A DNA stretch of 43,937 nt from Fidelibacterota bacterium. GTDB taxonomy: Bacteria > Fidelibacterota > Marinisomatia > Marinisomatales > TCS55. Positions 1-43,937 of the stretch are shown in pieces. Both the position numbers and the translations under genes were made by a program. Where the stretch lies: assembly GCA_004124385.1 (NCBI GenBank), contig SCKN01000008.1:46648-90584 (forward strand), in the 5' to 3' direction. Within the stretch, counting starts at the first letter, position 1; each line of letters begins with the position of its first letter. Under the pieces are notes generated by a model. The model had not been told where the DNA came from. It saw nothing but the letters and a program-made list of their open reading frames with translations, and made no database searches.

Positions 1-208
1 TATCGAGTAATTCCAAAAGATCACGATCCACATCAGGTAGTAATTGATTGATAACTCCGGAAAGTCGATTCTCATATGGACGTGCTTCTTCCATATGTTT
101 CTGTGCTCTGCGCATTTTAGCAGCCGCAACCATTTTCATGGCTTTGGTTACCTTTTGAATGCTTGTTACGGATTTAATCCGGTCACGAATGTCTTTCAGA
201 TTAGCCAT
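1..208 (-). CDS. atpG: ATP synthase F1 gamma subunit, N-terminal part
   Basis: This gene runs off the left edge; only the first 69 codons are present. The protein begins [14 protein letters not shown] and continues with [16 protein letters not shown], the classic N-terminal helix of the gamma subunit, the central rotor shaft of F1. The ATG at 206-208 lies 2 nt after the atpA stop, so the two genes are translated as neighbours in the ATP synthase operon. The rest of gamma, and probably beta and epsilon, would lie beyond the window. Confidence 0.95.
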
Positions 209-210
209 TA

Positions 211-1734
211 TTAGGCGGTAAAGCCTCCCTTGAATGCTGATATTGCTTCATCCAGTTTTGCTTCAACTTCATCGCTGATATTACCTTCATCTACTATGGA
301 CTTCAGTTCAGCTGCATTATTTGCTTCCAAATAATCTATGAGCCCTTTTTCAAAATCACTCACTTGATTGACAGGAATTTCATCCAAATGCCCTCTGGTT
401 CCTGCAAAAATGATTGCAATCTGTTTTTCAACATTCATTGGAACATACTGATTTTGTTTTAAAATTTCAACCATTCGTCCACCACGTGTTAGCTGGGCTT
501 GTGTTGCTTTATCCAGATCGGATCCAAATTTTGCAAAGGCTTCCAATTCACGGTATTGAGCTAAATCTAAACGCAGCGTTCCAGCCACACTTTTCATTGC
601 TTTAATCTGGGCATTTCCCCCAACTCGGGAAACGGACAGACCTACATCAATTGCCGGACGAACACCGGAATTGAAGAGATTAGTTTCCAGATAAATCTGG
701 CCATCCGTAATAGAAATTACATTTGTGGGAATATAGGCAGAAACATCGCCTTCCTGTGTTTCAATGATGGGAAGCGCAGTAAGCGAACCGCCTCCTAATT
801 CTTCTGCAAGTTTTGATGAGCGTTCCAACAAACGACTATGGAGATAAAACACATCCCCGGGAAATGCTTCACGGCCGGGAGGACGTCGTAAAACCAATGA
901 CATTTGTCGATAAGCAACTGCCTGTTTTGACAAATCATCATAAATGATTAACGCATGCTTTCCGTTGTCGCGAAAATGTTCACCCATGGCGCAACCGGAA
1001 TAAGGTGCGATGTATTGCATCGGCGCCGGATCAGAGGCATTGGCTGCCACAACTGTTGTGTACTCCATGGCACCGTTTGCTTCCAGTTCAGCTGTAATAG
1101 TTGCCACTGTAGATGCCTTCTGACCGATGGCAACATAAATACAATAGACTGGATTATCAGTCTCATGAGTATATTTTTGATTAATAATTGTATCAACCGC
1201 AATGGCTGTTTTACCCGTTTGCCTGTCACCAATAATCAATTCACGTTGACCACGTCCGATAGGAATCATTGAATCGATTGCTTTGATTCCTGTTTGTAAT
1301 GGTTGTGTCACTGGTTGGCGTTGCATTACACCCAGTGCTTTGCGTTCAATAGCTAAATGATCTTTAGCATCAATAGGGCCTTTGCCATCCAATGGTTGTC
1401 CGAGAGGATTCACCACACGACCTAACATGCATTCACCTACCGGAACTTCTACAACGCGTTCAGTACGTTTGGCTAAATCACCTTCTTTTACTTTGCTACT
1501 ATTGCCAAAAAGGACCAGTCCAACATTATCATTTTCCAAATTAAGAGCCATACCAAATACATCATTGGGCAACTCTACCAATTCAGAACTCATAACATTT
1601 TCCAGTCCGCTTACACGAGCAACACCATCACCAATTTCGATTACTTCACCGACTTCTGAAACATCAATTGATACATCAAAATTTTCGATCTGCTGTCTAA
1701 GTAATTCAGTAATATTTTCTGTTTTGATTTCCAT
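211..1734 (-). CDS. atpA: ATP synthase F1 alpha subunit
   Basis: This is the non-catalytic, nucleotide-binding alpha subunit of the F1 head. At 507 residues it has the usual family length. The Walker A motif GDRQTGKT is at residues 169-176, and [10 protein letters not shown] and the SVSRVGG arginine region are present further on. The N-terminus ([12 protein letters not shown]) matches the delta-binding helix of other alpha subunits. It sits between atpH (16 nt upstream) and atpG (2 nt downstream) in standard F-type operon order. Nothing looks broken. Confidence 0.98.
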
Positions 1735-1750
1735 TATTTTTTCCTTGTTT

Positions 1751-2284
1751 CTAGGATTGCAGTAATGTGCTCTGTAAGCGATTTAATTTGCTTTTCAGAG
1801 ATGCATCCAGAAACGTGTTTTTAATTCTAAACTTGATTCCACCCAGTAATTTTTCATCAACTTCGATAGAAATATCCGTTTTCATATTCATTGCTTTTTG
1901 AAGATTTTGTTGTAAAGTATCTACTTCTACAGCACTCATCTCTTTGGCAACATGCACCTGAACATCAATAATACCTTCTTTATCTTTGTACAACGTATCA
2001 TAATCCTTTATTACCTGCCTAATGAGTTGAACAGATCGTTCTTTTGTTATTAATCCCAAAAATTCAATAGCGTTTGTATGACACGAATCCACTAGCACTT
2101 TCCGTAAAATATCTGTTTTCTTATCCAGAGAAATACGTTTTGACTGCAGTAATGACCTGAACCGTGTATCTTTCCTAATCAGATTATCTATCTTTTTTAA
2201 AGATACATTCACATCACCAGAATCAGCTCCGGATGAATCCAAAAGAATTGTTGCCAGCTTTTTTGCCTGTTTGTTAAGATTCAT
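1751..2284 (-). CDS. atpH: ATP synthase F1 delta subunit (OSCP-like)
   Basis: This 177-residue protein is the delta subunit of the peripheral stalk, linking F1 alpha to the b subunits. The N-terminal helical domain and a C-terminal stretch ([16 protein letters not shown]...[11 protein letters not shown]) carry the GG-hRhh.....D.S...kL pattern typical of delta/OSCP. The start overlaps the end of atpF by 11 nt, which suggests translational coupling. Position between atpF and atpA is the usual one. Confidence 0.93.
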
Positions 2285-2777
2285 ATTTCATTACATGTGT
2301 AAGTGATTCATCAATTAAAGCCTTATTATCATCAGCACTTAAGTTTTTCTTGATGAGTTTTTCAGCTACTGAAAGTGATAAATTGACAACTTCACCTTTT
2401 ATTTCTGCTATTGCTTTTTCTTTTTGAACCTGAATTTGCTTTTCAGCATCAGCAATTACCATATTGGCTTTTTCTTTGGCATCGTTGAGTGTTTCATCTT
2501 TCAACTTCGTCGCAGCCACTTTACCTTGGGCGAGGATAGACTGAGCTTCCCCGCGAGCCTTATTAATAATTGCCTCTCCTTCTGCATTCAATCGAGCCAA
2601 TTCCTGTTGAGCTTTTTCAGCATCATTCAAGGAAGATTTAATAAAATCTTCCCTTTCCTTCAGAATGTTCAACAACGGTTTCCAGGCAAACTTCGCCAGA
2701 GCCGTCAGAAGCAATAAAAAGGTTATAATGGTCCAGACAAATAGTCCTGGATCAAGTTGGACTAATGGGTTATTCAT
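2274..2777 (-). CDS. atpF: ATP synthase F0 b subunit
   Basis: This 167-residue protein is the membrane-anchored peripheral stalk. One hydrophobic segment lies near residues 10-30 (FVWTIITFLLLLTALAKFAW). A long charged coiled-coil helix rich in Ala, Lys, Glu and Gln follows, as in other b subunits. Only one b gene is seen. Its 3' end overlaps atpH by 11 nt, and atpE lies 18 nt upstream. Confidence 0.95.
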   Translation of the reverse strand: MNNPLVQLDPGLFVWTIITFLLLLTALAKFAWKPLLNILKEREDFIKSSLNDAEKAQQELARLNAEGEAIINKARGEAQSILAQGKVAATKLKDETLNDAKEKANMVIADAEKQIQVQKEKAIAEIKGEVVNLSLSVAEKLIKKNLSADDNKALIDESLTHVMKYES

Positions 2778-2795
2778 GATATGTCCTAAAGGTTA

Positions 2796-3020
2796 TTATT
2801 TCATCAAGACAATTAACAGTGCAAACACTAAACCCAGAATAGCTACACCTTCGAGCAAGAACAAGGGCAAGTTAACCGCACCGGTAATTTTATCGGCAGC
2901 TTCTGGTTGGCGAGCAATACCTTCTGCAGCTGCAGCTGCAAGGCGGCCAATGCCAAGACCTGCTCCAATTACAATGAGTCCAAGACCCAATCCTACTCCA
3001 AACAAATGAAGATTTTCCAT
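2796..3020 (-). CDS. atpE: ATP synthase F0 c subunit (rotor ring)
   Basis: This 74-residue hairpin of two transmembrane helices joined by the polar loop ARQPEA forms the rotor ring. The essential carboxylate is Glu57 in helix 2 (LFLLEGVAILG). The residues that bind sodium in Na-type rings are absent: the Gln of helix 1 is replaced by Ile24, and the Ser, Thr and Tyr around the Glu are Gly, Val and Leu. The ring is therefore predicted to use protons. That prediction comes from aligning on the ARQPEA loop with the known Ilyobacter-type sequence. Confidence 0.96.
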   Translation of the reverse strand: MENLHLFGVGLGLGLIVIGAGLGIGRLAAAAAEGIARQPEAADKITGAVNLPLFLLEGVAILGLVFALLIVLMK

Positions 3021-3044
3021 CTTTCGTTTCTCCTTTACTTTTGA

Positions 3045-3980
3045 TTAATGATGCACATTGATTGCCATACCGATAAACACAGCTGACAACAGTGTGAAAA
3101 CATATGCTTGTACCAAAACAACAATTATTTCTAAACCAGAAATAGCTATAGCCATAGGTATTGAAAAAAGTGCCAAACTCAACCCTATCGCTGTACTATT
3201 AAACATTTCTGCAAAAATAGCCATGAATGATAAAATAGCTAAAACTGCAATGTGACCCCCTGTCATATTTGCCGCCAAACGCATGGTTAATGCGAAAGGC
3301 CTTACAAACATGCCGATTATTTCTATAGGGATCAAAATGATGTAAACAGGCCAGGGCAGGCCGGTTGGTACTAAATTTTTCCAATGATGAATAAAACCAT
3401 GAGCGCGGGTACCGGCTATTATGATTGCAAAAAACGTGATGACAGCCAATCCGGCGGTTACATTGAAATTTCCAGTGGCTGTTACACTACCGTGTAATAG
3501 GTTATTAATAAAATTGTGGTTATCACTTGCCGGAATGTGAAATGCAAAACGATTCACTGCACCCAAAATATCAAAGAATGGTAATAACCCGATACCATTT
3601 GCAAAAAGGATGAAAAAGAATAATGTAAGAATAAGAGGTGCCCATGTTTCTGAATACTTAGAACCGATATTGGGTTTAATAATTGAATCACGAAAAAACT
3701 TAACAATCAATTCCAATGCATTCATCCAACCGCTGGGAATCGCCTTTTCTTTTTGCATATATCTTCTAATGGGTATAATTACAGCACACGCAAGCAAGAT
3801 AGCGACAACCCATAACATAAGGACATGCTTCGTTACAGATAAATCAATGCCGAAAAAATGGGGTAAATGAATCAAAGGATGGTCTAATGAGCTATTGGAA
3901 ACATGATGGATAATGTTATCACCCACCTGGTCCAATACGCTCGTGCCAGCGGTGTGGTCTTGCTCAGCAGTTGCACTCAT
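3045..3980 (-). CDS. atpB: ATP synthase F0 a subunit
   Basis: This 311-residue polytopic protein forms the ion half-channels of F0. The essential arginine lies in RPFALTMRLAANMTGGHI, and the C-terminal helix (QAYVFTLLSAVFIGMA) is typical. An extended N-terminal region of about 70 residues before the first helix carries several His (TSVLDQVGDNIIHHVS), as seen in FCB-group a subunits. It is 24 nt upstream of atpE, in normal order. Confidence 0.96.
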   Translation of the reverse strand: MSATAEQDHTAGTSVLDQVGDNIIHHVSNSSLDHPLIHLPHFFGIDLSVTKHVLMLWVVAILLACAVIIPIRRYMQKEKAIPSGWMNALELIVKFFRDSIIKPNIGSKYSETWAPLILTLFFFILFANGIGLLPFFDILGAVNRFAFHIPASDNHNFINNLLHGSVTATGNFNVTAGLAVITFFAIIIAGTRAHGFIHHWKNLVPTGLPWPVYIILIPIEIIGMFVRPFALTMRLAANMTGGHIAVLAILSFMAIFAEMFNSTAIGLSLALFSIPMAIAISGLEIIVVLVQAYVFTLLSAVFIGMAINVHH

Positions 3981-3999
3981 TTGTTAATATAAATTTTGT

Positions 4000-4389
4000 C
4001 TAATTGAAAATAGATTTTAAAAACAACACTTCACTAATGTGAAGCGTAATATAATAGCCAACAAAACTAAGAACAAAAGGCATTGGGTTAAAAGTGTAAA
4101 AAGTAAAAATATAAATAAAATATATCGCATATAATATCATCTTAACTATAAATGATTTAACCATAACTCTGTTTACATTTTCAGGGGATTTTTGATTGGC
4201 TATTGAAAGTAGAAATATCGACCCTATGCCAATGAGCAATGGAGCAATCATTCCCAGAAATATTTCTTTAGCATATTCTTCTATCCCTCCAACTATTAAT
4301 CCCCATGTACCCAAACAAAATATACTTACAAAGATCGAAAATTGGATAGCCGACATTTTATTTGCGCCAGACTGTTTTTGCCAATTCAT
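4000..4389 (-). CDS. Small membrane protein, probable AtpI-like ATP synthase protein
   Basis: This 129-residue protein has about four hydrophobic segments (residues 15-35, 45-63, 80-100, 103-125). It sits directly upstream of atpB, where AtpI (ATP synthase protein I, c-ring assembly or Mg transport) is normally encoded. I assign it by position and membrane topology rather than by a diagnostic motif. Translation could start at 4389, with an AGGA sequence about 4 nt upstream and a 32-nt overlap with the preceding gene. It could instead start at a second ATG at 4356, one base after that gene's stop; no clear ribosome site precedes the second start. Confidence 0.6.
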   Translation of the reverse strand: MNWQKQSGANKMSAIQFSIFVSIFCLGTWGLIVGGIEEYAKEIFLGMIAPLLIGIGSIFLLSIANQKSPENVNRVMVKSFIVKMILYAIYFIYIFTFYTFNPMPFVLSFVGYYITLHISEVLFLKSIFN

Positions 4390-4600
4390 AAAATCCTGTA
4401 AATAAACCCAAGAAAAGTCCTGTCAAAAGAAGCCATGGCTTTGTCCCCAGCCAATCATCCATAAAATATCCCAAAAGACCCATAATTAACACACCGCCAA
4501 TTAGAGTATATGACGCTGAAGCTGCAGGTCCGGATTCTTTAATAATTTTTTGGAAATATTGAAATGAACGAGTTAAATAATCGTCCTTATTTTCAGTCAT
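4358..4600 (-). CDS. AtpZ/ATPase_gene1-type F0F1 accessory protein
   Basis: This 80-residue protein has two transmembrane helices. The pattern SASYTLIGGVLIMGLLGY, then DDWLGTKPW, then LLTGLFLGLFTGFYEL is typical of the AtpZ/ATPase_gene1 family found at the head of F-type operons in FCB bacteria and implicated in assembly or Mg/Ca transport with AtpI. It overlaps bactofilin by 8 nt upstream and the next gene downstream, so it is embedded in the same transcript. Confidence 0.75.
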   Translation of the reverse strand: MTENKDDYLTRSFQYFQKIIKESGPAASASYTLIGGVLIMGLLGYFMDDWLGTKPWLLLTGLFLGLFTGFYELAKTVWRK

Positions 4601-5015
4601 TGTAAATGGGCGATTCGCCTAATGGAATAGATTCCTCTTCATTCATTTGGGAATCAGTATTGTCAGTCTCATTGCCAAGAATAATACACTGGCCTTGAAA
4701 CTGGGCTCCCTCTTCAATAATTAATGATTTATACGTTAAATTGCCATTTAATAGTGAAGCTTCGCCGAGAATCGCTCTGTTTTCAACAATTACATTGCCT
4801 TCCACATTGCCGCCAATATGTATATCACTACCAGAAATATTGCCGACAACTTTGCCGGTTCTGGAAACTCGAACTGCACCTTGAGTCGAAATATTCCCAA
4901 AGACTATTCCATAGACAATAATTCCTTCGTCTAATTTAATATCACCTCGGAAAATTGCATCTTGTCCAACCATGCTATTCATATTTTGAAAATTTATCTT
5001 AGCCATTTTCTTCAA
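4593..5015 (-). CDS. Bactofilin (polymer-forming cytoskeletal protein)
   Basis: This 140-residue protein has the repeating beta-helix pattern of bactofilins, with Gly and hydrophobic residues every five to six positions (IVYGIVFGNIS, VRVSRTGKVVGNIS, GNVEGNVIVENRAIL). Bactofilins form nucleotide-free filaments that recruit cell-wall enzymes and ParABS components. The short flanking tails are polar, as usual. It overlaps the upstream M23 peptidase by 17 nt, a recurrent bactofilin-M23 pairing in bacteria. Starts at codon 1 or codon 4 are both possible. Confidence 0.9.
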   Translation of the reverse strand: MKKMAKINFQNMNSMVGQDAIFRGDIKLDEGIIVYGIVFGNISTQGAVRVSRTGKVVGNISGSDIHIGGNVEGNVIVENRAILGEASLLNGNLTYKSLIIEEGAQFQGQCIILGNETDNTDSQMNEEESIPLGESPIYND

Positions 5016-5769
5016 CGCTTATATCTCTTTTTTTGTATTCGGGGAAAAACACTAATGGATCAATTACATTACCGCTTTTCCAAATTTCAAAGTGTAAATG
5101 TGGTCCAGAAGATATACCTGTACTGCCTGCCAAGGCAATAACATCTCCTCTTTTTACAATACCATGGTTTTTAAAGAGATTTAATTGATTGTGACCATAA
5201 TGAGTGAAATAATCATCACCATGATAAATGATAATCAAATTACCCAAGTCATATGTCCATCCTGAAAAGATAATACGTCCGCTGGCAGCAGCCAATATCG
5301 GTTCACCTTCGATCACAGCAATATCAATACCATAATGATTTTTCTGCCAAAAGTGAGATTCGTCAAGCATTCGTTGGGTCAAAAAGCCATCGACAGGCGC
5401 TTGAGAAGGTATATTCTCTATATATGAAATTGTAAAAGATTCACTCTTATCAACTACTGAAGATTTATCTTCTGTGCTCACAATGCTTAAATTGCTGCGT
5501 AATATTTCTTCCATTTGTCCCAAGCGATTCAGATCACGATACAATTCCATCACTTGGGTACGTTCAAAAACCATTTCTTCAAATTGCTTTTCTTTTTCAC
5601 GAAAATCGGCAATCTTCGGAATAAAATACCATAATGAACTAACGATAATGAGTATTATAATAATAACAAGAAAGATGAGTGTTTGCATCCAAGCACGTGA
5701 AATGGAGAAACGTTTTTGTGTATCCACATTATCTGAAACAATATGAACTGTATAACGATTTGGTTTCAT
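4999..5769 (-). CDS. M23 family membrane-anchored metallopeptidase
   Basis: This 256-residue protein has a cytoplasmic N-terminus, one transmembrane helix (about 29-50), a coiled-coil stretch (55-95) and a C-terminal LytM/M23 domain. The zinc and catalytic residues are visible: H145 and D149 (HYGID), H190 in FTHYGH, and the HLH pair at 224-226. It is therefore predicted to be an active peptidoglycan endopeptidase. It lies between parB (8 nt away) and bactofilin (overlapping), consistent with bactofilin-directed wall remodelling. Confidence 0.93.
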   Translation of the reverse strand: MKPNRYTVHIVSDNVDTQKRFSISRAWMQTLIFLVIIIILIIVSSLWYFIPKIADFREKEKQFEEMVFERTQVMELYRDLNRLGQMEEILRSNLSIVSTEDKSSVVDKSESFTISYIENIPSQAPVDGFLTQRMLDESHFWQKNHYGIDIAVIEGEPILAAASGRIIFSGWTYDLGNLIIIYHGDDYFTHYGHNQLNLFKNHGIVKRGDVIALAGSTGISSGPHLHFEIWKSGNVIDPLVFFPEYKKRDISVEENG

Positions 5770-5777
5770 GGGATGAT

Positions 5778-6644
5778 TTACTTTATAGTGCGCAGGAGTT
5801 CCATTACCCGTTCAAAATCATCATTTGAAAAATATTCAATCTCAATCGTTCCTTCACCGCCTTTATGACTAATGCGGACTTTTGTACCGAGTAGTGTAAT
5901 CAATTCATTTTCCAGAGATCTCACAGCTGCAGATGAACTGCGTATTTTCTTTTTCTTGGGTTTAGGTTTGGGAGCAGGTTTTCCTTTTACAATATCTTCA
6001 GCTGCCCGAACACTCAATTTTTCGTTAAGAATGCGCTGCCATAATTTTTTCTGTGTTGCTGATGTTTTCATCGATAACACTGCCCGGCCATGCCCGGCGC
6101 TGATTTCCCCTTTTCGGATACTTGCTTTTATTTCTGACGGAAGATTCAACAAACGCAATGAGTTTGAAATGGTCACTCGCTTTTTACCTACTGCTTTGGC
6201 AATGGCTGTTTGGTTGAGTTTAAATTTATTTTGCAAAACATCAAATGCTTCAGCTTCTTCTATGGAATTCAGATTTTCCCTTTGTATGTTTTCGATAAGA
6301 GCCATTTCCATCAACTCGGCATCATTCTTGACTTTCACAATATGAACAGGTATCTTTTTTAAGCCGGCTAGTTTGGAAGCTCGCCAACGGCGTTCACCTG
6401 CTACCAACATAAATCCTTTACCCACGTCATGCACAGTTATGGGAGTAATCACACCTTTTTGTTTAATTGAAGCGACCAAATCCTCCAAGCTTACTTTATC
6501 AAAACCCTCCTTCCTTGGCTGATTCGGATTGGCCGTTATTTTAGATAATGCAATATCAGTTACTCCCGTAGGTGCCGGAGTATGCATATCTTCATACGGA
6601 CGTATAAGAGCTTCAATTCCTTTACCTAATCTTCTAGTTGCCAC
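5778..6644 (-). CDS. parB: Chromosome partitioning protein ParB
   Basis: This 288-residue protein has the ParB/Srx CTPase fold: NPNQPRK near 39-45 and the GERRWRA box at 83-89. A helix-turn-helix for parS binding follows ([20 protein letters not shown], about 145-164). A Lys/Pro-rich linker ([12 protein letters not shown]) leads to a C-terminal dimerisation domain. It overlaps parA by 11 nt. Together with ParA it segregates the replicated chromosome origin. Confidence 0.96.
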
Positions 6645-7401
6645 TGTTTAATAACTCCTCTACTAAATCCATATAATCTCTTGCGCCCACAGAATTGGCA
6701 TCATATAATAACGCCGGTTTTCCAAAACTAGGCGCTTCACCAAGACGGACATTACGATGAATGATTGTTTTGAACAATTTATCTCCAAAATAGCTTTCAA
6801 CCTCTTCAGCAACTTGTTTTGATAGATTCAAGCGGCTGTCAAACATAGTGAGCAAAACACCTTCTATCTTAAGTTTTTTATTTAAGTTTCGCTGGACTAA
6901 TCTGATTGTATTCAAAAGCTGACCTAATCCTTCCAATGCATAATATTCAGCTTGAATGGGAATGATGATCGAATTGGCAGCTGTCAATGCATTTACAGTT
7001 AATAATCCTAATGAAGGCGGGCAATCAATTAAGATATATGCGTATTTCCGTTTTAAAGAATTGAGCGCTTTTTGTAATTGAAATTCTCTGGACATAATAC
7101 TTACCAGTTCAACTTCCGCCCCAACCAAATCACTATTCGCAGTAATAATATCCAGATGGCTAAATTGAGTTTTGACAATCGCATCTTTGATTGCTGTACC
7201 ACGAATGAGAACATCATAAATCGTTTTGACTTCTGAATCATTTATTAAACTGGAAACGCCTGTAGTGGCATTCGCCTGAGGGTCCAAATCGATTAGCAGC
7301 GTTTTTTCTTCCGAGACTGCTAGACTGACGGCTATATTAACAGCTGAAGTCGTTTTCCCGACTCCGCCTTTTTGGTTCGTTAGTGCTATGATACATGACA
7401 T
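6634..7401 (-). CDS. parA: Chromosome partitioning ATPase ParA (Soj)
   Basis: This 255-residue protein has the deviant Walker A motif [10 protein letters not shown] at residues 11-20, Walker A' DLDPQANAT and Walker [10 protein letters not shown]. It has no N-terminal HTH domain, so it is the small chromosomal Soj type. It is the first gene of the long minus-strand run that continues through parB, M23, bactofilin and the atp genes. A candidate promoter and an inverted repeat lie just upstream (7408-7463). Confidence 0.97.
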
Positions 7402-7407
7402 TGTGCT

Positions 7408-7463
7408 GGTTTAATGGTATTAATAAACCGTCAAATTTAGGTGACTGATTCTGGGGAAACAAG
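7408..7463 (-). promoter_or_regulatory. Candidate parA promoter with overlapping inverted repeat
   Basis: On the minus strand, CTTG (7463-7460), a 20-nt spacer and TAAATTTG (7439-7432) resemble the Bacteroidota -33 TTTG / -7 TAnnTTTG promoter. The predicted transcription start falls about 25 nt before the parA ATG. An inverted repeat GGTTTA/TAAACC (7408-7413 and 7424-7429, 10-nt loop) covers that start region and could be an operator. Sequence match only. Confidence 0.35.
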
Positions 7464-7522
7464 AGAGGTAATATTTCATTGGTTGATGTTGTTAAATTCT
7501 CTACGAGTTTAATTGTATTATT

Positions 7523-8545
7523 ATGAAAGCAATCTGCAAATCAAAACCAGAATACGGCCTGTGGATGGAAAATGTTCCAATCCCTGTATGCGGAACAAAT
7601 GACGTCAAAATTAAAATTTCACACAACGCCATTTGTGGAACAGACCTCCATATATATAAATGGAACGAATGGGCACAGCGCACCATTAATCCACCATTAA
7701 TAATTGGTCACGAATTTGTAGGAATTGTAGAAGAAATTGGTCCGGGAGTCACACACTTTAAAATTGGAGATCGGGTTTCAGGCGAAGGACACATTACTTG
7801 TGGGTATTGTCGTAACTGCAGAGCCGGCAAACGCCATTTATGTCATAAAACAATAGGGATCGGGATTCACCGAGATGGTGCCTTTGCTGAATATTTGGTC
7901 ATGCCTGAATTTAATGTTTGGCCTGTCCATGAAGAAATTCCATCGGAGATAGCTGCCTTTTTTGATCCCTTTGGAAATGCCGCCCACACCGCCTTGTCTT
8001 TCGAAATGGTAGGCGAGGATGTCCTTATTACTGGCGCGGGTCCTATTGGAATAATGGCTGTGGCCATTTGTAATTTTGTTGGTGCGCGTCATATTGTCAT
8101 TACTGATGTGAATGATTTTCGTTTAGATTTAGCTAAAAAAATGGGCGCAACAAAAGCAATCAATGTCACTAAAGATTCTATTAAAGATGCTTTGGTTGAA
8201 TTGGGAATGTCAAACGGTTTTGACGTAGGACTCGAAATGTCTGGAAATCCGGATGCATTTAATTCCATGCTGGAAAATATGTATCATGGCGGACGCATTG
8301 CTCTTTTAGGCTTGCTGCCAGAATCAACTCAAATTAATTGGGATAATATTATTTTTAAGGGTCTTCATGTAAAAGGTATCTATGGCCGTGAAATGTTTGA
8401 AACATGGTATAAGATGACACAAATGCTTCGGAGTGGTCTCGATATTTCCAACGTTTTAACCCATACTTTTCCTATAGATGATTTTCAAAAAGGATTTGAT
8501 ATTATGGAATCAAGGCATTGTGGAAAAGTTGTGCTAGAATGGTAA
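7523..8545 (+). CDS. tdh: L-threonine 3-dehydrogenase (zinc-dependent)
   Basis: This enzyme oxidises L-threonine to 2-amino-3-ketobutyrate with NAD. The 340-residue length and residue numbering match the E. coli enzyme: catalytic zinc site C38, T40, H43, H63 and E64 (CGTDLH, GHEF), and structural zinc cysteines C93, C96, C99 and C107. The NAD-binding glycine motif is in [11 protein letters not shown]. kbl, which handles the product, lies downstream with one gene between. The gene diverges from parA across 121 nt; no strong ribosome site is seen before the ATG. Confidence 0.96.
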
Positions 8546-8603
8546 TTATTAATTTGGCACCTAGAAAATAAAATTTCCAAAGTTGTTTCACTAATAAAAC
8601 ATT

Positions 8604-9482
8604 GTGACTGAAAATATGAAAAACCCGTACGAAAATGCATTGAATGGCTTAAACATTGTTGACCCCGTAAAATCATTTTTTGATTGGTGTAAAGAACGAG
8701 AAAGTATACGCATAAAACGAGAAAACGGTGAAAAGCCACCATGGACTTCTGATCCAATTTTTCAACAAGGACGTTTTCTCAATACTTTCAGAGAAGACGA
8801 CAAAGGATCAAAAGCTGTATTACAATTTTGTGATCCCGTAAAAAGTTCTTTAAAAGAATTAATCCATGCTCTTTTCTTCGCCCGTTGGTGCAACCAACAA
8901 ACAACATTAAATCGTCTTACCCTTTCAGATTTAAAGAACCCATCGAGCCTTAAGGACCTTTTGTTAAACCAAATGGACCAACCTTGGTCATCTGAAGCTT
9001 ATCCTGTTGTACCTTTAGTTTGGGATGGTGTTGAGTACGACAGATTGGATGCATGTACTGAACTTTTTCCTAACATTATCAATTTCCTTTTAGATAATAT
9101 TTTAGCATCTAATCGTAATGTTGTAACAGCAACTAATTTAATAAATCAAACTTTTCAAATGACCAATGATTTCCCGATTTTTATGACTGTTATAGACATC
9201 TCTTGGTTTAGACCTGACATCATAAGTCCAGAAAGCCCTGTGCCTACTGGCATTGGCGCAAAGCCATACTTAGATCGATTACAAAACCATCTTGAATTGG
9301 AGAATCATCATGCAACCATAAAAAAGATGATATCGTTACAAGGTGAATACTGGCCATCAATTCGGAGACAGTTGACACCGGTTGATATTGAATACATTTC
9401 GTGCGAAAACCGAAAATATTTTAGTTATATAAATGGTACAAAACTATTTGAAGGTAAAAATTTATTTATCATAAATGAATGA
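8604..9482 (+). CDS. DNA base hypermodification-like protein (aGPT-Pplase / HMUDK helical family)
   Basis: This 292-residue protein shows the signature of the family of alpha-glutamyl/putrescinyl-thymine pyrophosphorylases and 5-hmdU DNA kinase helical domains (PF18723), known mainly from phages with hypermodified thymine. Motifs in order are: ERESIRIKR (31-39), PWTSDPIF (46-53), [11 protein letters not shown] (56-66), ARWCN (93-97), and near the C-terminus [16 protein letters not shown], corresponding to the usual D-E-LCEFDKY box. The family match is from memory of its motifs. The gene lies between tdh and kbl and overlaps kbl by 4 nt (ATGA), so it is probably co-expressed with threonine catabolism. 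The start is GTG at 8604 or ATG at 8616. Its substrate in this context is unknown. Confidence 0.68.
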
Positions 9483-10672
9483 AAAAAATGATTAACTCAA
9501 AAAGACATTTCACCGAAACTCTTTCTCATATCAAATCTGAAGGGCTCTATAAAAATGAACGAACCATTACCACGCCCCAAGGCGTAGAAATTACAACCAT
9601 GGAAGGAGGTGATGTTTTAAATTTTTGCGCTAACAATTATTTGGGGTTGGCCAATCATCCGGATTTAATTACAGCTGCAAAACAAGCATTAGATGATCAT
9701 GGGTTTGGTTTAGCATCGGTTCGGTTTATTTGCGGAACGCAAGATATTCATAAAGAATTAGAAACAAGTATTTCTCAATTTTTTAGTACAGATGACACCA
9801 TTCTCTATACGAGCTGTTTCGATGCAAACGGCGGATTATTTGAAACATTGCTTGGACCAGAAGATGCAATCATTTCGGATGCGCTGAACCATGCATCTAT
9901 CATCGATGGAATTCGCCTTTGTAAAGCACAGCGTTATCGTTACGCCAACAGTGACATGGCAGATCTGGAATTCAAACTCATCGAAGCTCAAGAAGCCAGA
10001 ATTCGCATGATCGCCACAGATGGCGTTTTTTCTATGGATGGATTTATCGCCAAGTTGGATCAGATTACAAAACTGGCAGAAAAGTACGATGCAATGGTGA
10101 TGGTGGATGATTCACACGCCACGGGGTTTGTGGGGGAAACCGGTCGTGGTTCCGCAGAATACCATAATGTGATGGATAAAGTGGATGTATGGACATCAAC
10201 TTTAGGCAAAGCATTAGGCGGAGCGTCAGGCGGGTTTACGACTGGAAAACAGGAAATCATTGATTTGCTTCGTCAGCGGTCCCGTCCTTACCTTTTTTCA
10301 AATACAGTTGCCCCTTCCATTGTTGCGGCAGGGATAAAAGCATTTGATCTTCTGTCATCATCAACTGAATTGCGAGACAAACTGGAAAAAAACACTCTAT
10401 ACTTCCGGGAGAAAATGAGTGCTGTCGGTTTTGATATAAAAGAGGGTGATCACCCCATTGTGCCAATTATGCTTTACGATGCAAACCTTGCACAAGAAAT
10501 GGCAGCTGCATTATTGAATGAAGGCATTTATGTTACAGGTTTTTTCTTTCCTGTGGTGCCTAAAGGTGAAGCTCGGATTCGTGCGCAAATTTCCTCTGCT
10601 ATGAACAGGCATCATCTAGATAAAGCATTAAATGCCTTTATTAAAATTGGCAAAAAATTAAATGTGATTTAA
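9479..10672 (+). CDS. kbl: 2-amino-3-ketobutyrate CoA ligase (glycine C-acetyltransferase)
   Basis: This PLP enzyme splits 2-amino-3-ketobutyrate with CoA into glycine and acetyl-CoA, completing the Tdh-Kbl threonine pathway. At 397 residues it is full length. The Schiff-base lysine is K244 (TLGKALGG), the same number as in E. coli; D210 and H213 (VDDSHATG) bind PLP. The first ATG overlaps the stop of the preceding gene; a second ATG at codon 4 is also possible. Confidence 0.95.
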
Positions 10673-10686
10673 AGAAAGTAGTAAGA

Positions 10687-11147
10687 ATGCTAAACAATAT
10701 TCCATCCATCTTATCCCCAGGCTTAATGCATGTATTAATGAGTATGGGGCATGGAGATGAAATCGTTTTAGTTGATGGTAATTTTCCTGCTGAATCAAGA
10801 TTGATTCGCGCAGACGGCATAGCGTTTGCGATATTCTTCAAGCAATGATACCCTTCTTCCCCATTGATAAATCTGTCAATGATTATGCAATCGTTATGAG
10901 TACCGGAAATGCAGACATTCCATCTATATGAAATAAATTTGAAACTATCTTGCTCAAAAATAATTCTAATCAATCTACATTATCTCCCATTTCCAGAGAA
11001 GCATTTTATGAACGCTCTCGAGATACATTCGCCATTATTGCCACAAGCGAATCTGCTCTTTTCGCAAACCTCATTCTTAAAAAAGGTGTTATAATTCTTC
11101 AACTTATCAACATCATAGATAAGTTAAAGAATTACGAAATAGGATAA
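10687..11147 (+). pseudogene. Broken fucose mutarotase (FucU/RbsD family)
   Basis: Read across frames, the region encodes a near-complete FucU-like protein: IPSILSPGLMHVLMSMGHGDE, then FPAES and IRADG in frame 1. VCDILQAMIPFFPID follows in another frame, and finally SREAFYERSRDTFAIIATSE and LILKKGV. One frameshift lies near 10816-10824, and one in-frame TGA (10929-10931) sits where the reading suggests Trp (PSI-W-NKFETIL). The rest is open. FucU interconverts anomers of fucose and related sugars. Only two lesions suggests recent loss or consensus errors. It lies 14 nt after kbl. The remaining 233 nt to secD hold no gene. Confidence 0.85.
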
Positions 11148-11312
11148 ACGGTTGGATGTAACAATTAAAATTGGGAAATTCTTGAAAAAATATTTATTTA
11201 TTTTAATGGTTATTATGAAAATCCTTATAAGACCCAAAAACTTCTATTTTTGAAATAATCTATTTTCTTATTTCTAATCACTTAATCTTAATCCAAGTAT
11301 TATAAATAAACT

Positions 11313-11342
11313 TTGAAAGTTCTTAAGCAGGTGCACTATATT
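11313..11342 (+). promoter_or_regulatory. Candidate sigma70-type promoter for secDF
   Basis: TTGAAA (11313-11318), an 18-nt spacer and TATATT (11337-11342) lie 38 nt before the secD ATG, after the broken fucU. The predicted leader is about 30 nt. Sequence match only. Confidence 0.4.
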
Positions 11343-11380
11343 CCCGGGCTTTTTTCGCAAACAATAATTTTATTTAATTC

Positions 11381-13300
11381 ATGAAAAATAAATTAACACC
11401 TCGATATATTATTATTGCTCTGGTGCTAGTCTGGGCAGTTTATGCCATTTGGCCAACAGTGAAGTATCAAAACCTTTCCGCAGATGAAATAGAAACCATG
11501 CGGGAAGAAGGCACTTTAAAGAACTTGGAAAGCAAAATCATTAAACAAGGTCTTGATTTAAAAGGTGGTATCTATATAGTCCTTGAAGTTGATTTGCAAA
11601 CATTGGTGAGTAATTTAGCTATCAACAAGGATAAACGATTTGAACAAGCACTAAACAATGTCGATGCAAAAATAGACGAAGATTCACAGCTGGATTTTTT
11701 CCAGGTTTTTCAGGATGAAATCAATTCAACTGATTTACGAATCCATCGATACTTTGATGTGGACTTCGGTCGTAGCCTGGATGAAATTATTGTTAGCCTT
11801 AGAGATCAGGCCGATGATGCCATAAACCGTGTACTTGAAATTCTCCAGAATCGCGTTGACCAGTTTGGCGTATCGGAACCCACCATACAAAAACAGGGTA
11901 ATCGCAGAATAATTGTTGAATTAGCCGGTATCCAGGATTCTGAAAGAGCCCGCGATTTGCTGCAAAGCACTGCACTTCTGGAATTTATTCTAATCAAATC
12001 TCCTGAACTTACGAATGATATGCTTTTGCGTATTGATAAAGTGATTAAAGGCAGTGATGAATTAGCTGACTTAACTCAAGAAACTGACACAAAAAATATT
12101 GAAGACACACCTGTTCCAGTAAGCAAAGATAAAACGATTTCAGTTAGAGATCTATTCACCGATCAAGCTAATCAAGCTTTAGTGGATATAACTGATGAAG
12201 CAGTTGTTGTTGATCTGAACCTTGTTGAAGATAGGCCTTTTTCTTCTCTGTTAAGAGCATTAGGAAATGATATTGGTGTTCCGGAGAAAAATATATACAT
12301 TGTTAAAAAGATTCTGGCGATGGAAGATGTTCAGTTTAAACTAGATGCAGCAAATGGTCAATTTCTATTAAGCGATGCTCCTGAATCATTTTCAAATATT
12401 GATGGTGGTACGGAAAAAATGTATCGCATGTTTTACTTGGAAGGTGAACCTGAACTCACCGGCGGAGTTGTAGAAAAAGCCAGCGCTACAATCGGCGGTA
12501 CAGGTAGTTCGGCATCTGGGCAATCCATCGTTTTACTGGACATGAATTCAGAAGGCGCAAGGACATGGTCAAGAGTAACCGGTGGAAATATTGGTCGCAG
12601 AGTAGGAATTGTACTAGACAAAAAAGTACATATGGCTCCTGTGATTCGTTCGAAAATTTCAGACGGCGGCACCATGATCGAAGGTTTTGCAAATATGGAT
12701 GAAGCCAAGGATATAGCCATTGTTTTACGTGCGGGTGCATTACCTGTTCCAGTGGATATTATTGAAGAACGTATTGTGGGTCCATCACTGGGTGCTGATT
12801 CAATTGCTAAAGGTACACAATCTGTATTAATTGGTCTTGCATTGGTACTTATTTTTATGATTGTATATTACAAGATGTTTGGTCTGATTGCCGATTTCGC
12901 ATTGATTTGGAATATTATTCTTGTATTAGCTGTTTTAGCTACGCTGGATGCTACATTAACTCTTCCTGGAATTGCAGCTATCATTTTAACAGTAGGTATG
13001 TCCATAGATTCCAACGTCATTATTTTTGAAAGAATTCGCGAGGAACAACGTAAAGGTAAAACACCCCGTGCTGCGATTGATGCCGGTTATGACCGGGCGC
13101 TGACTACAATCATTGATGCCAACGTAACAACGCTCGTAGCTGCATTAGTTTTATACCAATTTGGAACTGGACCGATTCGTGGTTTTGCGACTGTCCTATT
13201 TTGGGGTATCGTGATTTCCATGTTTACCGCTATTTTTGTAACACGAACCATTTTAAATACTTTGACTGAACGTCGAGGTTTAAAGACATTAAGCATATGA
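11381..13300 (+). CDS. secD: Protein translocase subunit SecD
   Basis: This 639-residue accessory subunit of the Sec translocon uses the proton gradient to aid export. It has an N-terminal membrane helix (about 8-27) and the conserved QGLDLKGG motif (57-63). A large periplasmic region follows, including RVDQFGVSEPTIQ and GPSLGADS, then C-terminal RND-type membrane helices with TVGMSIDSNVIIFERIREE. It is slightly longer than E. coli SecD because of a periplasmic insert around residues 210-330. The stop overlaps the secF start by 4 nt (ATGA). Confidence 0.96.
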   Translation: MKNKLTPRYIIIALVLVWAVYAIWPTVKYQNLSADEIETMREEGTLKNLESKIIKQGLDLKGGIYIVLEVDLQTLVSNLAINKDKRFEQALNNVDAKIDEDSQLDFFQVFQDEINSTDLRIHRYFDVDFGRSLDEIIVSLRDQADDAINRVLEILQNRVDQFGVSEPTIQKQGNRRIIVELAGIQDSERARDLLQSTALLEFILIKSPELTNDMLLRIDKVIKGSDELADLTQETDTKNIEDTPVPVSKDKTISVRDLFTDQANQALVDITDEAVVVDLNLVEDRPFSSLLRALGNDIGVPEKNIYIVKKILAMEDVQFKLDAANGQFLLSDAPESFSNIDGGTEKMYRMFYLEGEPELTGGVVEKASATIGGTGSSASGQSIVLLDMNSEGARTWSRVTGGNIGRRVGIVLDKKVHMAPVIRSKISDGGTMIEGFANMDEAKDIAIVLRAGALPVPVDIIEERIVGPSLGADSIAKGTQSVLIGLALVLIFMIVYYKMFGLIADFALIWNIILVLAVLATLDATLTLPGIAAIILTVGMSIDSNVIIFERIREEQRKGKTPRAAIDAGYDRALTTIIDANVTTLVAALVLYQFGTGPIRGFATVLFWGIVISMFTAIFVTRTILNTLTERRGLKTLSI

Positions 13301-14226
13301 GACTAATTAAAGAAACTGACATAAAATTTATGAGCCAAAGCCGTTTTGCGTACTTCTTGTCAGGAGTTCTCATTCTGGCAGGATTAATTTCAATGTTACT
13401 ACAAGGCGGACCTCGTTTAAGTATTGACTTTAAAGGCGGCACAATGGTTGCTGTACAGTTCACAGAAGATATGAATGTGAATGATGTACGTCAATCCATG
13501 AGAGCAGTTTTAATCGAAGGACGGTCTCATGATTTCAGTCGTGCTGAAATTAAACATTTTGGAAGCTATAAAGATATTTCAGTCCGATTGCCAATTGGAG
13601 AAGAACAACCCGAGGATTTTCCCCAATTGATCGTGAACCACTTATATGATTCATTCCCTACTGTTGTACCGGCGGATTATAATAATTTTATTTTATCCAT
13701 TGAAAAAGTCGGACCAAAGATTGGTGCTGAATTGAGCGGTAAAGCAGTTATGGCTATAGTTTCTGCCTTACTATTAATTCTTATTTACATTTCTATCCGC
13801 TTTGAATTCAAATTTGCTGTTGGTGCGATTGCAGCATTAGCCCATGATATTTTAATCACGATTGGTATTTTTTCCATAATGGATTACGAAATATCTCTTC
13901 CGATTATTGCTGCTTTTTTAACTATTGTAGGTTATTCACTTAATGATACCATTGTTATTCTGGATCGCGTACGGGAAAATGTAAAATCGATGAAACGAAC
14001 TTCGTATAGCGATATGGTGGATCATAGTATTAATGATTCGTTAAGTAGAACAATTATTACGTCCATTACCACTTTCATCGTTGTATTGATCCTTTTCCTA
14101 TTTGGCGGAGAAGTTATTCATCACTTCGCTTTCGCAATGATGATCGGGGTTGTTGTGGGAACATATTCCAGCATGTATGTAGCTTGCCCCATAGTAGTAC
14201 AATTGCATAAAGGAATCAAATCCTGA
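13297..14226 (+). CDS. secF: Protein translocase subunit SecF
   Basis: This 309-residue partner of SecD has an N-terminal helix, the DFKGG motif (44-48) and a periplasmic domain. EKVGPKIGAELSGKA and the signature TIVGYSLNDTIVILDRVREN in the membrane part follow. It overlaps secD by 4 nt, indicating translational coupling, and is followed 24 nt later by a strong terminator that ends the secDF transcript. Confidence 0.96.
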   Translation: MRLIKETDIKFMSQSRFAYFLSGVLILAGLISMLLQGGPRLSIDFKGGTMVAVQFTEDMNVNDVRQSMRAVLIEGRSHDFSRAEIKHFGSYKDISVRLPIGEEQPEDFPQLIVNHLYDSFPTVVPADYNNFILSIEKVGPKIGAELSGKAVMAIVSALLLILIYISIRFEFKFAVGAIAALAHDILITIGIFSIMDYEISLPIIAAFLTIVGYSLNDTIVILDRVRENVKSMKRTSYSDMVDHSINDSLSRTIITSITTFIVVLILFLFGGEVIHHFAFAMMIGVVVGTYSSMYVACPIVVQLHKGIKS

Positions 14227-14250
14227 GTCGTTCACAAAATTCTTACTTTA

Positions 14251-14280
14251 AAAACTCCGCAAAAGCGGAGTTTTTTATTT
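14251..14280 (+). terminator. Rho-independent terminator after secF
   Basis: An 8-bp perfect stem ACTCCGC/GCGGAGT-type with an AAAA loop is followed by a T-rich tail (ttttttattt). It lies between secF and the next gene, whose start is only 8 nt further. Confidence 0.9.
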
Positions 14281-14287
14281 CAGCAAA

Positions 14288-15160
14288 TTGAAAACAAAAA
14301 CGTACTTACTGTATGTAGCAATTTGCCTTATTTGGGGAACAACTTGGGTTGTTTTAAAGAAAAGCCTCATTGCCGGAACACCGGCTATTTATGGTGTAGG
14401 GTTTCGTTTTTTAGCCGCAGGCATTATTCTCCTTTTAATAACTTTCATCAAAAAAAAACCCATTCCCTGTTCCCGTAAAGCACTTAATATCTATATTTCA
14501 TTCGGGTTGCTAAACTTAGTTGTTGGTTATGGTGTAACATATTGGGCTGCGCAATTTATTTATTCCAATTTAGCGTCCATTCTTTGGGCTTGTTTTCCGA
14601 TTGTTGTTGTATTCATTTCTCATTTTTACCTTCCTGGTGAAAAAATCAATTTCCCAAAATTTGTAACAATTTGTTTTGGAACTGCGGGCGTATTTATAAT
14701 TATTTCTCAAGGGAAAACATTCGGTGGAGATGATATGTTTATGGGTATGTCCATGATTTTATTTGCAGTCTTTTTAGCCGCATGGCCAAATGTCTATCTG
14801 AAAAAACATCATGATGCTATTGATACGTTAACTATGAATGCAGTCTGCCAAACAGGTGCAGGAATTATCTTATTAATCATTTCCAGTTTTTTGGAAAAAG
14901 ATCAGGTAATGATCTGGAGTCCTTTTAACATTTTCGCTATGGTATATCTCACATTATTTGGTTCCATCGCAGCGTGGCTAATTTATATCTGGCTGTTCAA
15001 ACATTTGTCAATGACTCAAATTGCTTATATCGCTTTTCCTCCTCCGGTTATTGCATCTTTTTTAGGCTGGAAGTATTTAGGTGAAACATTAACACCTATT
15101 GCCATACTTGGCGCTATAATGGTCATTGGTGGCGCTGTTGCCGTTAATCTCAAACGCTAA
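14288..15160 (+). CDS. EamA/DMT-family transporter
   Basis: This 290-residue protein has ten predicted membrane helices in two EamA halves. The N-terminal pattern YVAICLIWGTTWVVLKKSL and, in the second half, AYIAFPPPVIASFLGW and GETLTPIAILGAIMVIGG are typical of drug/metabolite transporters. The substrate cannot be read from the sequence. Translation appears to start at TTG just after the secF terminator, with no clear ribosome site, so a little-translated or leaderless message is possible. Confidence 0.88.
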   Translation: MKTKTYLLYVAICLIWGTTWVVLKKSLIAGTPAIYGVGFRFLAAGIILLLITFIKKKPIPCSRKALNIYISFGLLNLVVGYGVTYWAAQFIYSNLASILWACFPIVVVFISHFYLPGEKINFPKFVTICFGTAGVFIIISQGKTFGGDDMFMGMSMILFAVFLAAWPNVYLKKHHDAIDTLTMNAVCQTGAGIILLIISSFLEKDQVMIWSPFNIFAMVYLTLFGSIAAWLIYIWLFKHLSMTQIAYIAFPPPVIASFLGWKYLGETLTPIAILGAIMVIGGAVAVNLKR

Positions 15161-15220
15161 ACGCTAAGGTAAATCTCATAAACACTGGTTAACTTCCATA
15201 CTTGGTTTAGACATATTAAT

Positions 15221-15718
15221 TTGAAAACTATTTACTACAGCACTGTTAAAACACCTTTTGGTCTCATGGGTATTACTAAATCAGATATAGGTTTGATTCG
15301 CGTCCTTTTCCCTGAGGAGGCACCTTTTGAGCAAGCATTGCGAAAAGTATTTCCGAATTTTAAAATTGTAAAAAATGATTCCGCTTGTTCTGAAATCAGA
15401 ATACAATTCACAGAATATTTTTCCGGGCAACGAATTGCATTTGATTTGATAATGGACTTACAATGTCCTCCATTTTATAAAAAAGCGTTAAAAGAAATCG
15501 AAAAAATTCCCTTTGGAAAAACGGCTACATACGCAGAAATAGCTAAACGCGCCGGAAATGCAAAAGCGGTTCGCGCTGTAGGATCAGCCAATGCAAATAA
15601 TCCATTACCCATTGTTATTCCCTGTCATCGTATTTTAAACACAGGTGGTGATTTAGGTGGATATGGTGGTAAACTTGAGCGTAAGGTGTATTTACTTGAA
15701 CTTGAAGGCTCATTATAA
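15221..15718 (+). CDS. ogt: Methylated-DNA--protein-cysteine methyltransferase (Ogt type)
   Basis: This suicide DNA-repair protein removes alkyl groups from O6-alkylguanine. At 165 residues it has the Ogt layout. The acceptor cysteine is C135 in IVIPCHRIL, the arginine finger is R118 in AVRAVGSANANNP, and the C-terminal GGYGGKLERKVYLLELEG is conserved. The apparent start is TTG at 15221. It sits alone between the EamA gene (60 nt) and the DUF502 gene (28 nt). Confidence 0.95.
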   Translation: MKTIYYSTVKTPFGLMGITKSDIGLIRVLFPEEAPFEQALRKVFPNFKIVKNDSACSEIRIQFTEYFSGQRIAFDLIMDLQCPPFYKKALKEIEKIPFGKTATYAEIAKRAGNAKAVRAVGSANANNPLPIVIPCHRILNTGGDLGGYGGKLERKVYLLELEGSL

Positions 15719-15746
15719 TTATAATTAAATGAGGATATAAATTATT

Positions 15747-16346
15747 ATGTGGACTCATTTTAAACGAACAATTCTAGCCGGTATTTTTACCATTGTTCCA
15801 CTAGCCCTTACCGGGTATATCCTGGTATTTATGTTTCGATTTTTAGATAGTGTTTCAGCACCAATATTGAACATAATCGGTTTTCATATTCCCGGTCTTG
15901 GCATACTCCTGACAATTTTATCCGTATATTTTTTGGGAGTGATTATACGAAATGTATTGGGTAGGCGTCTGTTTAGTTGGGGTGAAAAAATAGTTTTAGC
16001 TATTCCGCTTGTCAGTACTATTTATAAAACAATCAAACAGTTTATTAATGCTTTTTCAGGAACGGCCGATGGGAAAAGTTTCCAAAAAGTTATTTTTCTC
16101 CAATATCCAAGGGTTGGAGTTTGGACACTGGCATTTGTAACGGGTGAATCAGTGGATGCAAATAGCGTGGAATATTATCATATATTTGTACCCACAACGC
16201 CCAATCCTACATCAGGATTTTTTATCATAATTCCAAAGCGTGAAACAATGCTAACAGAAATGACTGTTGAAGAAGGAATCAAAATGGTTATTTCAGGTGG
16301 ACTAATTGCACCTCCGGAAAATGAACTGCATAACTTCCCTAAATAA
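15747..16346 (+). CDS. DUF502 family membrane protein
   Basis: This 199-residue protein has two N-terminal membrane helices (residues 8-32 and 45-68) and a soluble C-terminal part. GRRLFSWGEKIVLAIPLVSTIYKTIKQ, here read in two parts, and the later FVPTTPNPTSGFFIIIPK are the strongest DUF502 signatures. The function is not established. An AGGA sequence lies 15 nt upstream of the ATG. plsY follows 7 nt after the stop. Confidence 0.88.
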   Translation: MWTHFKRTILAGIFTIVPLALTGYILVFMFRFLDSVSAPILNIIGFHIPGLGILLTILSVYFLGVIIRNVLGRRLFSWGEKIVLAIPLVSTIYKTIKQFINAFSGTADGKSFQKVIFLQYPRVGVWTLAFVTGESVDANSVEYYHIFVPTTPNPTSGFFIIIPKRETMLTEMTVEEGIKMVISGGLIAPPENELHNFPK

Positions 16347-16353
16347 TAATTTT

Positions 16354-17016
16354 ATGAGTTCTTCCATCGAATTAATTCTACTCCTATTTGCTAGTTATAT
16401 TTCCGGCTCAATGCCCACGAGTATTATTGTGGGAAAAATATTCAAAGGAATTGATATCCGGGAACATGGTAGCGGTAATGCCGGCAGTACAAATGTGTTT
16501 CGCATATTGGGTTGGAAACCGGCACTTATTGTAATTGTAATTGATATATTTAAAGGATGGCTACCTGCGGCTGTATATGCGACATCTTTATTTCAAGGTC
16601 AGCCAATAGAAGATATCGGAGTTGTACAAATTTTATGCGGTTTTGCAGCTGTACTGGGACATACATACACTATATTTGCCGGATTTCAAGGCGGGAAAGG
16701 TGTGGGTACTTTAGGCGGTATGCTATTGGCGCTTTTTCCTGTAGCAGTTCTCTTATGCCTAATAGTCTTTATTTTCGTATTAATAATGACAGGCTATGTA
16801 TCCCTTGGTTCTATTTTCGCTTCTGTTTCCCTGCCCATATTTCTGTTCATTCTGCCTCTACTTGGGTTTGCTAACCCACCACAGTTATCATTACTGATTT
16901 TTAGTCTGCTCGTCCCTTGGTTTATTATTTTTATGCACCGGAGCAATCTTTCACATCTTCGTTCCGGGGATGAAAATCGCTTCGAAAAAGCGATGATATT
17001 TAAAAAAAATAAATAG
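16354..17016 (+). CDS. plsY: Acyl-phosphate:glycerol-3-phosphate acyltransferase PlsY
   Basis: This membrane enzyme makes lysophosphatidic acid from acyl-phosphate in phospholipid synthesis. The three PlsY motifs are visible: SGSMPTSIIVGK, GSGNAGSTNVFR and GHTYTIFAGFQGGKGVGT. I place the start at the ATG at 16354, which gives the usual N-terminus (SIELILLLFASYISGSMPT). An in-frame ATG at 16306 would overlap DUF502 and add 16 atypical residues. The gene meets the next one tail to tail with 1 nt between. Confidence 0.95.
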   Translation: MSSSIELILLLFASYISGSMPTSIIVGKIFKGIDIREHGSGNAGSTNVFRILGWKPALIVIVIDIFKGWLPAAVYATSLFQGQPIEDIGVVQILCGFAAVLGHTYTIFAGFQGGKGVGTLGGMLLALFPVAVLLCLIVFIFVLIMTGYVSLGSIFASVSLPIFLFILPLLGFANPPQLSLLIFSLLVPWFIIFMHRSNLSHLRSGDENRFEKAMIFKKNK

Positions 17017-17017
17017 A

Positions 17018-18295
17018 CTAAAACTTTTGCCCAACTGAAAAGTGGAATGAAGATTCCACTGCTTCACCCTCGTAAAAAGACCAGCCGTAATCCAAACGTA
17101 CATTCCCTGCCATTGCTACTGGAATCCGTATTCCCAAGCCAACACCCAGCATGGGGTTAAGTTGGATAAGATCTTCCCAATTATTTCCGACCACGCCACC
17201 ATCAATAAACAACACAGCCTGCAACCCCATTTCTGTTTTCATTGGACCAAAAGGGGATTCTTGCTGCATGGCAAAACGAGGAACGATAGTTTGTCGGAGT
17301 TCTATAGTAGAAAATGCACTATAAAAACCAAAACGAAAAGGTTGTTTCTCCTGTTCATATAATTCACGTGATTCTATTCTCCAACCACGAACAGAATAAC
17401 CGCCTCCCAGCCCCATCATAAATAATTCCTGATGTAAATCACCATGGATTGAATTCAAGGAAATATTAGCACCGAGTGTCGTTTTACGTTTCCCTTTGAT
17501 AGGCGATATAAATACACTATAAGACTGACTCCAGGATAATGAACTTCCATTTAAACTTAAGTACTTAAAAAATTGCATGGAGTGGAAAATATATATACCT
17601 TTTGATGGATCATTATAAATGTCTCGAGTATCAAAAGCAAGACTGGCTTGAGGTGCAAAATAAAGAAACTTCACAGTTGATGAATCTCCAACAAAATCTT
17701 TTCTTTCATATTCAAAACCGATACTTACTCTTTTTTCATACCCAAAATAGCGACCAATATTAATTTCAAAAGAGGATGTTTGTCTTTCATATGGAAGAAA
17801 AACATGACTAGAAAAATGTTTCCCCACTTGGAGACTAAAAGAAATATGATCACCCAAAATCCACGGATCATTAAACTCAATCCCATATGCATCAATACCA
17901 CCTAGCATACCACCAATCACTAAAGTTTCATTTCGTCCTCTAAAATTCTTAAAAAAACCTCCCATAACTAGAGAATACCCTGTGTCTTCTTCATATTGCG
18001 GGGAGAGAATGGGGAAAAAGCGTGAAGACTCATTTACATTGAATCGCAATTTAACTGTACCATCTTCTAAAGGTACTGCCTGCCAAGAAACTTCACTGAA
18101 GATTCCTAAATTTTCAATTCGATCTCTATCAGCTTGGGCTAAAGCACTATCAAGTGTAACGAGTAGTGGATGTTGTATTTCTCGTTCAATAACGAATTCT
18201 TTTGTGAATTGATGACCTCGAATATCAATACTAGATACAACTTGAGCTGACGCCATCGTCATGGCGACGATGAATGAGACGATATATGTAAACAT
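17018..18295 (-). CDS. Omp85/BamA-TamA-like outer-membrane barrel with one POTRA
   Basis: This 425-residue protein has a signal peptide (about 1-18, ending ASA) and a single POTRA-like domain (about 20-90, VSSIDIRGHQFTKEFVIERE). The rest is a beta-barrel with the L6 motif VRGW near residue 300 and a C-terminal Phe (FSVGQKF). It is much shorter than BamA (five POTRAs), so it is unlikely to be the essential assembly factor. It is the last gene of a five-gene cluster that starts with two cytochrome genes, 14 nt after a lipoprotein gene. It could export or assemble an outer-membrane partner of that cluster. Confidence 0.82.
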   Translation of the reverse strand: MFTYIVSFIVAMTMASAQVVSSIDIRGHQFTKEFVIEREIQHPLLVTLDSALAQADRDRIENLGIFSEVSWQAVPLEDGTVKLRFNVNESSRFFPILSPQYEEDTGYSLVMGGFFKNFRGRNETLVIGGMLGGIDAYGIEFNDPWILGDHISFSLQVGKHFSSHVFLPYERQTSSFEINIGRYFGYEKRVSIGFEYERKDFVGDSSTVKFLYFAPQASLAFDTRDIYNDPSKGIYIFHSMQFFKYLSLNGSSLSWSQSYSVFISPIKGKRKTTLGANISLNSIHGDLHQELFMMGLGGGYSVRGWRIESRELYEQEKQPFRFGFYSAFSTIELRQTIVPRFAMQQESPFGPMKTEMGLQAVLFIDGGVVGNNWEDLIQLNPMLGVGLGIRIPVAMAGNVRLDYGWSFYEGEAVESSFHFSVGQKF

Positions 18296-18309
18296 TAGTA
18301 AATTATAAA

Positions 18310-19026
18310 TTAAAGCTCGAAACCATCCATGAGCTGTTGTTTCCTCAACTCTATCCCTTCTTCTGAATATACATCTTGTATGGCTTGTTTTAACTGACGA
18401 TCAATGCGTCGACTGCTTATTTGGACTGCAAGGTGCTTATCATCAATAACCCTGACAGCAAACTCTGAATCTTTATCTCGGTAGCGATGCCAAGTGCCAT
18501 CAAAATCATTGGGCGTTCCATATTTCAAGAGCACCTTATGTTTTAATACATCATCAGCAATGAGCTGGGGAAAACCCGTATCCAATATTTCTACTGATTT
18601 TACCACAGCATTCATTTCAAAATGCGATGATTCATAATTAGTAATACTATAAATGTTATCTATATTTACAAAATGAAGTTCGACGACTTCGCTGGTTAAT
18701 CGCGTTTTATAAAAGTATGTTATTTTAGCTCTTTTGATGTGTAGTTTTATACCGGAGGGCAATGTAACCTTATCATCCCAATATTCTGCGATTGCACTGG
18801 TATCAGAGATTATTCCCAATACCTCCGGAAGGCTCGATTTCCATGCTGCTAATGTTTCACGATTCAAAACCCAGCCTTTGGGTAAACTTTTTTCAGGAAG
18901 AATGACAGAATTTTCTTTGGGAGTTAATACCAGAATTTCATTTACAACTTCCAGTACGGTAGGCATTTGCTTTGGAACACAACCAATCCAAAATAAACAT
19001 ATAGTGAGTAATGTAGATATCTTCAT
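18310..19026 (-). CDS. Predicted lipoprotein of unknown function
   Basis: I do not recognise this 238-residue protein. It begins with a lipoprotein signal peptide ending FWIGC (C16). The remainder is mixed alpha/beta with no haem motif, and one region (KVLLKYGTPNDFDGTWHRYRD) looks like a small beta-rich domain. Its ATG overlaps the stop of the di-haem cytochrome gene by one base (TGATG), so the two are probably coupled. It is likely part of the redox/outer-membrane cluster at 17018-20875. Confidence 0.75.
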   Translation of the reverse strand: MKISTLLTICLFWIGCVPKQMPTVLEVVNEILVLTPKENSVILPEKSLPKGWVLNRETLAAWKSSLPEVLGIISDTSAIAEYWDDKVTLPSGIKLHIKRAKITYFYKTRLTSEVVELHFVNIDNIYSITNYESSHFEMNAVVKSVEILDTGFPQLIADDVLKHKVLLKYGTPNDFDGTWHRYRDKDSEFAVRVIDDKHLAVQISSRRIDRQLKQAIQDVYSEEGIELRKQQLMDGFEL

Positions 19027-19361
19027 CAGTTATGATCCGGATGTTTTTGACCACGATGACATACCCAGCAGGACACTTCGTGTAACTTCAATGGCTTCAT
19101 TGTATTCTTATTAATATTCATTACCATACTCATCATCTCCCTAGCAACGAGTTTATGTGCATTTTCATCACTGGCGAAATTTTTGATATTATGACAAAAA
19201 TTGCACTTAACGCCTAATTCTTTTGTAACTGTTTTATTCATGTACTTCATAATTTCTGCCTTTTTTGTAAAAGGCAATACACGAACATTCTTCAGCTCAC
19301 TTTTAATTTTATCTTCAGCAAATGCACTGGAGATTATAAGTATACACATCAGTAATCGCAT
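19026..19361 (-). CDS. Small periplasmic di-haem c-type cytochrome
   Basis: This 111-residue protein has a signal peptide (1-15, ending AFA) and two haem-attachment sites, CNFCH (53-57) and CWVCH (98-102). The pattern MNKTVTKELGVKCNFCH, then FASDENAHKLVAREMMSMV, then VSCWVCHRGQ resembles half of the cytochrome subunit of photosynthetic reaction centres (PF02276-like), a module also used in non-phototrophs. No reaction-centre genes are seen here. It lies 10 nt after the porin-cytochrome gene and could shuttle electrons in the periplasm. Confidence 0.88.
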   Translation of the reverse strand: MRLLMCILIISSAFAEDKIKSELKNVRVLPFTKKAEIMKYMNKTVTKELGVKCNFCHNIKNFASDENAHKLVAREMMSMVMNINKNTMKPLKLHEVSCWVCHRGQKHPDHN

Positions 19362-19371
19362 ATCTATTCCT

Positions 19372-20475
19372 TTAAAACCATGTATGAATCATCAATAAAT
19401 ATTCGGGCTTTAACGCCACAGAATTCCCTGTCACATCAGTGTATCGCGCCTGACATCGTATTTCTACAAAGGGAATTGGAAAAAATTCTGCTCCGAATGT
19501 AATACGATTTATAGATGAACCGGATGTATCAATATCTTCATCGAAAAAATCGTATTTAACCTGCAAATTCAAACCATTTTTTAAATTATAGTTAAATTCA
19601 CTGAATGATGCCAGGACCGTTCCTGTAGATAAATATTCTTCTGCAATGTCCACTGCGCCTGTCCACGTAAGTTTCCCCATAGATATTCCGCCAAACATTC
19701 CATTAAACTGAATCAAACCTTGTTGAAGGATTGAACCACCAATGAATCCATTGATTTGACCCAATACCGGCCACCATTCCAACCGTGTCGTAAATGCTTT
19801 TTCATGTATGTATTCACCAAAACCACCGCCGCTTGAACCATTGATAAACTGATTAGCAATACTCTGGCTAAAATTAAAATTGCCAATATTCAAACCAATC
19901 TCGACTAATCCCGGAGAAGATAAATATGGAGAAAAAACAAGACCTTCATATTGCAGACCTTTTTTACGGACATTGCCACCACGAATAAATGATGTGTGAT
20001 CGTCTACGTTCAATCCATATGCTGGCAAATCTTTGCCCGCTTTTACATAACCATTCAACGGAAATCCTGTCCACAACAGCCACATTTCATTTTGACCGCG
20101 TAGAAGATCTTGTACAGCAAAAACACCTACATTTTCATTCACATTCAAAAATGCTGCAATATCCGCCTGCATTGGAAAAAGAGCACTTTGTAATTGACCA
20201 TCATCATTTGTGTTATAATTCAATAAGCGAATATCTCCACCTACACGAAGATACTCATTTATTATACCTGAATAGCTTTCTATACGATTATTCCCTTGAG
20301 ATTTTGATAATTCTAGACTCGCAACTGTTATGCCATAATCATTCCGCAAGCTGCCACCATTGGGGTCCACATGACACACATTGCACGAAACACCTTCCTG
20401 TACGGCAAATCGGGGAAGCGCTTGCAATACAGCAAACATAAATAAATATAGTCTAGTTATTTTCAGCACCGTCAT
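19372..20475 (-). CDS. Outer-membrane porin with N-terminal c-haem site (porin-cytochrome fusion)
   Basis: This 367-residue protein has a signal peptide (1 to about 24). One haem site, CNVCH (31-35), sits in FAVQEGVSCNVCHVDPNGG. About 300 residues of alternating beta strands follow, ending in an aromatic residue (HTWF), typical of outer-membrane barrels. The layout, one haem then a barrel, recalls Cyc2-type iron oxidases, although I cannot show homology; CxxCHV(N/D)P-GG proteins of unknown role are also known. The start overlaps the upstream cytochrome gene by 23 nt. A role in electron transfer across the outer membrane is inferred. Confidence 0.75.
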   Translation of the reverse strand: MTVLKITRLYLFMFAVLQALPRFAVQEGVSCNVCHVDPNGGSLRNDYGITVASLELSKSQGNNRIESYSGIINEYLRVGGDIRLLNYNTNDDGQLQSALFPMQADIAAFLNVNENVGVFAVQDLLRGQNEMWLLWTGFPLNGYVKAGKDLPAYGLNVDDHTSFIRGGNVRKKGLQYEGLVFSPYLSSPGLVEIGLNIGNFNFSQSIANQFINGSSGGGFGEYIHEKAFTTRLEWWPVLGQINGFIGGSILQQGLIQFNGMFGGISMGKLTWTGAVDIAEEYLSTGTVLASFSEFNYNLKNGLNLQVKYDFFDEDIDTSGSSINRITFGAEFFPIPFVEIRCQARYTDVTGNSVALKPEYLLMIHTWF

Positions 20476-20875
20476 TTATCCAAGTTGTTATTAATTCAAT
20501 TATATGAGAACTTAAAGCTGAACTACCTTTCGGCATTCTATCGCCAAAAGGTGGATTGCTACTTAACTTTTGTACGATGACACTTCCCGCTCCATCTCCG
20601 GGTACTATCACAACTCCATTATTCCCTCCAGACATTAATCCATTATAAGAAGACAGACTCAATCCCCCTGAAGAGTTATTTAAATGACAACTGTTACCGC
20701 AATTTTGATTGAAAATGGGTTGAATATCATCATTATAACTGACAACATCTGATGGTTCGATAGAATTATCCGTTTTTGGATTTGTTCCTAGATCAGAACA
20801 ACTCCATAAACAAATTATTATGAATAGAGAGTACCCAATTATAAATGTATTTAGATATGAAAAATGCTTTTTCAT
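20453..20875 (-). CDS. Single-haem cytochrome lipoprotein with CX3CH site
   Basis: This 140-residue lipoprotein (lipobox LWSC, C26) resembles the planctomycete-type cytochrome c domain: DDIQPIFNQNC, then GGLSLSSYNGLMSGG, VVPGDGAGSVIVQKL, DRMPKG and IITTWI-like end (IELITTWINDGA). The haem site reads C59-G-N-S-C63-H64, three residues between the cysteines instead of two. M114 is the probable distal ligand. It is the first gene of the cluster that continues with the porin-cytochrome. A promoter should lie between 20876 and the terminator at 20914-20947, but I see no clear match. Confidence 0.78.
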   Translation of the reverse strand: MKKHFSYLNTFIIGYSLFIIICLWSCSDLGTNPKTDNSIEPSDVVSYNDDIQPIFNQNCGNSCHLNNSSGGLSLSSYNGLMSGGNNGVVIVPGDGAGSVIVQKLSSNPPFGDRMPKGSSALSSHIIELITTWINDGAENN

Positions 20876-20913
20876 TGGTATGTGTTTAGGGGGAAATCTA
20901 CAGAAAAGTTAAA

Positions 20914-20947
20914 TAAAAAAAAAGCCCTCCCGAAAGGGAGGGCTTTT
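20914..20947 (-). terminator. Terminator of the tandem-repeat mini-protein gene
   Basis: A perfect 8-bp stem GCCCTCCC/GGGAGGGC (20924-20931, 20936-20943) with loop GAAA is followed on the minus strand by a run of nine T. It lies 20 nt after the stop of the gene at 20968-21195. Confidence 0.92.
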
Positions 20948-20967
20948 CAATCATCTTGGTATGATTA

Positions 20968-21195
20968 TTATTTACGACCTCTTGCCATAGGGGCACGAGC
21001 CACATCACCATTTTTATCGATGAAATAAAGATAACCAGATTCGCGGGTCACACCTGCTTGTGCGACTTCTTCTGCATTACCGCCGCCTTTACCGGCACGG
21101 GCCATCTTTGAACGCCAGACGTTGCCATTTTTACCGAGGTAGTAAAGATAACCTTTCTCTTTTGTGACGCCTGTTGCTTTTACTGTTTCAGCCAT
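20968..21195 (-). CDS. Small basic protein made of two tandem 28-residue repeats
   Basis: This 75-residue protein is almost entirely two copies of one unit, residues 9-36 and 48-75: GVT-(K/R)-E-x-GYLY-(Y/F)-x-x-KNG-(N/D)-V...MAR-(A/G)-(G/R)-K. The linker is rich in Gly and Ala. It has no signal peptide or membrane helix and is basic; each unit could form a small beta-hairpin sheet. The function is unknown to me. AAGGAG lies about 8 nt before the ATG, and a strong terminator follows, so it is a well-defined single-gene transcript and possibly highly expressed. Confidence 0.82.
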   Translation of the reverse strand: MAETVKATGVTKEKGYLYYLGKNGNVWRSKMARAGKGGGNAEEVAQAGVTRESGYLYFIDKNGDVARAPMARGRK

Positions 21196-21238
21196 TATTA
21201 GCTCCTTTTTGTTGATTAAAGAAAATAGGCATTTAGTC

Positions 21239-21358
21239 TTTCGACGGTGAATGTTACACTATCGAGGGTGAATAAGTCAAGTTTTTTCTCGTCGGTGCTT
21301 CGAGGACAAAAATAAGCTCTTTTTTACTCAAAATTGAGCTTAACTCCAACCGTCGAAG
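21239..21358. other. Candidate structured leader between mini-protein and tRNA-Arg
   Basis: A 9-bp perfect inverted repeat TTCGACGGT/ACCGTCGAA (21240-21248 and 21349-21357) encloses two smaller stems: CTCG/CGAG (21288-21291, 21301-21304) and TAAGCTC/GAGCTTA (21313-21319, 21336-21342). The stretch holds no gene. It could be the folded 5' leader of the minus-strand mini-protein gene or a small RNA; the strand is not determined. Confidence 0.3.
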
Positions 21359-21383
21359 TGTACTAATTTTTCTACCCAAAATT

Positions 21384-21457
21384 GCCCCGATAGCTCAATT
21401 GGATAGAGCATCGCCCTTCTAAGGCGAGGGTTGTAGGTTCAAGCCCTACTCGGGGTA
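21384..21457 (+). tRNA. tRNA-Arg (anticodon UCU)
   Basis: The 74-nt cloverleaf has acceptor GCCCCGA/TCGGGGT (last pair G-U), D stem GCTC/GAGC, anticodon stem TCGCC/GGCGA with loop CTTCTAA giving anticodon TCT, variable loop GGGTT and T arm GTAGG-TTCAAGC-CCTAC. The discriminator base is A and CCA is not encoded. It stands alone. A 7-of-8-bp hairpin (21474-21481 with 21497-21504) follows but has no T-run. Confidence 0.96.
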
Positions 21458-21561
21458 CAAACTCGAAGATTCCTTGCCCGCTGTAAAAAAATGTAGGCAG
21501 GCAATCCTGTCCGGGGTACTGTTATTAATTTTTTTAAATATATGACAGACTTTATTATAAT

Positions 21562-21705
21562 ATGTATAATCGAGCAGTTTATTCAATTGAAATCATAAAT
21601 AATGATGAAAAATGGAATGCCGGAAACTATTCCAGTGGTATCTACTTCTGCAGGTTAACTACAGAGAAAACCGTCTTAACGAGCAAACTTTTACTCGTCA
21701 AATAA
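21562..21705 (+). pseudogene. Remnant of a type IX-like C-terminal sorting domain
   Basis: A 47-codon open frame ends AGNYSSGIYFCRLTTEKTVL and then SKLLLVK. This matches the last third of the sorting domain seen intact in two genes of this window (AGFYLYQIRAG...KKMVLMK). The rest of that domain (PNPFNP, VYDLLGK) and any cargo are missing upstream, so I read it as the tail of a lost secreted-protein gene. It meets fkpA tail to tail with 1 nt between. The 100 nt between it and the tRNA carry nothing else recognisable. Confidence 0.6.
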
Positions 21706-21706
21706 T

Positions 21707-22399
21707 TTATTCTATTCCGATTAACTCCACTTCAAACACAAGTGAACTATTGGGTCCACCGGGACTTCTTGGGCTATTACCATAAGCCAAGTTTGAAGGT
21801 ATAAATAATTCCCATTTAGAACCTACTGGCATTAATTGCAATGCTTCTGTCCAGCCCTTAATTACACCTGTTACCGGAAATGAAGTTGGCTGTCCGCGTT
21901 TATACGAACTATCAAATTCCTCTCCGTCAATGAGAGTTCCACGATAATGGACAGTTACTTTATCTTTTATTGTTGGAATTGGACCATCTCCTTGATTGAC
22001 TACTTTATACTGTAATCCACTTTCCATCGAAACAACACCTTCCTTTTGTGCATTTTCAGCTAAAAATGCTTCTCCCTTGGAAAGATTTTCAACAGCTTGA
22101 GCTTTTGCTTTCTGTTGAGATTTCTCCTGCAATTCCTTTCGAAAACTATTCAATGCAGAAAGCATGTCTTCATCTGTCAGTTTTAAATCTTCACCATTAA
22201 ATGCTGATCCCCAACCTTCAAATAATGCCTTTTCATTCAATTCCAGCTCTTGGGTTTTCATATTTTTCCCAATATCTACTCCGATGCTGTAGCTAATTGA
22301 ATCCTTGGCTGTTTCCAAATTAACGGCCTGCTGATTATCTGGTGATCCGCACCCAATTAAAAGTAAACCGGTTAAAATTGTAAAATATTGTAATTTCAT
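21707..22399 (-). CDS. fkpA: FKBP-type peptidyl-prolyl isomerase lipoprotein (FkpA/Mip-like)
   Basis: This 230-residue protein has a lipoprotein signal peptide (LLIGC, C17) and an N-terminal helical dimerisation domain (DSISYSIGVDIGKNMK...). The C-terminal FKBP domain carries VHYRGTLIDGEEFDSSY, VIKGWTEALQLMPVGSKWEL, IPSNLAYG and FEVELIGI, so the active-site aromatic and hydrophobic residues are retained. It is predicted to assist folding of exported proteins in the periplasm. It is a single gene. Confidence 0.94.
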   Translation of the reverse strand: MKLQYFTILTGLLLIGCGSPDNQQAVNLETAKDSISYSIGVDIGKNMKTQELELNEKALFEGWGSAFNGEDLKLTDEDMLSALNSFRKELQEKSQQKAKAQAVENLSKGEAFLAENAQKEGVVSMESGLQYKVVNQGDGPIPTIKDKVTVHYRGTLIDGEEFDSSYKRGQPTSFPVTGVIKGWTEALQLMPVGSKWELFIPSNLAYGNSPRSPGGPNSSLVFEVELIGIE

Positions 22400-22485
22400 T
22401 TTTCTACCTTTCTTTAAGTATGATTTGAATTTTAGTATAAAAATGTCGGGGAATATACAGAAACAGATTAGTCCGTGGAATAGAC

Positions 22486-22812
22486 TTAATCAGTTTTTTG
22501 AGAGATTTTTACTGCTGTGCCATATACCAATAATTCAGCCGTTGTCTGCATAATCATAGATGTCTGAAATCGTACTCCCACAATCGCATCTGCTTCCAGT
22601 TCATTGGCTCGATCAATCATACGTTGCAGGGCCTGTTCCCGTGATTCAGACAACATTCCTGTATACTCGATAATTTCTCAACCTACGAGACTGCGAAATC
22701 CGGCAAGTATATCTTTGCCCACATGACGAGCACGTATTGTGTTTCCAATAACGACACCAAGATTTTTTGTTATGACATATCCTGCGATAGTTTCAGTTGT
22801 AGCAATTTTCAT
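22486..22812 (-). pseudogene. YbjQ/UPF0145-like gene interrupted by one TGA
   Basis: The 109-codon frame encodes a complete YbjQ-type protein: TTETIAGYVITKNLGVVIGN, ARHVGKDILAGFRSLVG, then ESREQALQRMIDRANELEAD, AIVGVRFQTS and VYGTAVKI. Codon 45 (22680-22678) is TGA where the family has the second Gly of LVGGE; a single GGA to TGA change explains it. The remainder is intact. The start overlaps the upstream 70-residue membrane protein gene by 4 nt. Either a very recent nonsense mutation or a base error in the assembly. Confidence 0.85.
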
Positions 22813-23021
22813 TTGTTAATCCCTTTAAATGGTTCATCCTTTTTTGCTTCTTTATTTTCTTTGATCATATTAAGTAATAGCAAGAAAACGCCCGCAATAA
22901 TCGCTAGTGTAGCAATACCCAGCATAGGATTATTCGCAATGAAAGAAATAATCTTTCCAATAAACACAATGATGAATAACGCCACACCTGCTATAATTAA
23001 ATATAAGCCTGCATCTTTCAT
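22809..23021 (-). CDS. Small membrane protein next to YbjQ-like gene
   Basis: This 70-residue protein has two membrane helices (residues 5-27 and 31-53) and a charged C-terminus (KENKEAKKDEPFKG). I recognise no function. The ATGA overlap with the broken ybjQ-like gene shows the two form an operon. Confidence 0.7.
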   Translation of the reverse strand: MKDAGLYLIIAGVALFIIVFIGKIISFIANNPMLGIATLAIIAGVFLLLLNMIKENKEAKKDEPFKGINK

Positions 23022-23114
23022 GGTAGAATTACTCCTAGTTTATTAATTTAAATAGTGCATTTCTAACTTGTTAAAGATAAACTATCCCATGATTAGAAAC
23101 AGTAAGATTTTATA

Positions 23115-23774
23115 ATGATTAATACAGATTTTGCAATTCGTTCATTTAAGGGCGGTTATGATGATAATTTTCAATACTTGCTCACTTGTTTGCAAAGCAG
23201 GGCTCAAGTGTCCATTGATGCGGCATTACCTTTAGATACTATACGTCCATTTATAGACGGTGCCTTTGTGGCCATGCTGATTACACATACTCACGGTGAT
23301 CATATTGCATTTATCGATGAATATCTGGATGCATTTCCGGAATTGCTGATAATCATAAATGAATGTTCAGCCGGACGCATTAGTGCACTAAACGTACATC
23401 CCGCGATGGATGGGGAGCAGATCCAAATCGGCCAACTCTTAATTGATGTGCTCCATACTCCGGGTCATTTCCCAGATTCATGCTGTTATAAATTGGAAAA
23501 TGTTATTTTCACCGGCGATACGTTATTTGTTGGACGTACAGGAAGAACAATTAGCCAAGGTAGCGATAACGGTGAACTGTATCATTCCGTTTATTCTAAA
23601 TTACTTACTCTCCCTCAGGATACACTTATATATCCAGGCCATGACTACGGAAAATCACCCACCATCACAATTGCCAAAAATATTGAAATTAGTCCGTTGC
23701 TTCAGGCAGCGAATGAACAAGACTTTATCGAACGTATGGCTGCATTTGAAGCCAGCCGTAATCAAACATTATAA
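23115..23774 (+). CDS. Metallo-beta-lactamase-fold hydrolase (glyoxalase II-like)
   Basis: This 219-residue protein has the di-zinc site THTHGDH (57-63), then HTPGHFPDS, the bridging Asp in FTGDTLFVG and the final His in YPGHDYG. The order and spacing match glyoxalase II and persulfide-dioxygenase-like proteins. The exact substrate cannot be told: the C-terminal substrate domain of true glyoxalase II is mostly absent. The gene starts a run of plus-strand small genes. Confidence 0.88.
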   Translation: MINTDFAIRSFKGGYDDNFQYLLTCLQSRAQVSIDAALPLDTIRPFIDGAFVAMLITHTHGDHIAFIDEYLDAFPELLIIINECSAGRISALNVHPAMDGEQIQIGQLLIDVLHTPGHFPDSCCYKLENVIFTGDTLFVGRTGRTISQGSDNGELYHSVYSKLLTLPQDTLIYPGHDYGKSPTITIAKNIEISPLLQAANEQDFIERMAAFEASRNQTL

Positions 23775-23792
23775 AATAACGAAGGAGCTATC

Positions 23793-24107
23793 ATGAAAAA
23801 AACCATCATTGGAATCATTTCCGGGATGCTTTTAACCGTTTCATTTTTCGTCTTTGTCGGCGCGGCTGAAACGGAAGAAGATTCACTGCACTCCCTTTTA
23901 TCCCGTTTGGAACAATTCATGCGTGATGAAATAGGTAAAAAAGATGAATCAGGCCGTTATCAATTGCAGAGTTTCAGCATTGACCGTACACATTGGCATT
24001 ATTTGCTGGATACGTCCACGGGCGAATTATTTCGCCTGGAGCCCAGCCGCACACCAGAAAATGCTAAATGGACATTAATGTCTGCCGCTAATTTTGAAAG
24101 GCCATAA
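23793..24107 (+). CDS. Small secreted protein, unknown
   Basis: This 104-residue protein has a signal peptide (1-24, FVGAAETEED). The body is a short alpha/beta region with a helical QFMRDEIGKKD stretch and TSTGELFRLEPS. A GAAGGAG ribosome site lies about 7 nt before the ATG. It is 19 nt after the MBL gene and 9 nt before the next gene. I recognise no family. Confidence 0.75.
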   Translation: MKKTIIGIISGMLLTVSFFVFVGAAETEEDSLHSLLSRLEQFMRDEIGKKDESGRYQLQSFSIDRTHWHYLLDTSTGELFRLEPSRTPENAKWTLMSAANFERP

Positions 24108-24116
24108 GGTGAAATA

Positions 24117-24374
24117 ATGAAAACGAGTATTCTGATAATATCATGTTTGGCAATATTAATCTTTCCTGCCTGCGAAAAAGAGGAAGGCTGCCAAGATTGC
24201 GGCGGGTCCATACTGGATGGATATTTATTCAATGAAGTTGCAACCGAAGATCTTACTGCACTTGGAACGATTGAAGACATTGAAGTCGGTGTATGCATTC
24301 GTTATAAACTGGATGGTAGTGGATTTAACTTGGAATCAGTGAAAGTTGTTGATGACTGTTGTTGCGATCAGTAA
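24117..24374 (+). CDS. Small Cys-rich lipoprotein, unknown
   Basis: This 85-residue protein has a lipobox ending FPAC (C19). Further cysteines lie in GCQDCGG, in GVCIRY and in a final DCCCDQ. The clustered cysteines suggest disulfides or metal binding, but no family is recognised. It lies between two other genes with gaps of 9 and 3 nt, so it is co-transcribed. Confidence 0.75.
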   Translation: MKTSILIISCLAILIFPACEKEEGCQDCGGSILDGYLFNEVATEDLTALGTIEDIEVGVCIRYKLDGSGFNLESVKVVDDCCCDQ

Positions 24375-24377
24375 GTA

Positions 24378-25022
24378 ATGATAATAAACTATTACCAAGA
24401 TAGCGATAGTCCCAAAAGGGCGGTCGTCGGCCTCCACGGCTGGACAGGAGATGAGCATTCCATGGTGCCAGTTGCCAAATCCATGAAACTGGAACATACT
24501 AAATGGTATATGCCTCGAGCTCCCTACAAAGCTGATACTGGTTCTGGTTATACATGGTTCAGTGGAAGTGACGAAATTGGATGGACATTTGATAAAACAT
24601 TTGAATTAGCCTCTACTCTCATTTTCCAAGTTTTGGACGATGGTTTTGCACCAAAGGATATATATATAATCGGTTTTTCTATGGGTGCTGGATTAAGTCT
24701 ACACGTTGGACTCCGTTTGGACTTTCCCATTGGCGGTATTGTTCCCATCGCCGGTTTTATCCGCAATCCTGATCGACTTTTTAATCATGCCACTCACATA
24801 AGCCGCCAAACACCCATCCTCGTTCTTCACGGGACTGAAGATGAAATTATAACAGTGGAAAATGGTAAAATAGCACACGACTTGCTTAATGATAATGGCT
24901 ATTGCGTCCATATGGAGACTTACAAAGCAGATCATAAAATTCCGTTGCGTTCAGGAAAACTTATTCAAGGATTTATGGATCAAAATGTTTTTAACCTATC
25001 ATCACCTATCGAGGCCGATTAA
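24378..25022 (+). CDS. Alpha/beta hydrolase, phospholipase/carboxylesterase type
   Basis: This 214-residue cytoplasmic hydrolase has GLHGWTGDEHS (oxyanion region) and the nucleophile S101 in GFSMGAG. The acid is D155 in HGTEDEII and the catalytic His is H186 in KADHKIP. The triad and size fit the PF02230 carboxylesterase/lysophospholipase family. The substrate is unknown. It is the last gene of the run that begins at 23115. Confidence 0.88.
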   Translation: MIINYYQDSDSPKRAVVGLHGWTGDEHSMVPVAKSMKLEHTKWYMPRAPYKADTGSGYTWFSGSDEIGWTFDKTFELASTLIFQVLDDGFAPKDIYIIGFSMGAGLSLHVGLRLDFPIGGIVPIAGFIRNPDRLFNHATHISRQTPILVLHGTEDEIITVENGKIAHDLLNDNGYCVHMETYKADHKIPLRSGKLIQGFMDQNVFNLSSPIEAD

Positions 25023-25071
25023 CTAATCATGACTAACGTTTGATTTATTTCATGTATAATTTTAGATAATT

Positions 25072-26697
25072 ATGACTAATAATGTCACACGACGAGATTT
25101 TTTAATCAACCAACGTAAAAAGGCAGACTCCCTAAAAAACGTCAAATCTGACTGGCCCACAAAGCGAGTTGCTAAACTTTATCGCCAATTTCTTGAGGAT
25201 AAACCAGCGCCCTATTATACGCCGTTAAAAGAATATACACCCGTTCCCATTACACCATCCAAAAGACACATGACTGTCGACTGGCATGAAGATGCCGCTG
25301 CTCATTTATTACGCAGAACATTATTTGCGCCTACATTTTCTGAAATTACATCAACGGGCGTTGATACTATGGAGAATACAGTAAGCACTCTCCTTGCTAC
25401 CCAAAACCAACCAGATCCTCCAGGTGATTGGGTAACCGAACCACCGCCACAATTCGATACGCTGACAGAAGAAGAAATCATGGAATTGATTGAAACATAT
25501 TATTATCGCCATTTCCAACTCATCGGATGGTGGATGAAACGCATGGCGACCCAACCCATGTCAATCGTGGAAAACTTATCGTTGTTTTGGCATGATCATT
25601 TTGCTACTTCATTTGATGGTGTATTTTTTCCCCAAGCCATGTATCAGCAAAATTCCGTATTTCGAGAACATTGTCTCGGCAACTTTAGAGAATTATTAAG
25701 GCGCATTTCTTTTGGCCCTGCTATGATGATTTGGTTGAATACCAATTCGAACAGGGTCAATCATCCCAATGAAAATTTTTCACGTGAGTTATTAGAGCTT
25801 TTTACTATTGGAGTTGATAATTATACGCAAACAGATGTTGAAGAAGCGGCTCGATCCTTTACAGGATATGTTACAAATGGCGTAAATACAAATTATAACT
25901 ATAATCAGGCTACTGGATATGGAAGCTATTGGCAGCAGCGCCATGATTTTGCTCAAAAAACATTTTTGGGCCAAACAGGAAATTTTGATGGTGATGATAT
26001 TATCGATATTATTTTACAGCAAGATCAAACAGCACTTTTTATATGTGAAAAAATATATAAATGGTTTGTGTATGAAGTCCCGGATGAGACCTTTGTAAAT
26101 GAAATGGCAACTATTTTTCGCAATAGTAATTATGAAATATTGCCCGTTATGGAATACATGTTATCCAGCGATCATTTTTATAACGAAAATTATCGAGGTT
26201 GCATGATTCGCAATCCATTGACTGTAACCCAAGGTATATTTCGGCAATTTGATATAGCAGATGAAAATATGCCCTTACGTTATTTAATTGACCTTCAATA
26301 TTTTATGGGTATGATTCCAAATATGCCGCCTGATGTAAATGGATGGATAGGATATCGTTCATGGCTTAATTCTATTACGTTGCCTATGCGCAAATTATTT
26401 GCATCCTCCATGACTGAAGGGTCTAACCTTTTTGGGGGGAATTTTGACTTCCAACCAGACGTAATTGCATTCGCACAAACGTTGAGTAATCCCAATGATG
26501 CTGAAGCAATCGTACGAGACTTTGCTAAACTTTTCTTTCCATTACCCATTTCTGAAGCATTGGAAACACAATTACTGGATGCTCTTTTGGATGGAGCTGC
26601 CGTTTATGATTGGGATATCAGTAATGCTGGTGCTGCTCATCGTTTACGAAACTTGATCAAATATATGATACGTAAACCGGAGTTTCAGCTCATATGA
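25072..26697 (+). CDS. DUF1800 family protein
   Basis: This 541-residue protein matches the DUF1800 pattern: AAAHLLRRTLFAPT, then SLFWHDHFATS, NFSRELLELFTIGVDNYTQ and DVEEAARSFTGY. DUF1800 genes are almost always next to DUF1501 genes and are thought to be secreted or surface proteins of unknown role. An RRDF sequence occurs near the N-terminus (residues 7-10), but no hydrophobic stretch follows it, so the export route is unclear. It overlaps the DUF1501 gene by 4 nt. Confidence 0.92.
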   Translation: MTNNVTRRDFLINQRKKADSLKNVKSDWPTKRVAKLYRQFLEDKPAPYYTPLKEYTPVPITPSKRHMTVDWHEDAAAHLLRRTLFAPTFSEITSTGVDTMENTVSTLLATQNQPDPPGDWVTEPPPQFDTLTEEEIMELIETYYYRHFQLIGWWMKRMATQPMSIVENLSLFWHDHFATSFDGVFFPQAMYQQNSVFREHCLGNFRELLRRISFGPAMMIWLNTNSNRVNHPNENFSRELLELFTIGVDNYTQTDVEEAARSFTGYVTNGVNTNYNYNQATGYGSYWQQRHDFAQKTFLGQTGNFDGDDIIDIILQQDQTALFICEKIYKWFVYEVPDETFVNEMATIFRNSNYEILPVMEYMLSSDHFYNENYRGCMIRNPLTVTQGIFRQFDIADENMPLRYLIDLQYFMGMIPNMPPDVNGWIGYRSWLNSITLPMRKLFASSMTEGSNLFGGNFDFQPDVIAFAQTLSNPNDAEAIVRDFAKLFFPLPISEALETQLLDALLDGAAVYDWDISNAGAAHRLRNLIKYMIRKPEFQLI

Positions 26698-28229
26698 AAC
26701 GTAGAGATTTTATCAAAGCAAGTATGGTGATGTCCATTCTGGGTGCCAAGTTGCCGCTTATGGCATTGGGAAAATCACATCAAAATATTCGTAGAAAAAC
26801 AGGCACATGGGAGTCTGATCGTATATTAGTTCTTATTAAAATGAATGGCGGTAATGATGGATTAAATTCAGTTATCCCTGTTTTTGATTCACTTTATCAT
26901 CAAGCTAGACCTACACTTGCTTTCAATGAAAATCAGGCTTTAATGGTTACTGAAGACAGTGGTTTCCATCCTCAAATGGCTTCTCTTTTTCCTATATTTC
27001 AAAATGGTGAGATGGGAATTATTCATGGCGTTGGTTATCCCCAAAGCAATTTATCTCATTTTCGTTCATCGGATATTTGGGTTACCGGATCCCCGTCAAA
27101 TGAAATTTGGACTTCCGGATGGCTGGGCAGGCTTTTTCAGAATGAATACCCCAATTTTCCGGATGGTGCGCCAAATCATCCTGTTGCAATTCAATTCGGC
27201 AGCGCAAACTTATTGGAATTCCAGAGTACCCAGACAAATTTTGCTACAATGCTTTTTGACCCAGAAGTTATGTATGCTATTATAAATGAAAATTACGTTC
27301 CCGGCTCAAATGATCCGCCCCCAGCCACGTATGGTGGCGATGAATTAAATTTTGTTCGTGAATTGGATTTAACAACATTAGAGTATTCAGAAGAAATATA
27401 TGCCGCAGGTCAAGATGGCAACTTAACCGTAGAATATCCCAATAATAACCTAGGTGAACAATTAGCTGTCACAGCAAAACTCATTTCCGGTGGCTTAATG
27501 ACACCCATTTATCGCCTTCATATTGGCGGTTTTGATACTCATGCCGGACAAAGCAATGACCATTCACAACGACTTAACCAAACGTCCAATGCTATAAGTG
27601 CTTTTTTGCAAGATCTGAAAAATCAAGGTTTGAATGACCGTGTAATGGTGATGACAACGTCTGAATTTGGCCGACGCGTTGGTGAAAATGGTTCTAACGG
27701 TACGGATCATGGAACAAGCGGCCCCATCTTTACCTTTGGAACAACCACCATTGGCGATGTGTACGGTTCGCAACCCAGTTTATCCAATTTGGATAATAAT
27801 AACAATCTGTTGGTGGAGCATGATTTCAGGCAAGTTTATTCAACATTGATTGAAGACTGGTTTGGAATGGATTCATCCATTTCACAATCTGTTTTTCAGG
27901 ATACATTTGATCCAATTCCATTTGTGGCAAATCCGTTATCGGTCAATGGTTCGCCTACTGTTCCGGACTCCTTTACTCTTTTCCCTGCGTTTCCTAATCC
28001 GTTTAATCCGGCGACTAATATTCGTTTTGAATTACCATCTGAAGCAAGGGCAACTATACGGGTCTTTGACTTAAAAGGCAGGGAAGTTCAAACTCATAAT
28101 CTAGGGAAACTCAATTCTGGTCAGCATGATTTTAGATTAGACTGTCGCGATTTGTCATCCGGTGTATATCATATCCAAGTGGAAGCGGCCGGCAGTGTCC
28201 AGTCCCAGCGGGTGACACTGGCGAAATAA
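26694..28229 (+). CDS. DUF1501 family protein with C-terminal sorting domain
   Basis: This 511-residue protein begins with a twin-arginine-like signal (MKRRDFIKAS then a hydrophobic stretch). The DUF1501 core, related to sulfatase/alkaline phosphatase folds, carries MNGGNDGLNSVIP, HIGGFDTHAGQ and TTSEFGRRVGENGSNGTDHG. From about residue 430 it has a type IX-like sorting domain (FPNPFNPATNIRFELP, VFDLKGREV, SGVYHIQVEA). It should therefore be surface-attached or secreted. It is co-translated with DUF1800 (4-nt overlap). Confidence 0.93.
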   Translation: MKRRDFIKASMVMSILGAKLPLMALGKSHQNIRRKTGTWESDRILVLIKMNGGNDGLNSVIPVFDSLYHQARPTLAFNENQALMVTEDSGFHPQMASLFPIFQNGEMGIIHGVGYPQSNLSHFRSSDIWVTGSPSNEIWTSGWLGRLFQNEYPNFPDGAPNHPVAIQFGSANLLEFQSTQTNFATMLFDPEVMYAIINENYVPGSNDPPPATYGGDELNFVRELDLTTLEYSEEIYAAGQDGNLTVEYPNNNLGEQLAVTAKLISGGLMTPIYRLHIGGFDTHAGQSNDHSQRLNQTSNAISAFLQDLKNQGLNDRVMVMTTSEFGRRVGENGSNGTDHGTSGPIFTFGTTTIGDVYGSQPSLSNLDNNNNLLVEHDFRQVYSTLIEDWFGMDSSISQSVFQDTFDPIPFVANPLSVNGSPTVPDSFTLFPAFPNPFNPATNIRFELPSEARATIRVFDLKGREVQTHNLGKLNSGQHDFRLDCRDLSSGVYHIQVEAAGSVQSQRVTLAK

Positions 28230-28258
28230 ATACCCTCTTTCTTTATTAAATTTCAACC

Positions 28259-29383
28259 ATGCAAAATATCCATCCACTCTTGGATGCTGAAAAACAGCTC
28301 CAGGCTCAAACGTATGAAAAAGAAAAACGCATCATTGGATTATTGGGTTCAGTTATTTCACTGGCATTTGTACTCTGGTTTTATTTTTCTGGTTTTAGCC
28401 AACAAATTGCTCATCTGGACTATTCATTCATCTGGACATTTTTTATTTATGTAGCAGTCTTTTTATCATTATCCACTTTAATCGGACTGCCGCTGGGATA
28501 TTATTCAGGATATGTCCATGAACATAAATGGGGCTTTTCCAATTATACCCATAAGACCTGGGCATTGGATCAATTAAAATCATTTTTACTCTCTTTAATA
28601 TTATTTCCACTCTTATTGGGTTTATTATATTGGGTATTTTCAGCATTTCCAGATATTTGGTGGTTGGTAGCCGGTGGAACTATGGCCATTGTTTCTGTGA
28701 TTTTTGCCACTCTTTTTCCAGTTGTCATTGCACCCATTTTCAATAAATATGACCCCATCGAAGATGAAAGCCTGGTAAATCAATTAACGGAAATTTTGGA
28801 AAAAGCCGGACTGAAGCCAGGAGGATTCTTTCGGCAGGATATGAGTAAGCAGACAAAAAAAGAAAATGCATTTTTGGGTGGATTGGGGAAAACCCGTCGA
28901 GTGGTGATGGCGGACAATCTTTTGGAAAAAATGAGTCAAAATGAAATAGCATCTGTTATTGCCCATGAAGTCGGGCATTATCGATATGCTCATTTACCTA
29001 AAAATATTGTCATCGGGACAGCTCAACAATTGGTTATATTTTATCTATTAGATATAGTTATGAAGTATTTTTTTTCGAGTTTTCTTACATCAAATGTAAC
29101 AAATCTGGCACTTTTTCCCATGATCGGTCTCATAATGGGTGTTTTATCCGGCTTTTTGTTTGGACCATTAAATAATTGGATATCCCGTTCCTTTGAACGC
29201 CAAGCTGACAACTGCTCTTTAGAACTCTATCCGGAAAAAGATGCGTTTCTAGGCGCCTTGGCTGGTTTGGCAAATCGAAATTTGTCTAATGCCTATCCTA
29301 GCTGGTGGGTAAAATGGCTCTATTATTCTCATCCGCCTATTGGTGAGCGATTGGCATTTGCTGAGGAGTATAAATATGATTAA
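28259..29383 (+). CDS. M48 family membrane metalloprotease (Ste24-like)
   Basis: This 374-residue protein has several membrane helices (about 24-46, 55-82, 105-130, 138-160 and 285-305). The zinc motif HEVGH is at 236-240 and the third ligand E313 is in SFERQADNC. This is the layout of CAAX-type protease 1/Ste24, which in bacteria acts on membrane proteins. All catalytic residues are present. Its 3' end overlaps the next gene by 8 nt. Confidence 0.93.
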   Translation: MQNIHPLLDAEKQLQAQTYEKEKRIIGLLGSVISLAFVLWFYFSGFSQQIAHLDYSFIWTFFIYVAVFLSLSTLIGLPLGYYSGYVHEHKWGFSNYTHKTWALDQLKSFLLSLILFPLLLGLLYWVFSAFPDIWWLVAGGTMAIVSVIFATLFPVVIAPIFNKYDPIEDESLVNQLTEILEKAGLKPGGFFRQDMSKQTKKENAFLGGLGKTRRVVMADNLLEKMSQNEIASVIAHEVGHYRYAHLPKNIVIGTAQQLVIFYLLDIVMKYFFSSFLTSNVTNLALFPMIGLIMGVLSGFLFGPLNNWISRSFERQADNCSLELYPEKDAFLGALAGLANRNLSNAYPSWWVKWLYYSHPPIGERLAFAEEYKYD

Positions 29384-30044
29384 TCAAAATACACTTGATT
29401 TTCTTAAAAAGCTGAAGAAAAATAATGACCGTAATTGGTTTAATGATCAAAAAGATGATTATAAAGATGCTCTTGCTAATTTCACAGATCTGGTTGCAAT
29501 ACTGTTACATAATATATCTGGATTTGATGAAAAATTAATTGGTGTACAACCCAAAGATTGTTTATTTCGAATTTATCGTGATGTTCGTTTTTCTAAAGAT
29601 AAAAGTCCCTATAAAACATGGTTTAGTGCATCCATGAAAGGCGGTGGAAAGAATGAAATGTTTCCGGGATATTATATTCATCTCGAACCGGGAAACACAT
29701 ATTTAGGAGGAGGCATTTGGCATCCATCGAAAGAAGCATTGCAGAACATCCGTGATTTCTTTGTGGATCACTCTGAAGAATTAGAAAAAATTGTATTAGG
29801 TACAAAATTCAAGAAACACTTTGGTGAAATGAGTGGAGAACAGTTGAAAATTGCTCCCAAAGGTTACCCAAAAGATCACCCTCAAATCAGATGGCTGCGC
29901 TATAAGGATTTTCTGGCTGGAGCTTCAAAAAACAAAATTGATATAACATCAGAAAATATTATAGAAAATTTCACTGCGGATTATAAAGCCATGTTTCCGT
30001 TTATTCAGCTTCTTCGTAATGGGCTAACCCATTACAATAGATAA
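29376..30044 (+). CDS. DUF2461 (TIGR02453) family protein
   Basis: The family pattern is clear: LDFLKKLKKNNDRNWFNDQK, DCLFRIYRDVRFSKDKSPYK, and the later YLGGGIWHPSKEALQNIRDF. Its function is unknown. I choose the ATG at 29376, which has a GAGGAG ribosome site 7 nt upstream and gives the usual N-terminus. An in-frame upstream start at 29340 would lie deep within the M48 gene. Confidence 0.92.
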   Translation: MINQNTLDFLKKLKKNNDRNWFNDQKDDYKDALANFTDLVAILLHNISGFDEKLIGVQPKDCLFRIYRDVRFSKDKSPYKTWFSASMKGGGKNEMFPGYYIHLEPGNTYLGGGIWHPSKEALQNIRDFFVDHSEELEKIVLGTKFKKHFGEMSGEQLKIAPKGYPKDHPQIRWLRYKDFLAGASKNKIDITSENIIENFTADYKAMFPFIQLLRNGLTHYNR

Positions 30045-30075
30045 GTATTATACTGTTTATTTAGCGTAGAAAAAC

Positions 30076-30106
30076 TTTGAACGGTTTAAAATATATCTTT
30101 AATTTG
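30076..30106 (+). promoter_or_regulatory. Candidate Bacteroidota-type promoter for the symporter gene
   Basis: TTTG (30076-30079), a 19-nt spacer and TTAATTTG (30099-30106) resemble the -33 TTTG / -7 TAnnTTTG promoter, with one mismatch in the -7 element. It lies 79 nt before the symporter ATG in a 141-nt gene-free stretch. Confidence 0.35.
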
Positions 30107-30185
30107 AAGAGGTTTCTTGGTATTTAGTACCGAATTCCATCAAAGACAATCCGGCAAAATTATATAATTAAATCATTGTAAAATA

Positions 30186-32069
30186 ATGGAAGCAAAAATA
30201 ATCTGGCTCTTTACATTTGTCGGTCTTTATTGGGCCTACTGCCTTTTTTGGGGATATAAAGGTGCTAAAAGCGCTAAAACATCAACAGATTATTTCATCG
30301 CAGGACGCTCTTTGGGCATTTGGGTCTTTGTTCTTGCTGCCACAGCAACCAGCTTCAGCGGCTGGACCTTTGTAGGCCATCCCGGAAAAATACTTACGGA
30401 TGGTTTACCTTATGCATTCGCTTCTTTTTATGCATTAACCATTCCTTTTACAGGCGTCCTCTTCCTCCGGAGACAATGGGTTCTGGGTCGTGCTTTTCAG
30501 TATGTGACACCTGGAGAAATGTATTCCCATTATTACGGTGGAAATACGATTCGAATCTTGACTGTGTTGGTGGCATTTTTATTTAGCGTTCCTTATTTAG
30601 GAGTTCAACTCAAAGCATCTGGAGCATTGTTTAATATATTATCTGATAATATGATTAGTGTTAATTTTGGTATGTTTATGCTCACCACTGTTGTCGTGAT
30701 TTATGTTGCATCTGGTGGTTTACGCTCAGTAGCCTATGTTGACTGTGCGCAGGCAATTCTCCTAGCTCTTGGAATTATTATCCTTGGGAACATTGCCATT
30801 GTCTGGTCTGGCGGCTGGTCAGCCTTTACTGAAGGAATCGGAAATTTGGTTCGAGGAGATTTGGCATCAGGTACAAATCTTACTCCAGATGGTTTTTCTA
30901 AAAAAGTGGCCATGCCGGGAGCTATTCAAATGGTTTCATCCGGAAGTAAAGCAGTGGGCGGAGTTTGGACTGGCATGATGTGTATGACATATATGTTTGC
31001 ACTTATGGGTATTCAAGCTTCCCCTGCATTTTCCATGTGGTCTTATTCGAATAAAACGTCCAAAGCATTCCGCTGGCAACAAGTTGTGGCTTCATCATTA
31101 ATTATTGGTGTAATATTATTTACTTTTACCATTTTTCAGGGAATGGCGGGGGAGCTACTGGTTAAGAAAGGCATCTTTGATTCAGTGAATGATAAAACGC
31201 TGGTACCCAAATTAATCAATCTGATGTCTGAGGGCACACCTTGGCTTGTTGGATTATTGGCCGTCTGCGCCTTGGCGGCTATGCAAAGTACGGGAGCAGC
31301 GTATATGTCCACATTCAGTGGCATGATTACCAAAGATATTTATAAACAATACTTTAATAAAGATGCATCAGAAGACCTCCAAAAATTAATCGGCCGTATT
31401 TTTGTCGTCGTGGTAGCCTTATTTGCATTGGTTGTAGCCGCCAAAGCAAATCAAGCAATTGTGATGCTAGGAGGATTGGCGGTTGCTTATGGTTTTCAAA
31501 TGTATCCGGCTCTTATGGGGAATCTTTATTTTTCATGGTTTTCCCGCCGAGGAATTTCCATCGGTTTAATTGCTGGTTTGATTGGTGTAACTCTTACCGA
31601 TAAAATTGTATCTGTATTCGGATTACCTTGGGGAGCGTATCCACTAACAATTCATAGTGCCGGATGGGGTATTTTCTTTAATCTACTTTTTACAATAGTT
31701 TTTTCATTTTTGTACCCTGATTCAGAAGATGAAACAAAAGAAAAAAAGAAAAAGCATACATTTTTGAAAAATCTTGCCGGCGTTCCTGTAGCCAAACGGA
31801 AATACATTCCATTGGCAATTGGATTAACACTATTTTGGTTCCTTGTTGGTTTCGGACCATTTGCTACTATTGGGAATACACTCTTTTCTGATCCCAACAA
31901 TCCTGCTACGTGGAATCCCTTTGGACTGCCATCCATTTGGGTATGGCAATTGATATTTTTAGTCTACGGTATTTTTATAATGTGGTTTCTGGCGTTTTTT
32001 ATGGAACTCTCCAAACCTATTTCTCCGGAAAGAGTAATCACAGAGCACAAAAAACAGTTTCCCAGTTAA
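30186..32069 (+). CDS. Sodium/solute symporter (SSS family)
   Basis: This 627-residue protein has about 13-14 membrane helices. The SSS signature is seen in TSTDYFIAGRSLGIWVFVLAATATSFSG, here read in pieces, GLRSVAYVDCAQAI, and the later LAVCALAAMQSTGAAYMSTFSGMITKD, which contains the sodium-site Ser/Thr. It should import a small organic solute with sodium. The substrate is not clear; PutP/PanF-like relatives are the nearest in style. It stands alone with a 141-nt upstream region. Confidence 0.92.
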   Translation: MEAKIIWLFTFVGLYWAYCLFWGYKGAKSAKTSTDYFIAGRSLGIWVFVLAATATSFSGWTFVGHPGKILTDGLPYAFASFYALTIPFTGVLFLRRQWVLGRAFQYVTPGEMYSHYYGGNTIRILTVLVAFLFSVPYLGVQLKASGALFNILSDNMISVNFGMFMLTTVVVIYVASGGLRSVAYVDCAQAILLALGIIILGNIAIVWSGGWSAFTEGIGNLVRGDLASGTNLTPDGFSKKVAMPGAIQMVSSGSKAVGGVWTGMMCMTYMFALMGIQASPAFSMWSYSNKTSKAFRWQQVVASSLIIGVILFTFTIFQGMAGELLVKKGIFDSVNDKTLVPKLINLMSEGTPWLVGLLAVCALAAMQSTGAAYMSTFSGMITKDIYKQYFNKDASEDLQKLIGRIFVVVVALFALVVAAKANQAIVMLGGLAVAYGFQMYPALMGNLYFSWFSRRGISIGLIAGLIGVTLTDKIVSVFGLPWGAYPLTIHSAGWGIFFNLLFTIVFSFLYPDSEDETKEKKKKHTFLKNLAGVPVAKRKYIPLAIGLTLFWFLVGFGPFATIGNTLFSDPNNPATWNPFGLPSIWVWQLIFLVYGIFIMWFLAFFMELSKPISPERVITEHKKQFPS

Positions 32070-32088
32070 ACTTATAATATAATAAACG

Positions 32089-32298
32089 TTATCCCGGCTG
32101 TACGTTAACAGCTTTATTTCCTTTCATGTCAAAATCAGTATCGAATTTGACTCGGTATCCTTCTCGTAACAGTCCTGAAATCCGTTGCATTCGCGGGCTC
32201 AAACTTCCACCATGGAAAAAATAATCTTCACCATCATCTCCCCGAATAAAACCAAATTTCTTTGCACTGTCATAGTGTCTGATAACGCCAGTTTTCAC
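32089..32298 (-). CDS. Cold-shock-domain protein
   Basis: This 69-residue single-domain protein has RNA-binding motif 1 as KKFGFIRGDD and motif 2 as DYFFHGG (normally VFVH). The loop after motif 2 is longer than in CspA (LSPRMQRISGLLREGYRVKF). It starts at GTG, one base after the upstream stop, with AAGGA inside the end of the upstream gene. It ends a four-gene operon. Confidence 0.88.
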   Translation of the reverse strand: MKTGVIRHYDSAKKFGFIRGDDGEDYFFHGGSLSPRMQRISGLLREGYRVKFDTDFDMKGNKAVNVQPG

Positions 32299-32299
32299 A

Positions 32300-32770
32300 C
32301 TAATTTCCTTTACTTCTATAACGGTAAATATACAATATAATGATACCTGCCAGATTGGGATACCATATTATGGGGTCTGACCAAGGAATACCGTCAATAG
32401 CATAATCTGACACAGGCCATAAAAACTGCGTGGGAAAATATTCCTTGGTATGAAAAGGGAAATCCATGCAGATGTGCAGCGGCCAGCCCAACATGGCAAA
32501 AGCAACATCCTTTTTTTGCCATGCAACTATTCCAATAACAATCAATGCAGGGATAAAACTGTGAGAAATATTGTAATTAAAATGAACCCAGCAAGGGATA
32601 ATATCCAGTGGCGGTGGTCCCATTTGAAATGTTCCTTTGAATACCCTGAGCACAGCAAAGATACCGAAAGAAAAAAGATCTGGAAACATGCCAAAAAACA
32701 ATGCTAGCCAGAGACGACCTTTATAACCGAACAGACCTCGTCCCCATAGTCCATGACTAAAAATATCCAG
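32300..32770 (-). CDS. Integral membrane protein, apparent CTG start
   Basis: The recognisable N-terminus (DIFSHGLWGRGLFGYKGR, then LALFFGMFPDLFSFG) extends upstream of the first ATG/GTG/TTG to codons with no standard start. CTG at 32770-32768 gives MDIFSHGLWG and has AAGGG 7 nt upstream; ATT at 32764 is an alternative. From CTG the protein has 156 residues and about four membrane segments. Conserved His and Asp residues (DIFSHG, MFPDL, HICMDFPFH) resemble membrane-bound metal-dependent hydrolase-like proteins. It starts 3 nt after the DUF4442 stop. Confidence 0.72.
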   Translation of the reverse strand: MDIFSHGLWGRGLFGYKGRLWLALFFGMFPDLFSFGIFAVLRVFKGTFQMGPPPLDIIPCWVHFNYNISHSFIPALIVIGIVAWQKKDVAFAMLGWPLHICMDFPFHTKEYFPTQFLWPVSDYAIDGIPWSDPIIWYPNLAGIIILYIYRYRSKGN

Positions 32771-32773
32771 GTT

Positions 32774-33253
32774 TCAGCCCTTATCTTTGATCGAAAGTGT
32801 TAATGTATATTGCGCCGCCGGCTCATCTCCCAAGTGGCTTGGGACTTTTACTGTAATATCCACAGGAATATTTTGGCGCTCACCCGTTTCTGCAGCTAAA
32901 CGAACAGCTTCTTTTATTTTTGCGCCATCATTGCAGGTAAAATAAGCATCGCCTTCAACCAGTTTTAAATAATCAGCATGGACATCTTTGAAAATGAGTA
33001 TAATTTTTTTACCTGTTTTTTCAATATGACGCATGGCTAAAAAACCACCCGCTAAATCTGCCCCGATTGTAAGAGCACCGATGTACATGGACTTTACATG
33101 ATTTTTAACTCTGCGTTTGCAGGGAATACGTATAACACATTTATCATCGCTGATTTCATGAATCTTTGGGCGACAAAAAAATATGAGTGGAATTTTGAAA
33201 AAGCCTAAAGCCCATAATGTTCGGTTTGTCTTTACTACTGTAGAAAATCTCAT
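32774..33253 (-). CDS. DUF4442 hotdog-fold thioesterase-like protein
   Basis: This 159-residue protein matches DUF4442: LGFFKIPLIFFCRPKI, CVIRIPCKRRVKNHVKSMYIGAL and TIGADLAGGFLAM. The NH..SMY..A region corresponds to the active-site helix of hotdog thioesterases, so acyl-CoA thioesterase activity is possible but not proven. It begins one base after the DUF885 stop. Confidence 0.88.
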   Translation of the reverse strand: MRFSTVVKTNRTLWALGFFKIPLIFFCRPKIHEISDDKCVIRIPCKRRVKNHVKSMYIGALTIGADLAGGFLAMRHIEKTGKKIILIFKDVHADYLKLVEGDAYFTCNDGAKIKEAVRLAAETGERQNIPVDITVKVPSHLGDEPAAQYTLTLSIKDKG

Positions 33254-33254
33254 C

Positions 33255-35075
33255 TCAATTCAATTTTGATGCTATCCATTTATCAACTTGTTTTTCCAAA
33301 ATATTTAAGGGAAGACGTCCATTGGTAAGAACAACCTCATGATATTCACGAATATCGAAGGCATTGCCTAGTGTTGATTTGGCTTTTTCCCGGAGTTCCA
33401 AAATCTTCAGCATACCAATTTTATATCCAGTGGCTTGAGCGGCCATAACGATATGTCGTTCCACCATTTTTACAACGTCCGCTTCTACGTTTGGCGTATT
33501 ATTCATATAATAATCAATCCCTTGTTCACGGGTCCACTTCTTGGCATGAATTCCAGTATCAACCACGAGTCGGCATGCTCGCCAAAGTTCCATGGCCAAT
33601 CGTCCGAAATCAGAATAAGGGTCGGTGTAAAAACCCATTTCTTTTGGAATATATTCACTATAGAGCGCCCAACCTTCGCCGTAAGCTGTGTACCAGCCAA
33701 ACTTGCGAAACATGGGAATATTTTCTAACTCCTGGGAAATCGCTATCTGCATATGGTGGCCGGGAATACCTTCATGATATGCCAATGCTTCCATTTGATA
33801 TTTTGGGACTACTTTCATATCAAATGTATTTACATAATACGTTCCCGGACGTGAACCATCTAAAGCGGGACTTTGATAAAATGCTTTTCCGGCAGACTCT
33901 TCTCGAAAAGCTTCCACTGGTTTTACAATAATGTCTGCTTTGGGCTGTGTAATAAAAAGCTGATCCAGTTTTGCTCGCATTTCATCCACTATTCGCGTTG
34001 CTTCAGCCACATAGTCTGCCTTCCCTTGCTCTGTCTCTGGATAAAAGTGGCTATCATCATTATTAACATATACAAAGAATTCCTGCAGCGTTCCCTCAAA
34101 ACCAACTTGCTGCATAATATTTCGCATTTCAGCATGAATACGATCAACTTCTTGCAAACCAATATTATGAATCTCTTCAGCAGTCAGATCTGTTGTAGTA
34201 ATATTCGCCAGTCGCATATTGTAAAAGTTTACACCATCAGGCAGATCCCAAACGCCATCGGTTTGTGATGCTTCATTCTGGAGATTTTCGAAATAGGTAA
34301 TAAGTTCTTCATACGCCGGTTGTACATGTTTTACCAACGCTGTTTTTGCTTGTACAAGCAATCTGTCTCGCTGACGGATTTTAATATCAAGGGCATTTAC
34401 CTTTTCTGTAAAGTCTGCAAGAAGCGTACTGGGAATTCCAGTATTTTCAAATGGTTCATTGGAGATTACATTCCGGCAATCTCGGAGAACATGAGGAAAA
34501 ACAAATTCCGGGGGAATAATCCCTTTTGCACGTCTTTTTTCCAATCCAATGAGAACATGTTTAAACAGCGTTTGGGATCGGCGAAGTCGGCTAATATAGT
34601 TTTGGGCATCTTGAATATTATTCACTTTGTGCATGCTGATCAAATCAGCTGGGATCCCAGACTGCAAGCCATGCATTTGATTGAGTGGATAATTATGATA
34701 GCGGTATTTATAGTTGGCGATGCTACGCTCGTGTTCAAAGACAAATAGATCATGACTTAATTGTGTCTGTTCATTCAGTTTATCGTAAGCAATATTATTT
34801 TGTAACCAGCGTAATTCTCTTTTTGTTCTAGCCAAGGCGACTTTTGATGCCCGTTCAGAATTATCATCCCAGTGACCTTGATCTTCCTTAATCCCCAGCC
34901 ACATTTTGAATTCTGGACTACGGTCAATTCGATCTTGAAATACTTTTTCAAAAAATGCATTCGCCTTTTCTGATTCATCTACCACCCGAGGCTCTAATGA
35001 CGCTTTATTGGGATTTAATAGAATCATCCCTAGAGCGATAATAAATAATACAATTATACCTTTACGATCATCCAT
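33255..35075 (-). CDS. DUF885 family metallopeptidase
   Basis: This 606-residue protein has an N-terminal hydrophobic anchor or signal (8-22). The DUF885 core includes the zinc motif HEGIPGH (434-440), a downstream Glu in YGEGWALYSEY and NNTPNVEADVVKMVERH. The family is related to M32-like carboxypeptidases, so a secreted or membrane-tethered peptidase is likely. It is the first gene of the operon running to 32089. Catalytic residues are intact. Confidence 0.92.
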   Translation of the reverse strand: MDDRKGIIVLFIIALGMILLNPNKASLEPRVVDESEKANAFFEKVFQDRIDRSPEFKMWLGIKEDQGHWDDNSERASKVALARTKRELRWLQNNIAYDKLNEQTQLSHDLFVFEHERSIANYKYRYHNYPLNQMHGLQSGIPADLISMHKVNNIQDAQNYISRLRRSQTLFKHVLIGLEKRRAKGIIPPEFVFPHVLRDCRNVISNEPFENTGIPSTLLADFTEKVNALDIKIRQRDRLLVQAKTALVKHVQPAYEELITYFENLQNEASQTDGVWDLPDGVNFYNMRLANITTTDLTAEEIHNIGLQEVDRIHAEMRNIMQQVGFEGTLQEFFVYVNNDDSHFYPETEQGKADYVAEATRIVDEMRAKLDQLFITQPKADIIVKPVEAFREESAGKAFYQSPALDGSRPGTYYVNTFDMKVVPKYQMEALAYHEGIPGHHMQIAISQELENIPMFRKFGWYTAYGEGWALYSEYIPKEMGFYTDPYSDFGRLAMELWRACRLVVDTGIHAKKWTREQGIDYYMNNTPNVEADVVKMVERHIVMAAQATGYKIGMLKILELREKAKSTLGNAFDIREYHEVVLTNGRLPLNILEKQVDKWIASKLN

Positions 35076-35137
35076 GTATTTACCTTTAATTATTTAATAT
35101 AAAATGTGCCCATGAATGTATACAAAAAACCTAAATA

Positions 35138-35692
35138 TTATTTCTTTAAACGTAAACAAAAGAAATAAAATATAATAGGCGCTATGGCCCAAACAGCTTG
35201 TGGAATTAACGTATATCCAACGTCTGTTGCTGATCCGAGTAAAGGCGGAATAATTATTGGATTCCATGGCAAGGGCTCATAAACCCACACTCGTCCATTG
35301 AATAAATATTCTACTAGTAGTTCCTGAAAAATCCCCCATGAAAGCATTATCCCGAATTCCTTTGTTCTGAATTTAGTAAAATGAGGTCCCTTTAGAATTT
35401 TTAAGCAAAAAAGAATTCCCAACATAAAGATTCCGCCATCCCAAATGGAATGGCTCACTTTTCTTGGCCATCCATCTAGCCCAAAAGGCCATTCTTTAAA
35501 TGAATGGAGAAATTCAGGCCCAAGGAACAAAAATGTGAACTCCCATGTGGCACCAATTAAACAGCCAATCCAAAATAATTTATAATAGTAAGGGGAAAAA
35601 TCATTTCTTCTGTGTGCATTATAGATCCCAATAACAATTGCCACAGCTATGGCAAAGTCTGCAATCATTAAAAAGTAATCAAACGTGTTCAT
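35138..35692 (-). CDS. Polytopic membrane protein, unknown
   Basis: This 184-residue protein has about five membrane segments (6-24, 38-58, 86-104, 115-130, 152-178) and conserved-looking Trp and Glu residues inside them (LIGATWEFTFLF, SWGIFQELLVEYLF). I recognise no family. It has its own 52-nt upstream gap, and no clear promoter is seen. Confidence 0.75.
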   Translation of the reverse strand: MNTFDYFLMIADFAIAVAIVIGIYNAHRRNDFSPYYYKLFWIGCLIGATWEFTFLFLGPEFLHSFKEWPFGLDGWPRKVSHSIWDGGIFMLGILFCLKILKGPHFTKFRTKEFGIMLSWGIFQELLVEYLFNGRVWVYEPLPWNPIIIPPLLGSATDVGYTLIPQAVWAIAPIIFYFFCLRLKK

Positions 35693-35744
35693 TTGAATTC
35701 CATATGATTAATTAATTTATGTGCTTTAAATAAAAGATAACATT

Positions 35745-36678
35745 TTATTCAATATTTACGCCGTCTAATTCTTTCTGCCCGCTAACAGGATTTATTCTTA
35801 CGGGAACATGTCCCGGGAGAGTTACTGAATAGTCCGTCCACTCTGAACTCGTTGTATGGCAAACATCCGGTGTGTAGTAATCAGTCGAAATAAAGTGAGC
35901 TCCACTGGCTAAAGCTGTATCTCTCCGATTTGAATCACCTGTACGAGCTTGTCTGGTATCCGTATCTGCTCGTGTCCTTACAAGATATCCTTGTTGCACA
36001 CGTATTTCAATTTCAGGATTCGGTGTATTCATACCCAAAAACGCAGCTTCTGGCGTCCCGGGGTTTGCTTCTACAAACATTACACGACCTTTAAGTCCGG
36101 GATGACCAGCAATATAATCAGCCATTACACTACCTTGATTATCCAATCCAAACATAACCTTTCCCCTTGATTCCTCAAGTGTAGGCCAGCCGTCATTTAA
36201 TATTATATCTTCCAGGGATTCTCTGTTACCACGAATATTATCGGGTGTAATAACACCTTCAAGATTATCGCCGAATACATCACAAATTTCGTCATCTATC
36301 GCATTCAATGCATCAATATTGAATTCTAATAGACGCACAAAACCAAAAAACGATAGAAAGGAATTTTTATCCGCCACACCCTCATCTTTTGCTTCAATTA
36401 AAATAAATATAGGAAAATGATTTGGATGTTCATTCGACCATTTTTTTATGACTGAAAGTGCACGTTTAAAGGTTAAATAGTTTGTATTAAAATCGATGTC
36501 AGGAAAATGGAGAATTTTTAATCCCGGCTCCATTAATTCGGGGGAATTCGGCTGCACCGGAATCAAATTTTGATAACCATCGAGATACATTTTCATCCAT
36601 TCGGAGGCGATAACTGTTATGGCTGCCGATAACTTGAAATTGATTAATCTTAAGTTTATTAATTTTGTTAAAAGACAA
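35745..36678 (-). pseudogene. Decayed Ca-dependent phosphoinositide phospholipase C
   Basis: From 36596 down to 35745 there is an open frame matching the C-terminal two thirds of the Ca-dependent PI-PLC family (PF16670): MEPGLKILHFPDIDF, FILIEAKDE, GVITPDNIRG, WPTLEESRGKVMFGLDN, FVEANPG, GAHFISTDYY. The catalytic start INQFQVIGSHNSYR is found upstream (about 36648-36607) in a different frame. The usual stretch between them (SHPPL..QL..G.R..E.DV) is missing. No standard ATG and no signal peptide precede it, and a TGA blocks the frame further up. I read it as a deletion plus frameshift. The 3' part may still be transcribed. Confidence 0.75.
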
Positions 36679-36797
36679 AACCGATGGCTGGTAGAAAATA
36701 TATTGTAATAAAAATCAAACGGTTATAAGTATCCTTTTATAAAGAAACTCTAGCCGAGTTAAATCAGACATTTATTTTATAAATTTTGGTTTAATTA

Positions 36798-37160
36798 TTA
36801 TAAGTCATGCCAATGGCCATGCTCTGCAGACCATATTTTCCCCGGGGGTGCTGCGTTTGGTGGTTTTTTTGGAATCGCACTTGAGGCTGAAGATACGGGT
36901 AGAGAAGGTGCATCATGCCAATGGCCATGCTCAACTGACCAAACTTTCCCCGGAGGCGCCAGTTCTAATGGTGAGGATATTCTGTTCGGTACTATTGCTG
37001 GTTCAGATTCATAAAAGAAAAACCAAAGTATTGCCAACACTACAACTCCAGATATTGCCCACAGTTGATAAGGTTTATTATTGGACTGTCCATGACAGAC
37101 TTTGAATTTTTTTCCACTGCCACAGTGGCAAGCATCATTCCGACTCGGTTTTTTATTCAA
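36798..37160 (-). CDS. SEC-C zinc-motif membrane protein with two HGHWHD repeats
   Basis: This 120-residue protein has an N-terminal SEC-C motif (PSRNDACHCGSGKKFKVCHG; C11, C13, C22, H23), which binds zinc in SecA-related proteins. One membrane helix (31-50) and an outer tail follow, with two copies of APPGK(V/I)WS-x-EHGHWHD at 68-83 and 104-119. The His-rich repeats look like a metal-binding surface. The start is TTG at 37160, supported by GGAAG 6 nt upstream. The function is unknown. Confidence 0.78.
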   Translation of the reverse strand: MNKKPSRNDACHCGSGKKFKVCHGQSNNKPYQLWAISGVVVLAILWFFFYESEPAIVPNRISSPLELAPPGKVWSVEHGHWHDAPSLPVSSASSAIPKKPPNAAPPGKIWSAEHGHWHDL

Positions 37161-37306
37161 TGTTGACTTCCATTTAGATTAAATCTAACATCCTCCCAAC
37201 CCAATATACTACAAACAAAAAACTCCACCCCATCTACATTTTGTTACGATGAACAAGTATGCGGGGTTCTTGTATAATTACTATCTATTTGAGTGGAGAT
37301 TGAACA

Positions 37307-37579
37307 TTAATCTGTATTCTTTATTTTTACCCACCCAAAATAATCATTCAATCCTTTTATTGTTAGAATTAAAAAAATTAGAAGAATGACTATTTCAGGA
37401 ATGAAACCAGGTGATATTTTTGCGAATAAAATCACAATTATATACCAAAGCAAGATAGGCAAAGTTGCCTTATATCTTTTTATATATTTTTCTTCATTAA
37501 ACGTTAAACCTCTTCTCTGGCTACGCTGTCTGGCTGCCTTAATATTTAGCTTCATAAACTTGTCGTATAATTTTTTCAT
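37307..37579 (-). CDS. Small membrane protein, unknown
   Basis: This 90-residue protein has a basic N-terminal region (AARQRSQRRGLTF) and two membrane helices (about 39-55 and 59-77). I recognise no family. It lies in the hairpin-rich accessory stretch. Downstream, at about 37212-37270, a degenerate copy of the recurrent hairpin is seen. Confidence 0.6.
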   Translation of the reverse strand: MKKLYDKFMKLNIKAARQRSQRRGLTFNEEKYIKRYKATLPILLWYIIVILFAKISPGFIPEIVILLIFLILTIKGLNDYFGWVKIKNTD

Positions 37580-37608
37580 GTATATAATCTAATACGATTT
37601 GAGTTAAC

Positions 37609-37642
37609 AAAAAAGGCTAGCACGTTTGTCCTAACCTTTTTT
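37609..37642. terminator. Bidirectional hairpin, A/T-flanked
   Basis: AAAAAAGG-C-TAG (37609-37620) can pair with CTA-A-CCTTTTTT (37631-37642), a stem with one mismatch and T-runs in both directions. It lies in the 167-nt gap between two minus-strand genes. Confidence 0.5.
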
Positions 37643-37683
37643 TAATCTTAATAGTGGAATGTAAGAACAAATGAGTAGGAAAC

Positions 37684-37725
37684 AAAAAACCCCGTTCCAT
37701 CTTCACTCCGAGCGGGTGGGTTTTT
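37684..37725 (-). terminator. Terminator-like hairpin, member F of recurrent family
   Basis: AAAAACCC (37684-37691) pairs with GGGTTTTT (37718-37725), with an inner CCCG/CGGG match. The left arm is the AAACAAAAAACCCCG sequence that recurs elsewhere. It lies 22 nt after the stop of the gene at 37747-38430. Confidence 0.55.
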
Positions 37726-37746
37726 ACAGTGTTAATAATGCAATTG

Positions 37747-38430
37747 TCATTGATCAGTTAAAACATTCGAATCTTTCATCAGATAATAATGGAAAACCAC
37801 CCACCCGAAAAAAAATCCTGTTAGAAAAATAACCCAGGGAAAGGATTCCGGAACCATTTGATTTATAACAACGATTCCCGGGATCATGAAAGAAATAATG
37901 ATTATGATTCCTGCCATTATCTCCATTATCCAGAACTTCTTATCGAACTGAAAGCGATAACCCCTGTCCATTTCCACCAGGATGATAATACCAGTATAGA
38001 TTAGCGATAGGGACACAAGTACAGGTGCCAGTACAGGACCAACCCATGGCAGCGGGATGAGAAACAGAATATCCCAGGTCAGATAACTTTCAGGCCAATC
38101 CAGAAATATCTTCAGGAAAATGTAGTAGAAAATATCCCAGATACCGAAGATAATCATATATCCTGCCAATTTTTTAATAAACGTCCGGAAAGTCAATTCT
38201 ACCATTGCCCAGATTATGATCAGGGTCATTAACTCCCGCAAGATTTCGACAGCGGCAATATCGATATCTGCCAGCACGATAGGAAAACTGAAACCATCGG
38301 GGTAATAAATTTTGCGGAGATAGATAACAATAGCCGCTTCAATATATCCAAAAGCAATACCCCACACATACAGCCAGCTTAACGTATGTTTCAAAGTTTG
38401 GAATGAATTGGATTGCATTGCATTAACCAT
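37747..38430 (-). CDS. Conserved polytopic membrane protein, unknown
   Basis: This 227-residue protein has six to seven membrane helices. The region WGIAFGYIEAAIVIYLRKIYYPDGF looks like a conserved family signature, but I know no function for it. The second ATG at 38418 is an alternative start. It is flanked by terminators on both sides and appears to be a single-gene unit. Confidence 0.75.
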   Translation of the reverse strand: MVNAMQSNSFQTLKHTLSWLYVWGIAFGYIEAAIVIYLRKIYYPDGFSFPIVLADIDIAAVEILRELMTLIIIWAMVELTFRTFIKKLAGYMIIFGIWDIFYYIFLKIFLDWPESYLTWDILFLIPLPWVGPVLAPVLVSLSLIYTGIIILVEMDRGYRFQFDKKFWIMEIMAGIIIIISFMIPGIVVINQMVPESFPWVIFLTGFFFGWVVFHYYLMKDSNVLTDQ

Positions 38431-38474
38431 TAATTCGTATAATACCGATCTGTTGGATTTTTACTCCTAATCTC

Positions 38475-38500
38475 ACAAAAAAGCCCGCTAGTGTAGGGCT
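38475..38500 (-). terminator. Terminator, degenerate member A of recurrent family
   Basis: AGCCC (38482-38486) pairs with GGGCT (38496-38500), followed on the minus strand by TTTTTTGTG. It lies 25 nt after the stop of the sorted hydrolase gene. The sequence GGGCTCTTGCTTAAATCC next to it is repeated at 41563-41580. Confidence 0.6.
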
Positions 38501-38525
38501 CTTGCTTAAATCCTTTGGGTTGGGG

Positions 38526-39734
38526 TTATTTCATCAGCACCATCTTCTTGGTCTGTGTAAACTTTCCAGCACGAATCTGATACAGATAAAACCCTGCACT
38601 CACTGGCTTGCCGTGGTCATTGGTAGCATCCCATATCACGGACTTAAAGCCAGCATCTTGGGTTGTATTAATTAGTGTCTTCACTTTTTTTCCCAGTAAA
38701 TCGTAGACCGTTATGTTCACAAAACTATTCTCTGGTAGTTCATATTGGAGTTTAGTTATTGGATTGAAAGGATTCGGATATGGTGTATGTAATAAGAACT
38801 TTGTTGGGATTGCAAAATCAGTTGCTACTGCAATGGAATCACAGGCACTCGTATCCATTATTGTTCCTTCCGATACAAAATTCTGCCAGAGTTCCCCTAC
38901 TTCTCTACTAGGGAACCATGAAGAAGAATCAACCACGACATCATAGCAATCCCAAGCACCAATGGTCCAATTGGTTTGATGTCCCAGCCAGCCAATGGAA
39001 TCAGGAAGTGAATTCAATGTAACAGGTTGAAAAACATCCATGGAATCTGGTAATCGAAGATTAGCCACGGTATTAAAAAATGAATCCAAAAAAGGGTAAT
39101 CTATCACTTGGGTGTGGCCAACACCCTGTTCCATGGCAAGTATCCATTTCGCTCCCAAAGGCCGGTGATCTAAAAAAATTCCTGTAAGATTCTCTATACG
39201 ATAAGGGGAATCATTTTCAGCAATAAACATGAGTCCCGGCACCTCGACGGCAGCTCCTGCATCGGTGGTATCGTGATATCCTCCTTTCTGAGTAATGAAG
39301 CCCAGCATACGTTCCGGGATCCATTTGGTAAAGTGATAGCCAAATTGACCACCCCAGGAATAGCCATTAATGAAAAAGGGAATAAAGGATATTTCATCGT
39401 GACTGAAAAGAACAGCGAATGAATCCATGGCAGCGATTACCGCATCTCCAATTCCTGTATGCATGTGCATGTTAAAAATGTGAGCACCCATCAAAGCGAA
39501 ATCCTGGTTGCTGGCGAGTATCTGGTAATTCGAGTCACTAACGACATTCCGGGAATCCCCATTGTTTGGGTGCATGAACCAGTAGACACCACGAAGCGTA
39601 TCCGTTGAATCATTGACCCACATCCGAAAATCGGCATAATTGTAACTGGCTGTATCATTCTCCAAGATGGATACATCATGGATTTCAGCACGGACAAACC
39701 CGATTAAAAAGAAAATGAAGAAAGTTTTTTTCAC
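38526..39734 (-). CDS. Secreted alpha/beta hydrolase with C-terminal sorting domain
   Basis: This 402-residue protein has a signal peptide (1-16, ending VRA). The hydrolase domain has nucleophile S126 in GYSWGG, probable acid D175 in IAENDSPY and His H207 in GVGHTQV. A type IX-like sorting domain lies at about 314-402 (YPNPFNPITKLQYELP, VYDLLGKKVKTL, AGFYLYQIRAG). It is predicted to be exported to the surface; the substrate is unknown. The start is GTG at 39734 without an obvious ribosome site. Confidence 0.85.
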   Translation of the reverse strand: MKKTFFIFFLIGFVRAEIHDVSILENDTASYNYADFRMWVNDSTDTLRGVYWFMHPNNGDSRNVVSDSNYQILASNQDFALMGAHIFNMHMHTGIGDAVIAAMDSFAVLFSHDEISFIPFFINGYSWGGQFGYHFTKWIPERMLGFITQKGGYHDTTDAGAAVEVPGLMFIAENDSPYRIENLTGIFLDHRPLGAKWILAMEQGVGHTQVIDYPFLDSFFNTVANLRLPDSMDVFQPVTLNSLPDSIGWLGHQTNWTIGAWDCYDVVVDSSSWFPSREVGELWQNFVSEGTIMDTSACDSIAVATDFAIPTKFLLHTPYPNPFNPITKLQYELPENSFVNITVYDLLGKKVKTLINTTQDAGFKSVIWDATNDHGKPVSAGFYLYQIRAGKFTQTKKMVLMK

Positions 39735-39797
39735 AAAGTTTATGTTCTTAATCGTTTTCTCGCAGTAGCGGGATTTACGATTAGCTTCAACATTTTA

Positions 39798-40304
39798 TTA
39801 TCTCTTTTTCGAAAATGATGACCTTTTAGATGCTTTATAGACAAACCAATCATCACTGGTAATTTCATGGTAGTGGTCAGACTCTTCTACTAATATTTTC
39901 GCTGTGTTCTTTTTTACTGCAGCGATCTCAACCCTGACACCCTCTGATTTCAGGTGAGTCACCAGCTCAACAAAATCTGAATCACCCGACATAATAATGA
40001 TGGTATCGACTTTAGATGCCAATTGAGTTGCTTTTATGGATAGCGGAATATCGGCTGATTTATGACAGGGTACTACGGATCCATAATAGTTCTCATGAAG
40101 TCGTTCAGCAAATTTTTTGGATATGGATTTACCCTCACGAAAATAGATCAGTCTGTTTAAGCCTCTGCCATTTAAGAGTTTAGGTATAAGTTCATCGAAG
40201 TTGATCATAGCTTTGGTCGATTTGGATAAGGTATGGATACTTCGCTCAATATTATTACCATCGCATAGAATTGCTACAGATTGGTTGATTAGTATTTCAG
40301 TCAT
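39798..40304 (-). CDS. NYN-domain (LabA-like) protein
   Basis: This 168-residue protein has the acidic residues of NYN/PIN-like nucleases: D15 and N18 in LCDGNNIE, and D108 and D110 in IMSGDSDF. The C-terminal VRVEIAAVKKNTAKIL is typical of LabA/DUF88 proteins. The family is predicted to cleave or process RNA. Its tail is basic (KASKRSSFSKKR). A second, distinct NYN protein is encoded at 43387. Confidence 0.88.
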   Translation of the reverse strand: MTEILINQSVAILCDGNNIERSIHTLSKSTKAMINFDELIPKLLNGRGLNRLIYFREGKSISKKFAERLHENYYGSVVPCHKSADIPLSIKATQLASKVDTIIIMSGDSDFVELVTHLKSEGVRVEIAAVKKNTAKILVEESDHYHEITSDDWFVYKASKRSSFSKKR

Positions 40305-40353
40305 ATTATTTGATTCCTTAGTGTATACATAAATCTAACCCCAATCCATCAAA

Positions 40354-40388
40354 CAAAAAACCCCGCTACTGCGGGGTTTTTATTTTTT
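40354..40388 (-). terminator. Terminator, member C of recurrent family
   Basis: A perfect stem CCCCGC/GCGGGG (40361-40366, 40371-40376) with loop TACT is flanked by A-run and T-run, so it works in both directions. It ends the minus-strand lipoprotein gene at 40428. Confidence 0.85.
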
Positions 40389-40427
40389 TCATTATGATTT
40401 AAGAAGGAGGCATCATCTTTAAGTAAA

Positions 40428-41414
40428 CTAGCGTAGATTTAACTTGCTACTATTATCTCTTATAGCATAAGAATCCATAATCAGCCTGTCAGAAGCATCA
40501 AAAAATACTGGTCCGGGTCTATCTTCATCCCAATCTTCACGACACTCTTCTTTCGCTGCGATCATTTCTTCTTCATTATGTATAGTTACAACGGAGTCTC
40601 CATCATCTGTTCTATATACTATATCAACTGGATACTGGAGTGTAGGACGCTCTTCTGACTCTGGATTATCTTCGTACCAATCTTTAAGCTCTGCCCAGCC
40701 TTCTTCTTCATCAGTTTCTACAGTAATAGACGTTCCGTCTGGCATTGTAAATGTTATAGGGAATACCATTCCAAAACATTTCTCTCTATTCCAATCTCTT
40801 CCGCGGTCACATCGACGATATAGTTCACGCATTTCATCATCATTGTTAATCGATACGGTCGCACCATCAAAGGTGATATCAACGGGGTACTGCAGAGATG
40901 GCTTCTCTTCTGCATCAGGATTTAATTCGTACCAATCCTTGATCTCATACCAGCTATTTTCATTGTCACTGCTAACTGTGATGGTTGATCCATCCGGCAT
41001 TATAAATGTTACAGGTAGGACAAGGTTAAAACATTTCCAATCTTCTTTCTCATCCCTGTCCCAGTAGAATTCATCTTTTCTATCGTCGTCATAGGGATCG
41101 AGCTTTCTGCCCTTCATATTAAAGTAGACTTCATTGCGACTACCGGTTCTGTGACCCAAGCCAGCCAGTTCTACTTCATAGCCAAGACCCGATGCTACGC
41201 TTGCATCTGTACTAAAATAATCATAAAAGTCTTGTTCTACGACGGCCTGAGATTCGGCTGGTAATTCATCCATACTAATGGAAATTTTTTCAGCACTAAT
41301 AATAGCCTGAATTAATTCATAGTCGTTACTTTCTTTAGATTTTGTGATATCAGTTTCACAACTGATTATAAATAGAATAGCTATAAAAATACTAATATGT
41401 GATATTGTTTTCAC
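40428..41414 (-). CDS. Lipoprotein with two tandem 75-residue domains
   Basis: This 328-residue lipoprotein (C19, IISC) is acidic. It contains two similar domains, residues 128-202 and 213-291. Each opens with CF-x-(L/M)-V-(L/F)-P-(V/I)-TF-x-MPDG, continues W-x-E-(I/L)-KDWYE-x-NP and LQYPVDI, and ends in Arg/Glu-rich sequence with a Cys. The paired cysteines at the ends of each copy may form disulfides. The start is GTG with AAGGAG 6 nt upstream. I recognise no function; a surface beta-sandwich adhesin-like role is only a guess. Confidence 0.8.
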   Translation of the reverse strand: MKTISHISIFIAILFIISCETDITKSKESNDYELIQAIISAEKISISMDELPAESQAVVEQDFYDYFSTDASVASGLGYEVELAGLGHRTGSRNEVYFNMKGRKLDPYDDDRKDEFYWDRDEKEDWKCFNLVLPVTFIMPDGSTITVSSDNENSWYEIKDWYELNPDAEEKPSLQYPVDITFDGATVSINNDDEMRELYRRCDRGRDWNREKCFGMVFPITFTMPDGTSITVETDEEEGWAELKDWYEDNPESEERPTLQYPVDIVYRTDDGDSVVTIHNEEEMIAAKEECREDWDEDRPGPVFFDASDRLIMDSYAIRDNSSKLNLR

Positions 41415-41540
41415 TAATTGCTCCTTAATTATTGTAATGAATTTATCTAAAATTTTGATTAAAGTTAAAAATTAAATATAACATAATTATAAACATTTCA
41501 ACCGTCTTAATTCCAACTTCTTTTAATGAGTACAGGTTGT

Positions 41541-41565
41541 CAGTAAAAACCCCGCTACTGCGGGG
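41541..41565 (-). terminator. Terminator, member B of recurrent family
   Basis: A perfect stem CCCCGC/GCGGGG (41550-41555, 41560-41565) with loop TACT is followed on the minus strand by TTTTTACTG. It ends the transcript of the MORN-repeat gene or the small frame at 41603-41722. It lies in the 188-nt stretch between 41415 and 41602, which holds no other feature that I can see. Confidence 0.8.
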
Positions 41566-41602
41566 CTCTTGCTTAAATCCTATCCCTTTGGGTGGTGGTA
41601 TT

Positions 41603-41722
41603 TTACTTGGTATCATTATACCACTTTTCCATTTTGATATGGGAAACACAAGGCCCAAATATATCAAAATCATCAACGGATGGTTCATTTGGTTTGAAGT
41701 CGATATATTTTAATAGAAACAA
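41603..41722 (-). CDS. Possible 39-residue protein or 3' remnant
   Basis: A short minus-strand frame reads FLLKYIDFKPNEPSVDDFD and then IFGPCVSHIKMEKWYNDTK. The composition looks like real protein, but the only start is TTG at 41722 and no ribosome site is clear. It lies between the MORN gene stop (41728) and terminator B. It may be a genuine small protein, a remnant of a lost gene, or a frameshifted tail of the MORN gene. Confidence 0.3.
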   Translation of the reverse strand: MFLLKYIDFKPNEPSVDDFDIFGPCVSHIKMEKWYNDTK

Positions 41723-41727
41723 GCTAT

Positions 41728-42420
41728 TTATTCGCTCTCTCGATATCCACAATGATTGCAGTAACCTGGTATATCAGGAGCATTAGGTCCCATAAAATTG
41801 TAATTGGAAAAGGGTTTTGGCATTTCACATCGTGGACAGAAGACAAATGGTTTTACATCTCTTAAAAGTTCTCTTAATTCTTCAGTTTTCTCTCTGTCCA
41901 ATACAAAGTCATTTTTTTTACGCGGTTTTTTCTTCGGTTTAGAACGACGTATAATTTTCTTCGATTCATTAAAAAATCTTTTTTCTTTCTTCCGACCATT
42001 TTCATATCGATAAATCCAAAATCCATCTTTCTTCCCATTCTTGTAAGTTCCTTCTTCCCTCTTTTTTCCAGTCTTACTCCAATAAGTAACACTTTTGCCA
42101 TCCCGTTTCCCAGCCTTGTAAGTTCTTTCTTCTTTCTTCTGTCCATTCTTATACCAGTCAGTCCATAATCCATTACTTTTGGGGTTACCCGACCAATCTA
42201 CACCCTTGTAAGTTCCTTCTGATGACTTCTGTCCATTCTTATACCAATAAGTCCATAATCCATCTTTTGTATAAATACCTCTAGATTGTTTCCCTATAAC
42301 AGTTCCTTCTGCTTTCTTAGCAGCCTCGTAGTACTTATACCCAGCCTCGTAGTACTCTGTTACTACTTTAGGGAATTTTTCTCCAAATATTTTTTCTAAA
42401 AATCCCACTTTATACACCAT
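41728..42420 (-). CDS. MORN-repeat protein with C-terminal zinc ribbon
   Basis: This 230-residue protein has four or five YwqK-type MORN repeats (DGLWTYWYKNGQKSSEGTYK, NGLWTDWYKNGQKKEERTYK, DGKSVTYWSKTGKKREEGTY, DGFWIYRYENGRKKEKRF). A basic linker (SKPKKKPRKKN) and a zinc ribbon (CPRC...CNHC) follow. MORN_2 proteins include antitoxin-like and membrane-linked proteins; the role here is unknown. I choose the ATG at 42420, which has a perfect AGGAGG 6 nt upstream, over an in-frame TTG at 42438. Confidence 0.85.
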   Translation of the reverse strand: MVYKVGFLEKIFGEKFPKVVTEYYEAGYKYYEAAKKAEGTVIGKQSRGIYTKDGLWTYWYKNGQKSSEGTYKGVDWSGNPKSNGLWTDWYKNGQKKEERTYKAGKRDGKSVTYWSKTGKKREEGTYKNGKKDGFWIYRYENGRKKEKRFFNESKKIIRRSKPKKKPRKKNDFVLDREKTEELRELLRDVKPFVFCPRCEMPKPFSNYNFMGPNAPDIPGYCNHCGYRESE

Positions 42421-42640
42421 TTTAAACCTCCTAAACAAATTCCATACTAACAGGCTGAATTTCTGGGTGTTTCTCTAATGCCCAGCTCATAAAGTTGGTT
42501 ATAATTAATATTAAAATGTTATGTATATATAAAAATTTCATAAAGGAATGTAAGGATTTTTCAAATCAAATATGAGATTTGGAGAAAAACTTTAAGAGGC
42601 GGTTACCAAACCAAGTTCATGCTTTCTGGTGTATGGGAAA

Positions 42641-42662
42641 CAAAAAACCCCGCTGCTGGGAG
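42641..42662 (-). terminator. Degenerate terminator, member E of recurrent family
   Basis: CAAAAAACCCCGCTGCTGGG keeps the left arm and A-run of the family, but the right arm (GGGAGG) pairs only partly. On the minus strand it lies about 40 nt after the stop of the small frame at 42702-42872. Confidence 0.4.
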
Positions 42663-42701
42663 GTTAAGAATCGATTCATTTTTACTCTTTATCTAACGCT
42701 A

Positions 42702-42872
42702 TTAAATCCCCAAAATCAAAGACAAGGGAACAAACATAAGAGTATCCAAGATTATCAGAAATATGACATCCCATTTCAATAGTCTTCTAAATCCCTTTTG
42801 ATAGGCGTTGAAACCATAGTTTAACGCACCAATCACTGTAACGAGTATCCAGATGATTTCAAACTGATCCAT
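42702..42872 (-). CDS. Possible 56-residue membrane protein
   Basis: A minus-strand ATG frame reads MDQFEIIWILVTVIGALNY, then GFNAYQKGFRRLLKW, then VIFLIILDTLMFVPLSLIL. This gives two hydrophobic helices separated by a basic loop, a plausible small membrane protein. The ribosome site is weak. A degenerate terminator follows. The 281 nt between 42421 and 42701 otherwise hold no gene that I can see. Confidence 0.5.
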   Translation of the reverse strand: MDQFEIIWILVTVIGALNYGFNAYQKGFRRLLKWDVIFLIILDTLMFVPLSLILGI

Positions 42873-42941
42873 TCTCGTAACACAATTATTCCTTAAATTA
42901 CAGAACTAATTAACGAAAATACTATTTACAGAAAGGATATT

Positions 42942-43208
42942 ATGAAAGGAAAATGTAACAATAAATGGTGCTGCTACTTGTATGGACTATTAGATTTGGT
43001 TTGTTTTGTTGGTGGTGCATATTTACTCAGCGTAGCAATATTTGGTGGATGCTTTGGTTCAGCTGCGTGTAACTGCGGAGTACTGGGCTTGCCGTTGATA
43101 GTTCTTGGTTTCGTCATTCGCGGCTGGACTGGTAGAGGTTGCTGCTGTTCCTGTGGCACGAAAAAATGCTGTGCACCAAGCAGTACAGAACCTGATACTA
43201 CCGATTAA
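42942..43208 (+). CDS. Small Cys-rich membrane protein
   Basis: This 88-residue protein has two membrane helices (about 14-34 and 47-61). It has 13 cysteines, including a GRGCCCSCGTKKCC cluster after helix 2 and an N-terminal KCNNKWCC. Metal binding or palmitoyl-like modification are possible, but no family is recognised. GAAAGGA lies about 6 nt before the ATG. It has a Ser/Thr/Glu/Asp-rich tail. Confidence 0.7.
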   Translation: MKGKCNNKWCCYLYGLLDLVCFVGGAYLLSVAIFGGCFGSAACNCGVLGLPLIVLGFVIRGWTGRGCCCSCGTKKCCAPSSTEPDTTD

Positions 43209-43283
43209 TTAATAATATGATTAGTAATCTCTTTTTCATTTTGAAATCCTAATCATTTATCCAAATCTACCCATCATCCCACA

Positions 43284-43308
43284 AACAAAAAACCCCGCTA
43301 ATGCGGGG
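43284..43308 (-). terminator. Orphan terminator-like hairpin, member D of recurrent family
   Basis: A perfect stem CCCCGC/GCGGGG (43293-43298, 43303-43308) with loop TAAT has its T-run only on the minus strand (TTTTTTGTTTG). Both neighbouring genes are on the plus strand, so it has no minus-strand gene to terminate. The plus strand lacks a T-run after the stem. Confidence 0.6.
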
Positions 43309-43386
43309 CTTGATGGTTAAATGTTGGTATTACTCTAATTCTAGCATGTGATATAATTCCAAATACTTTGGTTATAAATTAACGTA

Positions 43387-43857
43387 ATGAAAACTGCCAT
43401 ATTTGTTGACGTGCAAAATATTTATTATACCACACGGGATACTTTTAGACGTTCCTTCGACTACAAACGTTTTTGGAATCAAATAGAATCTAAAGATGAA
43501 ATTATTAAAGCGAATGCTTACGCTATAGATAGAGGAGATGAGAAGCAACAAAAATTTCAATACGCGTTACGATCTATTGGATTTAATGTGAAACTAAAGC
43601 CCTATATATCTAGAGCAGACGGTAGTTCTAAGGGAGATTGGGATGTGGGTATAACTATCGATATTTTAGATTCAGCTCAAGAAGCAGAAAAAATAATTCT
43701 GCTATCAGGTGATGGTGATTTTGATTTACTTGTACACAAAGTAATAGATCAATATGGATGTATCGTAGATATCTATGGAGTTAAAGAATTAACGGCTAAC
43801 TCTCTAATAAAATCTGCTTCAGAATTTTATTCTATATCAAATAAGTTTTTAATTTAA
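43387..43857 (+). CDS. NYN-domain protein (second copy type)
   Basis: This 156-residue protein has NYN/PIN-like acidic residues: D8 and N11 in VDVQNIYY, D84/D86 in KGDWDVGI, and D109, D111 and D113 in LSGDGDFDLL. The C-terminal VDIYGVKELTANSLI is like LabA/TIGR00288 proteins. It is predicted to be an RNA-directed nuclease. It differs clearly from the NYN protein at 39798-40304, so it is not a recent duplicate. The last 80 nt of the window hold nothing I recognise. Confidence 0.88.
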   Translation: MKTAIFVDVQNIYYTTRDTFRRSFDYKRFWNQIESKDEIIKANAYAIDRGDEKQQKFQYALRSIGFNVKLKPYISRADGSSKGDWDVGITIDILDSAQEAEKIILLSGDGDFDLLVHKVIDQYGCIVDIYGVKELTANSLIKSASEFYSISNKFLI

Positions 43858-43937
43858 TCTTTTTTTTAAACTTGGAAAATGTGCTATTAGATTAGATTTG
43901 TGTAGTAATGATACCCACCCATCGGGTTATGAGCCTC

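Follow-up and report, generated by a model that had tools for sequence, protein, structure and literature searches.

The locus analysed here raises the question of whether a short run of genes in an uncultured ocean bacterium encodes an outer-membrane electron conduit and, if it does, which of its genes belong to that conduit and whether the central protein is Cyc2. The genes, named A to E, lie in a window of 43,937 nucleotides (the whole stretch of DNA that was analysed) on contig 10 of a 2.09 Mb MAG that is 96.8% complete and belongs to the Fidelibacterota, a phylum also called Candidatus Neomarinimicrobiota, Marinimicrobia or SAR406. Marinimicrobia occur widely in the dark ocean and in oxygen minimum zones and are usually viewed as heterotrophs. 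A literature search of partial coverage found neither the B family nor an outer-membrane electron conduit of Marinimicrobia described. Our analysis leads us to favour, with moderate confidence, a reading in which A, B and C form an outer-membrane electron-transfer module around B, a sister type to Cyc2, with the haem at the periplasmic mouth of the barrel and inward flow as the likeliest direction, D and E being separate.

Organization of the locus

The operon-like minus-strand run of five genes given in a preliminary description of the window was reproduced from the list of open reading frames, with the same coordinates (Table 1) and the same four spacings: overlaps of 23 nt between A and B and of 1 nt between C and D, and gaps of 10 nt between B and C and of 14 nt between D and E. 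The run begins at A, as indicated by the strong terminator-like hairpin immediately 5' of this gene, and the 3' side of E abuts a convergent plsY gene. It is not a chance arrangement, because the A-B-C order is repeated in dozens of loci and the B gene of the window is under purifying selection (dN/dS ~0.12 versus its nearest relative).

Table 1. Features of the A-E locus, in positions of the window
Feature	Position	Strand	Description and basis
Hairpin	20919..20948	-	Terminator-like, 13 pairs; just upstream of A, which it sets apart from an upstream 75-aa-type gene
Gene A	20453..20875	-	140-aa lipoprotein with one c-type haem site, PSCyt1 family; PF07635 28 bits (cut-off 22), lipobox LWSC read by eye
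A haem motif	20684..20701	-	CGNSCH (CX3CH variant); alignment of A homologues, spacing survey
Gene B	19372..20475	-	Predicted monohaem cytochrome-porin fusion, 367 aa; signal peptide, CXXCH domain, 16 predicted beta strands; 28-row alignment, AlphaFold2, Foldseek
B haem motif	20371..20385	-	CNVCH, residues 31-35; invariant in 28/28 aligned homologues
B conserved loop	19912..20031	-	Residues 149-188, between strands 5 and 6; strand map, conservation profile
Gene C	19026..19361	-	111-aa periplasmic dihaem cytochrome, half of the reaction-centre cytochrome subunit fold; NF033196, PF02276 and PDB matches
C first haem motif	19191..19205	-	CNFCH; Cys/Cys/His invariant in 25 rows
C second haem motif	19056..19070	-	CWVCH; Cys/Cys/His invariant in 25 rows
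Gene D	18310..19026	-	238-aa lipoprotein of no known family, pairs with E and not with the cytochromes; no Pfam match above chance in 15 members
Gene E	17018..18295	-	Omp85-superfamily barrel with one POTRA; PF01103 80.8 bits (> 24), PF07244 24.4 bits (> 21.3)

B is a predicted cytochrome-porin

Searching with a profile built from 28 homologues finds B in 79 of 245 genomes and 34 of 84 genera of the phylum; a few of these matches are weak and cover only the haem segment or the end of the barrel. The CXXCH keeps its two cysteines and its histidine in every one of the 28, down to 24% identity, so that the loss of this motif from homologues, which had been named as damaging to the conduit proposal, does not occur. 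The signal peptide was read by eye and coincides with a predicted N-terminal helix in the AlphaFold2 model. This model (pLDDT 70.5, pTM 0.72) has 16 strands, within the 14 to 18 expected at the outset, and its best Foldseek matches are 16-strand porins (E 3.5e-10), including OprP (2o4v) and OprO (4rjw). As the TM-scores to these porins are moderate, about 0.5-0.57, the model supports the fold class of B, a 16-strand porin, and not its structural detail. The haem region (residues 15-72) has a pLDDT below 50, hence the model places neither the plug nor the distal ligand. M102 was considered as a distal haem ligand and dropped, the strand pattern, read by eye, pointing this residue outward.

Conservation is highest in the haem segment (mean identity 0.755), followed by residues 151-184 (0.70) and the strands (0.53). 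Residues 149-188 make up the sole long, conserved loop of the protein, with P151, G154, D159, H160 and G167 invariant. Porins with 16 strands have an inward constriction loop, L3, between strands 5 and 6, and the conserved loop of B occupies this position in the model. Deeply branching clades of the phylum and a protein from Myxococcales retain its DDH motif, which reads SDH in Krumholzibacteriia and is missing from the oxidase-linked B-like paralogues described below. Scans of all 28 members against Pfam and NCBIfam gave chance-level matches only, which says little, since Cyc2-like proteins likewise have no matches there. No genuine match to B emerged when its profile was searched against PDB sequences, and no plasmid homologue of B was found.

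A and C are cytochromes that accompany B

Of the 53 distinct B loci surveyed, 50 have room to tell what precedes B, and in 39 of these the gene immediately upstream, on the same strand, is A (11 have no A, and the other three loci end at a contig edge); the next gene downstream of B is C in 39 of the 53. A-like genes also adjoin B-like genes in Krumholzibacteriia and on a contig labelled Proteobacteria. The description of A as a haem lipoprotein holds for the lipoprotein and its haem site; the motif itself is CGNSCH and not CXXCH. Close relatives do carry CXXCH, and the spacing ranges from CX1 to CX6CH across the homologues of A.

Gene C scores 61.4 against CytoC_RC (PF02276, cut-off 22.4) and 85 against NF033196, c_type_nonphoto (cut-off 70), and its PDB matches are reaction-centre cytochrome subunits (E 4e-28). 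Its dN/dS is 0.065-0.086 in genomes without B, versus 0.068-0.154 in genomes with B; this persistence of purifying selection in the absence of B indicates that C is not dedicated to B and probably serves other partners too.

Possible link to respiration and direction of flow

It had been noted that no maturation or terminal oxidase genes are nearby, which is true within the window, and the A-B-C operon itself has no oxidase gene. Elsewhere in the genome, ccm maturation genes are found on contig C8 and there are two COX1 genes, one of them on the contig of the window; COX1 is present in 52 of 61 relatives. In three species, two of the same genus and a further one of the order, a B-like paralogue and an A-like lipoprotein lie beside cytochrome c oxidase genes. 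These clusters are of the aa3-oxidase type and are homologous to one in the window's own genome, which carries instead a 563-aa Cyc2-like protein (AIPAFARKHG...CQTCHVSEPKL), in the only genome among the 61 relatives to show the Cyc2 signature. Both kinds of cluster also encode homologous forms of COX1 (42-60% identity), of a dihaem cytochrome (38-40%) and of a 242-aa protein (~46%). This suggests that B-like and Cyc2-like cytochrome-porins feed the same oxidase, and the occurrence of both in homologous aa3-oxidase clusters supports an electron-transfer role for B.

In the model that we favour, B would be exported and fold as a presumably closed barrel of 16 strands, with a single c-type haem attached at the CXXCH near its N-terminus. 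Both termini of 16-strand porins face the periplasm, hence the haem is expected at the periplasmic mouth. The conserved loop (DDHT...RGGN), probably folded inward, would line the pore, through which a small dissolved donor (or acceptor) could reach the haem; electrons would then go to the periplasmic dihaem carrier C and on to an oxidase, lipoprotein A acting as an accessory second single-haem relay at the membrane. The flow would most likely be inward, toward the aa3-type oxidase, and D-E would be an adjacent lipoprotein/Omp85 pair, maintained separately.

One haem alone cannot span a membrane. The single haem of B, the lack of an oxidase in A-B-C and the distance to the nearest known COX1, ~54 kb, all count against the favoured model, as do the low pLDDT of the haem region of B, the unconvincing alignment of its barrel with that of Cyc2 and the continued purifying selection on C where B is missing.

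Conduits are able to run in either direction, and A-B-C could conversely dump electrons on an extracellular acceptor under low oxygen. The phylum does prefer water poor in oxygen and makes use of several anaerobic acceptors (PMC5596340), but the operon has no multihaem surface terminus, and the presence of B-like paralogues and Cyc2 in oxidase clusters, together with the frequency of COX1 among relatives, makes outward flow unlikely. Another reading, which we consider quite unlikely, makes B a channel for solutes without electron transfer across the membrane, the haem acting on a small molecule (peroxide, NO, O2) by gating, sensing or reaction. Solutes are the cargo of most porins, and D159, H160 and R165 of the pore loop could be a putative binding site; such a porin would nevertheless have to be reconciled with the constant pairing of B with further cytochromes and with its paralogues in oxidase clusters.

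B is related to Cyc2 and is likely distinct from it

The reading of B as an electron-transfer protein leads to its relationship with Cyc2. The motif AXPXFAR[Q/K][T/Y] upstream of CXXCH has been called unique to Cyc2 (PMC8406198), and our Cyc2 set of 28 controls was fetched by this published signature, hence all 28 carry it. Profile-profile comparison (hhalign) of the full-length proteins gives a probability of 98.4%. With the haem domains alone, B against Cyc2 scores 38, versus at most 19.9 in 30 column shuffles in which CXXCH was kept, and at most 19.2 for the other haem families, A and C. As the hhalign E-values are those of single comparisons, it is these two controls that carry the homology argument. 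The two domains align in one register, A-x-P-x-F-A-...-G-x-x-C-x-x-C-H (AIPAFARQTGAACLSCH over ALPRFAVQEGVSCNVCH), and judged by these profiles the haem domain of B is homologous to that of Cyc2. The barrels alone give no convincing alignment (hhalign probability 4.8%).

If B were a genuine Cyc2, it would be an Fe(II) oxidase and the operon an ordinary iron-oxidation locus. Several properties are common to the two: a single N-terminal CXXCH after the signal peptide (in 28/28 homologues of B), the AXPXFA-like stretch, a 16-strand porin body in the predicted model and its Foldseek matches, and porin templates, OprP and OprO being those reported for Cyc2 (PMC8406198). The length of B, 367 aa, barely reaches the minimum of at least 365 aa used for Cyc2, and several homologues have 357-363. 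Against this identity, none of the 28 B proteins has the R of AXPXFAR[Q/K][T/Y], the window's B reading ALPRFAVQE, nor the PXL found 4 aa downstream of CXXCH in Cyc2, in place of which the window's B has CHVDPNGGSLRNDYG and the others have equivalents. Moreover, a Cyc2 profile gives B only 2-18 bits, versus 58 for the Cyc2-like protein of the same genome, and none of the invariant residues of B outside the haem domain (DH, MQ) corresponds to a conserved Cyc2 column. It is thus very unlikely that B is Cyc2, and Cyc2 would be too strong a name for it, as the defining motif is lacking. Since the R and the PXL are missing in 28/28, B is likely a sister-type cytochrome-porin to Cyc2 and not Cyc2 itself.

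D and E form a separate unit

Among the 61 relatives, E is present in 55, D in 36 and B in 28, and among the 25 genera sampled E is present in all and B in 13. D adjoins E with or without B. In genomes that lack B, the same site, which follows a small conserved gene and in several genomes adjoins plsY, holds A-C-D-E in one genome, C-D-E in three, a degraded C with D-E in one, and D-E alone in two; absence from a MAG may be a gap, yet these B-less sites are contiguous. Conversely, A-B-C is found elsewhere without D-E. D-E in place without A-B(-C), and A-B-C without D-E, define two units, an A-B(-C) module absent from many relatives and an independent, near-universal D-E pair, whose Omp85 gene E is a neighbour and probably not part of the conduit. 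None of the 15 members of the D family has a Pfam match above chance, D has no NCBIfam family, and its predicted fold (pLDDT 72.9) has no significant match in the PDB.

A single five-gene conduit in which E aids assembly or export, suggested by the contiguous, tightly spaced A-B-C-D-E of the host family, is therefore extremely improbable, given also that in related families an unrelated M20-type peptidase-like gene separates C and E. Two proposals of the preliminary description are thereby narrowed and a third is not supported: the synteny stands for the A-B-C order and not for five genes, D-E persisting without A, B and often C; the minimal conduit in an FCB bacterium stands as a conduit-like cytochrome-porin with CXXCH, 16 predicted strands and A-B-C synteny, without its five-gene version; and the contribution of E to the conduit finds no support.

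Significance and comparison with known systems

The A-B-C module could allow uncultured ocean Marinimicrobia/SAR406 to move electrons across the outer membrane, and with a cytochrome-porin present in 34 of the 84 genera sampled the phylum would gain an extracellular electron donor or acceptor. Because B is missed by Pfam, NCBIfam and the published Cyc2 motif, surveys of the iron cycle would probably overlook it. More tentatively, and with somewhat less than even confidence, we propose that B represents a second family of monohaem cytochrome-porins, so far without a name, that parallels Cyc2 and is present in Marinimicrobia and at least one other phylum. This family would provide a minimal outer-membrane electron inlet (A as relay, B as pore haem, C as carrier), and B-type and Cyc2-type proteins could replace each other as the leading member of the same oxidase clusters.

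The partner cytochromes resemble known proteins in part. A passes the Pfam cut-off of the PSCyt1 "Planctomycete cytochrome C" proteins and differs from them in the variable spacing of the haem motif among its homologues. C matches the NF033196 non-photosynthetic dihaem cytochromes and fits one half of the tetrahaem reaction-centre subunit PufC, but it stands alone, with two haems, in an operon that is not photosynthetic. MtrCAB, MtoAB, PioAB and PCC3 likewise combine a barrel with cytochromes proposed to move electrons through the outer membrane. In MtrAB and MtoAB the barrel is separate, has 26 strands and is threaded by a decahaem cytochrome (PMC8406198), and the multihaem proteins of PCC3 are larger still (PMC10734462), whereas here one haem is fused to a predicted 16-strand barrel; the operon has no separate large barrel and no cytochrome of at least ten haems, its haem motifs numbering one in A, one in B and two in C. 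The closest system is Cyc2, which like B has a signal peptide, a homologous haem domain with a single CXXCH near the N-terminus, a 16-strand porin body (predicted in B) and a small cytochrome gene alongside. B, whose function is putative, differs from it in lacking the R of AXPXFAR and the PXL, in being shorter, in the conserved loop of its pore (DDHTxFxRGGN) and the strand motif FPMQ, both its own, and in its partners, a lipoprotein of the PSCyt1 family and a dihaem cytochrome of the RC type.

Haem motifs of A, B and related proteins

The haem motif of the haem lipoprotein A is a site of variable spacing. In the A gene of the window and its homologues (L031-L194) the form CX2CH occurs 34 times, CX4CH 12 times, CX3CH six times, CX1CH four times and CX6CH once, and the spacing is not uniform even inside the window's genus, although the surrounding sequence is kept. 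The haem segment of the monohaem cytochrome-porin B type is also present, in the form ALPEYAxRTxESCSTCHVNPGGGGPR, in Chloroflexota-type proteins of about 200 amino acids that have a second CXXCH and no barrel, and because of this second setting the segment appears to be mobile. One of these proteins lies on L099; L099 and L089, labelled Gammaproteobacteria/Halieaceae, contain a Marinimicrobia-like run of B, the dihaem cytochrome C and E, and a Chloroflexi-like protein, and are probably mis-binned.

Features and their coordinates
Feature	Location	Description
A haem motif	window 20684-20701	variable-spacing CXnCH site, from comparison with A homologues L031-L194
Chloroflexota-type proteins	L098:5887-6486, L099:1012-1704, L100:2314-2907, L101:4187-4921	B-type haem segment
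B-like paralogue clade	L056:2784-3956, L057:8030-9202, L189:8513-9664	haem segment EPYxAxRTGYKCSQCH
D-E pair	window 18310-19026 with 17018-18295	lipoprotein of no known family and one-POTRA Omp85 barrel
Cyc2-like cytochrome-porin, 563 aa	L181:9094-10785 (G000 contig 2)	window's own genome

D and E are kept as a pair within the window's order, and could represent an unstudied lipoprotein/Omp85 system. Elsewhere in the window, the product of 26694-28229 bears a T9SS type A sorting tail; the neighbouring ORF (25072-26697) is 541 aa long.

Oxidase clusters and Cyc2

B-like paralogues lacking the DDH loop motif (between strands 5 and 6 of B) occur together with an A-like lipoprotein in three oxidase clusters. 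In the window's genome (G000), eight CXXCH motifs occur in a protein of 1012 aa whose gene (L191:10009-13047, contig 10) adjoins an aa3 oxidase cluster and putative Rieske/cytochrome b genes. The published Cyc2 signature was found in none of 60 relatives; in G000 itself the Cyc2-like protein is encoded beside an aa3 oxidase cluster and beside the gene of a dihaem cytochrome c.
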